DNA from: Pseudomonadota bacterium
GTDB taxonomy: Bacteria > Pseudomonadota > Alphaproteobacteria > Dongiales > Dongiaceae
Length of the DNA: 64,000 bases
NCBI GenBank assembly: GCA_021792365.1
Contig: JAJYUT010000002.1
Coordinates: forward strand, 888,313 to 952,312
Direction of reading: 5' to 3'
The position numbers were made by a program, and so were the translations under genes. Below the pieces are notes generated by a model. It was not told the DNA's origin, did no database searches, and saw only the letters and a list, made by a program, of their open reading frames with translations. The first letter of the stretch is position 1. Each line of letters begins with the position of its first letter. Below, piece after piece: positions 1-64,000 of the stretch.

Positions 1-1105
1 TGCCGAGGGTCGGCAGGTCCTTCGTGCCGGCCTGCTCCAGCTGGTCGAGCACGGCCTGGGTGATCTCCTGCCCGGCCTCGATGAAGATCTCGCCGGTCTT
101 CTCGTTGATGATGTCGACGGCGGCATAGCGGCCGTGCAGCTCTTCCGGCTGCACCAGCACCTCCTTGAGGCCGCCTTCCTGCAGCTTGCGGCCGAGGCGC
201 GGCGTCATCTTGGCGCCGGCTTCCGCCACCGGCTTGCCGGTCTTGGCATCGACCAGGTCCGCCGCCAGCTTCACGCCCTTCATGCGCTCCGGCTCGAACA
301 CCGTGGTCCAGCCCTTCTTGCCCTTGCTGTAGACCACCTGGCTGTAGAAGAAATTGAGGATCTCCTCGGCCGACATGCCGCTGAACCGGCGATCCTCGTC
401 GGTCAGCTCGCCGCCCTTGGCGAGCTTCTGCTCCGCGTTCTTGCTCCACAGGGCGAGCAGAAGCGTGGTCGCCGGCAGCTTTCGGCGGCGGTCGATGCGG
501 ACATAGACGAGGTCCTTGGCGTCGAACTCGAAGTCGAGCCAGGAGCCGCGGTACGGAATGACGCGTGCCGCGAACAGGTACTTGCCGCTGGAATGGGTCT
601 TGCCCTTGTCGTGGTCGAAGAACACGCCGGGCGAGCGGTGCATCTGGCTGACGACCACGCGCTCCGTGCCGGCGACGACGAAGGTGCCGCTGGAGGTCAT
701 CAGGGGCATGTCGCCCATGTAGACGTCCTGCTCCTTGATATCGCGGATGGAGCGCGCGCCGGTCTCCTCGTCGAGATCCCACACAACCAGGCGCAGCGTC
801 ACCTTCAGCGGCGCGGCGAACGTCATGCCGCGCTGCTGGCACTCCTCGACGTCGTATTTGGGCTCTTCCAGTTCGTAGCGCACGAACTGGAGTTCCGCCT
901 TCTCGGAAAAGTCCTTGATCGGGAACACCGAGCGGAACACCTCCTGCAACCCGATGCTCTCGCGTTTCTCAGCCGGAACGCCGATCTGCAGGAACTGGTC
1001 ATACGAGCTCTTCTGCACTTCGATCAGGTTTGGCATCCGCGTGATCTCGCCGATCCGGCCGAAATCCTTGCGAATGCGCTTGCGTCCCGTGAAAGGTTTT
1101 GTCAT
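1..1105 (-). CDS. rpoB: DNA-directed RNA polymerase subunit beta, N-terminal part (runs off window)
   Basis: Beta subunit of RNA polymerase. The visible 368 residues begin [16 protein letters not shown] and cover the protrusion and lobe region. The strongly conserved stretch around residues 138-164 ([20 protein letters not shown]) is intact. The gene is cut by the left edge, so about three quarters of a normal 1,350-1,400-residue protein is missing. It is the last visible gene of the minus-strand secE-nusG-rplKAJL-rpoB operon and starts 242 bases after rplL. The start is the first ATG of the conserved frame. The open frame on the opposite strand over this gene is a shadow. Confidence 0.98.
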
Positions 1106-1290
1106 CAGCGACCTCTATCTTCCCTCGAAGCGCGACGCGATGGCCGCGCGTTCAAATCCGATCCGACGGGCTCAATGCCCTGACACTGCCTCTTTGCCCT
1201 CGCTCCAACGGTCGGAGACATGCGACCACCGGTCCGATCCCATTGTTCGCGCCGATCGGAGAGGCGCAATTTCCTATCACTTGAGGACGC

Positions 1291-1322
1291 GGGAAGCGCC
1301 GATCGCGAAACCGGCGCTTCCC
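1291..1322 (-). promoter_or_regulatory. Perfect hairpin in the rplL-rpoB intergenic region
   Basis: An 11-bp perfect inverted repeat (GGGAAGCGCCG at 1291-1301 and CGGCGCTTCCC at 1312-1322) with a 10-base loop lies between rplL and rpoB. No T-tract follows in the direction of transcription, so it does not look like a simple terminator. In other bacteria this gap carries a partial attenuator and an RNase processing site that lower rpoB expression relative to ribosomal proteins; that role here is inference. Confidence 0.6.
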
Positions 1323-1347
1323 CCGTTCGAACAACCCGGCTGAAGCT

Positions 1348-1722
1348 TTACTTCAGCTCGACCTTGGCGCCGGCGTCTTCCAGCTTCTTCTTGAGGTCCT
1401 GAGCTTCCTGCTTGGACACGCCTTCCTTCACCGGCTTCGGCGCACCCTCGACCAGGTCCTTGGCTTCCTTCAGGCCAAGGCTGGTGATGGCGCGGACTTC
1501 CTTGATCACGTTGATCTTCTTCTCGCCACCATCGACGAGAACAACGGTGAACTCCGTCTTCTCCTCGACCGGAGCCGCAGCGGCACCGCCGCCGACGGCA
1601 GCCACCGCAACCGGCGCGGCAGCCGAAACGCCCCAAGCCTCTTCCAACTTCTTGGACAGCTCGGCGGCCTCGAGGACGGTCAGCTTCGAGAGCTCGTCCA
1701 CCAACTTCTGCAAATCAGCCAT
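1348..1722 (-). CDS. rplL: 50S ribosomal protein L7/L12
   Basis: Stalk protein of the large ribosomal subunit, which recruits translation GTPases. It has 124 residues, the usual length. The N-terminal dimerisation helices (about 1-32, [20 protein letters not shown]) are followed by the flexible Ala/Gly/Val hinge (about 33-52) and the C-terminal factor-binding domain (about 54-124) with the [19 protein letters not shown] helix. It lies 72 bases downstream of rplJ, as in nearly all bacteria, and is translated in multiple copies per ribosome. Confidence 0.98.
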
Positions 1723-1794
1723 TTTTGATCTCCTAGGCTTATCTCGTAACGCGTTGCTTGAACTTCAATTCGGAACCGCTTGAAGAACTGACCG

Positions 1795-2313
1795 TCACGC
1801 GGTCTCGCCCTTCTTGGCATAAGCCCCGAAGACCCGCGCCAGTTGGCCGGCCGGCGCCTGCAGGACCGTGGCGACGCGCGTCGCCGGAGTCTGCAGCATG
1901 CCAACCAGCTTGGCGCGAAGCTCGTCGAGCGACGGCAGGGTCGCGAGCGCCTTGATCCCGTCGGGACCAAGAACGTCCGTGCCCATCGAACCACCGACGA
2001 TGGTGAGCTTCTCGTTGCTGTTCGCGAAGGCGACGGCGACTTTCGCCGCAGCCACCGGGTCCGCCGAATACGCGATCGCGGTCGGACCTTTGAACAGCTG
2101 TTCCAGGCCTTCGTACTTCGTGCCTTTCAGAGCGCGCTGTGCCAGCCGATTCTTAGCGACTTTGTAGCCGGCCCCTGCATTCCGCATCTTGCGCCGAAGA
2201 TCGCTCACTTCGGTTACCGTGAGACCCGCCTGCTTGGTGATGACCACCAGGTTGGCGGAACTCAAGGCGTTCTGCAGATCAGTGACCAGCAACTCCTTGC
2301 CAGATCGGTCCAC
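1795..2313 (-). CDS. rplJ: 50S ribosomal protein L10
   Basis: L10 anchors L7/L12 dimers to the ribosome. The GTG at 2313 (VDRSGKELLVTDLQ) is chosen: it gives 172 residues, the typical family length, aligns with the usual start of the family, and has GGAG seven bases upstream. An upstream in-frame ATG at 2349 would add 12 residues with an Arg-rich sequence not typical of L10. The body shows the rRNA-binding region (AGLTVTEVSDLRRKMRNAG) and the long C-terminal helix that binds L7/L12. L10 commonly represses its own mRNA through the leader upstream. Confidence 0.95.
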   Translation of the reverse strand: MDRSGKELLVTDLQNALSSANLVVITKQAGLTVTEVSDLRRKMRNAGAGYKVAKNRLAQRALKGTKYEGLEQLFKGPTAIAYSADPVAAAKVAVAFANSNEKLTIVGGSMGTDVLGPDGIKALATLPSLDELRAKLVGMLQTPATRVATVLQAPAGQLARVFGAYAKKGETA

Positions 2314-2666
2314 TGTTCGTCTCCGAATCTGGATGCGATGAACCGCCATCGCACCCCGTTGCGCTTGGACCTTTCGTCCTCGCCCGGTTGGGCAAAGCCG
2401 GAAGATCCGGTTTGCCTGTCCCAGAAGCTCAAGCCGCGCTTCGCCCAGGGAACCCGCCCGGACGCGCCGGTCGGCCGTGGAACGAAATTCGGTTCAACTC
2501 CCGTCTATTGCAGGCGATTGCCTCATTACCTCCGCCCCGAATGACCGGATTGGAGACCTGCAGTCTCGGACAGGGTGGAGAGGTTTCCCTCTCCGATCGC
2601 CGCGGCGGCTCCCGGTCGCCCGGTTGCCGCCGTGACGAAACTCGTTACTCGCTTGGCGCGCCGGCC
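2314..2666 (-). promoter_or_regulatory. rplA-rplJ intergenic leader (probable L10 autoregulatory leader)
   Basis: About 350 bases separate rplA from rplJ, much more than the other gaps in this tightly packed operon. No gene is supported here. In well-studied bacteria this leader carries the rplJ promoter or the RNA structure bound by L10-(L7/L12)4 to repress translation, so a structured autoregulatory leader is expected. I inferred this from position and length and did not fold the RNA. Confidence 0.5.
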
Positions 2667-3356
2667 TCAGCCGACGAGCGAACCAACCTCCAGCTTCAGG
2701 CCGGGGCCCATGGTCGACGCGATCGACACCTTCTTGATGTAGGTGCCCTTGGAGCCGGACGGCTTCGCCTTGTTGATCGCCGACACGAACGCCTTCACGT
2801 TTTCCACCAGCGCCTGCTCGCTGAAGCTGGCCTTGCCGACGCCGGCATGGATCAGGCCGGCCTTCTCGGCGCGAAACTCCACCTGGCCGCCCTTCGCGGC
2901 CTTCACCGCCTCGGCGACGTCGTTGGTGACGGTGCCGAGCTTCGGGTTCGGCATCAGGCCGCGCGGACCCAGCACCTTGCCCAGCTTGCCGACAGTCACC
3001 ATCATGTCGGGCGTGGCGATGACGCGGTCGAAATCCATCTGACCCGCCTGCACCTTCTCCGCCAGATCGTCGGCGCCGACGATGTCGGCACCCGCCTTCT
3101 TCGCGGCCTCGGCCTTGTCGCCCTTCGCGAACACCGCGACGCGCAGCGCCTTGCCGGTGCCGTTCGGCAGGGTCACCACGCCGCGGACGTTCTGGTCCGA
3201 ATGGCGCGGATCGATGCCGAGATTCATGGCGATCTCGACCGTCTCGTCGAACTTCGCCTTCGCAGACGCCTTGATCAGCTTCACCGCCTCTTCGACGCCA
3301 TAGAACTTGTCGCGATTGATGGTCGCGAGCGCCGCTTTGTAATTCTTACCGGCCAT
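2667..3356 (-). CDS. rplA: 50S ribosomal protein L1
   Basis: L1 forms the mobile stalk next to the E site and represses translation of its own rplK-rplA message. It has 229 residues, the normal length. The conserved [19 protein letters not shown] segment of domain II and the C-terminal [10 protein letters not shown] motif are present. It starts 3 bases after the rplK stop, so the two are probably translationally coupled. Confidence 0.98.
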
Positions 3357-3359
3357 CGC

Positions 3360-3791
3360 CTAGTCCTCCACCACCTGCAGGCCCATGGAACGGGCAGACC
3401 CCTTGATCATCTGGGCCGCCGCTTCGAGGTCGTGCGCATTGAGATCCGCCATCTTCTGCTTGGCGATCTCGCGGCACTGCGCCATCGTGACCGTGCCGGC
3501 CGTGCCGCGGCCAGTGGTCGAGGAGCCCTTCTCGATCTGCGCCGCCTTCTTCAGGAAGTAGCTGGCGGGCGGAGTCTTGGTGACGAAGGTGAACGAACGG
3601 TCCGAAAAGGCCGTGATCACCACCGGGATCGGCATCCCCTGTTCCATCTGCTGGGTCGCGGCGTTGAACTCCTTGCAGAACTGCATGATGTTCAGACCGC
3701 GCTGGCCCAACGCCGGGCCGACCGGCGGGGACGGATTGGCCTTTCCGGCCGGTATCTGCAACTTGATGTAGCCTTCAATCTTCTTTGCCAT
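3360..3791 (-). CDS. rplK: 50S ribosomal protein L11
   Basis: L11 of the GTPase-associated centre. It has 143 residues. It shows the N-terminal proline-rich segment [19 protein letters not shown], which contacts thiostrepton-type antibiotics and elongation factors, followed by the C-terminal rRNA-binding domain (SMGLQV near the end). It lies 200 bases downstream of nusG and just before rplA. Confidence 0.98.
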
Positions 3792-3991
3792 GTCCTACCT
3801 CAGCGGACCCCGAGGGTCCCTAGGTTTGCGGTGCGGCACTTGGCTGGCCTCCCGCATGTTCCGACGAAACCGTCGCCGCGCGGTCGTCTTGGCACCATGA
3901 AGGCTTCGCCTTCACAAGCCGCCCACGCCCAAACGCCGCGCGGGCTTGTACTTGCCGTCGGTCCTCGCGGGCCTTCGGCTGCGTCGCAGGA

Positions 3992-4522
3992 TCAGACCTT
4001 CTCGACCTGCGAGTATTCGAGCTCGACCGGTGTCGCGCGGCCGAAGATGGAGACCGCCACCTTCAGGCGGCCCTTCTCCTCGTCCACCTCCTCGACGAAC
4101 CCGGTGAACGAGGTGAAGGGGCCGTCATTGACCCGCACCTGCTCGCCGACCTCGTAGATGATCGCGCGCTTCGGGCGCTCCACGCCCTCCTGCACCTGGT
4201 GCAGGATGCGCAGCGCCTCCGCCTCGCTGATGGGCGAGGGCTTGCCCTTGGCGCCGAGAAAGCCGGTCACCTTCGGCGTGTTCATGATCAGGTGCCAGGT
4301 GTCGTCGGTCAGCTCCATCTTCACCAGCACGTAGCCGGGGAAGAACTTGCGCTCCGTGTTCACCTTGGCGCCGCGACGCACTTCCACCACTTCCTCGGCC
4401 GGAACCAGGACGTCGGTGATCAGCTTGTCCATTCCCTTCTGCGCCGCCTGTTCCTTGAGCGACTGCGCGATCTTGCGCTCGAAGCCCGAATAGACGTGCA
4501 CGACATACCAGCGGTGTGCCAT
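3992..4522 (-). CDS. nusG: Transcription termination/antitermination protein NusG
   Basis: NusG binds RNA polymerase through its N-terminal NGN domain and couples it to Rho or to ribosomal S10 through the KOW domain. It has 176 residues, normal length. The NGN domain starts [17 protein letters not shown] and includes [11 protein letters not shown]. The C-terminal KOW motif is [20 protein letters not shown]. It starts 4 bases after the secE stop in the conserved secE-nusG pair. Confidence 0.98.
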
Positions 4523-4526
4523 CGGC

Positions 4527-4724
4527 TTACTTCCACAACCCCAGCAGATAAGTGACGCCCGTGCCGAGGATCCAATCCACGATCAGGAAGAAGATCGAGG
4601 CCAGCACCACCATGACGAACACCATCGCCGTAGTGACCCAGGTCTCCTTCCGGGTCGGCCACGTGACCTTCTTGCGTTCCGCATTGACTTGGCGGCCGAA
4701 CTCAACCGGGCTGATCTTTGCCAT
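4527..4724 (-). CDS. secE: Preprotein translocase subunit SecE
   Basis: Essential small subunit that clamps SecY in the SecYEG channel. It has 65 residues with one membrane segment (about 33-58, [20 protein letters not shown]), as in the short single-span SecE proteins of most bacteria. The amphipathic helix before it carries the conserved VTWPTRKE motif. It is followed closely by nusG and preceded by tRNA-Trp. Confidence 0.97.
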
Positions 4725-4786
4725 CTAAATCCTGACCAATTCCATTCGAACCTTCAGCGCGCGCCCGTTCCCCGCTAGGAGGAGGC

Positions 4787-4862
4787 TGGCAGGAGTGGAG
4801 GGGCTCGAACCCCCAACCCCCGGTTTTGGAGACCGGTGCTCTACCAGTTGAGCTACACTCCT
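4787..4862 (-). tRNA. trnW: tRNA-Trp (anticodon CCA)
   Basis: A 76-base tRNA including an encoded 3' CCA. Acceptor stem AGGAGTG pairs with CACTCCT and the discriminator is G. The anticodon loop reads CT-CCA-AA, and the T loop has GGTTCGAGCCC. It sits between tuf and secE, a common position for tRNA-Trp, and is likely cut out of the operon transcript. Confidence 0.97.
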
Positions 4863-4981
4863 AATGCGCGCCGGGCTCTTCCTTCTAACGCCGATCCGGC
4901 GACCGCTTTCGCTGCCGCCGGAACGACCTGATCCATGGCATTTCAGCCCCCAGGCGTTCACCTGAGGGGCCGCAATGCCTC

Positions 4982-6172
<1,191 letters not shown>

Positions 6173-6314
6173 CTTCTTTCAGTCCTGTGACCAGATCGGT
6201 TGCGTCTCTGTCGATCCTCAATCGGGCTGGAATCCCGCGCGGATCCCCTGCCAAATCATGCTCTCGTTCCTGTCGCGCCTTGCCGTCGGGAACCGCCGGC
6301 GCGGCGCTTGGTTC

Positions 6315-6388
<74 letters not shown>

Positions 6389-6423
6389 CGATTCACACCC
6401 ACCCTCCACCCCAGGGCAGTCGC

Positions 6424-6509
6424 TGGTGGAGGGGGTAGGATTCGAACCTACGTAGGCCGAAGCCAACGGGTTTACAGCCCGTCCCCTTTAGCCACTCGGG
6501 CACCCCTCC
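6424..6509 (-). tRNA. trnY: tRNA-Tyr (anticodon GTA)
   Basis: An 86-base class II tRNA with a long variable arm and encoded CCA. The acceptor GGAGGGG pairs with CCCCTCC and the anticodon loop has CT-GTA-AA. The variable arm lies between the anticodon stem and the T stem GTAGGTTCGAATCCTAC. It is the first gene of the tRNA-tuf-secE-nusG-ribosomal protein transcript. Confidence 0.97.
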
Positions 6510-6544
6510 GGGCTCCCACGACTCCGCCCGCAGCGGAAGTGCGC

Positions 6545-6572
6545 AATATGGGCATTTACCTTTCGGAGTCAA
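6545..6572 (-). promoter_or_regulatory. Probable sigma-70 promoter of the tRNA-tuf operon
   Basis: Read on the minus strand, TTGACT (6567-6572) and CATATT (6545-6550) are separated by 16 bases, and the -10 ends about 35 bases before tRNA-Tyr. A run rich in T and A lies upstream of the -35, like an UP element. The bases after the -10 are GC-rich (GCGCAC), as at stringently controlled stable-RNA promoters. The assignment rests on this match and position only. Confidence 0.55.
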
Positions 6573-6671
6573 TTTGAAAACACACGAAAAACTCCCTTCC
6601 CGCCGATTTCATTGCCGGCGCGAATGGAGTTGTGGCAATACCCAGTTTCAAAACCGACTATAGGGGCCACC

Positions 6672-7577
6672 ATGAACAAGCGCAAGCCACCCTCCCGCGG
6701 GCGCGAGAGGGACTCCGGTCGCCCCCGCGATTTGCAGCAAGATCAGAGGCATAAGCCGCATCGTCACGAGGCAGGACGAAGGTCGGATCGAGCCGGCGGT
6801 AGCTCTGCGCGCGGTCATCGGGAAGAGCCCCGGCGCGAGCATGCTCAGGAGCAGCGACAGCCGGGAGGGCCCTATTGGCTGTACGGCCACCACGCGGTGA
6901 CCGCCGCCCTCGCCAATCCGGAACGCAAGATCCTGCGCCTCGCCCACGCCGGGATAGATGATGCGCCCGCCGTCGAGGGGCACGCGTGGGAGCAGGTCCC
7001 GCGCGACGTGCTGGAAAGCTGGTTGCCACCCGGAGCGGTCCACCAGGGCCTGGCGGCCAAGGTCCACCCCCTGCCCGATCGCGGCATCGAAGATGCGATC
7101 GCCGAGGCCGACAGCCTGGAGCACGCCCAGGTCATGATCCTGGACCAGGTGACCGATCCGCAGAATGTCGGCGCGATCCTGCGCTCCGCCGCCGCCTTTG
7201 GCGCCCTCGCGGTCATCCTGACCGAGCGCCACGCGGCGCCGGAGTCCGGCGCCTTGGCCAAGGCCGCCTCCGGCGCGCTGGAGCATGTGCCGCTGATCCG
7301 CGTCGCCAATCTCGCCCGGGCGCTGGAACTCCTGAAGAAGGGCGGGTTCTGGATCGCCGGCTTGGCCGCCGAGGCGCCGCAGACCCTGGGGGAAGCCAAG
7401 CTCACCGGAAAGGTCGGGCTGGCGCTGGGCGCGGAGGGGCCGGGCTTGCGCCGCTTGACCCGGGAGCATTGCGACTTGCTGGTGCGCCTGCCGACCGGCG
7501 GGCCGATCGATCACCTCAATGTGTCGAACGCCGCGGCAGTCGCACTATATGAACTGGTGCACGGACGACGAGCATAG
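6672..7577 (+). CDS. rlmB: 23S rRNA 2'-O-methyltransferase, TrmH/RlmB type
   Basis: SpoU-family SPOUT methyltransferase, most like RlmB, which methylates the ribose of a guanosine in 23S rRNA. It has 301 residues from the ATG at 6672, which has AGGGG seven bases upstream. An earlier in-frame start gives a non-conserved extension. The first 70 residues are a basic, Arg-rich tail. The substrate-binding domain begins YWLYGHHAVTAAL. The knotted SAM-binding domain shows VTDPQNVGAILRSA, LALGAEGPGLR and GPIDHLNVSNAAAVALYE. It is the next gene upstream of the tRNA cluster on the other strand. Confidence 0.9.
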   Translation: MNKRKPPSRGRERDSGRPRDLQQDQRHKPHRHEAGRRSDRAGGSSARGHREEPRREHAQEQRQPGGPYWLYGHHAVTAALANPERKILRLAHAGIDDAPAVEGHAWEQVPRDVLESWLPPGAVHQGLAAKVHPLPDRGIEDAIAEADSLEHAQVMILDQVTDPQNVGAILRSAAAFGALAVILTERHAAPESGALAKAASGALEHVPLIRVANLARALELLKKGGFWIAGLAAEAPQTLGEAKLTGKVGLALGAEGPGLRRLTREHCDLLVRLPTGGPIDHLNVSNAAAVALYELVHGRRA

Positions 7578-7588
7578 GAACGATAGCC

Positions 7589-8038
7589 ATGGATTTCTTT
7601 CGGAACACGGGACGCCTATTTGCCGGCTTGCTGCTCACCATCGCCTTCGGTTTGCCCGCCGTCGCCCAGGAGGCGGAGAGCGATGCGGAATCGGCCGCGC
7701 GCTATTTCAATCGCCTGGACCAGAAAAAGCAGGGCTTCTTCACCCTCGCCGACATGCAGCGCATCGAGGCCAAGACCTTCAACCGCACCGACGACGACAA
7801 GGACGGCCTGCTCACCCTGTCCGAGTTCAATTTCGGCATTCCTGACGAGGAGCGGGACGTGATCGAGCGCTTCACCCGCCGCTTCCGCTTGGCCGATGCC
7901 GACAGCGACGGCCGTATCACGCTGGACGAATACATGGCGTTCTGCGCCAAAGTGGTCACCACCGCCGATACCAATCAAGACGGCATGGTGACCGAGGAAG
8001 AGTTCGTTGCCGCAGCGGGCAGCGGATCGGCGGAGTAA
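7589..8038 (+). CDS. Exported EF-hand (calmodulin-like) protein
   Basis: A 149-residue protein with a signal peptide (about 1-26, hydrophobic LFAGLLLTIAFGLPAVAQ). Four EF-hand-like units follow. The first is degenerate (about 44-55). The others have good calcium loops: DDDKDGLLTLSE (68-79), DADSDGRITLDE (103-114) and DTNQDGMVTEEE (127-138). It is probably a periplasmic calcium-binding protein of unknown partner. It starts 11 bases after rlmB on the same strand and may be co-transcribed, although no functional link is known. Confidence 0.85.
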   Translation: MDFFRNTGRLFAGLLLTIAFGLPAVAQEAESDAESAARYFNRLDQKKQGFFTLADMQRIEAKTFNRTDDDKDGLLTLSEFNFGIPDEERDVIERFTRRFRLADADSDGRITLDEYMAFCAKVVTTADTNQDGMVTEEEFVAAAGSGSAE

Positions 8039-8161
8039 TCTGTATCCAATCGACCCTGGACTGGTTCTGTCGGGCCGCGCGCCTCCTAGCTGCTCCGAAC
8101 TCGTCAAGCGCAACCCCGGTCAGCATGAGGATCATCGCGCGATCCCATAGGACTGATGACC

Positions 8162-8866
8162 TCAGACCGACCGGGTGAGGCCGCCATCAACGCGGATGTT
8201 CTGCCCGGTGATGTAGCCGGCACCGTCGGACGCCAGGAATGCGACCGTAGCGGCGATTTCCTCGCTTCGGCCGTAGCGTTTCATCGGCACGCTCTCGCGA
8301 CGCTCCTCGGTGGCGGGAAGGCTGTCGATCCAGCCCGGCAGGATGTTGTTCATCCGGATGTTCTCCGGAGCGTAGGTGTCGGCGAATATCTTCGTGAAGG
8401 ACGCAAGCCCCGCGCGGAAGACGGCGGACGTCGGAAACATCGCGCTCGGCTCGAAAGCCCATGCGGTCGAGATGTTGATGATGGCGCCCGACCTTTGCTT
8501 CTGCATTACGGGGGTCACAAGCCGCGTCGGGCGGATGACGTTCATCAGGTAGATATCGAGCCCCTTGTGCCAGTCTTCGTCGGTGATCGAGAGGATTGGC
8601 GCGCGCGGACCGTGTCCTGCGCTGTTGACCAACACGTCGATCCGACCCCATGCGGAGACGGCGAGGTCGACAAGCTTGCCGAGATCGTCGTTCGACTGGT
8701 TTGATCCGGTTACGCCAACGCCGCCGAGCTTGCGCGCCAGATCCTCACCCTTGCCCGAGGACGACAGGACTGCAACCTTGAACCCCTCAGCGGCGAGCCT
8801 CATGGCAGCAGAGGCTCCCATTCCGCTTCCGCCAGCCGTGATCAGTGCGACCTTTTCTACTGCCAT
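8162..8866 (-). CDS. SDR-family oxidoreductase lacking the usual catalytic Tyr-Lys
   Basis: Short-chain dehydrogenase fold of 234 residues. The cofactor motif TAGGSGMG (about 10-17) and NSAGHG (about 81-86) are present, and the C-terminus has the usual GQNIRVDGG. The catalytic region reads INISTAWAFEP followed by FPTSAVFRAGL. Ser133 is kept, but the active-site Tyr position holds Phe144 and the Lys position four residues later holds Ala148. It therefore belongs to a divergent SDR branch whose chemistry, if any, is not the standard Tyr/Lys proton relay. Substrate unknown. Confidence 0.85.
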   Translation of the reverse strand: MAVEKVALITAGGSGMGASAAMRLAAEGFKVAVLSSSGKGEDLARKLGGVGVTGSNQSNDDLGKLVDLAVSAWGRIDVLVNSAGHGPRAPILSITDEDWHKGLDIYLMNVIRPTRLVTPVMQKQRSGAIINISTAWAFEPSAMFPTSAVFRAGLASFTKIFADTYAPENIRMNNILPGWIDSLPATEERRESVPMKRYGRSEEIAATVAFLASDGAGYITGQNIRVDGGLTRSV

Positions 8867-9183
8867 CTCTATCTCCTGTCTGGTGAAGCAGAGGGCTTCT
8901 GGCGCATGCAGAGAACCCGTACCAGCATTGTACCCGCATGTTCTGACTCTCCTCTACAGCAATGAGAGTCTCAATCCGGCGAAAACCAAAGCGAGGGTCT
9001 CAGGAAGTCGCGCGCGGCCGAACGCCTCGCGGATCAGTGAACGCGCCAAGTATTACTGCCTTCCCATATTGCCTCCGAAGCAGCTTTAGGTTGCGTGGCG
9101 CCACAGTCAAGCCGCGGTTGCCTCTAGCGCGTTGTTCGCTGTTCCGTCATGGTCGTGCCTGGTCGTTCCTTACGGTGTTGAAT
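8867..9183. other. Intergenic region between divergent SDR and MFS genes
   Basis: A 317-base gap between divergent genes, which must hold both promoters. I see no supported gene. An in-frame upstream extension of the MFS gene (from 8962) reads as Arg/Ser-rich non-conserved sequence and is not accepted. Confidence 0.5.
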
Positions 9184-10389
9184 ATGAGTTCGAGCCAGGA
9201 CATCGCATCGGCGCGCTCGGCTTCCAAAGGCCTGTCCATCACCCTCCTCGCTCTCGCTGAGATCGCGGGCATGAGCCTGTGGTTCGCGTCGGCCGCAATT
9301 CTTCCGGATATGGTGCGCGAATCCGGGATCAACGCCGCACGACAGGCGATGCTGTCGAGCGGGGTGCAGCTTGGCTTCGTCGCGGGCGCCCTGGCGGTGG
9401 CGGCGAGCGGGCTTGCCGACCGGTTCGATCCGCGGCGCGTGTTCGCGCTCTCCGCTGTGTTGGCCGCGCTTTGCAACGCCGCGCTGCTGGTCGTGCCGAT
9501 CGGCGGCGACATCGCGGTCCTGCTACGATTTCTCACCGGCCTGCTGCTGGCCGGCGTGTATCCCGTGGGCATGAAGATCGCGGTCGGCTGGGGCACCCGG
9601 GATCGCGGGCTGCTGGTCGGCCTGCTGGTCGGCGCACTCACCATTGGATCGGCGCTGCCGCATCTCGCGGCCTATCTCGGCGGCGCGGACTGGCGCAGCG
9701 TGATCGTGGCGACTTCGGCGCTGGCCTTCGCCGGCGGATTGCTGGTGCTGCCCTGCGGCCTCGGCCCGCATCACGCGCGGGCACCGCGCTTCTCAACCCG
9801 CGCCATCGCGCTGGCCTGGACCAATCGGCGAATCCGCCTCACCTATCTCGGCTATTTCGGCCATATGTGGGAACTCTATGCAATGTGGGCGTGGGTCGGC
9901 GTGGCCGCCGCCGCCTCCTATGGCGCGCTGCTGGGCGAAGCGGAGGCAACCCGCCTTGCCAAGCTCACCGCCTTTCTCGCGATCGCTCTCGGCGGCGTGA
10001 CCTGCGCGCCCGCGGGCTGGCTCGCCGACCGCATCGGGAAGGCGCAGGTGACGATCATCGCGATGGCGCTCAGCGGTTCTGCCGCGATCGCCACCGCCTT
10101 CAGCTTCGGCGGGCCGATCTGGCTGTCGTTCCTCCTCATCGTGATCTGGGGCATTTTCGTGGTGCCGGATTCGGCCCAGTTCTCAGCCCTGGTTGCCGAT
10201 GCGTCCCCGCCCGATCTCGCCGGCAGCGTCATGACCCTGCAGACCGCGCTCGGCTTTGCCCTCACCGCCGTGACGGTGCAGGTGACGCCGCTGCTCGCAC
10301 AGTCCTTCGGCTGGCCCGCCGTCCTCGCCGGTCTCGCGATCGGTCCGGCGGTCGGGATCGCCGCGATGATGCGGTTGCTGAAAAGTTAG
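9184..10389 (+). CDS. MFS transporter
   Basis: Major facilitator carrier of 401 residues with about 12 membrane segments. The loop between segments 2 and 3 carries the typical signature DRFDPRRVFALSA, and the second half repeats it (DRIGKAQVTI after segment 8). The start ATG at 9184 leads into MSSSQDIASARSASKG before the first membrane helix. The RBS is weak, and the frame is open further upstream without conserved sequence. Substrate cannot be told. It is divergent from the SDR gene. Confidence 0.9.
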   Translation: MSSSQDIASARSASKGLSITLLALAEIAGMSLWFASAAILPDMVRESGINAARQAMLSSGVQLGFVAGALAVAASGLADRFDPRRVFALSAVLAALCNAALLVVPIGGDIAVLLRFLTGLLLAGVYPVGMKIAVGWGTRDRGLLVGLLVGALTIGSALPHLAAYLGGADWRSVIVATSALAFAGGLLVLPCGLGPHHARAPRFSTRAIALAWTNRRIRLTYLGYFGHMWELYAMWAWVGVAAAASYGALLGEAEATRLAKLTAFLAIALGGVTCAPAGWLADRIGKAQVTIIAMALSGSAAIATAFSFGGPIWLSFLLIVIWGIFVVPDSAQFSALVADASPPDLAGSVMTLQTALGFALTAVTVQVTPLLAQSFGWPAVLAGLAIGPAVGIAAMMRLLKS

Positions 10390-10641
10390 CTGTCGATCTC
10401 GTTCAGCAGGCTGTTCCACGCGCCGATCCGCGGAGAGCGCGGCGCCTCGCGCGTCCATATGCTCCAGGGAACAGTCCGCGGGTGGATGTGAGGATGCCCC
10501 AGCTTCCCACGTCCATCGCCGACAGGTTGTGGGATTTCAGCGCGTGCCTCACGCCGCGGTCGGGCCCGTCGCCGTGGCGGCGAAGATTAAGCCGGTCGGC
10601 GGCGGGCGACTTGTCGTGCGGAAGACTGGAAGAAGCTTGCG

Positions 10642-10842
10642 CTAATTAGGCTCGCGATAGCCGGTGCCCTGCCTTTTGAAGGAACGCGCATCTTGTTGCG
10701 CAGCGCCGGGCTCGCGCCGGTCGCTGCCCACGTCGTCCCGATTGTCCCGCCACGACGGAACCGGGAATTCCTGGCTCTCGACCCGCTCGTCGCGGATCGT
10801 GACGCCCGAAACACGCTGAATGCGTCGCCGGATGTATTGCAT
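10642..10842 (-). CDS. Small hydrophilic hypothetical protein
   Basis: A possible 66-residue protein, MQYIRRRIQRVSGVTIRDE onward, very rich in Arg, Asp, Glu and Gln, with no membrane segment or known motif. The start at 10842 has AGGA nine bases and AGGG four bases upstream. A longer frame to 10947 adds a Ser/Arg-rich stretch without a better RBS. It lies beside another small charged gene on the same strand. No function recognised. Confidence 0.45.
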   Translation of the reverse strand: MQYIRRRIQRVSGVTIRDERVESQEFPVPSWRDNRDDVGSDRREPGAAQQDARSFKRQGTGYREPN

Positions 10843-10943
10843 TGCCCTGTTCCTGAACTCTCTCGACTGGGTCGCGCGCCAGGGACCAAGACCAGGGCGC
10901 CGCGTGCTCTGCAGTGAACAGGTGCTAAACGGAAAAGTTCCGA

Positions 10944-11153
10944 TCACGATGCGGATGAAACGCGCTTCTTAACGCGCGCCCGACGCCAGAGATCGCGCGC
11001 CTTTTCATCGCCTGGCAACACGTCGAACGCACTTTCGAAATCGCGCCCGGCCTGGCCGCCGCCATGCGGCACCATGAGCGGCACATCGCGCGCATCAGGC
11101 CGCCGCTCGTCATCCCTGCCGGGAGAGGTAATCGTGTCCTTGGGGCGCTTCAT
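10944..11153 (-). CDS. Small hydrophilic hypothetical protein
   Basis: A possible 69-residue protein starting MKRPKDTITSPGRDDERRP. It is charged and disordered-looking at the N-terminus, with a more ordered C-terminal half (FESAFDVLPGDEKARDLWRR). GAGAAGG lies a few bases upstream of the ATG at 11153, which supports this start over the longer frame to 11267. It could share a transcript with the 66-residue gene 100 bases downstream. No family recognised. Confidence 0.5.
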   Translation of the reverse strand: MKRPKDTITSPGRDDERRPDARDVPLMVPHGGGQAGRDFESAFDVLPGDEKARDLWRRARVKKRVSSAS

Positions 11154-11285
11154 AGTGACCTTCTCGGATGGCAGCCAGCACAATGCATGGCTGCCGTGAT
11201 CGTTCCATCCAGGCATGTAAGCATGCCTGAACCGCGCCGCTGTGAACAAGGTCACGATGCGTAACAAGCGCGTGAAGGTTTAGGC

Positions 11286-11324
11286 GCCGCCGCCCGGGAT
11301 TTCAGGGCTGACCCGGGCGGCGGC
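11286..11324. terminator. Strong GC-rich hairpin downstream of the hydrolase gene
   Basis: A 13-bp perfect inverted repeat (GCCGCCGCCCGGG at 11286-11298, CCCGGGCGGCGGC at 11312-11324) with a 13-base loop lies about 50 bases after the stop of the minus-strand hydrolase. There is no clear T-tract on either side, so termination is likely but unproven. Confidence 0.45.
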
Positions 11325-11375
11325 TCTCCGATGGCGCGTCACCCGTCTGCGCACGGATGATGCGCCGGAGCACGA

Positions 11376-12206
11376 TCAGGCGCGCGCCGGGGACGAGAGG
11401 CGGCGCCGGCCGATGGAGTTCATGAAATCGACAAGGTCGGAGGCGAAACGTTTCGGCACCTCCCATTGCAGGCTATGGCCCGCGCCAGCATAGACTCGAA
11501 GCTCCGCGCCGGCGATCGCACGGGCGATCTCCTGCCGCTGCGCGTGGGTCGAGAAGCCATCGCGCTCGCCCCAGTATAGGATGGTCGGCGCGACGATCTT
11601 CGGAAGCTCGGCGAAGTCGTCATAAGCGAGGATCGCCTTCATCACGGCGCGCCACACATGGACCGGCACGCGCGCGCTTTCCGCAAGAATCGTGGCGAAG
11701 AATGCCTCCGGCACCGGCTGCGCGAGTGTCGAGACCTGGAACGCTTGGATCAGACCAGCGTCCACCGGATCCTCCATCGCCTCGAGGGATGCGAGCATCT
11801 CCCGAAGCTCGGCATTGTCGGCCTGCGCGTTGAAGGTGCCGATCAGCACGAGCCCCGCGACACGCTCCGGGAAATCGAGCGCGAAGCGTTGCGCCACCAG
11901 GCCGCCCATCGAATGGCCCGCGACGATCGCCTCCGGGATTCCCCGCAGCCGCATGAATTCCGCGAGATCGGCCGCCAAATCGCTTGGATGGTAGCCGATC
12001 GCCGGCTTGTCGGATTTGCCGAAGCCGCGCTGCGACAGGGCGATGACCCGGATCGAGTGCGGCAGGTGCGCGATCACCGTCTCGTAGGACCGCCACGAGT
12101 CCGGAAATCCATGCAGCAGGATGATGGGAACGGCGCCCGCCGGTCCCTGCTCGACATAGCGCAGGGTCACGCCATTGGGCAGCCGAATGGCTTGCTCAGT
12201 CAGCAT
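11376..12206 (-). CDS. Alpha/beta hydrolase
   Basis: A 276-residue alpha/beta hydrolase. The oxyanion-hole motif LHGFPDSWRSY (about 31-41) resembles epoxide hydrolases and dehalogenases. The nucleophile elbow is GHSMGG with Ser99, the acid is probably Asp216 in WGERDGF, and the general base is His244 in GAGHSLQWE. A Ser nucleophile favours esterase, lactonase or C-C hydrolase over epoxide hydrolase. The start at 12206 has AAGGA seven bases upstream. It follows the exported TPR gene on the same strand, with only 28 bases between. Confidence 0.9.
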   Translation of the reverse strand: MLTEQAIRLPNGVTLRYVEQGPAGAVPIILLHGFPDSWRSYETVIAHLPHSIRVIALSQRGFGKSDKPAIGYHPSDLAADLAEFMRLRGIPEAIVAGHSMGGLVAQRFALDFPERVAGLVLIGTFNAQADNAELREMLASLEAMEDPVDAGLIQAFQVSTLAQPVPEAFFATILAESARVPVHVWRAVMKAILAYDDFAELPKIVAPTILYWGERDGFSTHAQRQEIARAIAGAELRVYAGAGHSLQWEVPKRFASDLVDFMNSIGRRRLSSPARA

Positions 12207-12234
12207 CCGAGTTCCTTTCCGAAAAATCCGCGAG

Positions 12235-13869
12235 TCACATCGTATCGAGAGTCGGCTCGATCTCCGCGGTCCGCCAGGCGTCATTCAGTTCCTGGCGCAC
12301 CAGCATTGCTTCATCTGTCTTGCCTTGCGCCGTCAGGGCCTCGACTAGACCGAACAAGGACCGGCCGCTGCGCGGATTCTTCCGGAGATCGGCACGGAAC
12401 ACCGCTTCGGCCTCGGCAGCGCGGCCGACCTTCAGCAGGGCGGCGCCCAGACTTTCCCGCACGGGATAGTGCCAGTCCGCCGGCTCGTTGTAGGCGAGCT
12501 TGTCCTGCGTCGCGACCGCGACCTCAAGATCTGTGACCGCCTTTTCCAGATCACCCTTCTGCGCGGCGATGCGCGCATCGACGATCGCGAGGCCGATATT
12601 CAGCACTCCCTTTGCAGGCGAGTTGCCATAGCGGCTTTCTATCGGCAGCGAGGCGGCAATCTTTGCCAATCCCTCCCGCTCTGCCGCCGCGCTCTTCGCC
12701 GAGCCTGTGGCAGCGAAAGCGAGACCGCGCGCATAGTGGCGCAGGCCGCGTGAGATCGGCAGGTCTTCCGCCGGCTCCTTTGCCGCCAGCACGGTTTTCC
12801 AATCGTGGAAGCGGACGGCGGTCAGCAGCGGATACATGCCGAAATATTCGGTCACGAAGTTCCGCAGCTCCGGTATGTCGTCGCCGTGGCTATGCAGGCT
12901 CTCGATCAGCCGCGACGCCGCTTCTCGCGCATCGCCGTAGCGCCCTTCCATGCCGCGCGCGGCGGCGATGAAATGCAGATTGTGGTGGAAGTAGAGCATG
13001 GGATAGGCGCCTCTCACATGCTCATTGTCGATGTAATCCTTGTCGACCTTGGCCGCGATCACGTTGGCGTCGGCCGCCGCCTTGTAGTCGCCGACCAGCA
13101 TGTAGATGTGAGAGGGCATGTGCACCAGATGGCCGGACGCCGGCGCGATGGTTTCCAGCCGCTTGGCCGCCGCCAGCGCCCACTCGGGATGCGGCGATGC
13201 CTCGACGGCGTGAATGTATAGATGATTGGCGCCGGGATGGCTGGGATCACGCATCAGCACGCGCTCCAGCACGGCGACAATCTCCATCGTTTTGTCCCAA
13301 GGCTGCCCGTCCTTGGTCCACAGGTTCCAGGGATTGAGGTTCATCATGCTCTCGGCATAGAGCGTCGCCGCGTCGAGGTCGTCCGGATAGGCATCGCTCA
13401 GCGCTTTCATGCGCGCCGAAAATGCCTCGGCGAGCTTCTTCTGATCGGCATTGGGATCGCTGGAATAGCGTGCAGCCAACGCCTCGACATAGGCTCGTTC
13501 GCGCGCCGGCGCCTTGTCCGCAAGCTTCAGCGCCTTCTGCACCGTCTCGTACGCCTGCTTCAGCTGCGCCGGGTCGGCCGGCAGGTTGTAGTTGGGACCG
13601 AGCGCGTAGGCGATGCCCCAGAGCGGCATCGGTGAGTTCGGATCCAGCTCTGCCGCGCGCTGGAAAGAGCGGATCGCTTCCGCATGATTGAACGCGAAGG
13701 TCAGGATCAGGCCCTGATCGAAGAAGCGCTGCGCGTCCTCCTGGGATGTCGCAATGGTGTGTTGATGGTCTCCCAGTCCTTCGATCAAGGTCGCGGACTC
13801 GTCGTGCGCGATCGCGCCGGATGCCGTCAGGGCAATCACGGCGGCCGCACTCAGCAGATATTTGCGCAT
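12235..13869 (-). CDS. Exported tetratricopeptide-repeat protein
   Basis: A 544-residue protein with a signal peptide (1-21, MRKYLLSAAAVIALTASGAIA). The rest is alpha-helical with TPR-like units, for instance FNHAEAIRSFQRAAELDPNS near residue 55 and AEAEAVFRADLRKNPRSGRS near the C-terminus. It resembles a conserved family of long exported TPR proteins of unknown role. The start at 13869 is set by the signal peptide; the frame continues upstream without conserved sequence. The hydrolase gene follows and may be in the same operon. Confidence 0.85.
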   Translation of the reverse strand: MRKYLLSAAAVIALTASGAIAHDESATLIEGLGDHQHTIATSQEDAQRFFDQGLILTFAFNHAEAIRSFQRAAELDPNSPMPLWGIAYALGPNYNLPADPAQLKQAYETVQKALKLADKAPARERAYVEALAARYSSDPNADQKKLAEAFSARMKALSDAYPDDLDAATLYAESMMNLNPWNLWTKDGQPWDKTMEIVAVLERVLMRDPSHPGANHLYIHAVEASPHPEWALAAAKRLETIAPASGHLVHMPSHIYMLVGDYKAAADANVIAAKVDKDYIDNEHVRGAYPMLYFHHNLHFIAAARGMEGRYGDAREAASRLIESLHSHGDDIPELRNFVTEYFGMYPLLTAVRFHDWKTVLAAKEPAEDLPISRGLRHYARGLAFAATGSAKSAAAEREGLAKIAASLPIESRYGNSPAKGVLNIGLAIVDARIAAQKGDLEKAVTDLEVAVATQDKLAYNEPADWHYPVRESLGAALLKVGRAAEAEAVFRADLRKNPRSGRSLFGLVEALTAQGKTDEAMLVRQELNDAWRTAEIEPTLDTM

Positions 13870-14385
13870 ATCACACTCCATACATGTCACTCGCGTCGGG
13901 CGCGCCGGAGGCAGGAACTTGGGTTCGGCGCCGCCCGGTGAATACGGGGTGGCATTTAAGCGAGATGCGGAGCATCGGCTGTGACCTACGCCACAGCCCC
14001 AGGCGAAGTTTGACGCGCATGCGATTCGCAAGGCAAGCGTCCGATGCGGCAAAGTGCAGCGACCCTGACCCGATTGCGGGCCACGTAACCACCAGCCAAG
14101 CCTCCCCCAGCAGGTCCGCGTGAATGCCGCGGCCTGTGCCGAGGCGTCCACCAAGCTCGATGCCATGATCGCTCAGACGCGAAGGAAGCCGACCGGACAC
14201 CGGCCGCACATTCGGCCGCCGGCTGCCTGCCCAGCCCTGCTGCCGAGAGCGTCCAGCGGCGAGAGCCTCCAATGCGGGGAACGCTCCGCCCCCGATCAGC
14301 CGGCCTTGGATGCGAATAAGTCTCAGTTGCACTAAGCCGAAGAAGCCTCTATGCTGGGCGCACCTTTTCCCATCGGAGTCACGCG
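13870..14385. other. Intergenic region between TPR gene and iron-binding protein gene
   Basis: 516 bases between divergent genes. No frame here has support as a gene. The right part should hold the promoter of the binding-protein gene, including the imperfect palindrome annotated at 14311-14331. Confidence 0.5.
14311..14331 (+). promoter_or_regulatory. Possible metal-responsive operator upstream of fbpA-like gene
   Basis: TGCGAATAAGTCTCAGTTGC plus A is an imperfect 21-bp palindrome (7 of 10 pairs symmetric) with outer TGC/GCA arms, 55 bases before the start of the iron-binding protein gene. Alphaproteobacterial Fur/Mur-type sites often show TGC...GCA arms. The match is weak and the assignment is inference from position. 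Confidence 0.25.
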
Positions 14386-15426
14386 ATGTCTCGTGTTACG
14401 CGCCGCTCAGTCCTGTTGTCCGCTGCCGGTCTCGCCGGCCTGTCCGCCCTGCCGCTGCGCCGCGCCAGCGCCGCAGGCGAAGTGAATGTCTATTCCGCCC
14501 GGCACTATCCGGCCGACGAGCAATTGTTCGCCCTCTTCACCGAAGAGACCGGCATCACCGTCAACCAGATCAAGGGGACCGGCGCCGAGTTGATGGAGCG
14601 CCTGAAGCTCGAGGGCGCGCAATCGCCGTGCGACGTTTTCGTGACGGTCGACGCCGGCAACCTGTGGCGCGCGCAGGAGGAAGGGGTCTATCAGCCGGTC
14701 AGCTCGGCCGAGCTGGAGCAGCACATCCCCGCCAATCTGAGGGAGCCTTCCGGCCTCTGGTTCTCGTTCGCCAAGCGGGCGCGCGTCATCGTCTATGACA
14801 CCACCAAGGTTAAGGCCGAGGAGCTTTCCACCTATGAGGACCTGGCCAGCGAGGAATGGAAGGGGCGCATCCTGATCCGCTCCTCCGGCAACATCTACAA
14901 CCAGTCCCTGGTCGCCTCGATGATCCACAACAACGGGGTCGAGGAGACGCAGAAATGGTGCGATGGCATCGTCGCCAACATGGCGCGCCCGCCCAAGGGC
15001 GGCGACACCGACCAGATCAACGCGTTGATCGCCGGCGAAGGCGATCTTGCCGTGTCCAACACCTATTACTTCGCGCGCATGCTGTCGGGCGATGACGACG
15101 CGCTCAAGGAGAAGCTCAAGAACGTCAAGATCTTCTTCCCGAACCAGAGCGGTCGCGGCACCCATGTGAACGTATCCGGCGCCGGCGTCGCCGCCAACGC
15201 GCCGAACAAGGAGAACGCGATCAGGTTCCTGGAGTTCATGATCTCGCCCGAGGCGCAGGCGATCTTCGCCGGGGCCAATTTCGAGTATCCGGTCCGCGAC
15301 GGCGCCGAGCAGGCGCAGGTCATCGCCTCCTGGGGCGGGTTCAAGGAAGATCCGATCGACGTCGTCGAACTCGGCCGCAACAACGCCGAGGCCGTCAAGA
15401 TCATGGACCGCGCCAGCTGGGCCTAG
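14386..15426 (+). CDS. Fe(3+) ABC transporter periplasmic binding protein
   Basis: Ferric-ion binding protein of the FbpA/AfuA/FutA class, 346 residues. The N-terminus (SRVTRRSVLLSAAGLAGL) is a Tat-like signal with twin Arg, cleaved near ASA-AGEVNVYS. The paired tyrosines that coordinate iron in this family are Tyr227-Tyr228 in SNTYYFARML. VNVYSARHYPAD matches the start of the mature family. No permease or ATPase gene is adjacent, so it is an orphan here, with the membrane components elsewhere or shared. A strong terminator follows directly. Confidence 0.9.
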   Translation: MSRVTRRSVLLSAAGLAGLSALPLRRASAAGEVNVYSARHYPADEQLFALFTEETGITVNQIKGTGAELMERLKLEGAQSPCDVFVTVDAGNLWRAQEEGVYQPVSSAELEQHIPANLREPSGLWFSFAKRARVIVYDTTKVKAEELSTYEDLASEEWKGRILIRSSGNIYNQSLVASMIHNNGVEETQKWCDGIVANMARPPKGGDTDQINALIAGEGDLAVSNTYYFARMLSGDDDALKEKLKNVKIFFPNQSGRGTHVNVSGAGVAANAPNKENAIRFLEFMISPEAQAIFAGANFEYPVRDGAEQAQVIASWGGFKEDPIDVVELGRNNAEAVKIMDRASWA

Positions 15427-15454
15427 GCTCCAGTCTCGCTACCGATTTGCTGCG

Positions 15455-15484
15455 ACACGGCCCCATTCGGGGCCGTGTTTTTTT
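15455..15484 (+). terminator. Rho-independent terminator after the iron-binding protein gene
   Basis: A perfect 10-bp stem (ACACGGCCCC, loop ATTC, GGGGCCGTGT) is followed by seven T, 28 bases after the stop codon. It separates this gene from the convergent DUF2000 gene. Confidence 0.92.
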
Positions 15485-15492
15485 CGGCCTGC

Positions 15493-15903
15493 TCAGACGA
15501 AGAACTTCAGCCCGTTGATCACCTTGTCCACGACCTTGCGCTCCGCGTGGACGCCGATGCCGACCAGGTCGAGCGCCTCCGTGGCTTGCGCGGCAATTGC
15601 GGCGCGGTTGTCCGCGTCGTTGCTGGTCTTGAACAGGGGCGCGGTATAGACCGCGATCCGCAGGGTGCGCGACAGGGCGCGCTGGTGCGTGCGCGCAAGT
15701 TCGGCGGCGTCAGCGCCATAGACGAACACCGGCTCGCGGATCAAGGGCGTATAGAATCGGCCGCTGCCGTCGCGATACGGTTCGCCCACCAGTTGCGGAT
15801 AGGTGCCAGCGAGGCCACCGGTCAGGAAGGCGGCGACATTGGCGATCTGCCAAGGCAGCAGGTCGCGGCGCAGGACAAGCGCGGTCTTTGTCGGATAGAT
15901 CAT
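15493..15903 (-). CDS. DUF2000 family protein
   Basis: A 136-residue protein of the DUF2000 family, which has a peptidyl-tRNA hydrolase II-like fold but no confirmed activity. It begins MIYPTKTALVLRRDLLPWQ and keeps the family's GIGVHAERKVVDKVINGLKFF ending. It is divergent from an AraC-type regulator with only 47 bases between, so the regulator probably controls it. It faces the iron-binding protein gene across a terminator. Confidence 0.85.
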   Translation of the reverse strand: MIYPTKTALVLRRDLLPWQIANVAAFLTGGLAGTYPQLVGEPYRDGSGRFYTPLIREPVFVYGADAAELARTHQRALSRTLRIAVYTAPLFKTSNDADNRAAIAAQATEALDLVGIGVHAERKVVDKVINGLKFFV

Positions 15904-15950
15904 GTCTGCAATAATGGGGGCTTCCGTCCTCCGGTCTTGAACGTTTGTGC

Positions 15951-16760
15951 ATGATTGAGGCGAGAGACTTCCTGAAACAGGACGAGCCGGCCGCCGGCTT
16001 CCGCCGGCTGGCGGCGCGCTTCCAGGGCCATGCCTATGATCCGCACCGCCACGAGACCTATGCGGTGGGGCTGACCCTGCACGGGGTGCAGGAATTCCAC
16101 TATCGCGGCGCGGTCCGGGCCAGCAGCAAGGGCCAGGCGATGGTGCTTCATCCCGACGAAGCGCATGACGGCCATGCCGGCATCGAGGATGGCTTCACCT
16201 ATCACATGCTCTATGTCGACCCGGCCCTGGTCTGCGCCGCGCTGGATGGCGCGCCGCCGCCCTTCGTGCCGGAGGCGGTGGCAAAGGACGACGAGCTTGC
16301 CGCCATTCTCGCCGAGGCGTTCGAGGACTTCCCCGCCCCGCTCGCGCCGATGGCGGTCGATGCCACCATTGCACGCCTCGCCGATGCGCTCGACCGGCGC
16401 AGCGACCGGCGGCCTCACCGCCCGCGCGCGCGGCACTCATTCGCAGCGGCGGAACGCGCGCGGCAATTGCTCGAGGAAACTACGGACCCCGCCATCTCGT
16501 CCGCGGAGCTGGAGCAGACGACGGGGCTCGACCGCTACGCCCTGGCGCGCGCCTTCCGCGCCGCCTTCGGCAGCTCGCCCCATCGCTATCTGGTGGCGCG
16601 CCGCGTGGCGCGGGCGCAACGCCTGCTGGCGACTGGCGCCAGTCTGGCCGAGGCGGCGGCGGGCACGGGCTTCGCCGACCAGAGCCACTTCACGCGGCAT
16701 TTCAAGGCGCATCTCGGCCTGACGCCGGGGCGCTATCTCAGCCTGCAGCGCGCCGCGTGA
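15951..16760 (+). CDS. AraC family transcriptional regulator
   Basis: A 269-residue regulator. The N-terminal half is an arabinose-binding-like cupin sensor (HRHETYAVGLTLHGVQEFHYRG, about 29-50). The C-terminal half has two helix-turn-helix units: the first around SSAELEQTTGLDRYALARAF, the second around AEAAAGTGFADQSHFTRHFK, then GLTPGRYLS. ATG at 15951 is used instead of a TTG two codons earlier. It is divergent from DUF2000, its likely target. Confidence 0.9.
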   Translation: MIEARDFLKQDEPAAGFRRLAARFQGHAYDPHRHETYAVGLTLHGVQEFHYRGAVRASSKGQAMVLHPDEAHDGHAGIEDGFTYHMLYVDPALVCAALDGAPPPFVPEAVAKDDELAAILAEAFEDFPAPLAPMAVDATIARLADALDRRSDRRPHRPRARHSFAAAERARQLLEETTDPAISSAELEQTTGLDRYALARAFRAAFGSSPHRYLVARRVARAQRLLATGASLAEAAAGTGFADQSHFTRHFKAHLGLTPGRYLSLQRAA

Positions 16761-16791
16761 GGCGGCGCTCCTCTCTCTCACGGAGTTGCCC

Positions 16792-17268
16792 ATGCTCTTG
16801 AAAGGCTCCTGCCATTGCGGCGCGGTGAAGTTCGAGCTGAAGGCCTACGCGCCGGTGCCGTATATGCGCTGCTATTGCTCGATCTGCCGCAAGACCGCCG
16901 GCGGCGGCGGGTACGCAATCAACCTCGGCGCCAAGGCCAAAAGCCTGAAGGTGCGCGGCAAGGACAACATCGCGAAGTTCAATGCGCGGATCGACGGCAA
17001 AAGGAGCCCGGCCGAGCGCAGCTTCTGCAGCAAGTGCGGCACCGCGCTGTGGGTGTGGGATCCGCGCTGGCCCGATTTCATCCATCCGTTCGCGAGCGCC
17101 ATCGACACCAAGCTGCCCAAGGCGCCGGAGCACGTCCACATCATGCTCGATTCCAGGGCCGATTGGGTGACGCTCGAAGCCGGGCCCGGCGATCCGCAAT
17201 TCGCAGAATATCCCGAACTGTCATTGGAGGAATGGCATCGCGCGCACGGCATGCTGAAGAAGGCGTGA
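16792..17268 (+). CDS. GFA family (CENP-V/glutathione-dependent formaldehyde-activating) protein
   Basis: A 158-residue zinc-binding GFA-fold protein. Cysteine clusters are GSCHCGAV (Cys7, Cys9), CYCSICRK (Cys27, 29, 32) and SFCSKCGTALW. Members named GFA were linked to the glutathione-formaldehyde adduct, but most of the family have no proven activity. GGAG lies seven bases before the ATG at 16792. The gene is 31 bases after the AraC gene and may be co-transcribed. Confidence 0.88.
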   Translation: MLLKGSCHCGAVKFELKAYAPVPYMRCYCSICRKTAGGGGYAINLGAKAKSLKVRGKDNIAKFNARIDGKRSPAERSFCSKCGTALWVWDPRWPDFIHPFASAIDTKLPKAPEHVHIMLDSRADWVTLEAGPGDPQFAEYPELSLEEWHRAHGMLKKA

Positions 17269-18369
17269 GCGGCAGCGCTCAGGGTCTCTGGTAGAGCCAG
17301 CGGCATTCCACCAAATCGACTGCGGCTTGCATCGCGACAGAAATTTTTCGGCACGTTGCCGAAAGAGCACAACGCGCTGCGCGCGCCGCTCAAATGATGC
17401 GCTGCCCCGCGGCGGCGTCATGGGTTCGCCGCCGTTTCCACAATGTTGACGCAATTCATTCGCACCTCGTTCCGCTTATTCAGCGGACGTTCATCCCGGC
17501 GCCGAAACATCGCGAAGGAATTCGTGAGCGCGATGGTCAGGAAACGACTGTCAGGCACAGCTTTCCGGCACTTGAACGCGGCACCGGCGATGAGCTCCGG
17601 AACACCTTCAGCCATTGCGCGGTTTGCCCACCGGCAGGTTCCGGATGAAACGCGGAGGACCCGCGCCATGATCACCCGACGACGTGCACTTGTGGAACTG
17701 AGGAGCGCGGCCTGCGTCGGATCGGCCGCAATCCTCGCCCGAAGCGGGGCGGCAGTCTCCGAACGATCGAGGCTCCCTCGGAGACGCGGCCCGCTTCGGG
17801 CACCAGGTCCCGGAAACGCAGAATCGAGGCGCTGATGACCAGCGCCGCGGCAACGCCAAGGCCGCCATCGGAACGGCGCCGCGCATGAAGCTCCCACTAC
17901 CCTCTCCACGCAACGGACCCCGCACTTCGCCATCCCCCCGAGCGATCGTCGGATCCGTCAGCGGGAGAGGGTATTTTTTTGAAGCCCCGTCCACTCGTTG
18001 AATTCCGGGCCCATCTTCCGTTGAGGGGGAAGGGAAAGTCGTCATGGCAAACGCGGAGCGCGGCGGGCGTCATCATGCAATCCCTACCTGTCTTGCCTTC
18101 TCCGCGTGGCCGAGTTATCTTCTGCTTCTCTTCCACCTCGAATCGCCGGGAGGCCTGCATGGGTAGAATGTTTGTGCCGATCGATCCCGGCCCGTCCGAG
18201 CATTAGGACATTCGAAGCGCAGGCCGGCCCACCGCCGCCTGCTCATCAAACTCCCTAAGCGACACCGGCAACCGCGATCCACCGCCCGTTGGCGTGTATT
18301 TGCGCTGCCCTTGAGTCTCTGCGTTTTCGATTTGGAGCGGCTGCCGCTTGCGTGGCGCCGATTGATTCG
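17269..18369. other. Gene-poor stretch with repeat-like DNA
   Basis: About 1.1 kb without a confident gene. Frames on both strands are Arg/Ser/Pro-rich and interrupted, as expected of shadows. A short plus-strand frame from 17668 begins MITRRRALVELRSAACVGSA, like the start of a Tat signal, but ends after 55 residues in Arg-rich sequence, so it could be a remnant. The region 17898-17980 carries a repeat-like inverted sequence with a T-tract. Confidence 0.55.
17898..17980 (+). repeat. Intergenic inverted repeat with T-tract
   Basis: TACCCTCTCC (17898-17907) and GGAGAGGGTA (17964-17973) are perfect 10-bp inverted arms 56 bases apart, and the right arm runs into seven T. The look is that of a REP/MITE-like intergenic element or a remnant able to act as a terminator. 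Copy number in the genome is unknown. Confidence 0.5.
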
Positions 18370-20187
18370 ATGAGCGTTCTTGCCCGATTTCGCGACCGCG
18401 CGCCCTTCCGCGACGTGCTCGCTTTCAGCCTTGGCCACTGGCGTCGTCAGATGGCCCTGGTGGTGTCCATTGCCCTCGGCGTCCTGCTGATGACGCTGGC
18501 CGACGTGCTGCTGCCGATCTATGTCGGCCGGCTGATCGACGCCCTCGCTCCGGTGCTGCAGGCCGGCGAGACGGCGGATCGCAGCACGGCCATGCGCGAA
18601 GCGATCTGGGCCCTGGCCGCGATGGTCGGCCTCGGCCTTCTCATGCTCGTCACGCGCCATCTCGCCTTCATCGGCGTCTGCAGGCTGACGTTGAACCAGA
18701 TGGTCGATGCGGCGCGCGAAGCTTTCTGGAAGGTGCAGCGCTTCGCGGCGGAGTGGCACGCCAACACCTTCGCCGGCTCGATCGTGCGCAAGGTGACGCG
18801 CGGCATGTGGGCGATCGATTTGCTCAACGACACGGTGCTGCTCGCGCTGCTGCCGTCCTTCGTGGTGCTGGTCGGCTCGACGATCCTGCTCGGCTGGCAC
18901 TGGCCGCTGATGGGCCTGATGGTGGCGGTCGGCGCGCTCGTGTTCATCGCGTTCACGGCGTTCCTATCGATCGGCTATGTCGGGCCCGCCGCGCGCCTCT
19001 CCAACCAGTGGGACACCAGGACCGGCGGCGCCCTGGCCGACGCCATCACCTGCAACCCCGTGGTCAAGTCCTTCGGCGCGGAGGAGCGTGAGGACGGGCG
19101 GCTGCGGAAGGTGCTGGGGAAGTGGCAGACGCGGACCTACCGCACCTGGATGCGCGCCACCAACAACAGCACCGGCCAGATCCTGGCGCTCATCATCCTG
19201 CGCACCGCCGTCATCGGCCTGGCGCTGCATCTCTGGTGGGTGGGCGAGGCCAGCGCCGGAGACGTCGCCTATGTGATCACGGCCTATGTCGTCATCCAGG
19301 GCTACCTGCGCGATGTCGGCATGTATATCCGCGACCTGCAGAAGTCGGTGAACGACATGGAGGAGCTGGTGGATATCCATGCCCAGCCGCTCGGCATAGA
19401 GGACCGCATGGGCGCTCAGCCCATCGTGATTCGGCACGGCCGAATCACATTCGAAAATGTCCGCTTCCACTACCGCGGCCATCAGCAGCCGCTCTATGAC
19501 GGGCTCAGCGTCACGATCGGCGCGGGCGAAAAGATCGGACTCGTGGGCCTCTCCGGTTCCGGAAAGACCACTTTCGTGAAGCTGATCCAGCGACTGCACG
19601 ACGTGGATGGCGGCCGCATCCTGATCGACGGCCAGGATATCGCAACGGTCGCGCAGGCCAGCCTGCGCGCACAGATCGCGATCGTGCAGCAGGAGCCGAT
19701 CCTGTTCCACCGCTCGCTGGCGGAGAACATCGCCTATGCCCGGCCCGGCGCGACACAGGCCGAGATCGAGCGCGCGGCACAGCTCGCCAACGCGCATGAT
19801 TTCATCGTCAAGCTGCCCAAGGGATATGGCACGCTGGTGGGCGAGCGCGGCATCAAGCTCTCCGGCGGCGAGCGCCAGCGCGTCGCCCTCGCCCGCGCCT
19901 TCCTGGCCGACGCGCCGATCCTGATCCTGGACGAGGCGACCTCCAGCCTTGATTCGGAATCGGAGGCGCTGATCCAGGAGGCGACGGAGCGCCTGATGCA
20001 GGGGCGCACGACCATCGTCATCGCGCACCGCCTGTCGACGGTGCGCGCCCTGAAGCGCATCCTCATCTTCGATCGCGGCCGGATCATCGAGGAAGGCGAC
20101 CACCATGCTTTGATCGGCCGCGAGGAGGGCGTCTATCGCCGTCTTTTCGACCGACAAGTCGGCGGGTTGTTGGTTGAAGCTGGCTGA
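18370..20187 (+). CDS. ABC exporter, fused membrane and ATPase domains
   Basis: A type IV ABC half-transporter of 605 residues, probably working as a dimer in the inner membrane. Six membrane helices occupy about 1-320. The nucleotide-binding domain shows Walker A GLSGSGKTTF (about 393), Q-loop IVQQEPILFH, signature LSGGERQRVALARAF, Walker B ILILDEATSSLD and H-loop VIAHRLSTV. It is closest in plan to lipid/drug exporters of the MsbA/multidrug type; substrate unknown. ATG at 18370 is the first in frame, but the RBS is weak. Confidence 0.9.
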   Translation: MSVLARFRDRAPFRDVLAFSLGHWRRQMALVVSIALGVLLMTLADVLLPIYVGRLIDALAPVLQAGETADRSTAMREAIWALAAMVGLGLLMLVTRHLAFIGVCRLTLNQMVDAAREAFWKVQRFAAEWHANTFAGSIVRKVTRGMWAIDLLNDTVLLALLPSFVVLVGSTILLGWHWPLMGLMVAVGALVFIAFTAFLSIGYVGPAARLSNQWDTRTGGALADAITCNPVVKSFGAEEREDGRLRKVLGKWQTRTYRTWMRATNNSTGQILALIILRTAVIGLALHLWWVGEASAGDVAYVITAYVVIQGYLRDVGMYIRDLQKSVNDMEELVDIHAQPLGIEDRMGAQPIVIRHGRITFENVRFHYRGHQQPLYDGLSVTIGAGEKIGLVGLSGSGKTTFVKLIQRLHDVDGGRILIDGQDIATVAQASLRAQIAIVQQEPILFHRSLAENIAYARPGATQAEIERAAQLANAHDFIVKLPKGYGTLVGERGIKLSGGERQRVALARAFLADAPILILDEATSSLDSESEALIQEATERLMQGRTTIVIAHRLSTVRALKRILIFDRGRIIEEGDHHALIGREEGVYRRLFDRQVGGLLVEAG

Positions 20188-20202
20188 CCGGCATGCGATG
20201 CA

Positions 20203-20228
20203 ATCCCTCCCCCGAAACGGGGAGGGAT
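20203..20228. repeat. Short palindromic hairpin between ABC exporter and MOSC genes
   Basis: ATCCCTCCCC (20203-20212) and GGGGAGGGAT (20219-20228) form a perfect 10-bp stem with loop CGAAAC, 15 bases after the exporter stop. No T-tract follows. It is either a terminator or a short REP-like element. Confidence 0.45.
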
Positions 20229-20251
20229 CAGCAGTCGAAAGAACAATATCG

Positions 20252-20794
20252 ATGTCGTCGCCTCACGTCCTCGCTGTCCACCGCAGCCGCACCCACAGCT
20301 TCAGCAAAACGCCCGCGCTCTCCATCCGCCTGATCGCGGGGATTGGCGTGGAGGGCGATGCGCATGCGGGCCAGACCGTGAAGCACCGCTCCCGCGTCGC
20401 GCGGGACCCGACCCAGCCCAATCTGCGCCAGGTGCATCTGATCCACGCCGAACTGCACGACGAACTGAACGAGGCCGGCTTCAGCGTGAAGCCCGGCGAC
20501 ATGGGCGAGAACATCACCACGCGCAGCCTTGACCTGCTCGCCCTGCCCACCGGCACGCGCCTCATGATCGGCGAGGCCGTGATCGAGGTGACCGGCCTGC
20601 GCAACCCCTGCGTCCAGCTCGACCGCTTCCGCCCCGGCCTGATGCACGCGACGCTCGATCGCGACGCAGCGGGCGCCCTCGTTCGTAAAGCTGGCGTGAT
20701 GGGCATTGTGCTCGCGGGCGGCGACGTGCAGTCCGGCGATCTTATTCGCGTTCAGACGCCTGATGGTCCGTCCAGGCCGCTCGCACCCGTCTAG
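20252..20794 (+). CDS. MOSC domain protein
   Basis: A 180-residue protein with a single MOSC domain, a fold related to the C-terminal domain of molybdenum-cofactor sulfurase. It has the conserved pattern GIGVEGDAHAG near the N-terminus, PGDMGENITT, and the Cys-containing GLRNPCVQLDRF, where Cys is the expected sulfur carrier or Moco ligand. MSSPHVLAVHRSR at 20252 is the likely start. Single-domain members occur as stand-alone proteins and in hydroxylated-base detoxification; the role here is unknown. Confidence 0.85.
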   Translation: MSSPHVLAVHRSRTHSFSKTPALSIRLIAGIGVEGDAHAGQTVKHRSRVARDPTQPNLRQVHLIHAELHDELNEAGFSVKPGDMGENITTRSLDLLALPTGTRLMIGEAVIEVTGLRNPCVQLDRFRPGLMHATLDRDAAGALVRKAGVMGIVLAGGDVQSGDLIRVQTPDGPSRPLAPV

Positions 20795-20804
20795 CGAGCG
20801 CTGC

Positions 20805-21041
20805 CTAGCTACCTTCGCTCTCCTTTGGTCCTCGCTGTGCTCGGCGCTGGCAATGTTCGTCGTGCTCGACCTCGAGCTCACGCTCAATTTCCTGATCGCC
20901 GCCGCTCTCGCGCGGTGGCCCGCCGCGCGTTGCGGAGATGCGCTCGTTCGCTGCTTCCGCCGCCGATTTGCGCGCAGGCTCCTCGACCTCATGCGGCTTG
21001 TGCTTGGGCGCCGGACCGAAATTCCGCCGTCCATGGATCAT
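20805..21041 (-). CDS. Small charged hypothetical protein
   Basis: A 78-residue protein from the ATG at 21041, which has GGAG eight bases upstream. A second ATG two codons earlier sits too close to that GGAG. It is Glu/Arg/Lys-rich (HKPHEVEEPARKSAAEAAN) with no membrane helix and looks largely disordered. It lies just upstream of nothing recognisable and converges with the MOSC gene. A similar small hydrophilic gene is 84 bases away on the same strand. Confidence 0.55.
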   Translation of the reverse strand: MIHGRRNFGPAPKHKPHEVEEPARKSAAEAANERISATRGGPPRESGGDQEIERELEVEHDEHCQRRAQRGPKESEGS

Positions 21042-21125
21042 GGACATTGCTCCGCTGTGATCAATGATCCGGAAAAGAGAGAGGCTTCCGCTCTCTCGTT
21101 CGAGCGCTACTGCCAGGCGTGGCCG

Positions 21126-21335
21126 TTAACGCTGGCGGCCCTTACGGCCACCTTCCGGGGCTTGTTGCGATCCCTCGGGAAAGTTGCTCGGGTTGCGCTC
21201 GCCGCGCGCGGTGTCCTGGTGGGATTGGCCGACATGGCCCGGCCGCCCGCGCTGCTCGTACGCATGCTTGCCTCCTTTGCTGGCGGATTCCGGCTTCGCA
21301 GAGCCGGGTGTTTCGCGGTCCTTCTTCTCAGCCAT
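21126..21335 (-). CDS. Small hydrophilic hypothetical protein
   Basis: A 69-residue, strongly hydrophilic protein (MAEKKDRETPGSAKPESASK onward) rich in Gly, Gln, Arg and Glu. AGGAG lies seven bases before the ATG at 21335, a strong RBS that supports translation and this start over the longer frame to 21497. The KGGKHAYEQRGRPGHVGQ segment is reminiscent of glycine-rich stress-associated small proteins, but I cannot assign it to a family. Confidence 0.65.
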   Translation of the reverse strand: MAEKKDRETPGSAKPESASKGGKHAYEQRGRPGHVGQSHQDTARGERNPSNFPEGSQQAPEGGRKGRQR

Positions 21336-21818
21336 TCTCGATCTCCTCATTGATGCCTTGCGGAACGAACGCCGCTTCGTTCGCGTCAAGCTTTGCTCTT
21401 TTGGTAAACCGCCCGGCGCAGGCCCTGTTGCCCCCGCGAGTCGAAGGCTATCCTGTGGTGCGAAATCAATGGCGAGGTCCCCGATGTGGCCGTTCAAACG
21501 CCGGCGCGACCTATCCGCGGCACTTGGCTGATGAAGTCATCCATGAGCTGATCGAGAGCCCACGACCGCCACGCACGACTCCCGCGCCCGCGCGAATCTG
21601 CTTCAGTCTGCTGCAGGTGCGTGATGAACCCCTCAAGCAGGCGCGGCTGCTCACGGAACTGGGCTCGAACGTGCGGCTGGTCCATGGCAGCGCCGATAGC
21701 CTGCTCGGCAGCCTTGGATCGCCGCCGGGCATCCACTACGGACCGATGCTTCCCGGCTTTGCACGCTGCGTCAGCGCGCTCGTGACGCTGGAATTCGGCC
21801 AAGCGGCACCGATGCCCG

Positions 21819-22151
21819 CTACCTGAACAGCTCCGCCTCGATCTCCTGCAGCTCGACCTGCGTGGTCTGCTTGTCGAACAGGCAGAGCATGTAGGTCTCC
21901 TCATCATCATCCGCCTCAGGCAATTTGCCGGCTACGATCAAGGCGGCTTGATGCTCATAGCCGGGGGCGCTCCATAGCACGCGCGATTGCTGCAGCTTGC
22001 TGGCAATCTGGCAGGCGGCGCCGGCTTCCTTGATCAAGGCCTCGTCGCCGATCGCCGCGCGCGCAATCCCGCTCGCCGGCAGCTGCCCCAGCAACATGGC
22101 GGCAATCGCTAGTAACCATAGCGTCCAAGAACGGGGCACGCGCGCGATCAT
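21819..22151 (-). CDS. Exported small hypothetical protein
   Basis: A 110-residue protein from MIARVPRSWTLWLLAIAAML, with a clear signal peptide (about 1-32). The mature part has two Cys (GAACQIASK and MLCLFDK) that could form a disulfide, and an acidic linker PEADDDEETY. The start is uncertain: another ATG at 22175 adds eight residues, and neither has a strong RBS. It is divergent from the SDR gene at 22333. Family not recognised. Confidence 0.6.
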   Translation of the reverse strand: MIARVPRSWTLWLLAIAAMLLGQLPASGIARAAIGDEALIKEAGAACQIASKLQQSRVLWSAPGYEHQAALIVAGKLPEADDDEETYMLCLFDKQTTQVELQEIEAELFR

Positions 22152-22332
22152 GGAGCGGCGCTCGGGTTGTTCCATCTCATCACAACACCGCGCAGGGCGT
22201 CCGGTTGCGCCGCGTCCCTCACAATCGGGAGAACCGGCGCGCAGACAGACGTGCCGGCGCGACGCTTCCAAGCACCGCGAAGAACGCATTATGCTATGGG
22301 CACTCCACACGACGACAGAGAGGATGAACAGC

Positions 22333-23265
22333 ATGTCACATCCCGCCATCGCTCCCGGCCGTGTTGCGGTCATTACCGGCGGCGCGTCGGGCATCGGCCT
22401 CGCCGCGGCGCGCAAGTTCGCCGCGACGGGCATGAAGATCGTGCTCGCGGATCTCAAAGGTGACGCGCTGGAGCAGGCGGCCGCCGCCGTTGCCGAAGTG
22501 GCGAAGGGCGGCAAGGCCGACGTGCGCGCCGTCGCGACCGACGTCGCGGTGATGGAGGAGGTGCAACGCCTGAGACAGGCCGTCTATCAGAGCTTCGGCG
22601 AGGTGGCTGTCCTGATGAACAATGCCGGGATCGGCGATGGCGGTGGCCCGTTCGAGAATTATGAGCGCTGGCAGCGCGTGCTGGCGGTCAATCTGTGGGG
22701 CGTCATCAACGGCACCCAGGCCTTCACCCAGGCGATGATGGCGCAGGGAACGCCCGCCGCGATCATCAATACCGGGTCGAAACAGGGCATCACCACGCCG
22801 CCTGGCGACACCGCCTACAATGCCAGCAAGGCCGGCGTGAAGGTGCTGACCGAGGGGCTGGCCCATGCCTTACGCAACATCGCAGGCTGCCGGGTCACGG
22901 CACATCTCCTGATCCCCGGCCATGTCTGGACCGGCATCACCGGCCGCAAGCCCGGTCAAACCGATCACGAGAAGCCGAAGGGCGCCTGGACGCCGGAGCA
23001 GACCGTCGATTTCATGCTGGAGCGCCTGGCCGACGGTGATTTCTACATTCTCTGCCCCGATCACGCCGTGCCGCACGCGCTGGATGCGCGGCGCATCCAA
23101 TGGGCGGCCGACGATATCATCCAGAACCGCCCCGCGCTGTCGCGCTGGCATCCGGACTTCAAGGACAGGTTCGCGGAATACGTGAAGGACGTCACGCCAC
23201 AGATCGGGGCAAGCCGCCCGCGACGTGCGGCCGTCGCTCCGCTTCACCAGTCAGTACATCCGTGA
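22333..23265 (+). CDS. SDR-family NAD(P)-dependent oxidoreductase
   Basis: A short-chain dehydrogenase of 310 residues, longer than the usual 250 because of a C-terminal extension. Cofactor motif TGGASGIG (about 16-23), NNAG (about 97-100), and catalytic Tyr162 and Lys166 in AYNASKAGVK are all in place, unlike the SDR at 8162. The chosen ATG at 22333 has AGAGG upstream; an ATG at 22324 is too close to it. Substrate unknown. Confidence 0.92.
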   Translation: MSHPAIAPGRVAVITGGASGIGLAAARKFAATGMKIVLADLKGDALEQAAAAVAEVAKGGKADVRAVATDVAVMEEVQRLRQAVYQSFGEVAVLMNNAGIGDGGGPFENYERWQRVLAVNLWGVINGTQAFTQAMMAQGTPAAIINTGSKQGITTPPGDTAYNASKAGVKVLTEGLAHALRNIAGCRVTAHLLIPGHVWTGITGRKPGQTDHEKPKGAWTPEQTVDFMLERLADGDFYILCPDHAVPHALDARRIQWAADDIIQNRPALSRWHPDFKDRFAEYVKDVTPQIGASRPRRAAVAPLHQSVHP

Positions 23266-23342
23266 GCTGGCAAAGGCTGAAGCGACGACCGGGACCCGGA
23301 GGTCCCGAGAGACAGGCCGGACCGTCGGCGGTCCAGACTGTG

Positions 23343-23543
23343 TCAGAGAAGCCTGATCTGGCCAAACCGGGCCGGATCGATGCCCAACGTCCTCAGCGCC
23401 TGGTCGCTGGGCCGCTGGCCCATGTTCACCGCCGCCCCGCATTCCCGCGCGGCAGCCAGCACGTCCAACCAGGACCGGATCGCCGCCAGGATCGACCGCT
23501 TCTGGCCAAAAGTCTCGTTCGTTTCAAGGACATCAACGGACAT
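23343..23543 (-). CDS. Small hypothetical protein, alphaproteobacterial type
   Basis: A 66-residue protein, MSVDVLETNETFGQKRSILA onward, predicted as two helices with SWLDVLAAARECGAAV and the ending LGIDPARFGQIRLL. The ending resembles small DUF1127-like proteins that close with a LGI..-type motif, but the match is loose. AAGG lies nine bases upstream of the ATG. It converges with the SDR gene. Confidence 0.55.
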   Translation of the reverse strand: MSVDVLETNETFGQKRSILAAIRSWLDVLAAARECGAAVNMGQRPSDQALRTLGIDPARFGQIRLL

Positions 23544-23672
23544 CAGAAGTCACCTTGCTCGCTACCCATCACCCCCTGACATTGGTCAATATAGGTGACG
23601 TATTGCGCCGCACAAGTGGCATTGTGCGCTGCAACATAAACTTCTTAACGAAGTTGCGTGACTGCTGCTTTG

Positions 23673-24278
23673 CTAGCGGAGGACCTGGTAATGCGCTTCG
23701 GTCGGCTGGCAGGCCTTGCCATTGATGGGGAGGATGTCCTGTGGGCAAGCGGACATGACAATGATGCAATCAAGCTCCGCCCGCAGCACGACGTAGTCGC
23801 CCGCCTTCGACAGCGGCTCGCCCCAGCTTGTCGAACCGTCCGGCGCGACGGGGATGTTCATCCAAAGATTGAGCGGACTCGGCACCTCCGGCGCGTCGAG
23901 GCCGATCTGCCGCATCGCCGCCTTCAGATTATCGGTGCAGTTGTCGTGATACTCCGTGCAGCCGAGCAGGCCGTAGCGATAATCGTCGCACGCCGCGATG
24001 ATGGTGTCGTGCCGCCCGGGCGAGGTGTCCTCCACCATCGTGAGGATCGGCCGCCGCCGGTTGGTGTGCAGCGCGTCGCCCTTGCGCGGCCAGAGCCGTC
24101 CGAGCGTCGGGCGCATATGCTCCATCGACATGAACTCGGTCAGGTCCTCGGCGCTGAAGCACCAGGTGTCCACCACCTGGCTGCCATGGGTGTTGATGAT
24201 CTTGATCGACTGCCCCTTGGTCAGTCGCTGCGCCCTGCCCCGCCGCGCCGGAATGGTCACGCGTTCGCCGATGGTCAT
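23673..24278 (-). CDS. DUF1989 (urea carboxylase-associated) family protein
   Basis: A 201-residue protein of the DUF1989 family, whose members are found beside urea carboxylase and amino-acid or urea-type transporters. Recognisable parts are INTHGSQVVDTWCFSAED near the N-terminus, and the ending with DILPINGKACQPTEAHYQVL. GGAGG lies seven bases before the start at 24278. It is the last gene of the ABC importer operon, 74 bases after the second permease, so it probably acts on the imported compound or a derived signal. Confidence 0.88.
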   Translation of the reverse strand: MTIGERVTIPARRGRAQRLTKGQSIKIINTHGSQVVDTWCFSAEDLTEFMSMEHMRPTLGRLWPRKGDALHTNRRRPILTMVEDTSPGRHDTIIAACDDYRYGLLGCTEYHDNCTDNLKAAMRQIGLDAPEVPSPLNLWMNIPVAPDGSTSWGEPLSKAGDYVVLRAELDCIIVMSACPQDILPINGKACQPTEAHYQVLR

Positions 24279-24352
24279 GGATCGCCTCCCCGTTCGTTCG
24301 CTGTCACGACGATATGAGACCGCCGCCACTGGAGCAACCGCTCCGTCACGCG

Positions 24353-25168
24353 CTACGCCAGCCGCCGCGCGGCCCGGCGGCGCAGCGCGTCGGCCACCAT
24401 CACCAGCAGGATGCCGGGGATGAAGACCACCGTCGCCATTGCCGGATAGAGCGGCGAGGAGCCGGTCGCGATGCCGCTGAACACGAAGGTCGGCAGCGTG
24501 CGCGTCGAGCCGGCGAGCGAATAGGTCAGGTAGAAGTTCCCCCAGCTCAGCAGGAACGAGAAGATCGCGGCCGAGAAGATGCCGGGCCAGAGCAGCGGGA
24601 TGGTGACGTAGCGATAGACCTCCCACGGCCCGGCGCCGCAATCGCGCGCGGCGTCCTCCAGCGCGATGTCGAAGTTGAACACCTGCACCGCCACGATGAT
24701 CATGGCGAAGGGCGTGATGTAGACCACGTGCCCGATGATGGCGGTGACGAGCCCGTTGTTGAAATCGAGCCAGCGCCCGAGCACCGAGAACCACAGCAGC
24801 AGCACGATGCCCATCAGCAATTGCGGGAAGGCAAGCGGCGCGGTGCTCAGCCCCAGGAACGGCAGCTTGAAGCGGAAGCGGTAGCGCACCGCGACGATCG
24901 CCGCCGCCGTGCCGAGCGCGGTGCTGAACAGCATCGCGACGAAGGCGATCAGGGTCGAGTTCCACAACGCCGTCGCCGCTGCGCTGTTGCGGAACAGCGC
25001 CCCATACCATTGCAGTGACAGCCCCTGGAACGGCAGGACCAGGAAGCGCCCCTCCTGGAAGGAAAACGCGATCAGGGTGAAGATCGGGATATACAGGAAG
25101 ACCAGCACGGCCGCGACCGAGCCGTAGAGGATGATGTTGATCAGCCGCTCCCGCGCATGCCGGCTCAT
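24353..25168 (-). CDS. ABC transporter permease, polyamine type (second permease)
   Basis: A 271-residue inner-membrane permease of the PotC class with about six membrane helices. The cytoplasmic EAA loop reads ALEDAARDCGAGPWEVYRYVTIPLLWP, in three overlapping parts, and contacts the ATPase. Its ATG at 25168 overlaps the stop of the first permease (ATGA), so translation is coupled. It works with the genes at 25165, 26037 and 27304. Confidence 0.93.
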   Translation of the reverse strand: MSRHARERLINIILYGSVAAVLVFLYIPIFTLIAFSFQEGRFLVLPFQGLSLQWYGALFRNSAAATALWNSTLIAFVAMLFSTALGTAAAIVAVRYRFRFKLPFLGLSTAPLAFPQLLMGIVLLLWFSVLGRWLDFNNGLVTAIIGHVVYITPFAMIIVAVQVFNFDIALEDAARDCGAGPWEVYRYVTIPLLWPGIFSAAIFSFLLSWGNFYLTYSLAGSTRTLPTFVFSGIATGSSPLYPAMATVVFIPGILLVMVADALRRRAARRLA

Positions 25169-26040
25169 GCGGCGGCTCCATGGCGCCGCAGCGAATAGAC
25201 GCGGTTGAACAGCAGGATCACGAAGACCGCCGTTACCATGAGCACGATGGTGAGCGCCGCGCCTAGCGGCCAGTTCACCCGCGTCTCGAAAGTCTGGCGA
25301 ATCAATTCCGCGGACATCGGCGACTTGCCGCCGCCCAGCACCTTCGGCTCCAGGAACACGCCGACGCTGAGCAGGAAGACCAGCACGCTGCCGGTCCAGA
25401 TCCCTGGCCGGCTCAGTGGCAAAGTCACCTCCCAGAAGGCGCGCCACTTGCTGGCGCCCGCATCATAGGCCGCGAGGATCAGCGAGCGGTCGATGTTCGC
25501 GATCGAGAGATAGATGGTGAAGATCGTGAAGGCGAGCAGGTTGTAGACCATGCCCAGCAGGGTCGCCCAATCGGTATAGAGGAAGCCGATCATCGCCGGC
25601 GGGAAGCCGATTCTCTCCAGCAGGAAATTGGCCGCGCCCTTCTGATCGAGGAACAGCACCCAGCCGAAGGTCTTCAGCGTCGCGTCCGTCAGGAACGCGA
25701 AGGTGATGAGCACCTTCACATGCCCGCTCATGCTCTGCAGCCGCGTGGCCAGCGCATAGGCGACCGGCAGCGAGATGAGGACGCACAATGCCACGCACAG
25801 CGCCGACATCCAGAGCGTGTGCCAGAGGATGGTCCAGTAATGCGGCCGGGAGAAGATGTCGCTCCAGGTTTTGAGCGACCAGGCCCATTGCAGCATGAAG
25901 CTGCGCGTCTCCTGGAAGGTGAGCAGCACCGTCATGAGGAGCGGCGCCAGGAAGAACAAGGTCTGCAGCGCCACGCTGGGCAGCGCCTTGGCCCACAGCT
26001 CCGGCTGGCGCCAGCCTTTCGGCTCGCCCTCGCCGATCAT
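25165..26040 (-). CDS. ABC transporter permease, polyamine type (first permease)
   Basis: A 291-residue PotB-class permease. It has about six membrane helices and the EAA loop ILAAYDAGASKWRAFWEVTLPLSRP. Start and stop overlap the flanking operon genes by four bases each (ATGA). Together with the second permease it forms the heterodimeric channel of a spermidine/putrescine/aliphatic-amine-type importer. The substrate cannot be read from the permeases. Confidence 0.93.
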   Translation of the reverse strand: MIGEGEPKGWRQPELWAKALPSVALQTLFFLAPLLMTVLLTFQETRSFMLQWAWSLKTWSDIFSRPHYWTILWHTLWMSALCVALCVLISLPVAYALATRLQSMSGHVKVLITFAFLTDATLKTFGWVLFLDQKGAANFLLERIGFPPAMIGFLYTDWATLLGMVYNLLAFTIFTIYLSIANIDRSLILAAYDAGASKWRAFWEVTLPLSRPGIWTGSVLVFLLSVGVFLEPKVLGGGKSPMSAELIRQTFETRVNWPLGAALTIVLMVTAVFVILLFNRVYSLRRHGAAA

Positions 26041-27161
26041 GCGCGTTCCTGCAGCAGGTAGATGTCGCGCTTATGCCAGCCCAGCCGCACCGTGTCGCCC
26101 AGCCTGGCCGGCCAATGGGAGGTGCCCGGCACTTCCACCACGACCGGCTGCCCGCCCGGCGTCACCGCGCGGAACTGGATCGCGCCGCCCTTGCCGAAGG
26201 TCTCGGTGATCTCGGCCGTGATGGCGCTGGGATAGGGCTCGCCATTTTTCGCCATGGCCAGCAACTCCGGCCGCACCATGAGTTTCGCCGGGCCAGGCGC
26301 GATCGCGTCCGCCGCCAACGCGCGCGGCAGCAATCCATCCGCGTCCGTTATATCGCCGGCGCGGTACCGCACGGCATCCGGCCGCACCTCGATCACCTCG
26401 ACATCGAGCAGGTTCGTCTCGCCGATGAATCCCGCGACGAACGAATCCGCCGGGCGGTAATAGATGTCGTTCGGCCGCCCCACCTGCAGCGCCTCGCCGG
26501 CGCGCATGACGCAGATCCGATCGGCCAGCATCATCGCCTCCTCGAGGTCGTGCGTCACATGGACGAAGGTGACGCCGAGGCTGCGATGCAGGCGCTTCAG
26601 CTCCGCCTGCAGGATCTTCTTGAGCTTCACGTCGAGCGCGCTCAAGGGCTCATCAAGCAGCAGCAGCTTGGGTGCGGAGATCATGGAGCGTGCGAGGGCC
26701 ACACGCTGCTGCTCGCCGCCGGATAGTTGCTGCGGGAACCGATCCAGGTATTCCGGCTTGAGATACATGAGGTCGACCATTTCGCGCACCTTGCGCGCGA
26801 TCTCGTCGGCGGGACGCGCGCGCAGCTTCAGCGGGAAACCGATGTTCTGCGCGATGGTCATGTGCGGGAAGAGCGCCAGCTTCTGGAACACCATGCTGGT
26901 CGGCCGCTCGGAAGCGGGCACGCCGGCCATGTCCTGCCCCTCGATGGCGATGCGCCCACCGTCGGGATACTCGAAGCCCGCGATCTGCTTCAGCAGCGTT
27001 GTCTTGCCGCAGCCGGACGGGCCCACCAGCGCCACGAACTCGCCGCGCTGGACCCGGAGGCTCACTCCCTTCAGCGCCTGCGAGGCGCCGTATCGCTTCC
27101 TCACATCGACGATGTCGAGGATCGTGTCCTGCCCCATGCCCCCTGTATCCGCCTTTTCCAT
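26037..27161 (-). CDS. ABC transporter ATPase, polyamine type
   Basis: A 374-residue PotA-like ATPase. Walker A GPSGCGKTTLL (about 52-62), signature LSGGEQQRVALARSM, Walker B LLLLDEPLSALD, H-loop THD, then a C-terminal TOBE regulatory domain from about 290. The first ATG (27161) directly abuts the inverted repeat at 27163; an internal ATG at 27137 would remove eight residues and is also possible. It is translationally coupled to the first permease. Confidence 0.93.
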   Translation of the reverse strand: MEKADTGGMGQDTILDIVDVRKRYGASQALKGVSLRVQRGEFVALVGPSGCGKTTLLKQIAGFEYPDGGRIAIEGQDMAGVPASERPTSMVFQKLALFPHMTIAQNIGFPLKLRARPADEIARKVREMVDLMYLKPEYLDRFPQQLSGGEQQRVALARSMISAPKLLLLDEPLSALDVKLKKILQAELKRLHRSLGVTFVHVTHDLEEAMMLADRICVMRAGEALQVGRPNDIYYRPADSFVAGFIGETNLLDVEVIEVRPDAVRYRAGDITDADGLLPRALAADAIAPGPAKLMVRPELLAMAKNGEPYPSAITAEITETFGKGGAIQFRAVTPGGQPVVVEVPGTSHWPARLGDTVRLGWHKRDIYLLQERA

Positions 27162-27162
27162 C

Positions 27163-27274
27163 TGTCATCCCGGCCAAGCCGCGAAGCGGCGCAGAGCCGG
27201 GACCCATGCCATCGTTCCGCAGCGCTGATGCATTGCATGGGTCCCGGCTCTCGCTGCGCTCGGCCGGGATGACA
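27163..27274. repeat. 112-bp intergenic inverted repeat
   Basis: The ends are perfect inverted copies: TGTCATCCCGGCC (27163-27175) and GGCCGGGATGACA (27262-27274). Inside are a second inverted pair, AGAGCCGGGACCCATG and CATGGGTCCCGGCTCT, and smaller GC-rich stems. It has no coding potential. Such structures are typical of dispersed palindromic intergenic elements in high-GC proteobacteria. It lies between the binding-protein gene and the ATPase gene of one operon, and ends one base from the ATPase start. Confidence 0.85.
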
Positions 27275-27303
27275 GAGCGAGCGTATGCGGGATCTGGCGC
27301 GCC

Positions 27304-28485
27304 CTATTGCGCCGCCGCCAGCTCTTCCTGCCAGATCGCCAGCATGTCGTCGATATTGGGCGCGATGCGGTGCATCTCGGAATTGTCGTAGGCGTGCCAC
27401 ATGTAATCCACTTCGAGGATGCTCTTCTCCTCATCGCTATAGAGCTGCTCCACGCCCTTGTTGGTGACGACATTGCAGGTGGTGTCGAGCAGCGAGAGGA
27501 TGTGGCCGGATTCCTTGGACACGACGTGCTTCAGCAGCTTCTGCGCCAGTTCCGGCTGGTCGGTCTCCTTCACGATGGCGGTCGCCTCGACCCAGATGAT
27601 CCCCTGCTTCAATCCGTTCCGCGGGTCGGGCACGCGCGCGATGATGTTCTTGTGCCCCTGCTTGCGCACGGCGGAGGTGAGATAGGAGCCCGCGCCGATG
27701 CAGCCCAGCAGCGAGCCGTCCAGCAGGCCCTTCTGCGCCTGGGTCAGGTCCGCGACCAGGGTGCGCGTGTTCTTGAACATGGCGCGCAGCACCTTGCGCA
27801 CTTCCTCGAGCGCGGCATCGTCGAGCTCCTCATAGGGATTGATGCCGGCATGGAGCGCCATGGGCAGGATCGGCCAGTCGCCCCAGTCCATGACGCAGAT
27901 CTTGTCCTTGTTCTTGGCATCGAACACAGGGTCGTAGCTCTTCCAATCCTCTTCCTTGCTGACGTCGGTGTTGATGCAGGCCCCGACCCAGCCCCAGCGC
28001 GTGGCAACGCCGATGGTCTTGCCATCGTGCAGCAGCGGCTCGAAGGGCGGCTTGAACTGGTCGTAGAAGGTTGCGTAGACGTCGGCGTAATCGTCGGGGT
28101 TGAGCTCCAACGCCAGGCCTGCCGGACCCATGCGCGTGACCCACGGCATGTCGCTGGAGACGAGGTCCACCTCGCGGCTGGCGCCCGCCTGCAGCTTCGC
28201 GAACCCGCCCGGCGAATCCACGATCAGGTCGAAGGAGATGTCGGTGTCGTTCGCCTGGTTGAAGGGATCGATGATGCGCGCGTCGTTGTAGCCTTCCCAG
28301 CACATGTACTGCATCTGGGTCGCCGCACGGGCGTGGCCGATGCTGCCACCAAAGGCCGCGACCCCGGCTGCGGCGGCCGCGCTCTTCATCAGGCGGCGAC
28401 GCGTCATGCCCGCCTCGTCCAGGCCCAGCGCCGCGATCTGGCGCTGATAGTATTTCGGCAGATCGCCGTACCAGGTCTTGCTCAT
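27304..28485 (-). CDS. ABC transporter solute-binding protein, polyamine type
   Basis: A 393-residue PotD-like periplasmic binding protein, first gene of the importer operon. The Tat-type signal lies unusually deep: MSKTWYGDLPKYYQRQIAAL precedes MTRRRLMKSAAAAAGVAAFGG, with cleavage near HARA-ATQMQY. The mature part follows the bacterial solute-binding 8 plan (YMCWEGYNDARIIDPFNQ). GGGAG lies eight bases before the start at 28485. The ligand is unknown; a polyamine, compatible amine or amino acid is likely. Confidence 0.9.
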   Translation of the reverse strand: MSKTWYGDLPKYYQRQIAALGLDEAGMTRRRLMKSAAAAAGVAAFGGSIGHARAATQMQYMCWEGYNDARIIDPFNQANDTDISFDLIVDSPGGFAKLQAGASREVDLVSSDMPWVTRMGPAGLALELNPDDYADVYATFYDQFKPPFEPLLHDGKTIGVATRWGWVGACINTDVSKEEDWKSYDPVFDAKNKDKICVMDWGDWPILPMALHAGINPYEELDDAALEEVRKVLRAMFKNTRTLVADLTQAQKGLLDGSLLGCIGAGSYLTSAVRKQGHKNIIARVPDPRNGLKQGIIWVEATAIVKETDQPELAQKLLKHVVSKESGHILSLLDTTCNVVTNKGVEQLYSDEEKSILEVDYMWHAYDNSEMHRIAPNIDDMLAIWQEELAAAQ

Positions 28486-28696
28486 GCTCCGTCTCCCCGT
28501 CTGTCGCGCCGCCAAGGGGCGCTGTCGTTCGCGCAAAGTCTAACAGCCGGATTTCGCCATGGCGATAGCGCTGCGTAAGACTCGTTGCCCAAAATGCCGG
28601 GCCGGATGACAAGACACGGTGCGCTCGACTAATCTCGCGCGCCGAGGACGATGCACATCGTGCGTGGTCGCAACGGACCGAACCATCGGGGGACCA

Positions 28697-29731
28697 ATGA
28701 AGAAGACCATGAAGGCCGCCGTGCTGCACAAGATCGGCGACAAGCTGCGGATCGAGCAGGTGCCGGTGCCTGCGCCGAAGCGCGGCGAAGTACTGATCAA
28801 GGTAACAGCCTGCGGCGTCTGCCATTCCGACCTGCACGCGATCGATGGCGACTGGATGCCGTTGCCCAACCTGCCGTTGATTCCGGGGCACGAGGTCGCC
28901 GGCCACGTGGCCGCGCTCGGCGAGGGGGTCGGCGACCTGAAGGTCGGCGATCCCGTCGGCGTGCCGTGGATGTACAGCGCCTGCGGCAAGTGCGAGTTCT
29001 GCCTCGCCGGGATGGAGACGATCTGCAAGACGGGCGAAGCCAGCGGCTACAGCAAGCCCGGCGGCTACGCCGAATACATGGTGGCGGATGCCGCCTTCGT
29101 CGCGCGCCTGCCGAAGGACGCGGATTTCTATCAGATCGCGCCCATCCTGTGCGCCGGCGTCACCACCTATCGCGGCCTTAAGCGCACCAATGCGCGGCCC
29201 GGGCAGTGGGTGGCGGTGGTCGGCATCGGCGGCCTCGGCCACATCGCCGTGCAATATGCCAAGGCGATGGGCTATCGCGTCGCCGCCGTCGATGTGGCAG
29301 ACGAGAAGCTGCGTCTCGCAAGGAAGCTCGGTGCCGAGCTTGCGGTCAACGGCCGCGACAAGAACGCGCCGCAGGTGCTGCAGGACAGGATCGGCGGAGT
29401 CCATGGCGCGATCGTGACCGCCGTCGCACCGCAGGCCTTCGAGCAGGCGATCGCGATGCTGCGGCCCGCCGGCACGGTCTGCTATATCGGCCTGCCGGGC
29501 GGCAAGAAGGACGAGATCCGCGCCTCGATCTCCGCCATCACCAATTGGGAGCTGAGCGTGCGCGGCTCCAATGTCGGGACCAGGCTCGACCTTGGCGAGG
29601 CGGTCGCCTTCGCCACCAATGGCCTGGTGACCGCCAAGATCAGGAAGGCGCCGCTGGAGCAGGTCAATGCGATCTTCGACGACATGCGCGCCGGCAAGAT
29701 CCTCGGACGGATGGTTTTGAAGTTGGCCTAG
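28697..29731 (+). CDS. adhP: Zinc-dependent alcohol dehydrogenase, AdhP type
   Basis: A 344-residue NAD-dependent medium-chain alcohol dehydrogenase. Catalytic zinc ligands are Cys42 in GVCHSD and His65-Glu66 in PGHEVAGH. The structural zinc is held by Cys96, 99, 102 and 110 (CGKCEFCLAGMETIC). The Rossmann motif is GIGGLGHIAVQYAKAMGY. The sequence resembles AdhP ethanol/alcohol dehydrogenases more than formaldehyde dehydrogenases. The start at 28697 follows GGGGGA six bases upstream. Confidence 0.93.
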   Translation: MKKTMKAAVLHKIGDKLRIEQVPVPAPKRGEVLIKVTACGVCHSDLHAIDGDWMPLPNLPLIPGHEVAGHVAALGEGVGDLKVGDPVGVPWMYSACGKCEFCLAGMETICKTGEASGYSKPGGYAEYMVADAAFVARLPKDADFYQIAPILCAGVTTYRGLKRTNARPGQWVAVVGIGGLGHIAVQYAKAMGYRVAAVDVADEKLRLARKLGAELAVNGRDKNAPQVLQDRIGGVHGAIVTAVAPQAFEQAIAMLRPAGTVCYIGLPGGKKDEIRASISAITNWELSVRGSNVGTRLDLGEAVAFATNGLVTAKIRKAPLEQVNAIFDDMRAGKILGRMVLKLA

Positions 29732-29813
29732 TGACTTGACTCATTTTGTCGTCATATTCGTGCTTGGCACGACCATGACGATGTAGAATAGGTGTGTATA
29801 CGCGAGCAGACCC

Positions 29814-30683
29814 ATGGCCACCCTTTCTCAATCGCTCATCGACTCGTTTCACCGCGACGGCACGATCGTCGCCGACGACGCGGTCACGCCGACGCAGCTT
29901 GCGGCGCTGCGCGCCGCGTTCGACGCCTGGTGGGAGAAGAGCCGCGGCCAGGAGAAGAACTACGGCGAGATGATTGATGGCCGGCCGCGCTTCGACCTGC
30001 AGATCCCCGGCCATTCGCGTGCGACGCCCCTGCTCCGCCGCGTCAACTCGCCGACCGAGATCTCCGAAGCCTATCTCGACGTCGTGACCGGCAGCCGCAT
30101 CCCGGACATGGTCGCGGACCTGATCGGCCCGAATGTCAAGTTCCACCATTCCAAGATCAACGCCAAGCTGCCCGGCGCCAACACCGAGGTGAAATGGCAC
30201 CAGGACTTTCCCTTCACGCCGCACAGCAACGACGATCTGGTGACCGCGCTGCTCGCGCTGGATGATGTTGACGAGACCAATGGCCCGTTGATCGCCGCAC
30301 TCGGCTCGCATAGGGACGGGCTTGCGGAGATCTGGCACGACGGCACGTTCACTGGTGTAGCGGGCGAGGCGGCATCCGCAGCCTGGGCCAGGGACGCGAA
30401 AGTCTTCACCATGCGTGCGGGCAGCGTCTGCCTGATGCACACCCGCGCCGGCCATTCCTCCGGCCCGAATCGCGGCACCCGCCCGCGCCGCCTCTTCATC
30501 GCCGTCTATTCCGCGGAAGACGCCATCCCGCTTTCGCCCAATCCGCTGCCCAGCAGGCACGAAGGCATGATCGTGCGCGGCGAGCGGACCGGTCGGGCGC
30601 GTTCCGTGCCGTTCGAGTTGAAGCTGCCGCAGCGGCCGACCACCGGGTCCTTCTTCAACCAGCAGGTCGGCTACGACGGCTGA
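29814..30683 (+). CDS. Phytanoyl-CoA dioxygenase (PhyH) family protein
   Basis: A 289-residue Fe(II)/2-oxoglutarate dioxygenase of the PhyH family. The iron ligands are visible: His129-x-Asp131 in VKWHQDFPF and the distal His, most likely His209 or His214 in HTRAGHSSG, followed by the 2-oxoglutarate-binding Arg in RPRRLFIAVYS. The substrate is unknown; bacterial members hydroxylate small metabolites, lipids or ectoine. Its stop overlaps by 13 bases the end of the convergent DUF4166 gene. Confidence 0.88.
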   Translation: MATLSQSLIDSFHRDGTIVADDAVTPTQLAALRAAFDAWWEKSRGQEKNYGEMIDGRPRFDLQIPGHSRATPLLRRVNSPTEISEAYLDVVTGSRIPDMVADLIGPNVKFHHSKINAKLPGANTEVKWHQDFPFTPHSNDDLVTALLALDDVDETNGPLIAALGSHRDGLAEIWHDGTFTGVAGEAASAAWARDAKVFTMRAGSVCLMHTRAGHSSGPNRGTRPRRLFIAVYSAEDAIPLSPNPLPSRHEGMIVRGERTGRARSVPFELKLPQRPTTGSFFNQQVGYDG

Positions 30684-32374
30684 GTCTGGCCGCTCGGCAC
30701 GAGATGACCCTGGTAGCGGACGATCAGCCCGCAAAGTGGATGGGCGATCTCGACGAAGAAGCGGAACCGCCCTTCCTCCACGGTCTCGTAGGCGTCGCCG
30801 CGCGGCGCCCAGCGCAGCGGCAGTCGCAGGCCGAGGCAACTCCAGCCGCGCAGCACCAGGTTCAGGCGGCCCTCTTCGACCACCAGCGCCATGGCGAAGT
30901 CGAACGGCCCGAATTGCTCGACCAGCAGGTGCCGGAATGCCCCCTCGCCCGCGCGCTGCACGCTGGCGAAGGCGCGGCCGGCGAAATTGCGGCGCCAGAT
31001 TTCGCGCCCTGCATCCACCGTGAAGGCAACCGAAACCGGAACATCGTCCCCGGCGGCGGGAAAGCGGAACAGCGCGCCGATTGCGCGCGAGAGTATACCC
31101 GTTCCGCGCGTCACCCTGGCTCGGCCCTCCGCGCTGGAGCGCCCGCCAACATCGTGCAAGGCGCGAAGCGCGGCCGGCAGTTGTGACCATGCTTCTCCGA
31201 GTATCCGGCGGTACAATGGCGAATTCGCGCAAGGGGCCAGATCGTCGCGCGTGCCTTCATGGATCGCGCGGGTCGCGAACAGCCGGCGATAATCATCCAG
31301 CTCCAGCGCGTTGGTCGCCGCGCGGGCTCCGGGCTCCGGCGGCCAGCCGTCCACATAGCGCCGGATCAGCGCCTCGGCCGCCATCGATGGGATCAGCGGC
31401 CCATCATCGCCTTCCGCGACCATGTGCCAGGACCGGGCCGCCGCCCCGCCATCCGCCGTCCGGGCCGTGATCGCGACAAACATGCCGCCGCGATGCTCGC
31501 CCCAGCGCAGATGATTGATCGCGAAATGGAACAGCTTCGCGAATGGCGCGAGCGACTTCACCAGCCCTAGGCGCACCAGCCGACTGAGCGCGTTCAACCC
31601 GCGATGCAGGATTTCCGGCACGGGTCCGGCGCCGATCCAGACCTCCTTCACGCCCGGCCATTGTTCCGGGATCGCGCGCAGGTCCGGCACATCCACCAGA
31701 GAGAACAGCACCGGCCTCAACGGCAACCGTGCGGGCGGCGCGATGGTGTAACGCATGGTTTCGACCAGGGCGTGGCCGCGCGCATCGCGGCCGGCGCGCG
31801 TCAGGTGCAGCGGCTGGCCGGCATAGCTTGCGATCGCGCGGATGACGTTCAATCCGACGCCGGCATAAGGCGACGGCGCGATGCCTGCGCGCACTGTCTC
31901 CAGCTGCGCGAGGCCCCGCATCAGGTGGCGCAGCACCGCGAGGGTCAGGACGGGAAAGCTGCTGACACCGGACAGCACGAAGATGCCGCGCTCCCGCGCG
32001 GCGGCGTCGAACTGCCGGATGCCGGCGACGAAATCCGACCCGTCCGCCAGGTCGAGATAGTGGATGCCGAGGTACAGCGCCGCCTGCACCACGCGATAGG
32101 GCTGTTCGCCATAGGCCTGGAAGGGTCCGCTGGCGTCGACCAGGATGTCGGGCGCCAGCGCGGCAATCTGCGCGTTCAGGTCTCCGTCGCGATCAATGCG
32201 CGCCGCTGTGTGCCCGAAACCGGCCGGCAATGACGCGCAGAACGTCATGGCCTTGTCGAGGGAACGGCCCGCGATGATGAGACGGAGCCCCGCGGTTGCT
32301 CCAAGCAGGTGTGCCAGCCTTCCACCGAAGGTGCCATAGCCGCCCAGGATCAGGACCGTGCAGGCTGCCGTCAT
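30671..32374 (-). CDS. Saccharopine dehydrogenase-like/DUF4166 two-domain protein
   Basis: A 567-residue fusion. The N-terminal part (about 1-360) has an NAD(P)-binding fold beginning TVLILGGYGTFGGRLAHLL, as in saccharopine dehydrogenase-like reductases. The C-terminal part (about 390-560) is DUF4166 (WRRNFAGRAFASVQ, GLRLPLRWAPRGDAYE). The reaction is not known. Its ATG overlaps the stop of the flavin monooxygenase gene (ATGA), so the two are translated together and probably act on one substrate. Confidence 0.85.
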   Translation of the reverse strand: MTAACTVLILGGYGTFGGRLAHLLGATAGLRLIIAGRSLDKAMTFCASLPAGFGHTAARIDRDGDLNAQIAALAPDILVDASGPFQAYGEQPYRVVQAALYLGIHYLDLADGSDFVAGIRQFDAAARERGIFVLSGVSSFPVLTLAVLRHLMRGLAQLETVRAGIAPSPYAGVGLNVIRAIASYAGQPLHLTRAGRDARGHALVETMRYTIAPPARLPLRPVLFSLVDVPDLRAIPEQWPGVKEVWIGAGPVPEILHRGLNALSRLVRLGLVKSLAPFAKLFHFAINHLRWGEHRGGMFVAITARTADGGAAARSWHMVAEGDDGPLIPSMAAEALIRRYVDGWPPEPGARAATNALELDDYRRLFATRAIHEGTRDDLAPCANSPLYRRILGEAWSQLPAALRALHDVGGRSSAEGRARVTRGTGILSRAIGALFRFPAAGDDVPVSVAFTVDAGREIWRRNFAGRAFASVQRAGEGAFRHLLVEQFGPFDFAMALVVEEGRLNLVLRGWSCLGLRLPLRWAPRGDAYETVEEGRFRFFVEIAHPLCGLIVRYQGHLVPSGQTQPS

Positions 32375-33630
32375 TGCTCGCGCGCCACCGGGATGTGCAG
32401 CGATTCAGGCGCGGCCGGCACACAATTCACGATCTCCTCCGGCGCAGCCGCCGTGAACAGGCCGGTCTTCAGGCCGGCGAGCGTGCGGAGCATTTCACGG
32501 CTGAGATACGGCACGCGCTTGAAGTGGCGGAAGCTGAGATCGCGGATTCCCCCAAGGAGGCCGGAATCAGATTGGAAGAAGGGCGTCATCAGCGCGCTCG
32601 CATGCTGGTAGAAGCGAACGTGGCGCCGCCGCCGCTTCTCATAGAGCCGCAGCGCTTCCGCGATCTCGCCGCACGCCGCGAGGGCGTCAGAGAGCACCAC
32701 CGCGTCGATCAGGCCCTGGTTCGCGCCCTGCCCCAGTTGCGGCGAGGTGACGTGCGCGGCATCCCCGACCAGCACCAGGGGCCCGCGCGAGAGGCGCGGC
32801 GCGGTGAAATGTGCATAGCGCGCGAGCGCGAACGCGTCCGGTCCCTCGAGTTCTGCAAGCACCGGCGCGATCTCGGGCCATAGCCCGGCCGCGTACTCGC
32901 GCCACGATTGGAAGCCGGCGCGCCACAATCCATACGTCTGCGGCTTCAGGCTCCAGAACAGCGCGGCGCAGTCCGGGGCATCCGCGCTGAGCCGGCCGAG
33001 CGGCAGGTAGCCGATCATGATGCGCGCGGAGACGTAGCGCTGCGAAAGCGCGCCGGGAGATAGAGAGCGATCCGGCACCGTCGCCCAGACCGCGCCGTAG
33101 ACGAATGGCATCGGCTGGCGCGCGGTCACGATTTGGCGCAAGGCTGAGCGCGCACCCGACGCGTCGATGACCAGATCGGCGGCCGGCAGATGACGGCCCC
33201 GCGCATCGACCGGCGCGGCGCGCCCACCCGCTCGTTCGTCCACCGATGTCACGTCGCATCCGGTTTCGAGCGCGGCGCCGCTGCGCACGAAGCCGTCCCA
33301 CAAGACGCCATGCAGGGCTGCGCGATGCACGGCGATCGCGTGCCAGGCCGGCCGAAGGTCCGCATAGGCGAGATCGAAAACGGTGGTGCCGCGCGCCGTC
33401 AGGCCATGCAGCCGCTCGATGCGATGGCCGAGCGCTTCCAGGCCGTGCCGCAGGCCGAGCCGCTGCAGCGCGGCAAGACCCGTCGGCTGGATCATCAGGC
33501 CGGAACCCAGGGGTTGCGGCCTATCGAACCGCTCGTAGAGGGTGACACGATGACCCTGGCGCGACAGCAGGATCGCGCTGGCCAGGCCGGCCACCCCGGC
33601 CCCGATGACGGCAATCTCGCGCTGGATCAC
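32371..33630 (-). CDS. FAD-dependent monooxygenase-like protein
   Basis: A 419-residue PHBH-fold flavoprotein. The FAD-binding motif is VIGAGVAGLASAILLSRQG (about 9-27), and the second motif is LVGDAAHVTSPQLGQGANQG. It resembles aromatic-ring hydroxylases, UbiH-type enzymes and geranylgeranyl-type reductases; which cannot be told. It is translationally coupled to the DUF4166 protein. Because the PhyH gene converges on the pair, all three may belong to one oxidative pathway, but they are on opposite strands. Confidence 0.85.
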   Translation of the reverse strand: MIQREIAVIGAGVAGLASAILLSRQGHRVTLYERFDRPQPLGSGLMIQPTGLAALQRLGLRHGLEALGHRIERLHGLTARGTTVFDLAYADLRPAWHAIAVHRAALHGVLWDGFVRSGAALETGCDVTSVDERAGGRAAPVDARGRHLPAADLVIDASGARSALRQIVTARQPMPFVYGAVWATVPDRSLSPGALSQRYVSARIMIGYLPLGRLSADAPDCAALFWSLKPQTYGLWRAGFQSWREYAAGLWPEIAPVLAELEGPDAFALARYAHFTAPRLSRGPLVLVGDAAHVTSPQLGQGANQGLIDAVVLSDALAACGEIAEALRLYEKRRRRHVRFYQHASALMTPFFQSDSGLLGGIRDLSFRHFKRVPYLSREMLRTLAGLKTGLFTAAAPEEIVNCVPAAPESLHIPVAREQ

Positions 33631-33704
33631 ACCCTACCCCGAACCGACCGCCGAGCCGAGACGGCCCTGAATATCATGGGATCGCGAGTCGACGCCTGCG
33701 TCCG

Positions 33705-35171
33705 TCAGTCGCTCCGCATCACGCCCATATGCTTGCTCTTCGTGCTCTGGATGAAGAGGTTGCTGAGCGCGTCCTCGGTGTTCTGCGGGGTGAATTGCGG
33801 CTTGATGCCCTCGAACTTGCAGGAGGCCAGCACCTGCTCGACGATGAACTTGGGCTGGAAATAGGCGAGTGGCGCCTCCACCTGGCGGATCGAGTCGATG
33901 ACCTGCTGATAGATGCTCTCCGGCAGCTCCAGCCCCTGCTTGGCCGCCATCATCCTGAACACCTTCTTGTAGAGGTCCTCCGGCGGCTCCAGCGTCTCCA
34001 GCTTGTACGAGATGCGGCGCTGGAAGGCGGGATCCATCAGGTCGTTGGGATGCATGTTGGTGGAGAAGATCACGATCTCGTCGAACGGGATCTTCACGCT
34101 CTTGCCGCTGTGCAGGCTGAGATAGTCGACCTTGCTGTTGAGCGGGACGATCCAGCGGTTGAGGATCTGCTCGGGCTTGGCGAGCTGGCGGCCGAAGTCG
34201 TCGATCAGGAAGGTGCCGTTGAGCGCCTTCACATGCAGCGGCGCCTCGTAGAACTTGGCGATCGGGTTGAACTTGAGGTCGAGCATCTCGAGCGTGAGCT
34301 CGCCGCCGGTGATCACCATGGGCCGATAGCACGGCACCCAGCGCCGGTCGATCGGGCCGACGCGCACGCCGGTATTGGTGTCGACGCCGCTGCTCCCTTC
34401 CACCGAGCGGTGGACGGTCGGGTCGTAAACCTTCATGACCTCGCCGCCGATCTCCACGCAATAGGGCACGAACACGACGTTCTCGAAGATCTTGCCGATG
34501 ATCTCGGCGACCGTCGTCTTGCCGTTGCCGGCCGGTCCGTAGATCAGCATCGGGTTGCCCGAGTTGACCGCAGGGCCGAGGCGCATCAGGAACCGCTCCG
34601 GCATGACCAGCCCCTCGAAGGCCTGCTCCAGGCGCTGGCGCGAGATCACCTCGTTGGTGATGCGCTGGCGCAGGATGCGGTCCTGCCACGCCTCGAGCGG
34701 GACCGGTGCGGGACCGAAATACTGGCTGTTTTCAATGCACTCCTGCGTCCATTCACGGCCTGCCTTGGTCAGGGCGTAGCGCATTTCCGGGATCGCGCCG
34801 CCCCCGCCGACGGCAGAGCCGAGCGCCTCGACCAGCTTGCGGTCCTTGGCGTCCTGCAGGAGCTTGTTGATGATGCCCGCGGACAGCTTCAGGGCCTCGG
34901 CGAGCTGAGAGGGCAGCTCCATCCGTTCCAGGAACATGCCCTTCAGCATCAGTTGCAGCAGGAACCCGGGATCGATGCCGGTGTCCTCGACATTGCGCGG
35001 CGCGGGCGGGACCTCGCCGATGACCTGGGAGACCTGCTCCTGCGTGACGATGCCGAGGGCGACCAGGCTTTCGCCGATTCTGCCCCCATTGGCCTTCTGA
35101 TGGTCCAGGGCGCGAACGATGTCGTCGGGCGAAGCCAGGCCCTTCGCTACCAGGATATCCCCAAAGCTCAT
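33705..35171 (-). CDS. AAA-family ATPase with type II secretion E-like N-terminal domain
   Basis: A 488-residue protein. Residues about 1-55 (MSFGDILVAKGLASPDDIVR, then GRIGESLVALGIVTQEQVSQ) match the MshEN/GspE N-terminal plan, a domain that in other proteins binds c-di-GMP or a partner. The ATPase core follows with Walker A GPAGNGKTT (about residue 214) and a likely Walker B TFLIDDFGR, then FSTNMHPNDLMDPAFQRRI (sensor and arginine-finger region). No secretion or pilus genes are nearby. The family seems widespread in alphaproteobacteria, but I know no function for it. Confidence 0.85.
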   Translation of the reverse strand: MSFGDILVAKGLASPDDIVRALDHQKANGGRIGESLVALGIVTQEQVSQVIGEVPPAPRNVEDTGIDPGFLLQLMLKGMFLERMELPSQLAEALKLSAGIINKLLQDAKDRKLVEALGSAVGGGGAIPEMRYALTKAGREWTQECIENSQYFGPAPVPLEAWQDRILRQRITNEVISRQRLEQAFEGLVMPERFLMRLGPAVNSGNPMLIYGPAGNGKTTVAEIIGKIFENVVFVPYCVEIGGEVMKVYDPTVHRSVEGSSGVDTNTGVRVGPIDRRWVPCYRPMVITGGELTLEMLDLKFNPIAKFYEAPLHVKALNGTFLIDDFGRQLAKPEQILNRWIVPLNSKVDYLSLHSGKSVKIPFDEIVIFSTNMHPNDLMDPAFQRRISYKLETLEPPEDLYKKVFRMMAAKQGLELPESIYQQVIDSIRQVEAPLAYFQPKFIVEQVLASCKFEGIKPQFTPQNTEDALSNLFIQSTKSKHMGVMRSD

Positions 35172-35377
35172 GACGACCCTCTTCTGTCATATTTTCGTTG
35201 GGCCGCACCGCCCCAATCGGCGCGACCGGCATACGCGGCGCTCTAAGATGCATGGCGCTGGTTTCGCGCGAGTTAAGAATTTGGCCCTGCCGGAGCCGGC
35301 ACGCCGGCCATTGTCGAGAAAGCGGCTCAAATACCAGATATAAGGACCGCTGACGTTCCTGCTGGGGAGATGCCGCC

Positions 35378-35881
35378 ATGAGCGATGAACCAAATCCGAT
35401 CATCCGCACCAGGGAATTGAAGCCGGCGGACGGCCTGTCCTTCCGTCATCCGCTCAATCCCAACTCCGAAGCCCAGTTCTTCCGCCTGAGCCGCCCCGCG
35501 GGATTGCAGCGCGCCCATGTCAACCTGCTGCGCGTGCCGCCGGGCAAGGAGGCGTTCATGCTGCACCGCCATTCGGTGCAGGAGGAGTGGAGCTATATCG
35601 TCGAGGGCGAAGGCACCGCGCAGATCGGCGAGGAGAAGATCAAGGTCGCCGCCGGCGACTTCATCGCCTTCCCGCTGAACGGCAAGGCGCATACCATCGT
35701 CAACACCGGCACGGGTGACCTCGTCTATCTGACGGGCGGCGAGGACACGCCCCACGACATCGGCTATTTCCCCAGCGTGGGCAAGATGATCGTCTTCAAG
35801 CCGGATGGCATCGACCTGATCGACGACAGCGCGGCGAAAAGCTACAGCTTCGAGGATTTCATCAGCGGCAAGCTGGGCTGA
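35378..35881 (+). CDS. Cupin domain protein
   Basis: A 167-residue single-domain cupin. Cupin motif 1 is MLHRHSVQEEWSYIVEGEGTA compressed into about residues 64-85 with His-x-His and Glu ligands, and motif 2 is AGDFIAFPLNGKAHTIVN with a His ligand. It probably binds a metal and a small sugar-like or organic ligand. Nothing in the neighbourhood tells the substrate. It is convergent with a small minus-strand gene. Confidence 0.88.
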   Translation: MSDEPNPIIRTRELKPADGLSFRHPLNPNSEAQFFRLSRPAGLQRAHVNLLRVPPGKEAFMLHRHSVQEEWSYIVEGEGTAQIGEEKIKVAAGDFIAFPLNGKAHTIVNTGTGDLVYLTGGEDTPHDIGYFPSVGKMIVFKPDGIDLIDDSAAKSYSFEDFISGKLG

Positions 35882-35924
35882 ACGCGCCGGATGATCGAGA
35901 GCGACGCGCCGGCAATGGAACGCG

Positions 35925-36146
35925 TCAAACCGTGATGTCGACGCGGCGGCCCGTCGTCTCGGATGAGGCCTTCTTCTCTTCGGTTTCCTGCACGGCTTCG
36001 GTCTTGCGCACATCTGCTTCCGCCGCCGCGCGGTTGCTCTCGCGCTGCACGGAAACGGCGGCCGCCGAGGCGCCGGCCTGATGGATGCCCGCCGTGCGCG
36101 CCGCTTCGAAAGCGGCGGCCACCGTCGCGACTTGACTGATGTTCAT
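35925..36146 (-). CDS. Small Ala/Glu-rich hypothetical protein
   Basis: A 73-residue protein (MNISQVATVAAAFEAARTAG onward) with a helical, Ala-rich N-terminal half and a charged C-terminal half ending RRVDITV. AGAGG lies five bases before the ATG. The composition is reminiscent of short secreted or flagellum-associated small proteins, but no family can be named. Upstream is an AT-rich region with a DnaA-box-like sequence. Confidence 0.6.
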   Translation of the reverse strand: MNISQVATVAAAFEAARTAGIHQAGASAAAVSVQRESNRAAAEADVRKTEAVQETEEKKASSETTGRRVDITV

Positions 36147-36175
36147 GCAACCTCTTTACAAAAAAAGAGAGCGCC

Positions 36176-36243
36176 TGTGGATAAGTTGGTCCTCATGCAG
36201 CCTGCTGGCAAGCACTATCGCTCGGGATTTTAAGAGGATTTTA
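36176..36243. promoter_or_regulatory. Upstream region with DnaA-box-like 9-mer and 11-bp-spaced direct repeat
   Basis: TGTGGATAA (36176-36184) is the reverse complement of the DnaA box TTATCCACA. About 40 bases on, GGATTTTA occurs twice (36225-36232 and 36236-36243), 11 bases apart, which is one helical turn and typical of a regulator binding side by side. It lies between the 73-residue gene and the divergent ATP-grasp gene. One box is too little to call a replication origin. Confidence 0.3.
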
Positions 36244-36351
36244 GACAATGAGCCGTTCTCGCCCAGCCTGCTTCACGATACCGCCCGTCGCTTCCGGCCG
36301 GCGATAAGGCCTTTGTTTCCGGCGCCTTTTCCGTCATGACAAGGCCCGAAT

Positions 36352-37800
36352 GTGGAGTTCGAGGTAGTCTTGCACGTGCCCGACGGAGTGGCAGCCCCCC
36401 GGCGCCCGGATCAAATCGTGACGAGAAAGTTGCGGCTGCGCGACGTGTTGCGCGCCGATGTGCCGGCCATCTACGGAGCACTGGCCAGGGATCGAACGGG
36501 CGAGGACCGGCTGGTCCGGCTCACCTACCGGTTCGTGCACTGGCTGGAGCGGGGCGGCCGGCGAGCCGTCCAGGCCTATGTCGTCACGCCCCTGCCCCTG
36601 CTCTGGGCTTGGCGGCGCGGCGACGGCACCTGGGCCGGCCAGGTCCACAAGCACTATCTGCGCGCCCTGTGGCGCGAGCAGAGCGCGGCACGCAAGGCCG
36701 GGCTGCTGCTCGGGCTGCTGACATGGCTGCCGATCGTGCTTGTGATGATCGCGTGGTCCAGTTGGCTCAACGGCAGCATGGTCCGCCGGAAAACAGGCAA
36801 GAGCGTGACGCGCCAGGCGATCGAGCAACTCTGGTTCGCGGCACGTTATGGAATGCTGCCGCCCTGGTACTACATATTCGAGATGTTCGAGCCGAGGCAG
36901 CAAGCGAAGGCACCGCACTACATCCATCGCTACGAACTGAAGAACGGCCTGCTGCAGATCCTGCGGCGCAGCGTGCCGGCGACGCTCCGGTCCCCGACGC
37001 AGAACAAGATCGCGTTCCTCAGGCGGTGCAGCAAGGCCGGCATCCGCAGCGTGCCTAACTATGCGGTTGTGAAGGGCGGCCGGATTCAGTTGCGCGGAAT
37101 CGAGCGCAGGCAGTTCCTGTCGCAGGATCTGTTCGTAAAGCCGGCACGGGGACGCGGCGGCGAAGGCGCGGGCCTGTGGCAGCGCCGCCCCAAAGGCTAT
37201 CGCCTGCAGGACGGCGCGACGCTATCGCCGCAGAAGCTCCTGAAGCACCTTGGCAGGCTGTCGAGGACCAAGACCCTGTTGGTCCAGCCGCGCGTGCGCA
37301 ACCATTCCGCCATCGCCGATCTCAGCAACGGCGCCCTGTGCACCGCCCGCATCGTGACCATGCGCACCGAAAGCGGCGGCTACGAAGCGGTCTGCGCGCT
37401 GTTCCGCATGGCGGTCGGCGAGAATCGCCAGGTCGACAACTTCCACGCGGGCGGCATCGCCGCGCCGATCGACGTCTTGACGGGCAGGCTCGGCGCCGCC
37501 ACCGATTGGGGACTGCGCCCGCATCATGGCTGGAGGACGCATCACCCCGATACCGGCGGCCAGATCGAAGGCCGCATCCTGCCGCTATGGGCCGAGACGC
37601 GCGCATTGGCCGAGCGCGCCCACGGCGCGTTCGAGGATCGCCACGTCCTCGGCTGGGACATGGCGATCCTGGAGGACGGGCCCGCGATCGTCGAAGCCAA
37701 TGGCGGGCCGGATACGGACATGCATCAGCGCGTCAGCCGCGAACCGCTGGGCAACCAGCGGTTCGGAGAATTGATGGCCTTCCACCTGCGAAACCTCTAG
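36352..37800 (+). CDS. Sugar-transfer-associated ATP-grasp domain protein
   Basis: A 482-residue protein with a GTG start (VEFEVVLHVPD) at 36352. The N-terminal third contains a basic region and one probable membrane helix (KAGLLLGLLTWLPIVLVMIAW). The rest is an ATP-grasp fold of the sugar-transfer-associated type: LFVKPARGRGGEGAGLW for ATP binding, VQPRVRNHSAIADLS, and the metal-binding end GWDMAILEDGPAIVEANG. Such proteins ligate or modify glycan precursors in polysaccharide loci, but no glycosyltransferase is close here. The ankyrin gene follows by 9 bases. Confidence 0.82.
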   Translation: MEFEVVLHVPDGVAAPRRPDQIVTRKLRLRDVLRADVPAIYGALARDRTGEDRLVRLTYRFVHWLERGGRRAVQAYVVTPLPLLWAWRRGDGTWAGQVHKHYLRALWREQSAARKAGLLLGLLTWLPIVLVMIAWSSWLNGSMVRRKTGKSVTRQAIEQLWFAARYGMLPPWYYIFEMFEPRQQAKAPHYIHRYELKNGLLQILRRSVPATLRSPTQNKIAFLRRCSKAGIRSVPNYAVVKGGRIQLRGIERRQFLSQDLFVKPARGRGGEGAGLWQRRPKGYRLQDGATLSPQKLLKHLGRLSRTKTLLVQPRVRNHSAIADLSNGALCTARIVTMRTESGGYEAVCALFRMAVGENRQVDNFHAGGIAAPIDVLTGRLGAATDWGLRPHHGWRTHHPDTGGQIEGRILPLWAETRALAERAHGAFEDRHVLGWDMAILEDGPAIVEANGGPDTDMHQRVSREPLGNQRFGELMAFHLRNL

Positions 37801-37809
37801 AACGCAATC

Positions 37810-38763
37810 ATGAACTCCTTCGGAAACCGACTTGTGCGCTTCGCCGGCGGCGTCATGCGCCGCATCGTGACTTTCATCCTGCTGGTGGGCCCGTTCGCCA
37901 CGCCGGCGGAGGCCGAGACGGCGACGGAACGCATGTGGGCGGCGATCAACACGCAGGATGCGACGAGCCTGCGCAACGCGATCGAGCAGGGCGCCGATCC
38001 CAATGAGCCCAACGAGGAAGGGCGTGTCCCGCTCTATCGCGCGCTGGTGCTGCAGAACCAGTTGCTGATCGAGACGCTGCTGGGCCTCGGCGCCGATCCG
38101 AATGCCAAGGACCATCGCGGCGACCCGCTGCTGTTCACCGCCATGTCGGTCGGCAGTGCCCCCGCGAGCCTCACGCTCATCGGGGCCAAGGCCGACGCGA
38201 ACGCGAAGGATACGATCGGGATGTCGCCGCTCGCCTTCGCCATGACCCTGGAGCAGCCGCAATTGGTGGCCGCCCTGATCGAAGCCGGCGCGGATGTCAA
38301 TGCACCCAGCGCCGCGAGCGACGGCGGCGCGCCGGCCGCTCCCATCTTCCTCGCCCTCCGGTCGGGCAAGCTGGCGTTCGTGCGGCAGCTCATCGCGGCC
38401 GGTGCCGACGTGGATGCGCGGGACGACAAGGGCTCGACGCCGCTGCATCGCGCCGTCCTCGCGCAGCCGGCGGATTACATGACCGCGCTGGTTTCCGCCT
38501 TGCTGGATGCCGGCGCTGATCCCAACGCGATGCGGCCGGAAGGCGGCGCGCCGATCCACAATCTCGTCTTCGGCGCGGACAGCCTGCCGCCGGAAGCGGT
38601 GGCGCACACCGCCACCCTGCTGGCCCGGCATGGCGCGGACATGAACCTCGCCGCTGCAATCGACGGCGCGACCGCCCTCGACATCGCCCGCAGCAAGGGT
38701 GATCAGAGGTCGGCAGAATTGCTGGCGGCGATGGGTGGCGCCTGCCGGAACAGCTGCGACTGA
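37810..38763 (+). CDS. Exported ankyrin-repeat protein
   Basis: A 317-residue protein with a signal peptide (hydrophobic IVTFILLVGPFATPAEA, about 19-36) and six to seven ankyrin repeats. Recognisable units include DATSLRNAIEQGADPNEPNE, IETLLGLGADPNAKD, VAALIEAGADVNAPS, VRQLIAAGADVDARDDKG and VSALLDAGADPNAMRPEG. Periplasmic ankyrin proteins are protein-binding scaffolds; partner unknown. It starts 9 bases after the ATP-grasp gene and is likely co-transcribed. Confidence 0.87.
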   Translation: MNSFGNRLVRFAGGVMRRIVTFILLVGPFATPAEAETATERMWAAINTQDATSLRNAIEQGADPNEPNEEGRVPLYRALVLQNQLLIETLLGLGADPNAKDHRGDPLLFTAMSVGSAPASLTLIGAKADANAKDTIGMSPLAFAMTLEQPQLVAALIEAGADVNAPSAASDGGAPAAPIFLALRSGKLAFVRQLIAAGADVDARDDKGSTPLHRAVLAQPADYMTALVSALLDAGADPNAMRPEGGAPIHNLVFGADSLPPEAVAHTATLLARHGADMNLAAAIDGATALDIARSKGDQRSAELLAAMGGACRNSCD

Positions 38764-39006
38764 GTGGCGCCCAAGCCTTCAGCGCTCGCCTGCAGAGCCG
38801 CCGCGATCAGCCGGCACGCGGCCCGACCGATGCGCAGATTTCACACAGAAAGTACGGTTTACCACTTCGCATAGCTGCTTTGCCAAAATGCGACCACAAC
38901 GCATGTTGCATCGCGAAAGATTGACGATATATCGGACGGTACATAGCGAGTGCTGCGCTTGGCTGAGAGCGACCGCGCGGCCGCACACGAGCCAGGTGCC
39001 TTGACG

Positions 39007-39780
39007 ATGAGCAATCTGAACGAAGAGCGGGTCCTCGCGGTCCGCCACTGGACCGACAATCTCTTCAGCTTCGTGACCACCCGTGACCCGGCATTCCGGT
39101 TCCAGAATGGGCAGTTCACGATGATCGGGCTGTGGATCGAGGGTAAGCCGCTGATGCGCGCCTATTCGATGGCAAGCGCCAATTACGAGGAGCACCTCGA
39201 GTTCTTCTCGATCAAGGTCGCGAACGGTCCCCTGACCTCGCGCCTTCGGCATCTCAACGAAGGCGACAAGGTCCTGGTCGGGCGCAAGCCGACCGGCACC
39301 CTGCTGATCGACAACCTGCTGCCGGGCAAGAACCTCTATCTGCTCGGGACCGGGACCGGCCTCGCCCCGTTCCTGAGCCTGATCAAGGATCCGGAGATCT
39401 ATGACCGGTTCGAGCGCGTGGTGCTGGTCCATGGTTGCCGGCGCGTCGCCGAGCTGGCCTACATGGAGACGATCACCGAGCAATTGCCGAACGATCCGTT
39501 CCTCGGCGAGTTCGTGCGGGACAAGCTCATCTACTACCCGACCGTCACGCGCGAACCCTTCCGCCACAATGGGCGCATCACGGCGCTGATCGAAAGCGGG
39601 AAGCTGTTCGAGGATATCGGCCTGCCGCTGCTAGATCGCGAGAGCGACCGCGTGATGCTGTGCGGCAGCCCGCACTTGCTGTCCGACCTGCAGGCGGTCC
39701 TCGCCGAGCGCAGCTTCGTGGAAGGCAGCCATAGCACCCCCGGCCATTTCGTGATCGAGAAAGCCTTCGTGGAGAAGTAG
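39007..39780 (+). CDS. fpr: Ferredoxin--NADP reductase
   Basis: A 257-residue FAD flavoprotein of the bacterial Fpr class, moving electrons between NADPH and ferredoxin or flavodoxin. FAD-binding RAYSMASANYEEHLEF (RxYS motif, about residue 52) and the NADP-binding LLGTGTGLAPFLSLI are clear. The C-terminus ends in EKAFVEK, of the type that stacks on FAD in subclass I enzymes. The ATG at 39007 matches the family start; the frame is open further upstream to 38950 without conserved sequence. Role: redox supply and oxidative-stress defence. Confidence 0.92.
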   Translation: MSNLNEERVLAVRHWTDNLFSFVTTRDPAFRFQNGQFTMIGLWIEGKPLMRAYSMASANYEEHLEFFSIKVANGPLTSRLRHLNEGDKVLVGRKPTGTLLIDNLLPGKNLYLLGTGTGLAPFLSLIKDPEIYDRFERVVLVHGCRRVAELAYMETITEQLPNDPFLGEFVRDKLIYYPTVTREPFRHNGRITALIESGKLFEDIGLPLLDRESDRVMLCGSPHLLSDLQAVLAERSFVEGSHSTPGHFVIEKAFVEK

Positions 39781-39896
39781 GTCTCTCGCGAAGCCGCCTC
39801 ACGAACTCGTGATCACCGGAACCGGCGGGCTGGCTATCCGCCACAACTGCAATTACACTTTTGGGCGATTCGCACCATTCCCAAGGGGGGACCAAC

Positions 39897-40298
39897 ATGG
39901 CTGCCATTGCCGAAACCGCGACTGCCTGGGCGCCGCGCGTGCGCTCCATCCTGCGCATTATGACCGGGCTGCTGTTCCTGCAGCACGGCACCAGCAAGTA
40001 TCTGGGGTTTCCACAGAGCCAGATGACCGGGGTCGATCCGACCTCACTCGGCGGCATTGCAGGCATGTTCGAGTTGGTCGGAGGCGTGCTCATCGTCATC
40101 GGCCTGTTCACCCGGCCGGTGGCGTTCTTGCTGAGCGGTCTGATGGCGGCGGCCTATTGGATCGCCCATGCGCCGGGCGGCTTCTTCCCGCTGCTCAATG
40201 GCGGCGAACTCGCCGCCCTGTATTGCTTCGTGTTCCTCTACTTCGCCTGCGCGGGTGCCGGCCCCTGGTCGGTGGACGCGACGCGCGGCAAGGCGTGA
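39897..40298 (+). CDS. DoxX family membrane protein
   Basis: A 133-residue integral membrane protein with four helices. DoxX features are LRIMTGLLFLQHGTSKYLGF near the N-terminus and GIAGMFELVGGVLIVIGLFTR. DoxX-like proteins appear in oxidative-stress and membrane redox complexes, mostly without a defined activity. The ATG at 39897 follows AAGGGGGG, a strong RBS. It is 116 bases after fpr on the same strand, so a shared stress-related role is possible but not shown. Confidence 0.88.
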   Translation: MAAIAETATAWAPRVRSILRIMTGLLFLQHGTSKYLGFPQSQMTGVDPTSLGGIAGMFELVGGVLIVIGLFTRPVAFLLSGLMAAAYWIAHAPGGFFPLLNGGELAALYCFVFLYFACAGAGPWSVDATRGKA

Positions 40299-40319
40299 GG
40301 CGGCAAGGCTTGAGCTGGG

Positions 40320-40793
40320 GGCTGCGCCTCAGCGGAGCTGCGTTAGGCTGACAGCCAAGTCCTCGGAAAGCGTGCCGAGCGCCTCTCCGGCTGACATCGG
40401 ATGGAGGGGAGTGGGTGGAGCTTGCAGCTTCCGCAGCTCTGGTAGCGCGCGGAGACCGAGAAATGCGCGGGGTATGCCCGCGCATTCACGCAGATCAGAC
40501 GCCCGCTTCGGCGGGCGCTCGATATCAGCGCCTGCCAGCGCGCAAACGGCGGCAATCCCACGCTGTCGATGCCATGCGCGAACAGGGTCAGCGCGATCTC
40601 CTCGAAACGCGGCCTTGCCTCGAGGAAGCGCTGCAGCCGGTCCGCGGACGGCTCCATGTTGGACACCTTCCAGAACGGCACGAGCCCGAGGCGCATCGTC
40701 CAGTAGGGCTCCGAGAGGCCGAATGATTCCACGTTCAGCCGGCCATCCGGCGTGCCGCGCCGCGGTACCAGTCCCCACACGCTGTGCCACACG
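40320..40793 (-). pseudogene. Unidentified gene, probably frameshifted
   Basis: Minus-strand DNA with strong coding character in two adjacent frames. From GTG about 40792 the frame reads VWGLVPRRGTPDGRLNVES, then FEEIALTLFAHGIDSVGLP to about 40540, with high GC at third positions. Beyond about 40500 that frame turns Arg/Ser-rich and a second frame takes over with natural sequence (GIPRAFLGLRALPELRKL, SAGEALGTLSEDLAVSLTQL) to a stop near 40329. A frameshift between the two is the simplest reading, real or a sequencing error. No family recognised. It is immediately downstream of the acyltransferase/cNMP gene. Confidence 0.4.
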
Positions 40794-40862
40794 GCGCCCG
40801 TGCAACTGGCGGACGCGACCGTGAAGTTCCTGGCCGACCGGGGCTTGGCTTGACGCCATCCG

Positions 40863-41975
40863 CTAGCGACCGGGAGGAGCGCTTTCGACCAACTTCAGGC
40901 AGGCGATGCGCGCGAGGTTGAGCAGGAACCGGGCGGCGAGCTTGGATTCCGACGCGATCAGTTCGTTCAAGGCGCGCTCGCGCAGCGCGATGACTTTCGT
41001 CTCGCCAACAGCGACGACATCGGCAGTGCGTTCGATGCCGAGCAGAAAGGCGATCTCCCCGAATACCGCGCCACGAGTGAGGAGCGCGATCGATTTGCCA
41101 TCGCGCATCACCTCGACTGCGCCATCCAGCACCACGAACACGCTGCGTTCAGCGAGATCCTGTCCAACGATGCGATCACCCGAAGCGCAGTTGATGACCG
41201 GGCTGCGCTCGATCAGCCGTGCGACCTCCTCTGCCTCCATACCGTGGAAGATCGAGATCTCATCATCTGCCAGCGTACTCTGCAGGCCGCTCCAATCGGG
41301 CGAGCCCACCGGGTGGCTCAGCAATTGCACAGGCGTGGACTTTGGCAGCAAGGCGAGGACCTTCGCCACGATCCCATCCGGCTCTCCCGGCCGCTTCGCT
41401 CGGAAGAGCGGGAGGAGGCGCGACTTGATGCGCTCCAGATGCTCGACATCGTCTATGACAAACACGAGCGGCGCCAGCATGCCGGCGATCGGATCGTTGC
41501 AGGTCTTGGCGTACGTGCGGAAGCCAAGCCGCAGGTAGTTGTTGATGAGATGGGGCCGGCAATCCAGGAACAGCAGCCGCACGTTGTTGTCGAGCGCGAA
41601 CGCGAACATTGTGTCCAGCATGCGCGCCGGCAGGTCAGAATCGCGATGGCTGGGCCGGGTCATGAAGCGACTGGCGATGATCGTCTCCTCGTCACCGACC
41701 AGGGCCACGAAGTCGGACAGCCGATAGATCCGCCGCTCCTCCTCCGTGAAGGCACATTCGGCACCCCAGTTGAACTGGAGCGTGCCGGCAAGGGCGCCGT
41801 CTTGCTCCGCCATCAGGAGCCGGGTCGGGCGGAGCATTGCCTCCGCAAGCCGCCGCCCGCGATGGTCAACCCCGGGAAAGACGTAGCCCATCTCCTCGAC
41901 GTAGATGTCGTAGCGCAGGCGATAGATAGCCTCGCGGTCCGCTTCGCTCTCGGCGAAGCGCAGGGTGGCGGTCAT
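40863..41975 (-). CDS. N-acyltransferase-like (GNAT/LuxI-fold) protein fused to a cyclic-nucleotide-binding domain
   Basis: A 370-residue two-domain protein. The N-terminal part (about 1-180) has the GNAT-related fold of N-acyl amino acid synthases and autoinducer synthases: RLRYDIYVEEMGYVFPG and ASRFMTRPSHRDSDLPARML are typical. A linker follows to about 235. The C-terminal part is a cNMP-binding domain with the phosphate-binding cassette AVFGEIAFLLGIERTADVVA. The acyl donor and acceptor are unknown. The fusion predicts acyl transfer controlled by cAMP, cGMP or a related ligand. Confidence 0.82.
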   Translation of the reverse strand: MTATLRFAESEADREAIYRLRYDIYVEEMGYVFPGVDHRGRRLAEAMLRPTRLLMAEQDGALAGTLQFNWGAECAFTEEERRIYRLSDFVALVGDEETIIASRFMTRPSHRDSDLPARMLDTMFAFALDNNVRLLFLDCRPHLINNYLRLGFRTYAKTCNDPIAGMLAPLVFVIDDVEHLERIKSRLLPLFRAKRPGEPDGIVAKVLALLPKSTPVQLLSHPVGSPDWSGLQSTLADDEISIFHGMEAEEVARLIERSPVINCASGDRIVGQDLAERSVFVVLDGAVEVMRDGKSIALLTRGAVFGEIAFLLGIERTADVVAVGETKVIALRERALNELIASESKLAARFLLNLARIACLKLVESAPPGR

Positions 41976-42129
41976 GTTGTGGCTATTCCCCCAAGTCAGG
42001 CCGGAGACCGGTCGTATCTCACCGGCACATCCTCCACAAGCGCGGTCTCGTCGTTTCGACGTCGCAAAATGGCGATTCCGAGCTGTTCCGGGGAGGTTCT
42101 ACGGTATTAAGCTATTGATCTATAAAGCG

Positions 42130-42148
42130 TGATAACTAAAATCTATCA
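42130..42148. promoter_or_regulatory. LysR-type operator candidate upstream of the formate dehydrogenase operon
   Basis: TGATA-N9-TATCA (42130-42134 and 42144-42148) is a symmetric site with AT-rich centre ACTAAAATC, the shape LysR regulators recognise. It lies about 83 bases before the fdsG start and in the only AT-rich part of the 255-base gap. The LysR gene at the far end of the operon would be the expected binder. Confidence 0.4.
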
Positions 42149-42230
42149 GCGGATCAGCCTTTCCGATTTGCCTAAATGTCGCATTCAGGCGTCTAATGCT
42201 TCGAATCAGGCCGCTAGCGAGCAATGAGCG

Positions 42231-42707
42231 ATGTCGGTGAGAGACTGGGATGCGGAGACGGGGCGCGAGGTTGTCCGCGCCTTGAAGCACGTTGAGGGAG
42301 CGCTGCTCCCCATCCTGCACGCCATACAGGAAAAATTCGGATACGTGGATGCGGCGGCGGTGCCGATCATCGCGGATGAACTCAACCTCAGCCGCGCCGA
42401 GGTGCATGGCGTCATCAGCTTCTATCATGATTTCCGTAAGCACGCGCCCGGGAAGCACATCGTGAAGATCTGCCGCGCCGAGGCGTGCCAGGCGGTCGGC
42501 GGCAGGGATAGCGAAGCCCACGTGCAGGAGCGGCTGAACGCCGGCTTCCACGAAACCAGCGCCGACGGGCGCTATACTCTCGAGCCGGTCTATTGCCTCG
42601 GCAATTGCGCCTGCGGCCCCTCCGCGATGATCGACGGCAAGCTCTATGGCCGCGTCACGCCGAAGCGCTTCGATCAGCTTGTCGGCGCGCTGGAGGCCAA
42701 GCGATGA
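42231..42707 (+). CDS. fdsG: NAD-dependent formate dehydrogenase, gamma subunit
   Basis: A 158-residue NuoE-like subunit with a thioredoxin-like [2Fe-2S] domain. The cluster Cys are in ICRAEACQAVGG and YCLGNCACGPSAMIDG. It passes electrons within the soluble molybdenum formate dehydrogenase FdsGBA. It is the first gene of the operon, and its stop overlaps the fdsB ATG (ATGA), so translation is coupled. Length and fold match fdsG better than complex I NuoE. Confidence 0.94.
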   Translation: MSVRDWDAETGREVVRALKHVEGALLPILHAIQEKFGYVDAAAVPIIADELNLSRAEVHGVISFYHDFRKHAPGKHIVKICRAEACQAVGGRDSEAHVQERLNAGFHETSADGRYTLEPVYCLGNCACGPSAMIDGKLYGRVTPKRFDQLVGALEAKR

Positions 42708-44287
42708 CCGGGCCGATAACTGCGCCGATGATCACCGTCTACGTCCCGTGCGACGCAACGGCGGTTTCGCTCGGCGCGGATGAGGTGGCAAGCGCGGTCC
42801 AGGCGGCAGCCGACCGCGCCGGAACCCAGATCAAGATCATCCGCAACGGCTCGCGGGGTCTGTTCTGGCTGGAGCCGATGGTGGAAGTGGCGACGCCGCA
42901 GGGGCGCATCGCCTATGGCCCCGTCAGTGAAAGCGACGTGGCGGGCCTGTTCGCGGCCGGCTTCCTGCAAGGAGCTCAGCACGCGCTGCGCCTCGGCAAT
43001 CCCGAAGAAATCCCGTATCTCAAGAACCAGGAGCGGCTGACCTTCGCGCGCTGCGGCATCACCGATCCGCTGTCGATCGAGGACTACATCGCGCATGAGG
43101 GCTATCGCGGCCTCGCCAATGCGCTGAAGATGCAGCCGGCGGATGTCGTCACTGCGGTCACCGAGTCCGGATTGCGCGGCCGCGGGGGCGCGGGCTTTCC
43201 CACCGGCATCAAGTGGAAGACCGTGCTCGCCACGCCGGCGGATCAGAAATACATCGTGTGCAATGCCGACGAAGGTGACAGCGGCACCTTCGCCGACCGG
43301 ATGCTGATGGAAGGCGATCCCTTCCTGCTGATCGAAGGCATGACGATCGCCGGCCTCGCGGTCGGCGCCACCAAGGGCTTCGTCTATATCCGCAGCGAAT
43401 ATCCGATCGCGTTCGCGCAGATGCAGCGCGCGATCGACGTCGCCAGCTTCAAAGGCTATCTGGGCGACAACGTGCTGGGCAGCGGCAAAACGTTCCACCT
43501 GGAACTGAGGCTGGGCGCCGGCGCCTATATCTGCGGCGAGGAGACCTCGCTGCTCGACAGCCTGGAAGGCAAGCGCGGCATGGTACGCCCAAAGCCGCCG
43601 CTGCCGGCGATTTCCGGTCTGTTCGGCCAACCGACGGTGATCAACAACGTCCTGTCTCTCGCCGCCGTGCCGACGATCCTGGACAAGGGCGCGGCTTTCT
43701 ACAAGGATTACGGCATGGGCCGGTCGCGCGGCACGATGCCACTGCAACTGGCCGGGAACATCAAGCGCGGCGGGCTTGTTGAGAAGGCATTCGGCCTGAC
43801 CTTGCGTCAGGTGATCGAAGAATTCGGCGGCGGCACGGCGAGCGGCCGGCCGATCCGCGCAGTCCAGGTCGGCGGACCCCTGGGCGCCTATTTTCCGGCA
43901 AGCCTGCTGGATACGCCGATCGATTACGAGGCGATGGCGGCGCAAAAGGGCATGCTCGGTCACGGCGGCATCGTTGTGTTCGACGACAGCGTCGACATGG
44001 CGCAGCAGGCGCGGTTCGCCTTCGAGTTCTGCGCGACGGAATCGTGCGGCAAGTGCACGCCCTGCCGCATCGGCTCGACCCGCGGGGTCGAGGTCATCGA
44101 CCGCATCGTCGCGGGCCAGGAACGCGACAAGAATTTCATCGTGCTGGACGATCTGTGCGAGACGCTGCTCGACGGATCGCTGTGCGCGCTGGGCGGCTTG
44201 ACCCCCTTCCCCGTTCAGAGCGCGTTAAGGCATTTTCCCGAGGATTTTCACCGCGAACCGCGCAAGACCGCGCGCGCGGCGGAATAG
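42704..44287 (+). CDS. fdsB: NAD-dependent formate dehydrogenase, beta subunit (diaphorase)
   Basis: A 527-residue NuoF-like subunit that binds FMN and NAD and a [4Fe-4S] cluster. The first 110 residues are an extra thioredoxin-like domain fused in Fds-type proteins. Motifs are GLRGRGGAGFPTGIKW (NAD/FMN binding), ICGEETSLLDSLEGKRG and the cluster ESCGKCTPCRIG near residue 450. It reduces NAD with electrons from formate oxidation. The start at 42704 overlaps fdsG; the frame extends upstream but that part is inside fdsG. Confidence 0.95.
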   Translation: MTGPITAPMITVYVPCDATAVSLGADEVASAVQAAADRAGTQIKIIRNGSRGLFWLEPMVEVATPQGRIAYGPVSESDVAGLFAAGFLQGAQHALRLGNPEEIPYLKNQERLTFARCGITDPLSIEDYIAHEGYRGLANALKMQPADVVTAVTESGLRGRGGAGFPTGIKWKTVLATPADQKYIVCNADEGDSGTFADRMLMEGDPFLLIEGMTIAGLAVGATKGFVYIRSEYPIAFAQMQRAIDVASFKGYLGDNVLGSGKTFHLELRLGAGAYICGEETSLLDSLEGKRGMVRPKPPLPAISGLFGQPTVINNVLSLAAVPTILDKGAAFYKDYGMGRSRGTMPLQLAGNIKRGGLVEKAFGLTLRQVIEEFGGGTASGRPIRAVQVGGPLGAYFPASLLDTPIDYEAMAAQKGMLGHGGIVVFDDSVDMAQQARFAFEFCATESCGKCTPCRIGSTRGVEVIDRIVAGQERDKNFIVLDDLCETLLDGSLCALGGLTPFPVQSALRHFPEDFHREPRKTARAAE

Positions 44288-44302
44288 GTCAGGAGCTTGG
44301 CC

Positions 44303-47140
44303 ATGTTGATCAAGGAAACTGATTACGGCACCCCCGCCTCCAAGAGCGAAGCGATGGTGACCCTGGAGATCGACGGCGAGAACGTGACGGTTCCGGCCGG
44401 GACCTCGCTCATGCGCGCCGCCGCCTCGATCGGGACCAAGGTCCCGAAGCTGTGCGCCACCGACAGCCTCAACTCCTTCGGCTCCTGCCGCCTGTGCCTG
44501 GTGGAGATCGAGGGGCGCAGGGGCACGCCGGCCTCCTGCACCACGCCGGTCGAGCCAGGTATGAAGGTCCGCACCCAGACGCCGCGCCTGGCCAAGCTGC
44601 GCCGCGGGGTGATGGAGCTCTATATCTCCGATCATCCGCTGGACTGCCTGACCTGCGCCGCCAATGGCGATTGCGAGCTGCAGGACATGGCGGGCGAGGT
44701 CGGCCTGCGCGAGGTGCGCTACGGCTATGACGGCGCCAACCACCTGACGTCCGAGAAGGACACTTCGAACCCCTATTTCACCTTCGATCCGGCCAAGTGC
44801 ATCGTCTGCTCGCGCTGCGTGCGCGCGTGCGAGGAGGTACAGGGCACATTTGCGCTGACCATCGATGGCCGCGGCTTCGCCTCTGTCGTGTCGGCTGGCC
44901 AGAAGCAGGACTTCCTCGATTCCGAATGCGTGTCCTGCGGCGCCTGCGTGCAGGCCTGCCCGACCGCCACGCTGATGGAGAACAGCGTCATCGACAATGG
45001 CCAGCCGGAGCACAGCGTGCTCACGACCTGCGCCTATTGCGGCGTCGGCTGCTCCTTCAAGGCGGAGATGCGCGGCGAGCAGGTCGTGCGCATGATGCCC
45101 TACAAGGACGGCAAGGCGAATCATGGCCATTCCTGCGTGAAGGGCCGTTTCGCCTGGGGCTATGCGACCCACAAGGAGCGCATCACCAAGCCGATGATCC
45201 GCGCCAAGATCACCGATCCGTGGAAGGAAGTCAGCTGGGAAGAGGCGATCAACCACGCCGCCAGCGAGTTCAAGCGCATCCAGAAGAAATACGGCCGCGG
45301 CTCAGTCGGCGGCATCACCTCCTCCCGCTGCACCAATGAGGAAACCTATCTGGTGCAGAAGATGATCCGCGCCGCGTTCGGCAACAACAACGTCGATACC
45401 TGCGCGCGCGTCTGCCACTCGCCGACGGGCTATGGGCTGAAGACCACCTTCGGCACCTCCGCCGGCACGCAGGATTTCGACTCGGTCGAGGCGACCGACG
45501 TCATTATGGTGATCGGCGCCAACCCGACCGACGCCCATCCGGTATTCGCGAGCCGCATGAAGCGGCGCCTGCGCGAGGGCGCCAAGCTGATCGTGGTGGA
45601 TCCGCGGCGCATCGAGCTGGTGAAGACGGCCCACGTTGAGGCCGATTATCACCTGCAGCTGATGCCCGGCACCAACGTCGCGGTCATCAACGCGCTGGCG
45701 CACGTGATCGTGACCGAGGGCCTGGTGAACGAGCAATACGTGGCCGAAAGGTGCGAGCCGGAAGACTTCCGGCGCTGGCGGGATTTCGTGGCCCTCCCGG
45801 AGAATTCGCCGGAGGCGGCCGAGCAGTATACCAAGGTTCCGGCGGCGGAGGTGCGCGCTGCTGCGCGGCTCTACGCGACCGGCGGCAATGCCGCGATCTA
45901 TTACGGCCTCGGCGTCACCGAGCACAGCCAGGGCTCGACCATGGTCATGGGCATGGCGAACCTTGCCATGGCGACCGGCAATATCGGCCGCAACGGCGTC
46001 GGCGTAAATCCGCTGCGCGGCCAGAACAACGTGCAGGGCGCCTGCGACATGGGCTCCTTCCCGCACGAATTCACCGGCTACCGCCATGTCTCGGACGATA
46101 CGGTGCGCCAGTCGTTCGAGCAGGCCTGGGGCGTGACGCTCGACCCCGAGCCGGGCCTGCGCATTCCGAACATGCTGGACAGTGCCGTCGAAGGTTCGTT
46201 CAAGGGCCTCTACGTCCAGGGCGAGGATATCGCGCAATCCGATCCCAACACCCAGCACGTGACCTCGGGCCTGGAGGCCATGGAATGCGTGGTGGTGCAG
46301 GACATCTTCCTGAACGAGACGGCCAACTACGCCCATGTCTTCCTGCCCGGCTCGTCGTTCCTGGAGAAGGACGGCACTTTCACCAATGCCGAGCGTCGCA
46401 TCTCGCTGGTCAACAAGGCGATGCGGCCGATGGCCGGCTATGCCGATTGGGAAGTGACCATGATGCTGAGCAAGGCGCTCGGCTATCCCATGGACTACAA
46501 GCACCCCAGCGAGATCATGGACGAGATCGCGCGCCTGACCCCGACCTTCAAGGGCGTCAGCTTCGATCGCATCCGCGAGCTGGGCTCGGTCCAATGGCCG
46601 TGCAACGACGCGGCGCCCGAGGGCACCCCGATCATGCATCAGAAGGGCTTCGTCCGCGGCAAGGGCAAGTTCATGGTCACTGCCTTCGTGCCGACCGAGG
46701 AGCGCACGGGACCGCGCTTCCCGCTCATCCTCACGACGGGGCGCATCCTCTCGCAATACAATGTGGGCGCGCAGACCCGGCGCACCGAGAACGTCGCCTG
46801 GCATCCGGAGGACGTGCTGGAGATCCATCCGTTCGACGCGGAGTCGCGCGGCATCCGCGACGGCGACGTGGTCGCGCTGGCGAGCCGCGTGGGCGAGACG
46901 TCGCTCCATGCCAAGATCTCCGAGCGCATGCAGCCGGGCGTGGTCTACACCACCTTCCATCATGCGCTGACCGGCGCGAATGTCGTGACCACCGAGCATT
47001 CGGACTGGGCGACCAACTGCCCCGAATACAAGGTCACCGCCGTCCAGGTGCGGCTGTCGAACCAGAGGTCGGAATGGCAGCGTTCCTATGAGGCGCTGCG
47101 CGAGGCGACGCGCAAGGTTGCAGCCCCCGCGGCGGAATGA
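44303..47140 (+). CDS. fdsA: NAD-dependent formate dehydrogenase, alpha (molybdenum) subunit
   Basis: A 945-residue catalytic subunit that oxidises formate to CO2. The N-terminal [2Fe-2S] domain has SFGSCRLCLVEIEG. NuoG-like [4Fe-4S] clusters follow (CIVCSRCVRACEEV and CVSCGACVQACP). The bis-MGD molybdenum domain begins with the cluster CAYCGVGC. The molybdenum ligand is most likely Cys371 followed by His372 in DTCARVCHSPTG, so this is a cysteine and not a selenocysteine enzyme. AGGAG lies seven bases before the start at 44303. Confidence 0.96.
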   Translation: MLIKETDYGTPASKSEAMVTLEIDGENVTVPAGTSLMRAAASIGTKVPKLCATDSLNSFGSCRLCLVEIEGRRGTPASCTTPVEPGMKVRTQTPRLAKLRRGVMELYISDHPLDCLTCAANGDCELQDMAGEVGLREVRYGYDGANHLTSEKDTSNPYFTFDPAKCIVCSRCVRACEEVQGTFALTIDGRGFASVVSAGQKQDFLDSECVSCGACVQACPTATLMENSVIDNGQPEHSVLTTCAYCGVGCSFKAEMRGEQVVRMMPYKDGKANHGHSCVKGRFAWGYATHKERITKPMIRAKITDPWKEVSWEEAINHAASEFKRIQKKYGRGSVGGITSSRCTNEETYLVQKMIRAAFGNNNVDTCARVCHSPTGYGLKTTFGTSAGTQDFDSVEATDVIMVIGANPTDAHPVFASRMKRRLREGAKLIVVDPRRIELVKTAHVEADYHLQLMPGTNVAVINALAHVIVTEGLVNEQYVAERCEPEDFRRWRDFVALPENSPEAAEQYTKVPAAEVRAAARLYATGGNAAIYYGLGVTEHSQGSTMVMGMANLAMATGNIGRNGVGVNPLRGQNNVQGACDMGSFPHEFTGYRHVSDDTVRQSFEQAWGVTLDPEPGLRIPNMLDSAVEGSFKGLYVQGEDIAQSDPNTQHVTSGLEAMECVVVQDIFLNETANYAHVFLPGSSFLEKDGTFTNAERRISLVNKAMRPMAGYADWEVTMMLSKALGYPMDYKHPSEIMDEIARLTPTFKGVSFDRIRELGSVQWPCNDAAPEGTPIMHQKGFVRGKGKFMVTAFVPTEERTGPRFPLILTTGRILSQYNVGAQTRRTENVAWHPEDVLEIHPFDAESRGIRDGDVVALASRVGETSLHAKISERMQPGVVYTTFHHALTGANVVTTEHSDWATNCPEYKVTAVQVRLSNQRSEWQRSYEALREATRKVAAPAAE

Positions 47141-47150
47141 ACCGGCCAGG

Positions 47151-47993
47151 ATGGTTGGGGAGCCCAACAAGGCTGACGAGACGGACCAGAGCAGCGATCT
47201 GCCGGCGGTGACCCAGCCGGCGAGCGTGCGGCGCGTGGCGCGCGACGGCACGGTCATCGACCGCATCGACGTGCTGGCGGAGGAAACGCCGGTTGCCTTG
47301 GTCTACAACGGAATCAGCCACGCCGTCATGATGGCGAGCCCAGCCGATTTCGAGGATTTCGCGCTGGGCTTCTCCGTGAGCGAGGGCATCGCCGACAAAG
47401 ACGACGTGGGCGAGATCGAGGCGGTCGCCGTCGATGCCGGGATCGAGGTGCGGATCGAGCTGTCCTCCCGCGCCTTCTGGCGGTTGAAGGAGCGCCGGCG
47501 CACCCTCGCCGGGCGCACGGGCTGCGGGCTGTGCGGGGTCGACAGCCTGGAGCAGACCGTGCGCGTGATGGAGCCGGTCACCGCGGATATCAGGGTCTCG
47601 CTCGACGCCATTCACCGCGCGCTGGACAACCTGCCGGAGGCGCAGACGCATAACCGCGCCACCCGCTCCATGCACGCTGCCGCGTTTGCAACGCAGCAGG
47701 GCGAGCTGAGGCTGGTGCGCGAGGATGTCGGGCGCCACAACGCGCTCGACAAGCTGATCGGGGCGATGCTGCGGGCCGGGATCGAACCGGCCTCCGGAGT
47801 CTGCCTCATCACCAGCCGCTGCTCCTACGAGATGGTGCAGAAAGCGGTGGTGACAGGCTTCCCGATCCTCGTCGCCGTATCTGCGCCGACCCTGATGGCA
47901 CGGCGCTTGGCCGAGGCGCACAATCTTACGCTGGTGGCGCTGGCGCGGCATGACAGCGCTGTGCTTGTCAGCCATCCCGAACGCGTATACTGA
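47151..47993 (+). CDS. fdhD: Formate dehydrogenase accessory sulfurtransferase FdhD
   Basis: A 280-residue protein needed to sulfurate the bis-MGD cofactor of formate dehydrogenase. The conserved Cys pair is in TGCGLCGVDSLE, and TRSMHAAAF, REDVGRHNALDKLIG and SRCSYEMVQKAV are typical of the family. It starts 10 bases after fdsA. The AGG just before the ATG at 47151 is too close to be a good RBS, so translation may be coupled to fdsA. Confidence 0.95.
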   Translation: MVGEPNKADETDQSSDLPAVTQPASVRRVARDGTVIDRIDVLAEETPVALVYNGISHAVMMASPADFEDFALGFSVSEGIADKDDVGEIEAVAVDAGIEVRIELSSRAFWRLKERRRTLAGRTGCGLCGVDSLEQTVRVMEPVTADIRVSLDAIHRALDNLPEAQTHNRATRSMHAAAFATQQGELRLVREDVGRHNALDKLIGAMLRAGIEPASGVCLITSRCSYEMVQKAVVTGFPILVAVSAPTLMARRLAEAHNLTLVALARHDSAVLVSHPERVY

Positions 47994-48021
47994 AATCCGA
48001 TCCGATGAAGAGGGCGAAACC

Positions 48022-48258
48022 GTGACGACCCAGCGGCTGGTTCATATGGCCAATCAGGTGGCAGCCTTTTTTGCCTCCTATCCCGAGGCCGAGGCGATCG
48101 AGGGCACGGCCAACCATCTCAAGAGTTTCTGGGATCCGCGCATGCGGCGCGAGATCGAGGCGCACCTGGCAGAGAAAGCCGGCGCCGGCCTTTCGCACGT
48201 GGCGCTCGAAGCCGTGAAGCGCATCGCCCAGAAAGACGCCGCCAAGAAGTCGGCCTGA
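48022..48258 (+). CDS. fdsD: Formate dehydrogenase, delta subunit
   Basis: A 78-residue FdsD-like protein, VTTQRLVHMANQVAAFFAS onward, with the family pattern HLKSFWDPRMRREIEAHL. It helps activate or stabilise Fds enzymes. The GTG at 48022 is chosen from homology and the GAGGG eight bases before it; the longer frame is inside fdhD. It ends 5 bases before the LysR gene. Confidence 0.9.
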   Translation: MTTQRLVHMANQVAAFFASYPEAEAIEGTANHLKSFWDPRMRREIEAHLAEKAGAGLSHVALEAVKRIAQKDAAKKSA

Positions 48259-48263
48259 CCTCC

Positions 48264-49160
48264 TTGCTCCTGAGGCAACTCTCCTATCTGGTCGCGCTCG
48301 CCAAGGAGCGCCATTTCGCCCGCGCCGCCGCCTCCTGCAACATCACCCAGCCGGCCTTGTCGGCAGCCATCCGCCATCTCGAGGAAGAGCTGGGCGTCAT
48401 GCTGGTCGAGCGCGACAAGCGCTTCAACGGCTTCACGCCGGAGGGACAGGAGGTGCTGCTATGGGCGCGGCGGATGCTGGCGGACGAGGAATCCCTGCGC
48501 CAGGGCATCCAGAATGCCCAGCGTTCCCTGACCGGCAATCTGAAGCTCGGCGTCATCCCTTCCGCCCTGCCCTTGGTGCCCGCCGTGACCGACCCGCTGC
48601 ATGATCGCCATCCGCAGGTGAAGGTGACGGTCTGGTCCACAAGCTCGATAGAGATCCAGCAGGGATTGGACCAGTTCGAGCTCGATGCCGGAATAACCTA
48701 CATCGAAAGCGAGCCGCTGCACGGCGTGCTCACGCGTGAGCTCTATGTCGAGCGCTATATCCTGCTGACGCCGGAGCACGGGCCGCTGGCCGGCCGCATC
48801 AGCGCGACCTGGCGCGAGGCGGCGGACCTGCCGCTCTGCCTCCTGACCCCCAACATGCAGAACCGGCGCATCCTCGACGGGGTGTTCAAATCGCTGGATT
48901 GCAGCCCGCGCCCGCAGCTCGAGACCAACTCGGTGGTCAATCTGTGTGCCCATGTGCGCTCGGGGCGACTCTCCAGCATAGTGCCCGAAACCCTGATCCA
49001 GGTGCTCGGCATGCCGTCGGGCGCGGTCGCGCTGGACCTGGTGGAGCCGGAGATCTCCCGCAAGGTCGGCCTCATCGTCCCCAACCGAGAGCCGCTGGCG
49101 CCGATCACCCTCGCGCTGTTCTCGCTGCAATTCCCGGCACTGAGCGCGGATGTGGGGTGA
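48264..49160 (+). CDS. LysR family transcriptional regulator, formate dehydrogenase operon
   Basis: A 298-residue LysR regulator with an N-terminal winged helix-turn-helix (LRQLSYLVALAKERHFARAA and ITQPALSAAIRHLEEELG) and a C-terminal effector-binding domain. It begins with TTG at 48264; the family usually starts MLLRQL, which fits LLLRQL here. RBS is weak, so coupling to fdsD is likely. LysR genes at the ends of fds operons control the operon, probably sensing formate. Confidence 0.92.
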   Translation: MLLRQLSYLVALAKERHFARAAASCNITQPALSAAIRHLEEELGVMLVERDKRFNGFTPEGQEVLLWARRMLADEESLRQGIQNAQRSLTGNLKLGVIPSALPLVPAVTDPLHDRHPQVKVTVWSTSSIEIQQGLDQFELDAGITYIESEPLHGVLTRELYVERYILLTPEHGPLAGRISATWREAADLPLCLLTPNMQNRRILDGVFKSLDCSPRPQLETNSVVNLCAHVRSGRLSSIVPETLIQVLGMPSGAVALDLVEPEISRKVGLIVPNREPLAPITLALFSLQFPALSADVG

Positions 49161-49169
49161 TCCGATTGG

Positions 49170-49580
49170 CTATGCTTTGAAGGGATTGTGGACAGTCAAC
49201 GATTTCTCGAAGACTTGTCCATGCTGTAAGTCCTCTGAATAGAGACGCGTGCAGCCGGACAGTTTTGCTGCGGCAACAATCAGAGCGTCATAGAAGGAAA
49301 CATTATAGCGCTCGGCGATTGCCAATGCCTGATCATGGGTATCGATTGTCAGCGGCTGGACGCGCAGGATGATTCGAAGCGGCTCAAGACAATCCTTGAT
49401 CTCGTTCCATTTCATTGCGAGCTTGCGGTTGGCGACCGAGACAAACTCGTTCAGGACCTGCACGCTCACCACACCGCCATCCGCCAACAATTCCTCTGCC
49501 CGATCCGCTTTCGACTGATCCTTGGAAAGCAGATAGAGCAGGACATTCGTATCGAAGAACGCGGTCTGTTCCGACGGCAT
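49170..49580 (-). CDS. vapC: VapC-type PIN-domain toxin
   Basis: A 136-residue PIN-domain ribonuclease. FFDTNVLLYLLSKD carries the first catalytic Asp (Asp10), NEFVSVANRK the conserved Glu, and SFYDALIVAAAKLSGC the third and fourth acidic residue region. These toxins cut tRNA or rRNA. It shares one base with the stop of the antitoxin gene (TGATG), a standard toxin-antitoxin arrangement. Confidence 0.9.
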   Translation of the reverse strand: MPSEQTAFFDTNVLLYLLSKDQSKADRAEELLADGGVVSVQVLNEFVSVANRKLAMKWNEIKDCLEPLRIILRVQPLTIDTHDQALAIAERYNVSFYDALIVAAAKLSGCTRLYSEDLQHGQVFEKSLTVHNPFKA

Positions 49581-49813
49581 CAGCGCCGCTCGTTCGCTTC
49601 CAGTCGATCGAACTTGAAAGATGCGGGGAGCCGGCCGCGATACTTGTGCAGACGCGCCAACAGCTCTCGTGCGCCAGGCGCCTTCGCAACTTCGAAAGAC
49701 CGCGCGCCGGCGACATGAATCTCCACGTTGTCGCCCTCCTTCAACTGCAGCGCCTCTACCACTGACGCGGGCAGGCGGACGGCAAGGCTATTACCCCATT
49801 TCGCAACTTGCAT
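49580..49813 (-). CDS. vapB: AbrB/MazE-type antitoxin
   Basis: A 77-residue swapped-hairpin AbrB DNA-binding protein (AKWGNSLAVRLPASVVEALQLKEGD). The C-terminal part probably wraps the toxin. It represses its own promoter in the usual way, and a perfect palindrome lies just upstream at 49825-49848. Confidence 0.9.
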   Translation of the reverse strand: MQVAKWGNSLAVRLPASVVEALQLKEGDNVEIHVAGARSFEVAKAPGARELLARLHKYRGRLPASFKFDRLEANERR

Positions 49814-49824
49814 GTAGGCTCCTT

Positions 49825-49848
49825 GATATACGTAGTAAAATGTATATC
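49825..49848. promoter_or_regulatory. Palindromic operator of the toxin-antitoxin operon
   Basis: GATATAC (49825-49831) and GTATATC (49842-49848) form a perfect 7-bp inverted repeat with a 10-base spacer, in a short AT-rich region just before the antitoxin ATG. Autorepression by the antitoxin or by the VapBC complex is the usual role. Confidence 0.7.
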
Positions 49849-49877
49849 ATATCGTTTGATTTTTCAAGGAGTCCTTC

Positions 49878-50327
49878 TTGCCTGAAATCTACGTCGATGC
49901 CGACGCCTGTCCCGTGAAGGACGAGATTCGCCGCGTCGCAGAGCGCCACAACATCATCGCGCATCTGGTGAGCAATCGCGGGTTCCGCACATCGGACCAT
50001 CCGCTGATCCGGAACGTGCTGGTCGGCGATGCGTTCGACGCGGCGGACAACTGGATCGTGGAGCACCTTCAGGCCGGCGACGTCGTCATAACCGGCGACA
50101 TCCAGCTTGCGGATCGCTGCCTGAAGGCGGGCGCGCAGGTGCTGGGGCACAATGGGCGGCCGTTCACGATGAACAGCATCGGTGCGGCCCTCGCCATGCG
50201 GGAGCTGTCATCGCAATTGCGGGACATGGGCGAGATCAAAGGCGGCGGCCCCGCCTTCTCTCAGCGGGACCGCACGAACTTCCTGAATGCGCTGGAGCAA
50301 TCGGTGCAGAAAGCGCTGCGCCAGTAG
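49878..50327 (+). CDS. YaiI/YqxD family (DUF188) protein
   Basis: A 149-residue protein of the YaiI/YqxD family, a PIN-like fold of unknown activity. The N-terminus IYVDADACPVKDEIRRVAER carries the hallmark DADACPVK, and VITGDIQLADRCLKAGA is also typical. TTG at 49878 has AAGGAG six bases upstream. It is divergent from the toxin-antitoxin operon and has no evident link to it. Confidence 0.92.
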   Translation: MPEIYVDADACPVKDEIRRVAERHNIIAHLVSNRGFRTSDHPLIRNVLVGDAFDAADNWIVEHLQAGDVVITGDIQLADRCLKAGAQVLGHNGRPFTMNSIGAALAMRELSSQLRDMGEIKGGGPAFSQRDRTNFLNALEQSVQKALRQ

Positions 50328-50328
50328 C

Positions 50329-50679
50329 CTACGTGTGCGTTAGAATATTGATGAGCCGGCCAAACGGATCGCGCACGTAGAAGCGGCGCACGCGCCAGGG
50401 TTCGTCAGCCGGGCCGTATTCGATCCTGATCTTCGCTTTCACGCACCGCGCTAGCGCCTCCTCCACGTCGTCGACCTCAATCGAGAGATCGGGGACTGGC
50501 GTGCCGGAGCCGCCTTCGGTCGCGACGCCCACCTGTACGGTCATCTTCTCGGCCGAGCCGTAGGAAACGAGCCAGCCGTGGTCCATCAGTACATCCAGGC
50601 CGAGGACGTCGCGGTAAAATCGCTTGGCCTTCGCGACATCTTCGGTTGCGATGTTGGCAACGATGCGCTTGACCTTCAT
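50329..50679 (-). CDS. VOC superfamily protein (glyoxalase-like)
   Basis: A 116-residue vicinal-oxygen-chelate fold protein (MKVKRIVANIATEDVAKAKR, then DVLGLDVLMDHGW), ending with FYVRDPFGRLINIL. Activity unknown; small stand-alone members include resistance proteins and dioxygenases. It begins 3 bases after the stop of a second VOC gene, so the two form an operon and probably arose together. Confidence 0.85.
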   Translation of the reverse strand: MKVKRIVANIATEDVAKAKRFYRDVLGLDVLMDHGWLVSYGSAEKMTVQVGVATEGGSGTPVPDLSIEVDDVEEALARCVKAKIRIEYGPADEPWRVRRFYVRDPFGRLINILTHT

Positions 50680-50682
50680 TGT

Positions 50683-51090
50683 TCAAGACTCCGCGTAAGG
50701 ATCATAGGTGCCGAAGCTCCACAAGTGCCCGTCGCAATCGCGCGCGGAGTACTCGCGCGCGCCATATTCGGTGTCGGCGAGCGGTCGCTCGATCTTTGCG
50801 CCGGCTGCCTTGGCGCGCGCGCAATGCGCATCGATATCCGGCACGACGACGTAGGTCCCGTAGCGCTCGGTCGCCCAGGGATTGCCGGGGTCGGGCTGGC
50901 CGCCGGAGCCCATCATGATCACCCCCGCGCCGAGGCGAAGCTGCGCGTGTGCGACCGTGTTGTTCTCGCCCGGCACGACGAACTGCTTCTCGAAGCCGAA
51001 GGCTTTGTTCAGCCATTCGATCGCCGTGGGCGCATCCGCGTAGCGGAAGCACGGAAAGATGTTGGGACCGCCGCTCTTCTGGTGTGCCAT
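50683..51090 (-). CDS. VOC superfamily protein (PhnB/glyoxalase-like)
   Basis: A 135-residue VOC protein, MAHQKSGGPNIFPCFRYADA onward, with the PhnB-like pattern WLNKAFGFEKQFVVPGE, AQLRLGAGVIMMGS and EYSARDCDGHLWSFGTYDP. The ATG at 51090 has GGAG six bases upstream and is preferred over one at 51102. Function unknown. It is followed by the other VOC gene. Confidence 0.87.
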   Translation of the reverse strand: MAHQKSGGPNIFPCFRYADAPTAIEWLNKAFGFEKQFVVPGENNTVAHAQLRLGAGVIMMGSGGQPDPGNPWATERYGTYVVVPDIDAHCARAKAAGAKIERPLADTEYGAREYSARDCDGHLWSFGTYDPYAES

Positions 51091-51161
51091 GGTGCGCTCC
51101 ATCTGCCTGTCAGGAACCGCGGCAGGCTAGCGCCGCGCGGCCGTGGGGTCTTGGATGAATT

Positions 51162-52031
51162 TTACCCGGCGATCCCGCCGCCATGCGGCAGCAATGCGGC
51201 CTGGAACGCGCGCGGCGTGCGCCCGGAATAGCGGCGGAAGTCGCGGTTGAAATGCGCCTGGTCGTAATAGCCGCAGGCGATCGCAAGCTCGGCCCAGCTT
51301 TCCTCGTCCGCCGCCCGGATGCGATCGACCGCATGGGCGAAGCGCAGGATGCCGGCGACCGCCTTGGGGCTGAGGCCGATCTGCGCGTTGAAGCGCTGGA
51401 TCAAGGTCTTGCGGCTGCAGGAGAGATCGCGGCTGAGCGCGCCGATCGTGCGCGCGCCGTGGCTCGCCTGCAGGCTCTTCAGTGCCCAGGCGACATCCGG
51501 CGACATCGGTTGCCCGCGGTGCAAGCGCTCCAGCAAGAAGCGGTCCACGAGGTCGAAGCGCGCGGGCCAATCGGCGGCATCCCGCAGCTGGTCCGCGAGG
51601 CGCTCCGCCGCCGCATCGCCGACGAGATCGCTGAGGTCGACGACGCGGTTGGCGATATCGGACATCGTGATGTTGAGGAAGCGATAGGCGCCGAGCAGCG
51701 TGAAGTTCACCTGGAAGCCCATCTGCTCGCCGTCATACTCGGTGACGACGTGCACGTCGTGCAACCCGGCGAGGAAGGAGCGATAGGAGCGCGGCTCGGC
51801 CGGCCGGTCGCCGTTGATGATGTCGATGCTGGGGCCGAAAGTGACGATCATCGGGATGCCGTCGAAAGGCGGCTGGAGCCGCCGCATCGGCCCGCGCGCC
51901 CGCTCCCGATAGCCTTGATAATCGCTCACATAGGGCCTGAGCCGCGCATCCGGGGCGCGCGAAACCATCGCCCAGCTATAGGCGTCCGAGCGATGAACAA
52001 TGACCTGCACACCCGATCCGTCGGCCGGCAC
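51162..52031 (-). CDS. AraC family transcriptional regulator
   Basis: A 289-residue regulator with a GTG start at 52031 and GGAGG six bases before it. The N-terminal sensor half is not of the arabinose cupin type and starts like regulators with DUF6597-type sensors (RPYVSDYQGYRERARGPMRR). The C-terminal DNA-binding part has ALSRDLSCSRKTLIQRFNAQ and WAELAIACGYYDQAHFNRDF, then SGRTPRAFQ. It is upstream of the VOC pair on the same strand and could regulate it. Confidence 0.9.
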   Translation of the reverse strand: MPADGSGVQVIVHRSDAYSWAMVSRAPDARLRPYVSDYQGYRERARGPMRRLQPPFDGIPMIVTFGPSIDIINGDRPAEPRSYRSFLAGLHDVHVVTEYDGEQMGFQVNFTLLGAYRFLNITMSDIANRVVDLSDLVGDAAAERLADQLRDAADWPARFDLVDRFLLERLHRGQPMSPDVAWALKSLQASHGARTIGALSRDLSCSRKTLIQRFNAQIGLSPKAVAGILRFAHAVDRIRAADEESWAELAIACGYYDQAHFNRDFRRYSGRTPRAFQAALLPHGGGIAG

Positions 52032-52100
52032 TGGAACCTCCCGCGTTCGCGGAACTGCTTGGAGATAGACAGCCGGGCGATTATGAGCGCGGCGCGCGCG

Positions 52101-52556
52101 TCAGGCGAGACGCTTTTCCATGAAGATGCTGAGCGGGTCGGGCTGGTAGGAGCCGAACGGGCCGCGCTCGACATAGCCGGACCTGCGATAGAGCGCGATC
52201 GCCTCCGACTGCTTGATTCCGGTCTCGAGCTGCATCAGCGTGACGCCGCGTTGCGCGGCCTCGCGCTCCAGGACTTCCATGATCGCGCGCGCGACACCTT
52301 TGCCGCGCGCTGCGGGATCGACGAAGACACGCTTCATCTCGGCCTGCCCGCTTTCGCCTAGCACGAAAGCGCCACAGCCGAGCGCCCGCCCGCCTTCGCG
52401 CGCGACGAAGAAATGGACATGCGGCCTTGCGAGCTGGTCCACGTCGACCAGGTGGTTGCTCTCCGCGGGATAGAGCGACTGCATCAACGCGTCGGACTGC
52501 CGGATGAGCGCGACGACGTCATCCTGGCGCGGTGTTTCACGTGAAACTTCGATCAT
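52101..52556 (-). CDS. GNAT family N-acetyltransferase
   Basis: A 151-residue GNAT acetyltransferase. The acetyl-CoA-binding motif A is RVFVDPAARGKGVARAIM, preceded by GCGAFVL and followed by LETGIKQSEAIALYRRSGY. The acceptor is unknown. It starts 28 bases after the XRE-cupin regulator stop, so the two may share a transcript. The codons for Val-Ser-Arg-Glu-Thr near its N-terminus contain the parS-like site at 52533-52548. Confidence 0.88.
   Translation of the reverse strand: MIEVSRETPRQDDVVALIRQSDALMQSLYPAESNHLVDVDQLARPHVHFFVAREGGRALGCGAFVLGESGQAEMKRVFVDPAARGKGVARAIMEVLEREAAQRGVTLMQLETGIKQSEAIALYRRSGYVERGPFGSYQPDPLSIFMEKRLA
52533..52548. promoter_or_regulatory. parS-like chromosome-partition site
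   Basis: TGTTTCACGTGAAACT matches the universal parS 16-mer TGTTTCACGTGAAACA at 15 of 16 positions, with the central palindrome GTTTCACGTGAAAC intact. ParB/Spo0J binds such sites to organise origin-proximal chromosome segregation. It lies inside the coding part of a GNAT gene, a common location for parS. Only one copy was noticed in the window. Confidence 0.8.
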
Positions 52557-52584
52557 ATTCGTGTGGGACTCTAGAAGCTTGGCA

Positions 52585-53145
52585 CTAGAAGCTGGGCGGG
52601 GAGTTCGCGGAGACGACCTCGCACTCCTCCTCGCCGACATTGCGGAAGCGGTGCGGGGTACGGCTGTCGAAGTAATAGGCGTCGCCCGGGCCGAGCACGC
52701 GCACCTGGTCGCCGACGGTGACTTCCAGGCGGCCACGGATGATGATGCCGCCTTCCTCCGCGTCGTGGGTCAGCATCTGCGCGCCGGTATCGGCGCCGGC
52801 GGCGTAGCGCTCGTGCAGGAGCTGCATCGCCTTGCCGGAGAGATCCTGCCCGACCTGCCGGTAGGAAATGGCGCCGCCCGCGAGCTCCACCAGTTCCCTG
52901 GCGGTGAAATAGATCTGCGGCCGGGGCGGCGCTTCGAGCGCGAAGAACTCGGCGAGGGAGATCGGGAAACCGTCGAGCAGCTTCTTGAGCATGCCGACGG
53001 AGGGCGAGGAGCGGTTCTGCTCGATCATAGAGATGATCGCGTTGGACACGCCGGCGCGCTTCGCCAGCTCGCGTTGCGAGAGGCTGTGCGCCTCGCGCAG
53101 CGACTTGAGGCGGCCGCCCAGATCGAACCCGGTGCCCTCGGCCAT
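52585..53145 (-). CDS. XRE-family regulator with C-terminal cupin domain
   Basis: A 186-residue regulator. The N-terminal helix-turn-helix (LKSLREAHSLSQRELAKRAG, then VSNAIISMIEQNRSSPSVG) is joined to a cupin sensor (about 105-180, IIIRGRLEVTVGDQVRVLGPGD, FDSRTPHRFRN). The type resembles PuuR-like regulators of amine and amino-acid metabolism. It is divergent from the aminotransferase gene, its likely target. The start at 53145 is favoured over an upstream one at 53244. Confidence 0.9.
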   Translation of the reverse strand: MAEGTGFDLGGRLKSLREAHSLSQRELAKRAGVSNAIISMIEQNRSSPSVGMLKKLLDGFPISLAEFFALEAPPRPQIYFTARELVELAGGAISYRQVGQDLSGKAMQLLHERYAAGADTGAQMLTHDAEEGGIIIRGRLEVTVGDQVRVLGPGDAYYFDSRTPHRFRNVGEEECEVVSANSPPSF

Positions 53146-53247
53146 GTTAAATCCAGCATCCCAGTGGCTTGCGCGCTTAATATAATGAACAACTGTACCC
53201 AGGATCAAGCCAGAACTGGCCTTGAATTGTAAACATTCCGGCACTCT

Positions 53248-53265
53248 TGTTCGGTTTGTTGAACA
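53248..53265. promoter_or_regulatory. Inverted-repeat operator between XRE-cupin regulator and aminotransferase
   Basis: TGTTC-N8-GAACA (53248-53252 and 53261-53265) is a symmetric site 46 bases before the aminotransferase start. A related GAACAACTG lies nearby. It is a candidate operator for the XRE-cupin regulator; the assignment is by position and symmetry. Confidence 0.4.
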
Positions 53266-53311
53266 TTGCTATGGTGCCGTCAATCTCCACTGGCCTTGAG
53301 GACCAAACCCC

Positions 53312-54679
53312 ATGTCCGCCACAGCCAAAGCGGCCGCGCAGCCATTCGCCCCGTCTTCGTTCGAGCCCACACCCAACAATCTCGAATCCTTCTGGATGCC
53401 GTTCACGGCCAACCGGCAGTTCAAGTCCAAGCCGCGCCTGTTCGTCGGCGCGGAGGGCATGCACTACACCACCATCGAAAACCGCAAGGTCCTGGACGCG
53501 ACCGCCGGCATGTGGTGCGTGAATGCCGGCCATGGCCGCAAGAAGATCTCCGAAGCGGTCGCCAAGCAGATCCAGCAGATGGACTACGCGCCCGCCTTCC
53601 AGATGGGCCACCCGAGCGCGTTCGAGCTGGCCTCGCGCCTGACGCAACTGGTGCCGGGCGACCTGGACCACGTGTTCTTCACCAATTCGGGGTCCGAATC
53701 GGTCGACACCGCCCTCAAGATCGCCCTCGCCTATCACCGCGTGAAGGGGCAGGGCGCGCGCACGCGCCTGATCGGCCGCGAGCGCGGCTATCACGGCGTC
53801 GGCTTCGGCGGCATCTCGGTCGGCGGCATCGTGGCCAACCGCAAGTTCTTCGGCCCGCTGCTCGCCGGCGTCGACCACCTGCCGCATACCCATAACCTGG
53901 AGAAGAACGCCTTCACCCGCGGCCAGCCCGAATGGGGCGCGCATCTGGCGGACGACCTGGAGCGCATCGTCGCGCTGCATGACCCGTCCACCATCGCGGC
54001 CGTGATCGTCGAGCCGGTCGCGGGCTCGACCGGCGTGCTGATCCCGCCCAAGGGCTACCTGCAGAAGCTCCGGCAGATCTGCGACAAGCACGGCATCCTG
54101 CTGATCCTCGATGAGGTCATCACCGGCTTCGGCCGCCTCGGCTCGCCGTTCGGCGCGGAGCATTTCGGCGTGCAGCCGGACCTCATCACCTGCGCCAAGG
54201 GCCTCACCAACGGCGCGGTGCCCATGGGCGCGGTGTTCGCGCGCAAGCACATCTACGATGCCTTCATGGAGAGCGCCGCGGAGAACGCGATCGAGCTGTT
54301 CCACGGCTATACCTACTCCGCCCACCCGGTGGCGTGCGCGGCGGGCCTCGCCGTGCTCGACATCTACAAGGATGAAGGCCTGTTCGAGAATTGCCGCAAC
54401 CTCTCGCAGTATTGGGAGGACGCGGTGCATTCGCTGAAAGGCATCAAGAACGTCATCGATCTGCGCAACATGGGCCTGATCGCGGCCATCGAGCTGGAGC
54501 CCATCCCCGGCAAGCCGACGGCGCGCGCCTTCAGCGCGTTCCTGAAGGCCTATGAGAGCGGGCTGCTGATCCGCACTACCGGCGACATCATCGCGTTGTC
54601 GCCGCCGCTGATCGTGGAGAAGAGCCATATCGACCAGATCTTCAGCATGCTCGCGGACGTTCTGAAGAACCTGGATTGA
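53312..54679 (+). CDS. Aspartate aminotransferase family protein (omega-amino acid:pyruvate type)
   Basis: A 455-residue class III PLP aminotransferase. The PLP lysine is Lys296 in TCAKGLTNGAVPMGAVFA. Other motifs are TNSGSESVDTALKIALAYHR and ILDEVITGFGRLG. The N-terminus LESFWMPFTANRQFKSKPR is typical of the beta-alanine/omega-amino acid:pyruvate aminotransferases. It moves an omega-amino group to pyruvate, making alanine, which the alanine dehydrogenase next door can reconvert to pyruvate. Confidence 0.92.
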   Translation: MSATAKAAAQPFAPSSFEPTPNNLESFWMPFTANRQFKSKPRLFVGAEGMHYTTIENRKVLDATAGMWCVNAGHGRKKISEAVAKQIQQMDYAPAFQMGHPSAFELASRLTQLVPGDLDHVFFTNSGSESVDTALKIALAYHRVKGQGARTRLIGRERGYHGVGFGGISVGGIVANRKFFGPLLAGVDHLPHTHNLEKNAFTRGQPEWGAHLADDLERIVALHDPSTIAAVIVEPVAGSTGVLIPPKGYLQKLRQICDKHGILLILDEVITGFGRLGSPFGAEHFGVQPDLITCAKGLTNGAVPMGAVFARKHIYDAFMESAAENAIELFHGYTYSAHPVACAAGLAVLDIYKDEGLFENCRNLSQYWEDAVHSLKGIKNVIDLRNMGLIAAIELEPIPGKPTARAFSAFLKAYESGLLIRTTGDIIALSPPLIVEKSHIDQIFSMLADVLKNLD

Positions 54680-54684
54680 TCGAG

Positions 54685-54745
54685 GGCCGCCGCGCGGCGG
54701 CCACTGAACCGAACGACCCGGTCGGCGGGGCTCGCCTCGCCGACC
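54685..54745 (+). promoter_or_regulatory. Two hairpins in the leader of the alanine dehydrogenase gene
   Basis: A perfect 18-bp palindrome (54685-54702) lies just after the aminotransferase stop. A second stem (54720-54730 with 54735-54745, loop CTCG, 11 bp with one G-T pair) follows and runs into AAAGTTTT. Together they could act as a terminator, an attenuator or an RNA processing site that adjusts the ratio of the two enzymes. Confidence 0.5.
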
Positions 54746-54772
54746 AAAGTTTTAGACAGGGAGTGCTTGCAA

Positions 54773-55891
54773 ATGCTGATTGGCGTGCCGAAAGAGATCA
54801 AGAACCACGAATACCGGGTCGGCCTGACGCCCTCCTCGGTGCGTGAGCTGATCCATCACGGGCACAAGGTGCTGGTCGAGACCAAGGCGGGCGCCGGCAT
54901 CGGCTTCGACGACGCGGCCTACCAGGCGGCGGGCGCCTCGATCGCGACCGGCGCGGCCGAGATCTTCGGCCAGGCCGAGATGATCGTGAAGGTGAAGGAG
55001 CCGCAGCCCAACGAATGCAAGATGCTGCGCAAGGGCCAGCTGCTCTACACCTACCTGCATCTCGCGCCCGATCCGGAGCAGACCGAGGGGCTGCTCAAGT
55101 CCGGCTGCACCGCGATCGCCTACGAAACCGTGACCAGCGCGCGCGGCGGCCTGCCGCTGCTGGCGCCGATGTCGGAAGTTGCCGGCCGCATGTCGGTGCA
55201 GGTCGGTGCGCATTACCTGGAGAAAGCGCAGGGCGGTGCCGGCATCCTGCTGGGCGGCGTGCCCGGCGTGCGCGCGGCCAATGTCGTGGTGATCGGCGGC
55301 GGCATCTCGGGCACCCATGCGGTGCGCATGGCGCTCGGCATGGAGGCCATCGTCACGGTCATCGACAAGAACCTGGACCGCCTGCGCGAGCTGGATGAGG
55401 TGTTCGGCTCCAGCCTCAACACCATCTATTCGACGGTCGATGCGATCGAGCGCTATGTGGTCGAGGCCGACCTGGTCATCGGCGCCGTGCTGGTGCCGGG
55501 CGCCGCCGCGCCGAAGCTGGTTACCCGCAACATGATCAAGCAGATGCGCCCGGGCTCCGTGGTGGTGGACATTGCCATCGACCAGGGCGGCTGCTTCGAG
55601 ACCAGCCATGCGACGACCCATGCCGACCCGGTCTACATGGTGGACGGCATTACGCATTACTGCGTCGCCAACATGCCGGGGGCGGTGGCGCGCACCTCGA
55701 CCATCGCGCTCAACAACGCCACCCTGCCCTTCGCCGTCGCCCTCGCCAACAAGGGCGCGCGCAAGGCGCTGGCCGACGATCCGCACCTGCTCAACGGCCT
55801 CAACATCCATGACGGCCAGGTAACCTACAAGGCCGTGGCCGACGCGCTGAAGCACAAATACGTGCCGGCGCAGCAGGCGCTGGGGATGTAG
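54773..55891 (+). CDS. ald: Alanine dehydrogenase
   Basis: A 372-residue NAD-dependent alanine dehydrogenase converting L-alanine to pyruvate and ammonia. [20 protein letters not shown] is the canonical start, and the family's substrate-binding Lys and His are in [20 protein letters not shown] and HLAPD. The NAD-binding motif is [17 protein letters not shown]. The ATG at 54773 is preferred over a TTG two codons earlier, which is too close to the RBS. With the aminotransferase it forms an alanine-recycling pair. Confidence 0.96.
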
Positions 55892-55916
55892 CTCCATCGC
55901 CTTCAAGTGAGACACG

Positions 55917-55950
55917 AACGGCGGAGCCATCGGCTCCGCCGTTCTGCTTT
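55917..55950. terminator. Terminator-like hairpin after ald
   Basis: A perfect 12-bp stem (AACGGCGGAGCC, loop ATC, GGCTCCGCCGTT) is followed by CTGCTTT, 26 bases after the ald stop. It lies between two convergent genes and may end transcription in both directions. The T-tract is short. Confidence 0.7.
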
Positions 55951-55964
55951 GCGCCGGGAGTGCA

Positions 55965-56474
55965 TCAGCGCCGGTCGCCCAGGGTCGCCTCCTCCACCTT
56001 GATGCGCCAGGCGAGCAGGATGGCGTTCACGAGGGAGAAGCCGAGCGCCAGCGCCCAGGAGCCGAGGGCGAGCGGCAGCAGCGCGATCTCCAGTAGGACC
56101 GCCAGATAATTGGGATGGCGCATATAGCGATAGGGGCCGGTGCGTACCAGCGGCGCGTCGGGCACCACGATGACGCGCGTGGTCCAGTAGCGGCCGAGGC
56201 TCGCCACCGCCCACACGCGCAGGAGCAGCACGGCGAGATAGGCGATCGCGAACCAGAGCTGGAACTGTGTGAGGCCAAGGAACAGGAAGATCCAGAGCAC
56301 CACCAGCCAGGCGGCATGCAGGAAGACGATGGCCGGATAGTGCCCGCGTCCGACCTCGTACGCGCCTCGCGCCAGCAGGGCCCGCGTGTTGCGGCTGGCG
56401 ATCATTAGCTCGGTGAGGCGTTGAAGCGTCACCAGCAGGAGCAGGCCGGCGGCGAGGATCTGGTCGAAAGCCAT
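55965..56474 (-). CDS. ICMT-like membrane methyltransferase
   Basis: A 169-residue membrane protein with about four helices and the isoprenylcysteine carboxyl methyltransferase-type motif TGPYRYMRHPNYLAVLLEI, which binds SAM. True ICMT substrates do not exist in bacteria. The gene lies 14 bases after a type III polyketide synthase and so probably methylates its lipid product, as BpsB and SrsB do in other bacteria. Confidence 0.88.
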   Translation of the reverse strand: MAFDQILAAGLLLLVTLQRLTELMIASRNTRALLARGAYEVGRGHYPAIVFLHAAWLVVLWIFLFLGLTQFQLWFAIAYLAVLLLRVWAVASLGRYWTTRVIVVPDAPLVRTGPYRYMRHPNYLAVLLEIALLPLALGSWALALGFSLVNAILLAWRIKVEEATLGDRR

Positions 56475-56488
56475 GCCGGACTATACCC

Positions 56489-57583
56489 TCACCCCTCGAT
56501 GAGCTGGAACCCGGCGCTGAAGCCGGGGCCGAGCGCCGACATCAGGTGCCGGCCGGCAAGGCCACGCGCCATCATCCGCTGCAGCACGAACAGCACGGTG
56601 ACGGCCGACATGTTGCCATAGTCACGCAGGACTTCGCGGGCCTCCGCCATCGTGCCCGGAGCAAGGTCGAAAGCCTGCTCCAGCGCGTCCAATACCTTGA
56701 CGCCACCCGGATGGCAGATATAGCCGGCGAGATCGCGCGTGGTGAGTCCGCACCCCGCCAGGAAGGAACCGGCGGCGCCGCGCATCTCCGCCCGCACCAG
56801 GGCGGGAATGTCGCGCGAGAACAGGACGCCGAGCCCGTCATCCTCCACATCCCAGCCCATGACACGCAGGGAATCGGGCCAGGTATGCATGCCCGACGCA
56901 CCCAGCCGCAGCCCCGGAGAGCCGGGACGGCCGATCACCAACGCGGCGGCGCCGTCGCCGAACAAGGCCGCGCCGATGATGTTGCTCTTCGACATGTCGT
57001 CGCGCCGGAAGGTTACAGAGCAGAGCTCGACGGCGAGGAACAGCACATCGCCGTCCGGCAGGGTACGGGCCAGCGCCGCGGCATGGCTGAGGCCGATCAC
57101 GCCGCCGCCGCAGCCGAGCCCGAAGATCGGCAGACGCAGGATCGTCGGCGACAAGCCCATGCGATTGAGGAGCAGCGCGTCGAGGCTGGGTGTCGCGACT
57201 CCGGTAGTAGAGGCGACGACGATTGCCGCGATGTCGCCGGGCATGCGACCCGCCCGCCGCAGCGCGTCGCGCGCCGCGTCCTCCAGCAGGTCGACGGCGC
57301 TCGCGATGTAGCGCTCGTTGCGCTCGCGCCAGCCGTGCCGCGCGAAATACCACTCCATCGGGACGGAGGAATGGCGCGTCGCGACCCCGGCATTGTCGAA
57401 CACCGGCATCAGCCGCGCGATTTCCGAGCGTTCCCGGTCGAAGACCTGCGCCGCCGCCCGTGCGACCGCCGCCTGGTCCAGGCGAAAGCGCGGCACCGCG
57501 GTTGCGACCGACAGAATGGTCGGCGGATCATTCTCGGCAAGGTGACGGGTTGCGGCTCTCATACGGTTTCCTCGCTCGGTCAT
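56489..57583 (-). CDS. Type III polyketide synthase
   Basis: A 364-residue chalcone-synthase-fold enzyme. The catalytic triad is complete: Cys158 in FGLGCGGGVIG, His291 in CHPGGVKVLDAL and Asn324 in YGNMSAVTVLF. Bacterial type III enzymes use long acyl-CoA starters and malonyl-CoA to make alkylresorcinols or alkylpyrones that go into the membrane. ATG at 57583 has AGGA five bases upstream; another ATG lies seven codons inside. An ICMT-like methyltransferase follows in the same operon. Confidence 0.93.
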   Translation of the reverse strand: MTERGNRMRAATRHLAENDPPTILSVATAVPRFRLDQAAVARAAAQVFDRERSEIARLMPVFDNAGVATRHSSVPMEWYFARHGWRERNERYIASAVDLLEDAARDALRRAGRMPGDIAAIVVASTTGVATPSLDALLLNRMGLSPTILRLPIFGLGCGGGVIGLSHAAALARTLPDGDVLFLAVELCSVTFRRDDMSKSNIIGAALFGDGAAALVIGRPGSPGLRLGASGMHTWPDSLRVMGWDVEDDGLGVLFSRDIPALVRAEMRGAAGSFLAGCGLTTRDLAGYICHPGGVKVLDALEQAFDLAPGTMAEAREVLRDYGNMSAVTVLFVLQRMMARGLAGRHLMSALGPGFSAGFQLIEG

Positions 57584-58015
57584 CACGTCCTGCCAAGGGC
57601 CACAGGCCTCTATGGCCGATCCGCGATTCCCGCGTACGCACTACACCCCAGGGATAACCAGGGACGCATTCACGTCCGCTTGGACCATACGCCATTCAAG
57701 CCCAAGCGCCGTGCGCGACGGCATGACTGCTTCGTGATAGAGCAAAACGGCCGATCAAGCTTGGTTCCGAGCACGCGGCGAGACCAGCGGTAACCGGGCC
57801 GGCAGGGCGAGCATCCAGCGGCAGCCCTTCCGATCGCACCCCCCTTGCGGCAGGCTGTGTGCTCCCGCTAAATGGCGACGCATGTCCTCGCCTGCTCCTT
57901 CTCGTTTGCCCCCAGCCCCGCGACGCTTCAGACCAATCGCCGCAGCCGTCATCGCCCGCCTACAGTCAGGCGGTTCTCTCCAGCATGGGCGGCGCCGGAC
58001 GCGCAGCCAGACCGC
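57584..58015. other. Intergenic region between type III PKS and MFS genes
   Basis: 432 bases between divergent genes, holding both promoters. The frame running into the MFS gene from 57872 codes a Ser/Arg/Pro-rich, non-conserved extension, so I do not count it. No other gene or structure is supported. Confidence 0.5.
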
Positions 58016-59275
58016 ATGAGCGGACGGCTCGGCGGCATCGGCGAGGCGCTGGGCGACCGGAACTTCCGCATTTTCAGCATCGGTTCCATCGCATCCTGGT
58101 TTACGTTCTTCGTCCAGGTGGTTGCGGTATCCTGGACAGCGTGGGAGCTCACGCATTCCACCACCTGGCTCGCGATCATCGCGATCCTGGACATTGCGCC
58201 GAACGTGCTGCTGGTCCCCTTGGGAAGCGTGCTTGCCGACCGCTACGACCGGTTCCGGATCGAGATCGCGGCCTACATCGTCGCACTGCTCCAGGCCCTG
58301 GCGCTCGCGATCCTGGCCTATGCCGACATGCTGACGATCTGGCCTCTTGCCATCCTGGTGCTGCTGCACGGCGCGATCCACTCCTTCAGCGTGCCGGCCG
58401 CATATGGATTGCTGCCGCGCTTCGTGGCGCGCGAGCGGCTGGCATCCGCGATTGCCGTCAACAGCGCCTATACGCAGGCCGCGATCCTGATCGGTCCGGC
58501 CGTGGCCGGGTGGCTGATCCTGCAATACGGCAGCGCCTTCGCATTCGCGGTCAATGTCGCCGGCTATGCCGTCTTCCTGATCTCTGCGGCATTCCTGCGC
58601 ACGCCGGCGGATTACAAGCAGCCGCCGAGAAGCGACCGCTCGGCGGTGGGCGACCTGGTCGACGGAGCGCGCTACATCTTCCGGCATCGCGGCATCAGCG
58701 CGCTACTCATCCTGATGCTGCTGGGCGACGTCCTGGCGGTCTCGCTCTACCACATGCTCCCGGCCTTCTCGGCGGGCAGCCTGGGCCTCGGGGTCGAGGG
58801 GATGACCACCATCCTCGCGGTCTATGGCGGCGGAGCAACGCTCGCCGCCCTGTGGCTGGCGCATGGCGGAGCAAAGCGCAATACGCCGACCATCGTGCTG
58901 CGCGCCTTCCTTGTTTACGCCTGCGCCATCGGCGCGCTGGTCCTGATGGAAAATCTGTGGCTCGCGGCGGGCGCCGCGTTCCTTTGGGGCATTGCCGGCC
59001 AGATCCGCAGCACGGGCACGATCGCGCTGCTGCAGACTTCCATCTCAGACGCGCAGCGCGGGCGCGTGATGGGCACGGAGTTCCTGTTCTCGCGGATCGC
59101 CGCCGGGATCGGCACCTATCTGGTCGGCGCCGTCGCGGAGCGTCATGGATTGGCGCTCCCGATGCTGCTGGTGGTCGGCATCTGCATCGCCGCCTGGGCC
59201 TACGCCTATGGTCGCCGGCGCGCGATCCAGGCCAGCTTCCTGGACGCGCCCATCAAGGCCGAGGCCGGCCCGTAA
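58016..59275 (+). CDS. MFS transporter
   Basis: A 419-residue MFS carrier of the enterobactin exporter/MFS_3 type, with about 12 membrane helices. MSGRLGGIGEALGDRNFRIF leads into the first helix, the family's LADRYDRFRIEIAAYIVA loop follows helix 2, and SDAQRGRVMGTEFLFSRIAAG lies before helix 10. The start at 58016 is the conserved one; the RBS is weak. Its position next to the polyketide synthase may mean export of its product, but nothing in the sequence shows that. Confidence 0.88.
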   Translation: MSGRLGGIGEALGDRNFRIFSIGSIASWFTFFVQVVAVSWTAWELTHSTTWLAIIAILDIAPNVLLVPLGSVLADRYDRFRIEIAAYIVALLQALALAILAYADMLTIWPLAILVLLHGAIHSFSVPAAYGLLPRFVARERLASAIAVNSAYTQAAILIGPAVAGWLILQYGSAFAFAVNVAGYAVFLISAAFLRTPADYKQPPRSDRSAVGDLVDGARYIFRHRGISALLILMLLGDVLAVSLYHMLPAFSAGSLGLGVEGMTTILAVYGGGATLAALWLAHGGAKRNTPTIVLRAFLVYACAIGALVLMENLWLAAGAAFLWGIAGQIRSTGTIALLQTSISDAQRGRVMGTEFLFSRIAAGIGTYLVGAVAERHGLALPMLLVVGICIAAWAYAYGRRRAIQASFLDAPIKAEAGP

Positions 59276-59290
59276 GCAGCCTGGTGAAGG

Positions 59291-59461
59291 CTAGTTGGTC
59301 ACTTCCTGCTCGACCGTCTCGACATCCTTCTGCAGGCCGCTACCGATACTCTCGACTCCCTTTGCGGCACCCTTCAGGGTGTTGCAGGCGGTCATGGCCG
59401 GCAGCGCCGCGACCAAGCCCAGCACAAGCGCCCAGCGGGCGGCTCGATTTGCAATGCGCAT
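59291..59461 (-). CDS. Entericidin-like lipoprotein
   Basis: A 56-residue lipoprotein of the entericidin A/B family. The signal is RAARWALVLGLVAALPAMTAC with the lipid-accepting Cys after MTA, and the mature part NTLKGAAKGVESIGSGLQKD is typical. ATG at 59461 has GGGG eight bases upstream, and an earlier in-frame start is less likely. Such proteins are envelope stress markers. It converges with the MFS gene and lies just beyond the two-component genes. Confidence 0.88.
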   Translation of the reverse strand: MRIANRAARWALVLGLVAALPAMTACNTLKGAAKGVESIGSGLQKDVETVEQEVTN

Positions 59462-59509
59462 GGCTAACCCCTCAATTCGTCCCAAAAATAAACATCGATG
59501 ATACGCGAT

Positions 59510-60910
59510 CTAGCGCGCCTTGGGCAATCGGACGAGCGCCCTGAGGCCGCCCTCCGGCCGGTTGGACAGGATGATCGTCCCGCCATGCGCCAGGACGACG
59601 CTGCGCGCGATGGCAAGGCCGAGGCCCGCGCCGCCGGATTCGCGGTTGCGGGACTCCTCCAGGCGCACGAAGGGGCGGAACACGTCGTTCAGCCGATCCT
59701 CCGGGATGCCGGGCCCGGTATCGTCGATCGTGATCTCCACCTTGTCACCGCGATCGTGCAGCGCAACCGCGGCCGTATTGCCGTAGCGGATCGCGTTCTC
59801 CACCAGGTTATCGAAGCAGCGGCGCAGGGCCACCGGCCGCCCGCGCAAGATGCAAGGCGTCTGCGTCATCACCCGCGCCGGCGGGTGGGTTTCCGCCACT
59901 TCCCGCAGCAGCGCGGACAGATCGACCGACGTGGTCACCTCGTTGTCGCTGTCCTCGCGCGCGAACGCCAACGTCGAGCGAATGATCGCCTCCATCTGGT
60001 CGAGGTCCGCGAGCATCTTCTGCTGCTCCTCCGCGTCCTCGACGAATTCGGCGCGCAGGCGCAAACGCGTGATCGGCGTGCGCAGGTCGTGCGAGATGGC
60101 GGCGATCATCTGGGTGCGGTCCTCGACCATGCGGCGAATGCGCCGCTGCATCTGGTTGAAGGCGCGCGCCGCCTGCCGCACCTCATCGAGCCCGGCTTCC
60201 GGCACGTCCCGCGGCTTGGCGCCGCGCCCCAGTTCCTCCGCCGCGCGGGCAAGGCTGTCGATCGGCCGCGTGATGAGTCGCATGGCCGCGATGCCGAGCG
60301 CCATCACCGCCACGATGCCGGCGGCGAGCGCCAGGAGATGCGACCAGGAGGAGAACGGCAGGCTGCTCACCGAAGCAAAGCTGAAGTTCAGCCAGGTTCC
60401 GTCCATCAATTGAAGGGATACGGTGAAGGTCTGGCCCCGATCCTGCAGCGACAGGATCTGATCGCTCCTCCGCCGCTCGTCGCTCCACAGGCTGGGAACC
60501 CAGGACCACAGGTGACTGTGGCCGTCATCCGGCCCGATGCCGTAATCGACGCGCAGGTCGCGCCAGCGCATGTCGATCAGCCGCGCGGCGATCACGTCGT
60601 GCAGCCGCGCGGTCCGGTTGTCCGGCGGGCGCTCGTTTCCGACCATGCTGCCTGGCGTCGCGGCGATGAACAGCGAGGAGCCGCTGATGGATTCCGCGAT
60701 CAACGGCCTCAGTGGCGGCGCGGAGTGATCGAGGAAGCGCGCCGCGGCGGCGATGCGTTCGGCGGCGCGCAGATCCTCGAGCGCAGCGACGGCTTCATCC
60801 CGGTTGAACGCGTGGAAGGCCGAGACGCCGATCAGCGACAGGCCGATGCCGGCGGCGAGTACCAGCGCAAACCACGCGAGCATGGAATGCGGGATGAACC
60901 GCCGCAGCAT
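59510..60910 (-). CDS. Sensor histidine kinase
   Basis: A 466-residue EnvZ-class membrane kinase. Two membrane helices flank a periplasmic sensor of about 150 residues, followed by a HAMP domain (RLITRPIDSLARAAEELGRG). The phosphorylated His274 is in AAISHDLRTPITRLR. The ATPase domain has N box NLVENAIRYG, G1 DDTGPGIP and G2 GAGLGLAIARSV. It starts 5 bases after the response regulator stop and works with it. Confidence 0.94.
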   Translation of the reverse strand: MLRRFIPHSMLAWFALVLAAGIGLSLIGVSAFHAFNRDEAVAALEDLRAAERIAAAARFLDHSAPPLRPLIAESISGSSLFIAATPGSMVGNERPPDNRTARLHDVIAARLIDMRWRDLRVDYGIGPDDGHSHLWSWVPSLWSDERRRSDQILSLQDRGQTFTVSLQLMDGTWLNFSFASVSSLPFSSWSHLLALAAGIVAVMALGIAAMRLITRPIDSLARAAEELGRGAKPRDVPEAGLDEVRQAARAFNQMQRRIRRMVEDRTQMIAAISHDLRTPITRLRLRAEFVEDAEEQQKMLADLDQMEAIIRSTLAFAREDSDNEVTTSVDLSALLREVAETHPPARVMTQTPCILRGRPVALRRCFDNLVENAIRYGNTAAVALHDRGDKVEITIDDTGPGIPEDRLNDVFRPFVRLEESRNRESGGAGLGLAIARSVVLAHGGTIILSNRPEGGLRALVRLPKAR

Positions 60911-60915
60911 GAGCC

Positions 60916-61674
60916 TCAGCCCTTGCCAGCGAGCTTGGCCGCGTCGGAGCGCGTGACCGCGGCTGTGAACATGTAACCGCCGCCGCGCACCGTCGCGATC
61001 AGCCCGCCCGCTCCCGGCGCGGCGGCCTCCAGCTTGCGCCGCAGGCGGCCGATCTGCACGTCGATGGAGCGGTCGAACAAGGACGCGGCGCGCCCTTTGG
61101 TCAAATCAAGCAAACGGTCGCGGCTCAAGACGCGCTGCGGCCGCTCCGCCAGCGCGAGCAGCAGGTCGAACTCGCCGCCGGTCAGCTCGATCGGCTGCCC
61201 GTTGGGATCCAGGACCTGGCGCCGCCCGGGGCTGATCTTCCAGCCGTCGAAGGTCAGCGCAAGCTCGGGCTCGGCCTCCAGGGCGATCGCCGCCGGCGCC
61301 CGGTCCTCCACCCGCCGCAGGATGGCGCGGATGCGCGCCAGCAGCTCGCGCGGATTGAACGGCTTCGGCAGGTAATCGTCGGCGCCCATCTCCAGGCCGA
61401 TGATGCGATCGGTGTCCTCCGCAACTGCCGTCAGCATGAGGATCGGTATCTTCGTGGTGGCGCGCAGCTGGCCGCACAGGGTGAGGCCGGAATCCCCCGG
61501 CAACATCACATCGAGCACGATGAGGTCGATCTTGGCTTCTTCCAGCACGCGGCGCATCTCGCGCCCGTCGGCCGCCACGCTGACGCGAAGGCCGTTCCTG
61601 GTCAGGAACTTGGATAGCAGCGAACGGATCTCCTTGTCGTCATCGACCACCAGAATATGGAAGGACCGATCCAT
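60916..61674 (-). CDS. OmpR-family response regulator
   Basis: A 252-residue regulator. The receiver domain has acid-pocket Asp11-Asp12 (HILVVDDDKEIRS), phosphoacceptor Asp55 in LIVLDVMLPG, and Lys in LPKPFNPRE. The C-terminal winged helix (about 150-245) has ELTGGEFDLLLALAERPQRV and SIDVQIGRLRRKLE. ATG at 61674 has AGG eight bases upstream; longer in-frame starts exist. It is divergent from the DegP-type protease gene, whose promoter carries repeats it may bind. Confidence 0.94.
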   Translation of the reverse strand: MDRSFHILVVDDDKEIRSLLSKFLTRNGLRVSVAADGREMRRVLEEAKIDLIVLDVMLPGDSGLTLCGQLRATTKIPILMLTAVAEDTDRIIGLEMGADDYLPKPFNPRELLARIRAILRRVEDRAPAAIALEAEPELALTFDGWKISPGRRQVLDPNGQPIELTGGEFDLLLALAERPQRVLSRDRLLDLTKGRAASLFDRSIDVQIGRLRRKLEAAAPGAGGLIATVRGGGYMFTAAVTRSDAAKLAGKG

Positions 61675-61731
61675 TCGGGCTGCCTGGAACTTGTTGCTTT
61701 GCACTGGACGCATGCACCTGACGTGACATCG

Positions 61732-61830
61732 GTAACAACGGCCATGCCTGCATTGTAACGGATTGTAACAGCGGCCCCTCTGGTCGCAATCCGTTACCAA
61801 AACCGGCTTGCCGGGACACTGGCATGTTAC
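61732..61830. promoter_or_regulatory. Response-regulator binding region with GTAAC repeats
   Basis: Five GTAAC/GTTAC pentamers sit in 99 bases: GTAAC at 61732, 61755 and 61765, and GTTAC at 61793 and 61826. The middle pair is GTAAC-N5-GTAAC, the spacing of tandem OmpR/CpxR-type sites. GTAACGGATTG (61755-61765) and CAATCCGTTAC (61787-61797) are perfect 11-bp inverted copies 21 bases apart. The region separates the regulator gene from the protease gene and should control both. Confidence 0.7.
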
Positions 61831-61895
61831 CGGACAGCACCAACCTCTCCCTCGAACAGGCTGCGCATGGCGGCCGAACGATCGGAGGTGGTCAA

Positions 61896-63371
61896 ATGAG
61901 TTCCCTTTCATCCTATATCGGGTCCAGTCGCGCCCGCGCCATTGGCGGGGTCGCCGCCGCGACCTTTCTCGGCCTCGCCGTCGGCGCGCCGAGCTATGCG
62001 GCCTCGGCCCCGGACAGCTTCGCCGATCTGGCGGAGAAGGTTTCGCCGGCGGTGGTCAACGTCTCCTCAACCCATGTGATGGCCGATCAGGGCGTTCCGC
62101 TGCCCTTCGCATTCCCCCCCGGCTCGCCCTTCGAGGAGTTCTTCCGACAGTTCCAGGGTCCGCAGGGCCAGTTGCAGCCCGAGCGCAAGGTGACGTCGCT
62201 CGGCTCCGGCTTCATCATCGATGCCAGCGGCTACATCGTCACCAACAACCACGTGATCGACGAGGCCAAGGACATCGAGGTGACGCTGACCGATGGCAGC
62301 GAATACCCCGCGACTCTGATCGGCACCGATCCCAAGACCGACCTGGCGCTGCTCAAGGTCGAATCCAAGAAGTCCCTGCCCTATGTCTCATTCGGCGATT
62401 CCGATACAGTGCGGATCGGCGACTGGGTGATGGCTGTCGGCAACCCGTTCGGCCTTGGCGGAACGGTGACGGCTGGCATCGTCTCGGCTCGCGGCCGCGA
62501 CATCCACGAGGGGCCGTATGACGACTTCCTGCAGATCGACGCCGCGATCAACCAGGGCAATTCCGGCGGCCCGACCTTCGCGACCGACGGCAGCGTCATC
62601 GGAATCAACACTGCGATCTTCTCGCCCAGCGGCGGCTCGGTCGGGATCGGCTTCGCCATTCCCTCGAACCTCGCCAAGCCGATCATTGCCGAACTCAAGG
62701 AGCAGGGCCACGTCGATCGCGGCTGGCTCGGCGTCTCGATCCAGGAGCTGACCCCCGACCTGACGCGGGGCATGGGCCTCAACTCCGACGAAGGCGCCTT
62801 GATCGCCGGGGTGCAGGATGGCAGCCCGGCCGAGCAAGCCGGCCTGAGGCCTGGTGACGTGGTCGTCGGCTTCGGCGGGAACGACATCGCTTCGCCCAAG
62901 GATCTGTCCCGCGTGGTCGCCGAGACTACGAGCGGCGCGACCGTGCCGGTGAGGATCTGGCGCGACGGCTCACAGCGCACGGTGAACGTGACGATCGCCG
63001 AGATGCAGGACGAGGTCGCCGGCATCGATCGCAGCACACCGGATTCCGGGCGTTCCGGCGCATCCGACAGCCTGCAGCAACTGGGCGCGGTGCTGGCGCC
63101 AGTGACGCGGGAGACGCGCCAGCAATACGGGCTGGCTGACGGCGCCGAGGGCGCGCTGATCGCGGATCTCGAGCAGGACAGCGTGCTTGCCGAGCAGGGC
63201 GTGCGGCCGGGCGACGTGATCGAGCGTGTCAACAACCGCACGATCAGCGAACCGCGCGATGTCGCGACTGCCTTGCGCGAGGCGCGCGCCGACAACCGGA
63301 CGGTGGTCGTGATGCTGATCGACCGTGACGGCAGCGATCACTTCGTCGCCGTGCAGATCGAGCAATCGTGA
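61896..63371 (+). CDS. DegP/HtrA family periplasmic serine protease
   Basis: A 491-residue DegP-like protease/chaperone for misfolded envelope proteins. Signal peptide about 1-38. Catalytic triad His119 (TNNHVID), Asp149 (TDLALL) and Ser223 (GNSGGP). Two PDZ domains follow (about 270-365 and 395-488). GGAGGT lies seven bases before the ATG at 61896. It is divergent from the two-component regulator, across the repeat region, as in envelope-stress loci. Confidence 0.94.
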   Translation: MSSLSSYIGSSRARAIGGVAAATFLGLAVGAPSYAASAPDSFADLAEKVSPAVVNVSSTHVMADQGVPLPFAFPPGSPFEEFFRQFQGPQGQLQPERKVTSLGSGFIIDASGYIVTNNHVIDEAKDIEVTLTDGSEYPATLIGTDPKTDLALLKVESKKSLPYVSFGDSDTVRIGDWVMAVGNPFGLGGTVTAGIVSARGRDIHEGPYDDFLQIDAAINQGNSGGPTFATDGSVIGINTAIFSPSGGSVGIGFAIPSNLAKPIIAELKEQGHVDRGWLGVSIQELTPDLTRGMGLNSDEGALIAGVQDGSPAEQAGLRPGDVVVGFGGNDIASPKDLSRVVAETTSGATVPVRIWRDGSQRTVNVTIAEMQDEVAGIDRSTPDSGRSGASDSLQQLGAVLAPVTRETRQQYGLADGAEGALIADLEQDSVLAEQGVRPGDVIERVNNRTISEPRDVATALREARADNRTVVVMLIDRDGSDHFVAVQIEQS

Positions 63372-63485
63372 GGAACGAAGCGACAGTGACTCCGTCCGAT
63401 CTCGAGCAGGCCCCCGATAGAGCTCGAGATCACCCGGCGGCCCTCATCCCCTCGGCTTGATCCAGCCGAGCGGCCGCCGAAAGCC

Positions 63486-63542
63486 CCGGCGCGGTCTTCT
63501 CCCCAACCCGGGACGCCGCGCCGGTCTTTCTTTTTGTCTTTT
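63486..63542 (+). terminator. Rho-independent terminator downstream of the protease gene
   Basis: CCGGCGCGG (63486-63494) pairs with CCGCGCCGG (63516-63524), followed by TCTTTCTTTTTGTCTTTT. The loop of 21 bases is long, but the T-rich tail is convincing. It lies about 115 bases after the stop of the DegP gene. Confidence 0.6.
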
Positions 63543-63650
63543 CACGATGCGCGTCGGCGCAAACATCGCTAGCCTAGCGCGCAATCGATCGTGTGAGTCG
63601 CTGCGGGTGCGCCGGCGGTCGAAGTATGAATTGCTATCGGGGACCGCCTC

Positions 63651-64000
63651 TTGTCCGAAACGCTCCGGCCCGAGCTTGAGGCCATCCAGAGCCGTTGGCG
63701 CGAGCTGTGCCGCGACGGGCACCTGCCGGCGCGCGGGGACTTTCCGCCGGAGAGCCTGACGCGCTGGCTGGGGCATATCCAGATCGTTGAACGCGTGCGC
63801 GAGGGCGAGCTGGTCCGCCATCGCGTGCGCCTGGTCGGGACCCGCATCGTCTACTACGAGGGCAGGGACAATACCGGTCTGTTCCTCGACGACCTCATTC
63901 CCATCGAACAGCGAGATGAAATTCTCGAGCCCTATCGGCGCTGCGCCGAGACGCGCACGCCGGTCTATGGCACGTTCTATAGCTGCTCCGAGGCGGCGAT
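63651..64000 (+). CDS. PAS-domain protein, N-terminal part (runs off window)
   Basis: The visible 116 residues from TTG at 63651 (LSETLRPELEAIQSRWRELC) match the PAS_5 family found in alphaproteobacteria: SLTRWLGHIQIVERV, RHRVRLVGTRIVYYEGRD, NTGLFLDDLIP. GGGGA lies eight bases upstream, and a stop codon just before rules out a much longer start. The role is unknown; single-domain PAS_5 proteins are probable small-molecule sensors. Confidence 0.85.
   Translation, partial: MSETLRPELEAIQSRWRELCRDGHLPARGDFPPESLTRWLGHIQIVERVREGELVRHRVRLVGTRIVYYEGRDNTGLFLDDLIPIEQRDEILEPYRRCAETRTPVYGTFYSCSEAA

Follow-up and report, generated by a model that had tools for sequence, protein, structure and literature searches.

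The gene at positions 40863-41975 on the reverse strand of the window (the whole 64,000-nucleotide stretch of DNA analysed here) joins an N-terminal FeeM-like acyltransferase domain of the GNAT fold to a C-terminal cyclic-nucleotide-binding (cNMP) domain. We lean, if only slightly, towards reading its product as a cAMP- or cGMP-gated soluble N-acyltransferase with an altered active site. The host is a Dongia-like alphaproteobacterium, a soil bacterium with a genome of 5.4 Mb, in which we counted one FeeM-family match, eight cNMP-domain matches and 26 class III cyclase matches.

The fusion gene encodes 370 amino acids, its coordinates including the stop codon, and was delineated from its open reading frame, Pfam matches, orthologues and an AlphaFold model. 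A GGGGGAA stretch (41986-41992, reverse strand), read from the sequence as a likely ribosome-binding site, lies 10 nt before the ATG. The FeeM-like GNAT domain comprises residues 1-185 (41421-41975, reverse strand). It is followed by a helical linker of residues 186-237 (41265-41420, reverse strand; model helices 188-194, 202-209 and 226-236) and by the cNMP domain with its C-terminal helices, residues 238-370 (40866-41264, reverse strand). Both domains exceed their Pfam cut-offs: FeeM (PF21926) matches residues 16-159 with an E value of 3.7e-7 and 30.5 bits against a cut-off of 27, while cNMP_binding (PF00027) matches residues 263-342 with 6.6e-14 and 52.1 bits against 27.5. The fusion of a GNAT to a cNMP domain, proposed for this gene in an earlier note, is thus borne out. 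In an NCBIfam scan of the 370-residue protein, no model reached its cut-off. Orthologues in three congeneric genomes share 87, 83 and 75% identity, and the closest named relative among the best 80 of 237 relatives is that of Dongia deserti (locus L049, 88%). Across the three pairs formed by the window protein, L049 and L050 (L051 was left out), dN/dS is 0.10-0.14 for the whole protein and 0.13-0.18 for the GNAT part. The linker evolves fastest (0.15-0.22), and the cNMP part, with 0.05-0.09, is the most constrained in the Dongia clade. The 370-residue open reading frame is a real gene under purifying constraint.

The AlphaFold model, computed with 73 aligned family members as input, has a pLDDT of 90.4 and a pTM of 0.85, the pLDDT dropping to about 70 around residues 221-240 in the linker region. 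In VIA-align comparisons, the best GNAT-side match in the PDB is FeeM (2g0b; Z 17.9, rmsd 2.6, 12% identity), aligned over 169 of 184 residues with model residues 1-186, in agreement with the LuxI/FeeM-like fold that the earlier note had suggested. RpaI (Z 16.7), 1xeb (16.6), LasI (16.5), 3efa (16.5), SACOL1063 (16.4) and TofI (16.4) follow; RpaI, LasI and TofI are acyl-homoserine-lactone (AHL) synthases, which span 15.8-16.7 in all, and the other three are CoA GNATs. As FeeM leads by only about one Z unit, with the others within 1.2-2, the fold does no more than favour FeeM among the GNATs. On the cNMP side, the bacterial cNMP domain 3gyd ranks first (Z 18.0), and cAMP-bound GlxR (16.8), cGMP-bound HCN2 (16.3) and cUMP-bound PycTIR (16.3) are also matched. 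In Foldseek, cNMP domains make up most of the best 50 matches listed; BjaI comes last among them, at rank 50, and FeeM is not in this listing. When a sequence profile of the GNAT part was compared with PDB sequences, the CoA acetyltransferase SACOL1063 scored best (E 8e-6), then the CoA-dependent AHL synthase BjaI (2.6e-5) and TofI (5.2e-4); FeeM does not appear among the 40 sequences listed, which extend to E 5. In hhalign, the same profile scores higher against an OlsB-like set (98.9%, score 115.8) than against a LuxI-like one (97.4%, 77.3), both sets having been chosen and named by us, the OlsB-like one from motifs.

Relatives were collected by searching genome contigs with an 11-member profile, which gave 427 pattern matches; 237 of these encode a relative, and the best 80 were kept. 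Near-full-length frames occur in 74 of the 80 loci and amount to 76 proteins (two each in L085 and L117), the frames of L069 and L088 are interrupted, and L124, L125, L126 and L128 share the cNMP part or a short match alone. Including the window protein, this yielded 77 near-full-length proteins, or 63 after those at least 80% identical were dropped. Among the 73 of the 77 that were scanned, cNMP_binding is matched in all 73, FeeM in 61 at E <= 1e-3, and the acyltransferase family PF13444 in 47. The genomes are labelled Pseudomonadota, Actinomycetota, Chloroflexota, Myxococcota, Verrucomicrobiota, Cyanobacteriota, Spirochaetota, Bacteroidota, Bacillota and others; because most relatives come from metagenome bins, single labels may be wrong. 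The GNAT-cNMP fusion is a rare family that extends across many phyla. One bin labelled Akkermansia muciniphila (L052) holds a 48% relative that falls inside the Dongia-type clade and has the same lost residues; mislabelling is the probable cause, or else the gene was transferred. Tandem pairs of the fusion gene were observed at the alphaproteobacterial loci L085, L091 and L117.

Thirteen other genomes of the same taxonomic family gave no two-domain match among the matches listed. A phylum-wide profile search of 398 genomes returned the window protein as its sole two-domain match, nearly all others listed being cNMP domains of other proteins; as at most four candidates per genome were scored, it says little on how frequent the fusion is. 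Two pattern matches came from a scan of viral contigs against the window protein; no relative is encoded by either. A class-wide FeeM search of 190 genomes missed the window's own gene, which a single-genome search finds at E 2.1e-7, so its negatives were set aside and it served only as a source of stand-alone relatives. At 28 such stand-alone FeeM loci, the family model detects no cNMP domain, although some of the frames are plainly not the FeeM frame, and we give this result no weight.

The acyltransferase half combines well-kept family residues with conspicuous replacements. Among the 63 non-redundant members, the family is marked by R21 (62/63), E28 (59), D37 (56), D48 (58), R67 (56), R103 (45), R111 (58), C139 (58), P141 (62) and Y147 (57). 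The window protein retains R21, Y25, E28, D37, R103, R111, C139, P141 and Y147. In its clade (the window protein and L049-L052), the family aspartate at residue 48 (41832-41834, reverse strand) is Leu, and the family arginine at residue 67 (41775-41777, reverse strand) is Gln. Residue 100 (41676-41678, reverse strand) is Ile at the β-strand 4 position of the type I active-site Glu, where the LuxI-like and OlsB-like profiles align Glu. This column was placed through those two profiles and not through FeeM's own sequence, so that its equivalence to FeeM Glu95 is presumptive. The available text of PMC4897644 describes the strand-4 Glu as the proposed active-site residue of FeeM-type synthases (Glu95 in FeeM, Glu103 in Nas354) and reports that its removal from Nas354 abolished the phenotype. 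Glu occupies position 100 in 2 of the 63 members and position 102, in a GER motif, in 20; the remaining 41, the window protein included, have it at neither, and its absence is therefore common in the family. The window protein is thus FeeM-like by family and fold, not by the strand-4 Glu. The alteration points to a different acceptor, donor or mechanism.

The joint absence of Glu100/102, Asp48 and Arg67 in the Dongia clade, together with the stronger constraint on the cNMP part than on the GNAT part, would also fit a protein whose GNAT domain is weak or dead and which acts as a cyclic-nucleotide sensor binding a partner or a lipid. We regard this as unlikely, since the dN/dS given above shows purifying selection to act on the GNAT part as well, nine of the conserved positions from R21 to Y147 are kept, and the Glu is missing from most of the family.

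Several characterised acyltransferases can be set beside the window protein. FeeM is the Pfam family found over its cut-off and the best GNAT-side fold, but it is a single domain with no regulatory part, and its Glu95 is not kept in the window protein; a plain FeeM-type synthase was rejected on the missing strand-4 Glu. The N-acyl-tyrosine synthases Nas343 and Nas354 share with the window protein the order of an FeeM-like N-terminal domain and a C-terminal second-messenger domain, a two-domain form that the available text of PMC4897644 called new at its time. In these enzymes, however, the second domain is PilZ, proposed to bind c-di-GMP, and the essential Glu103 is kept. OlsB-type N-acyltransferases, which belong to PF13444 and make ornithine and other aminolipids, resemble the family through its PF13444 matches and the hhalign comparison, the OlsB-like set being the closest profile to the GNAT part. 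They differ in that the OlsB-like Glu is absent from the window protein and that no cNMP domain is reported for them in the available text of PMC11631085. No olsA-like partner gene lies beside the window gene, and OlsB was rejected as an identity because the NCBIfam OlsB models stay below their cut-offs, one scoring 25.6 bits on residues 4-41 (cut-off 350) and the other 11.2 bits (cut-off 320).

A further system unites the two domains under cAMP control. According to the available text on it, mycobacterial Pat (MSMEG_5458, Rv0998) is a cAMP-regulated protein acetyltransferase that transfers acetyl groups from acetyl-CoA onto protein lysines, and its cNMP domain precedes the GNAT domain. That the window protein is a cyclic-nucleotide-regulated lysine acetyltransferase of this kind, with acetyl-CoA as donor and a protein as acceptor, appears quite unlikely. 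Beyond the precedent itself, the reading draws on the CoA acetyltransferase that ranks first when the GNAT profile is compared with PDB sequences. It also draws on Tyr147, which we take to sit at the general-acid tyrosine site of CoA-dependent GNATs. Against it, the domain order is reversed, and the acetyl-CoA pyrophosphate loop RxxGxG/A is absent from all 63 members, the window protein reading R-D-S-D-L-P. In addition, the Pfam family over its cut-off is FeeM and not a general acetyltransferase, and the NCBIfam Pat model (NF058543) matches the cNMP part alone and, with 32.1 bits, stays far below its cut-off of 460. Pat was rejected as an identity on the model score and the missing loop.

The nucleotide-binding half is conserved at the positions expected of a ligand-binding cNMP domain. 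The phosphate-binding cassette GAVFGEIAFLLGIERTADVVA, delimited by conservation (residues 302-322; 41010-41072, reverse strand), includes E307 and R316, and in the window protein it is intact as FGEIAFLLGIERTADV with G306, E307 and R316, as the earlier note had described it. Taken with the PF00027 match, these residues predict the ligand-binding subtype. G306 is present in all 63 non-redundant members, and E307 and R316 in 57 each. The conservation of the nucleotide-contacting Arg in homologues therefore holds, with losses confined to five Firmicutes proteins (L105, L108, L110, L119 and L121) and the outlier L122. L122 combines its degenerate cassette with a receiver domain fused in front, in a genome with 12 cyclase matches. 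In a sample of 33 genomes (34 handles, two of them in one genome), class III cyclase matches occur in all 28 genomes whose member has an intact cassette, and none was found in the four Firmicutes genomes whose member lost E307 and R316. As the cassette-less Firmicutes proteins form one clade (support 100/99), this pattern counts as one event and not as a statistical test.

Ligand-free cNMP folds are common, FNR-like and EAG-type domains are among the fold matches, and E307 and R316 were lost in the Firmicutes members and L122. The window's cNMP domain could accordingly be a structural or dimerising module that no longer senses a cyclic nucleotide. We consider this decidedly unlikely, given the full cassette, the low dN/dS of the cNMP part and the many cyclases in the window's genome.

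In some relatives, the fusion gene lies close to genes for nucleotide cyclases. A cyclase profile run over 75 neighbourhoods (1.15 Mb) identified 13 cyclase open reading frames. By plain count, 7 of the 75 neighbourhoods have a class III cyclase adjacent to the fusion gene or third in the same-strand run, and eight of the 13 frames, from these seven loci, lie in or beside the fusion gene's own run. The cyclase follows the fusion gene by 3 nt in L067, 16 nt in L072 and 18 nt in L074. L064 has one cyclase 20 nt upstream and, on the opposite strand, a second 98 nt downstream. In L061, L062 and L065, the order is acyltransferase, PAS hybrid histidine kinase (identified by Pfam on L061) and receiver-cyclase. 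Pfam supports the cyclase in L072 and L064 and the receiver with cyclase in L061, L062 and L065; the L067 cyclase is barely over the Pfam cut-off (23.1 against 21.9 bits). The remaining five cyclase frames, one in each of five further loci, are more distant, at 1.8-5.2 kb. Five of the seven cyclase-linked loci are in the tree, and all five fall within the GER clade of 20 members. That clade forms a group with the window's clade and L116 (96/99; midpoint root, inner order open). The cyclase link was thus observed in a single clade, and no cyclase lies beside the window gene.

Other partners recur in particular lineages. In L078, L080, L083 and L084, a fused SAM methyltransferase follows the cNMP domain (by Pfam on L083 and L084), and in L082, L087, L104 and L107 a SAM methyltransferase gene adjoins the fusion gene (by Pfam on L087 and L107). 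An iron-containing heme-oxygenase-like protein is encoded directly upstream in six loci (Pfam on L092). Among the Firmicutes, five loci encode a PAS histidine kinase upstream, and four have a radical SAM/B12 protein (Pfam on L105). These recurrent partners suggest that in some lineages the acylated product is modified further. About 35 neighbours, chosen by us as adjacent or recurrent, were scanned; they also include a class II ribonucleotide reductase, transketolase, Rieske oxygenase, aldo-keto reductase, arylsulfotransferase and MotA/ExbB, among others. A product read from the relatives' neighbours was rejected, as these agree on no single pathway. In the Leptospiraceae loci L097 and L100, the fusion gene lies between two conserved small genes, those of L100 (138 and 240 amino acids) having no Pfam match.

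Around the window gene, a 2Fe-2S thioredoxin-like gene of the formate-dehydrogenase type is divergent in all four Dongia-like loci, at 178-256 nt. It is constant yet uninformative on the product, and deducing the product from the window's own neighbours was likewise rejected. In the window, positions 42231-49160 (forward strand) hold an apparent NAD-dependent formate dehydrogenase operon, divergent from the fusion gene; its 2Fe-2S subunit was assigned by Pfam, and the other subunits, an FdhD-like gene and a LysR regulator by eye only. At L060 (180-2270, reverse strand), in an Aestuariivirgaceae bin, a molybdopterin oxidoreductase (Pfam) is divergent from the acyltransferase at about 1.5 kb; it clusters with the formate dehydrogenase subunit of the window, and the arrangement may be chance. 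Elsewhere in the window, we observed a sugar-transfer-associated ATP-grasp protein (36352-37797, forward strand) followed by an ankyrin-repeat protein (37810-38760, forward strand), and an AAA ATPase-like protein (33708-35171, reverse strand) with a weak MarR-like match and no match over cut-off.

An AHL-type autoinducer synthase under second-messenger control is very improbable: the GNAT profile recovers BjaI and TofI by sequence and AHL synthase folds lie close in Z, but the conserved Glu of the LuxI-type ExxR motif, Glu97 in LuxI-type numbering, is Ile100 in the window protein and Glu in just 2 of 63 members, on which ground this identity was rejected; Trp is not one of the seven residues found most often at the position that we take, within the family alignment, to be LuxI Trp34; and no LuxR-type gene is among the neighbours scanned.

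For the gated acyltransferase that we favour, NasP offers a functional parallel. NasP reportedly also carries a cNMP domain. It is an N-acyl-phenylalanine synthase (ABB76600) from an uncultured beta-proteobacterium, described as directly activated by cAMP in the available text of PMC4897644, which cites Clardy and Brady (2007, J Bacteriol 189:6487), and as using phenylalanine as acceptor in that of PMC5643525. It parallels the cyclic-nucleotide-gated N-acyltransferase proposed here, a likeness drawn from its description and not from its sequence. Literature searches on the paired domain names yielded no paper, and wider ones no GNAT-first cNMP fusion among the titles listed and the text available. 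NasP surfaced through a citation, so we do not take this to mean that such a fusion is unpublished.

We propose that the FeeM-like GNAT domain would transfer an acyl group from an acyl thioester, either acyl-ACP or acyl-CoA, to an amine, for example an amino acid. The ligand of the cNMP domain would be a cyclic mononucleotide; the cassette, the fold matches and the cyclase-linked relatives point to cAMP or cGMP as the likeliest. Binding may shift the hinge helices against the linker and thereby switch the acyltransferase, as reported for NasP and mycobacterial Pat in the available accounts. In relatives with the kinase and receiver-cyclase genes, one gene run could lead from a signal through a phosphorelay and a cyclic nucleotide to an acylated product. 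In the Dongia-like host, the gene stands alone, and the messenger could come from the cyclase-domain proteins encoded elsewhere in the genome. Counted in favour of this gated acyltransferase were both domains and their recurrence in the family, the model, the FeeM fold, the missing acetyl-CoA loop, the kept R316 and E307, the constraint on the cNMP part, the cyclases and the NasP precedent; counted against it were the losses of Glu, Asp48 and Arg67, the absence of FeeM from the sequence-profile and Foldseek listings, the one-clade cyclase link with no cyclase beside the window gene, and L122. Acyl transfer under second-messenger control, as first proposed, is strengthened in its regulatory part by NasP and by the cyclases in the same run of some relatives. 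The specific N-acyl-amino-acid chemistry suggested with it gains no support, as the catalytic Glu, Asp48 and Arg67 are replaced and the neighbours reveal no donor or acceptor.

A wider reading is tentative, and we hold it rather doubtful. The family may be a widespread, hitherto undescribed class of cyclic-nucleotide-gated acyltransferases with a remade active site, serving as the output of a one-operon kinase and receiver-cyclase relay, with a product sometimes methylated by the fused or adjacent methyltransferase. The Dongia branch would then be a stand-alone effector with three conserved active-site residues exchanged and a product other than the known N-acyl amino acids.

Direct cyclic-nucleotide gating of an acyl-amine-forming enzyme was already reported for NasP, in the sources as available. 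The present analysis adds a picture of how far the family extends, of cyclases linked to it in operons, of its fusions to methyltransferase and receiver domains, of a lineage without the cassette and, in the window's clade, of an unusual active site. Members with the cassette lost (Firmicutes), with the Glu shifted or absent, or with a fused methyltransferase or receiver provide natural variants for structure-function work. If the family works like NasP, such control would be widespread over many phyla, with the messenger made from the same operon in some lineages. If this is true, the purpose of bacterial N-acyl amines, an old question, would become testable through one operon.
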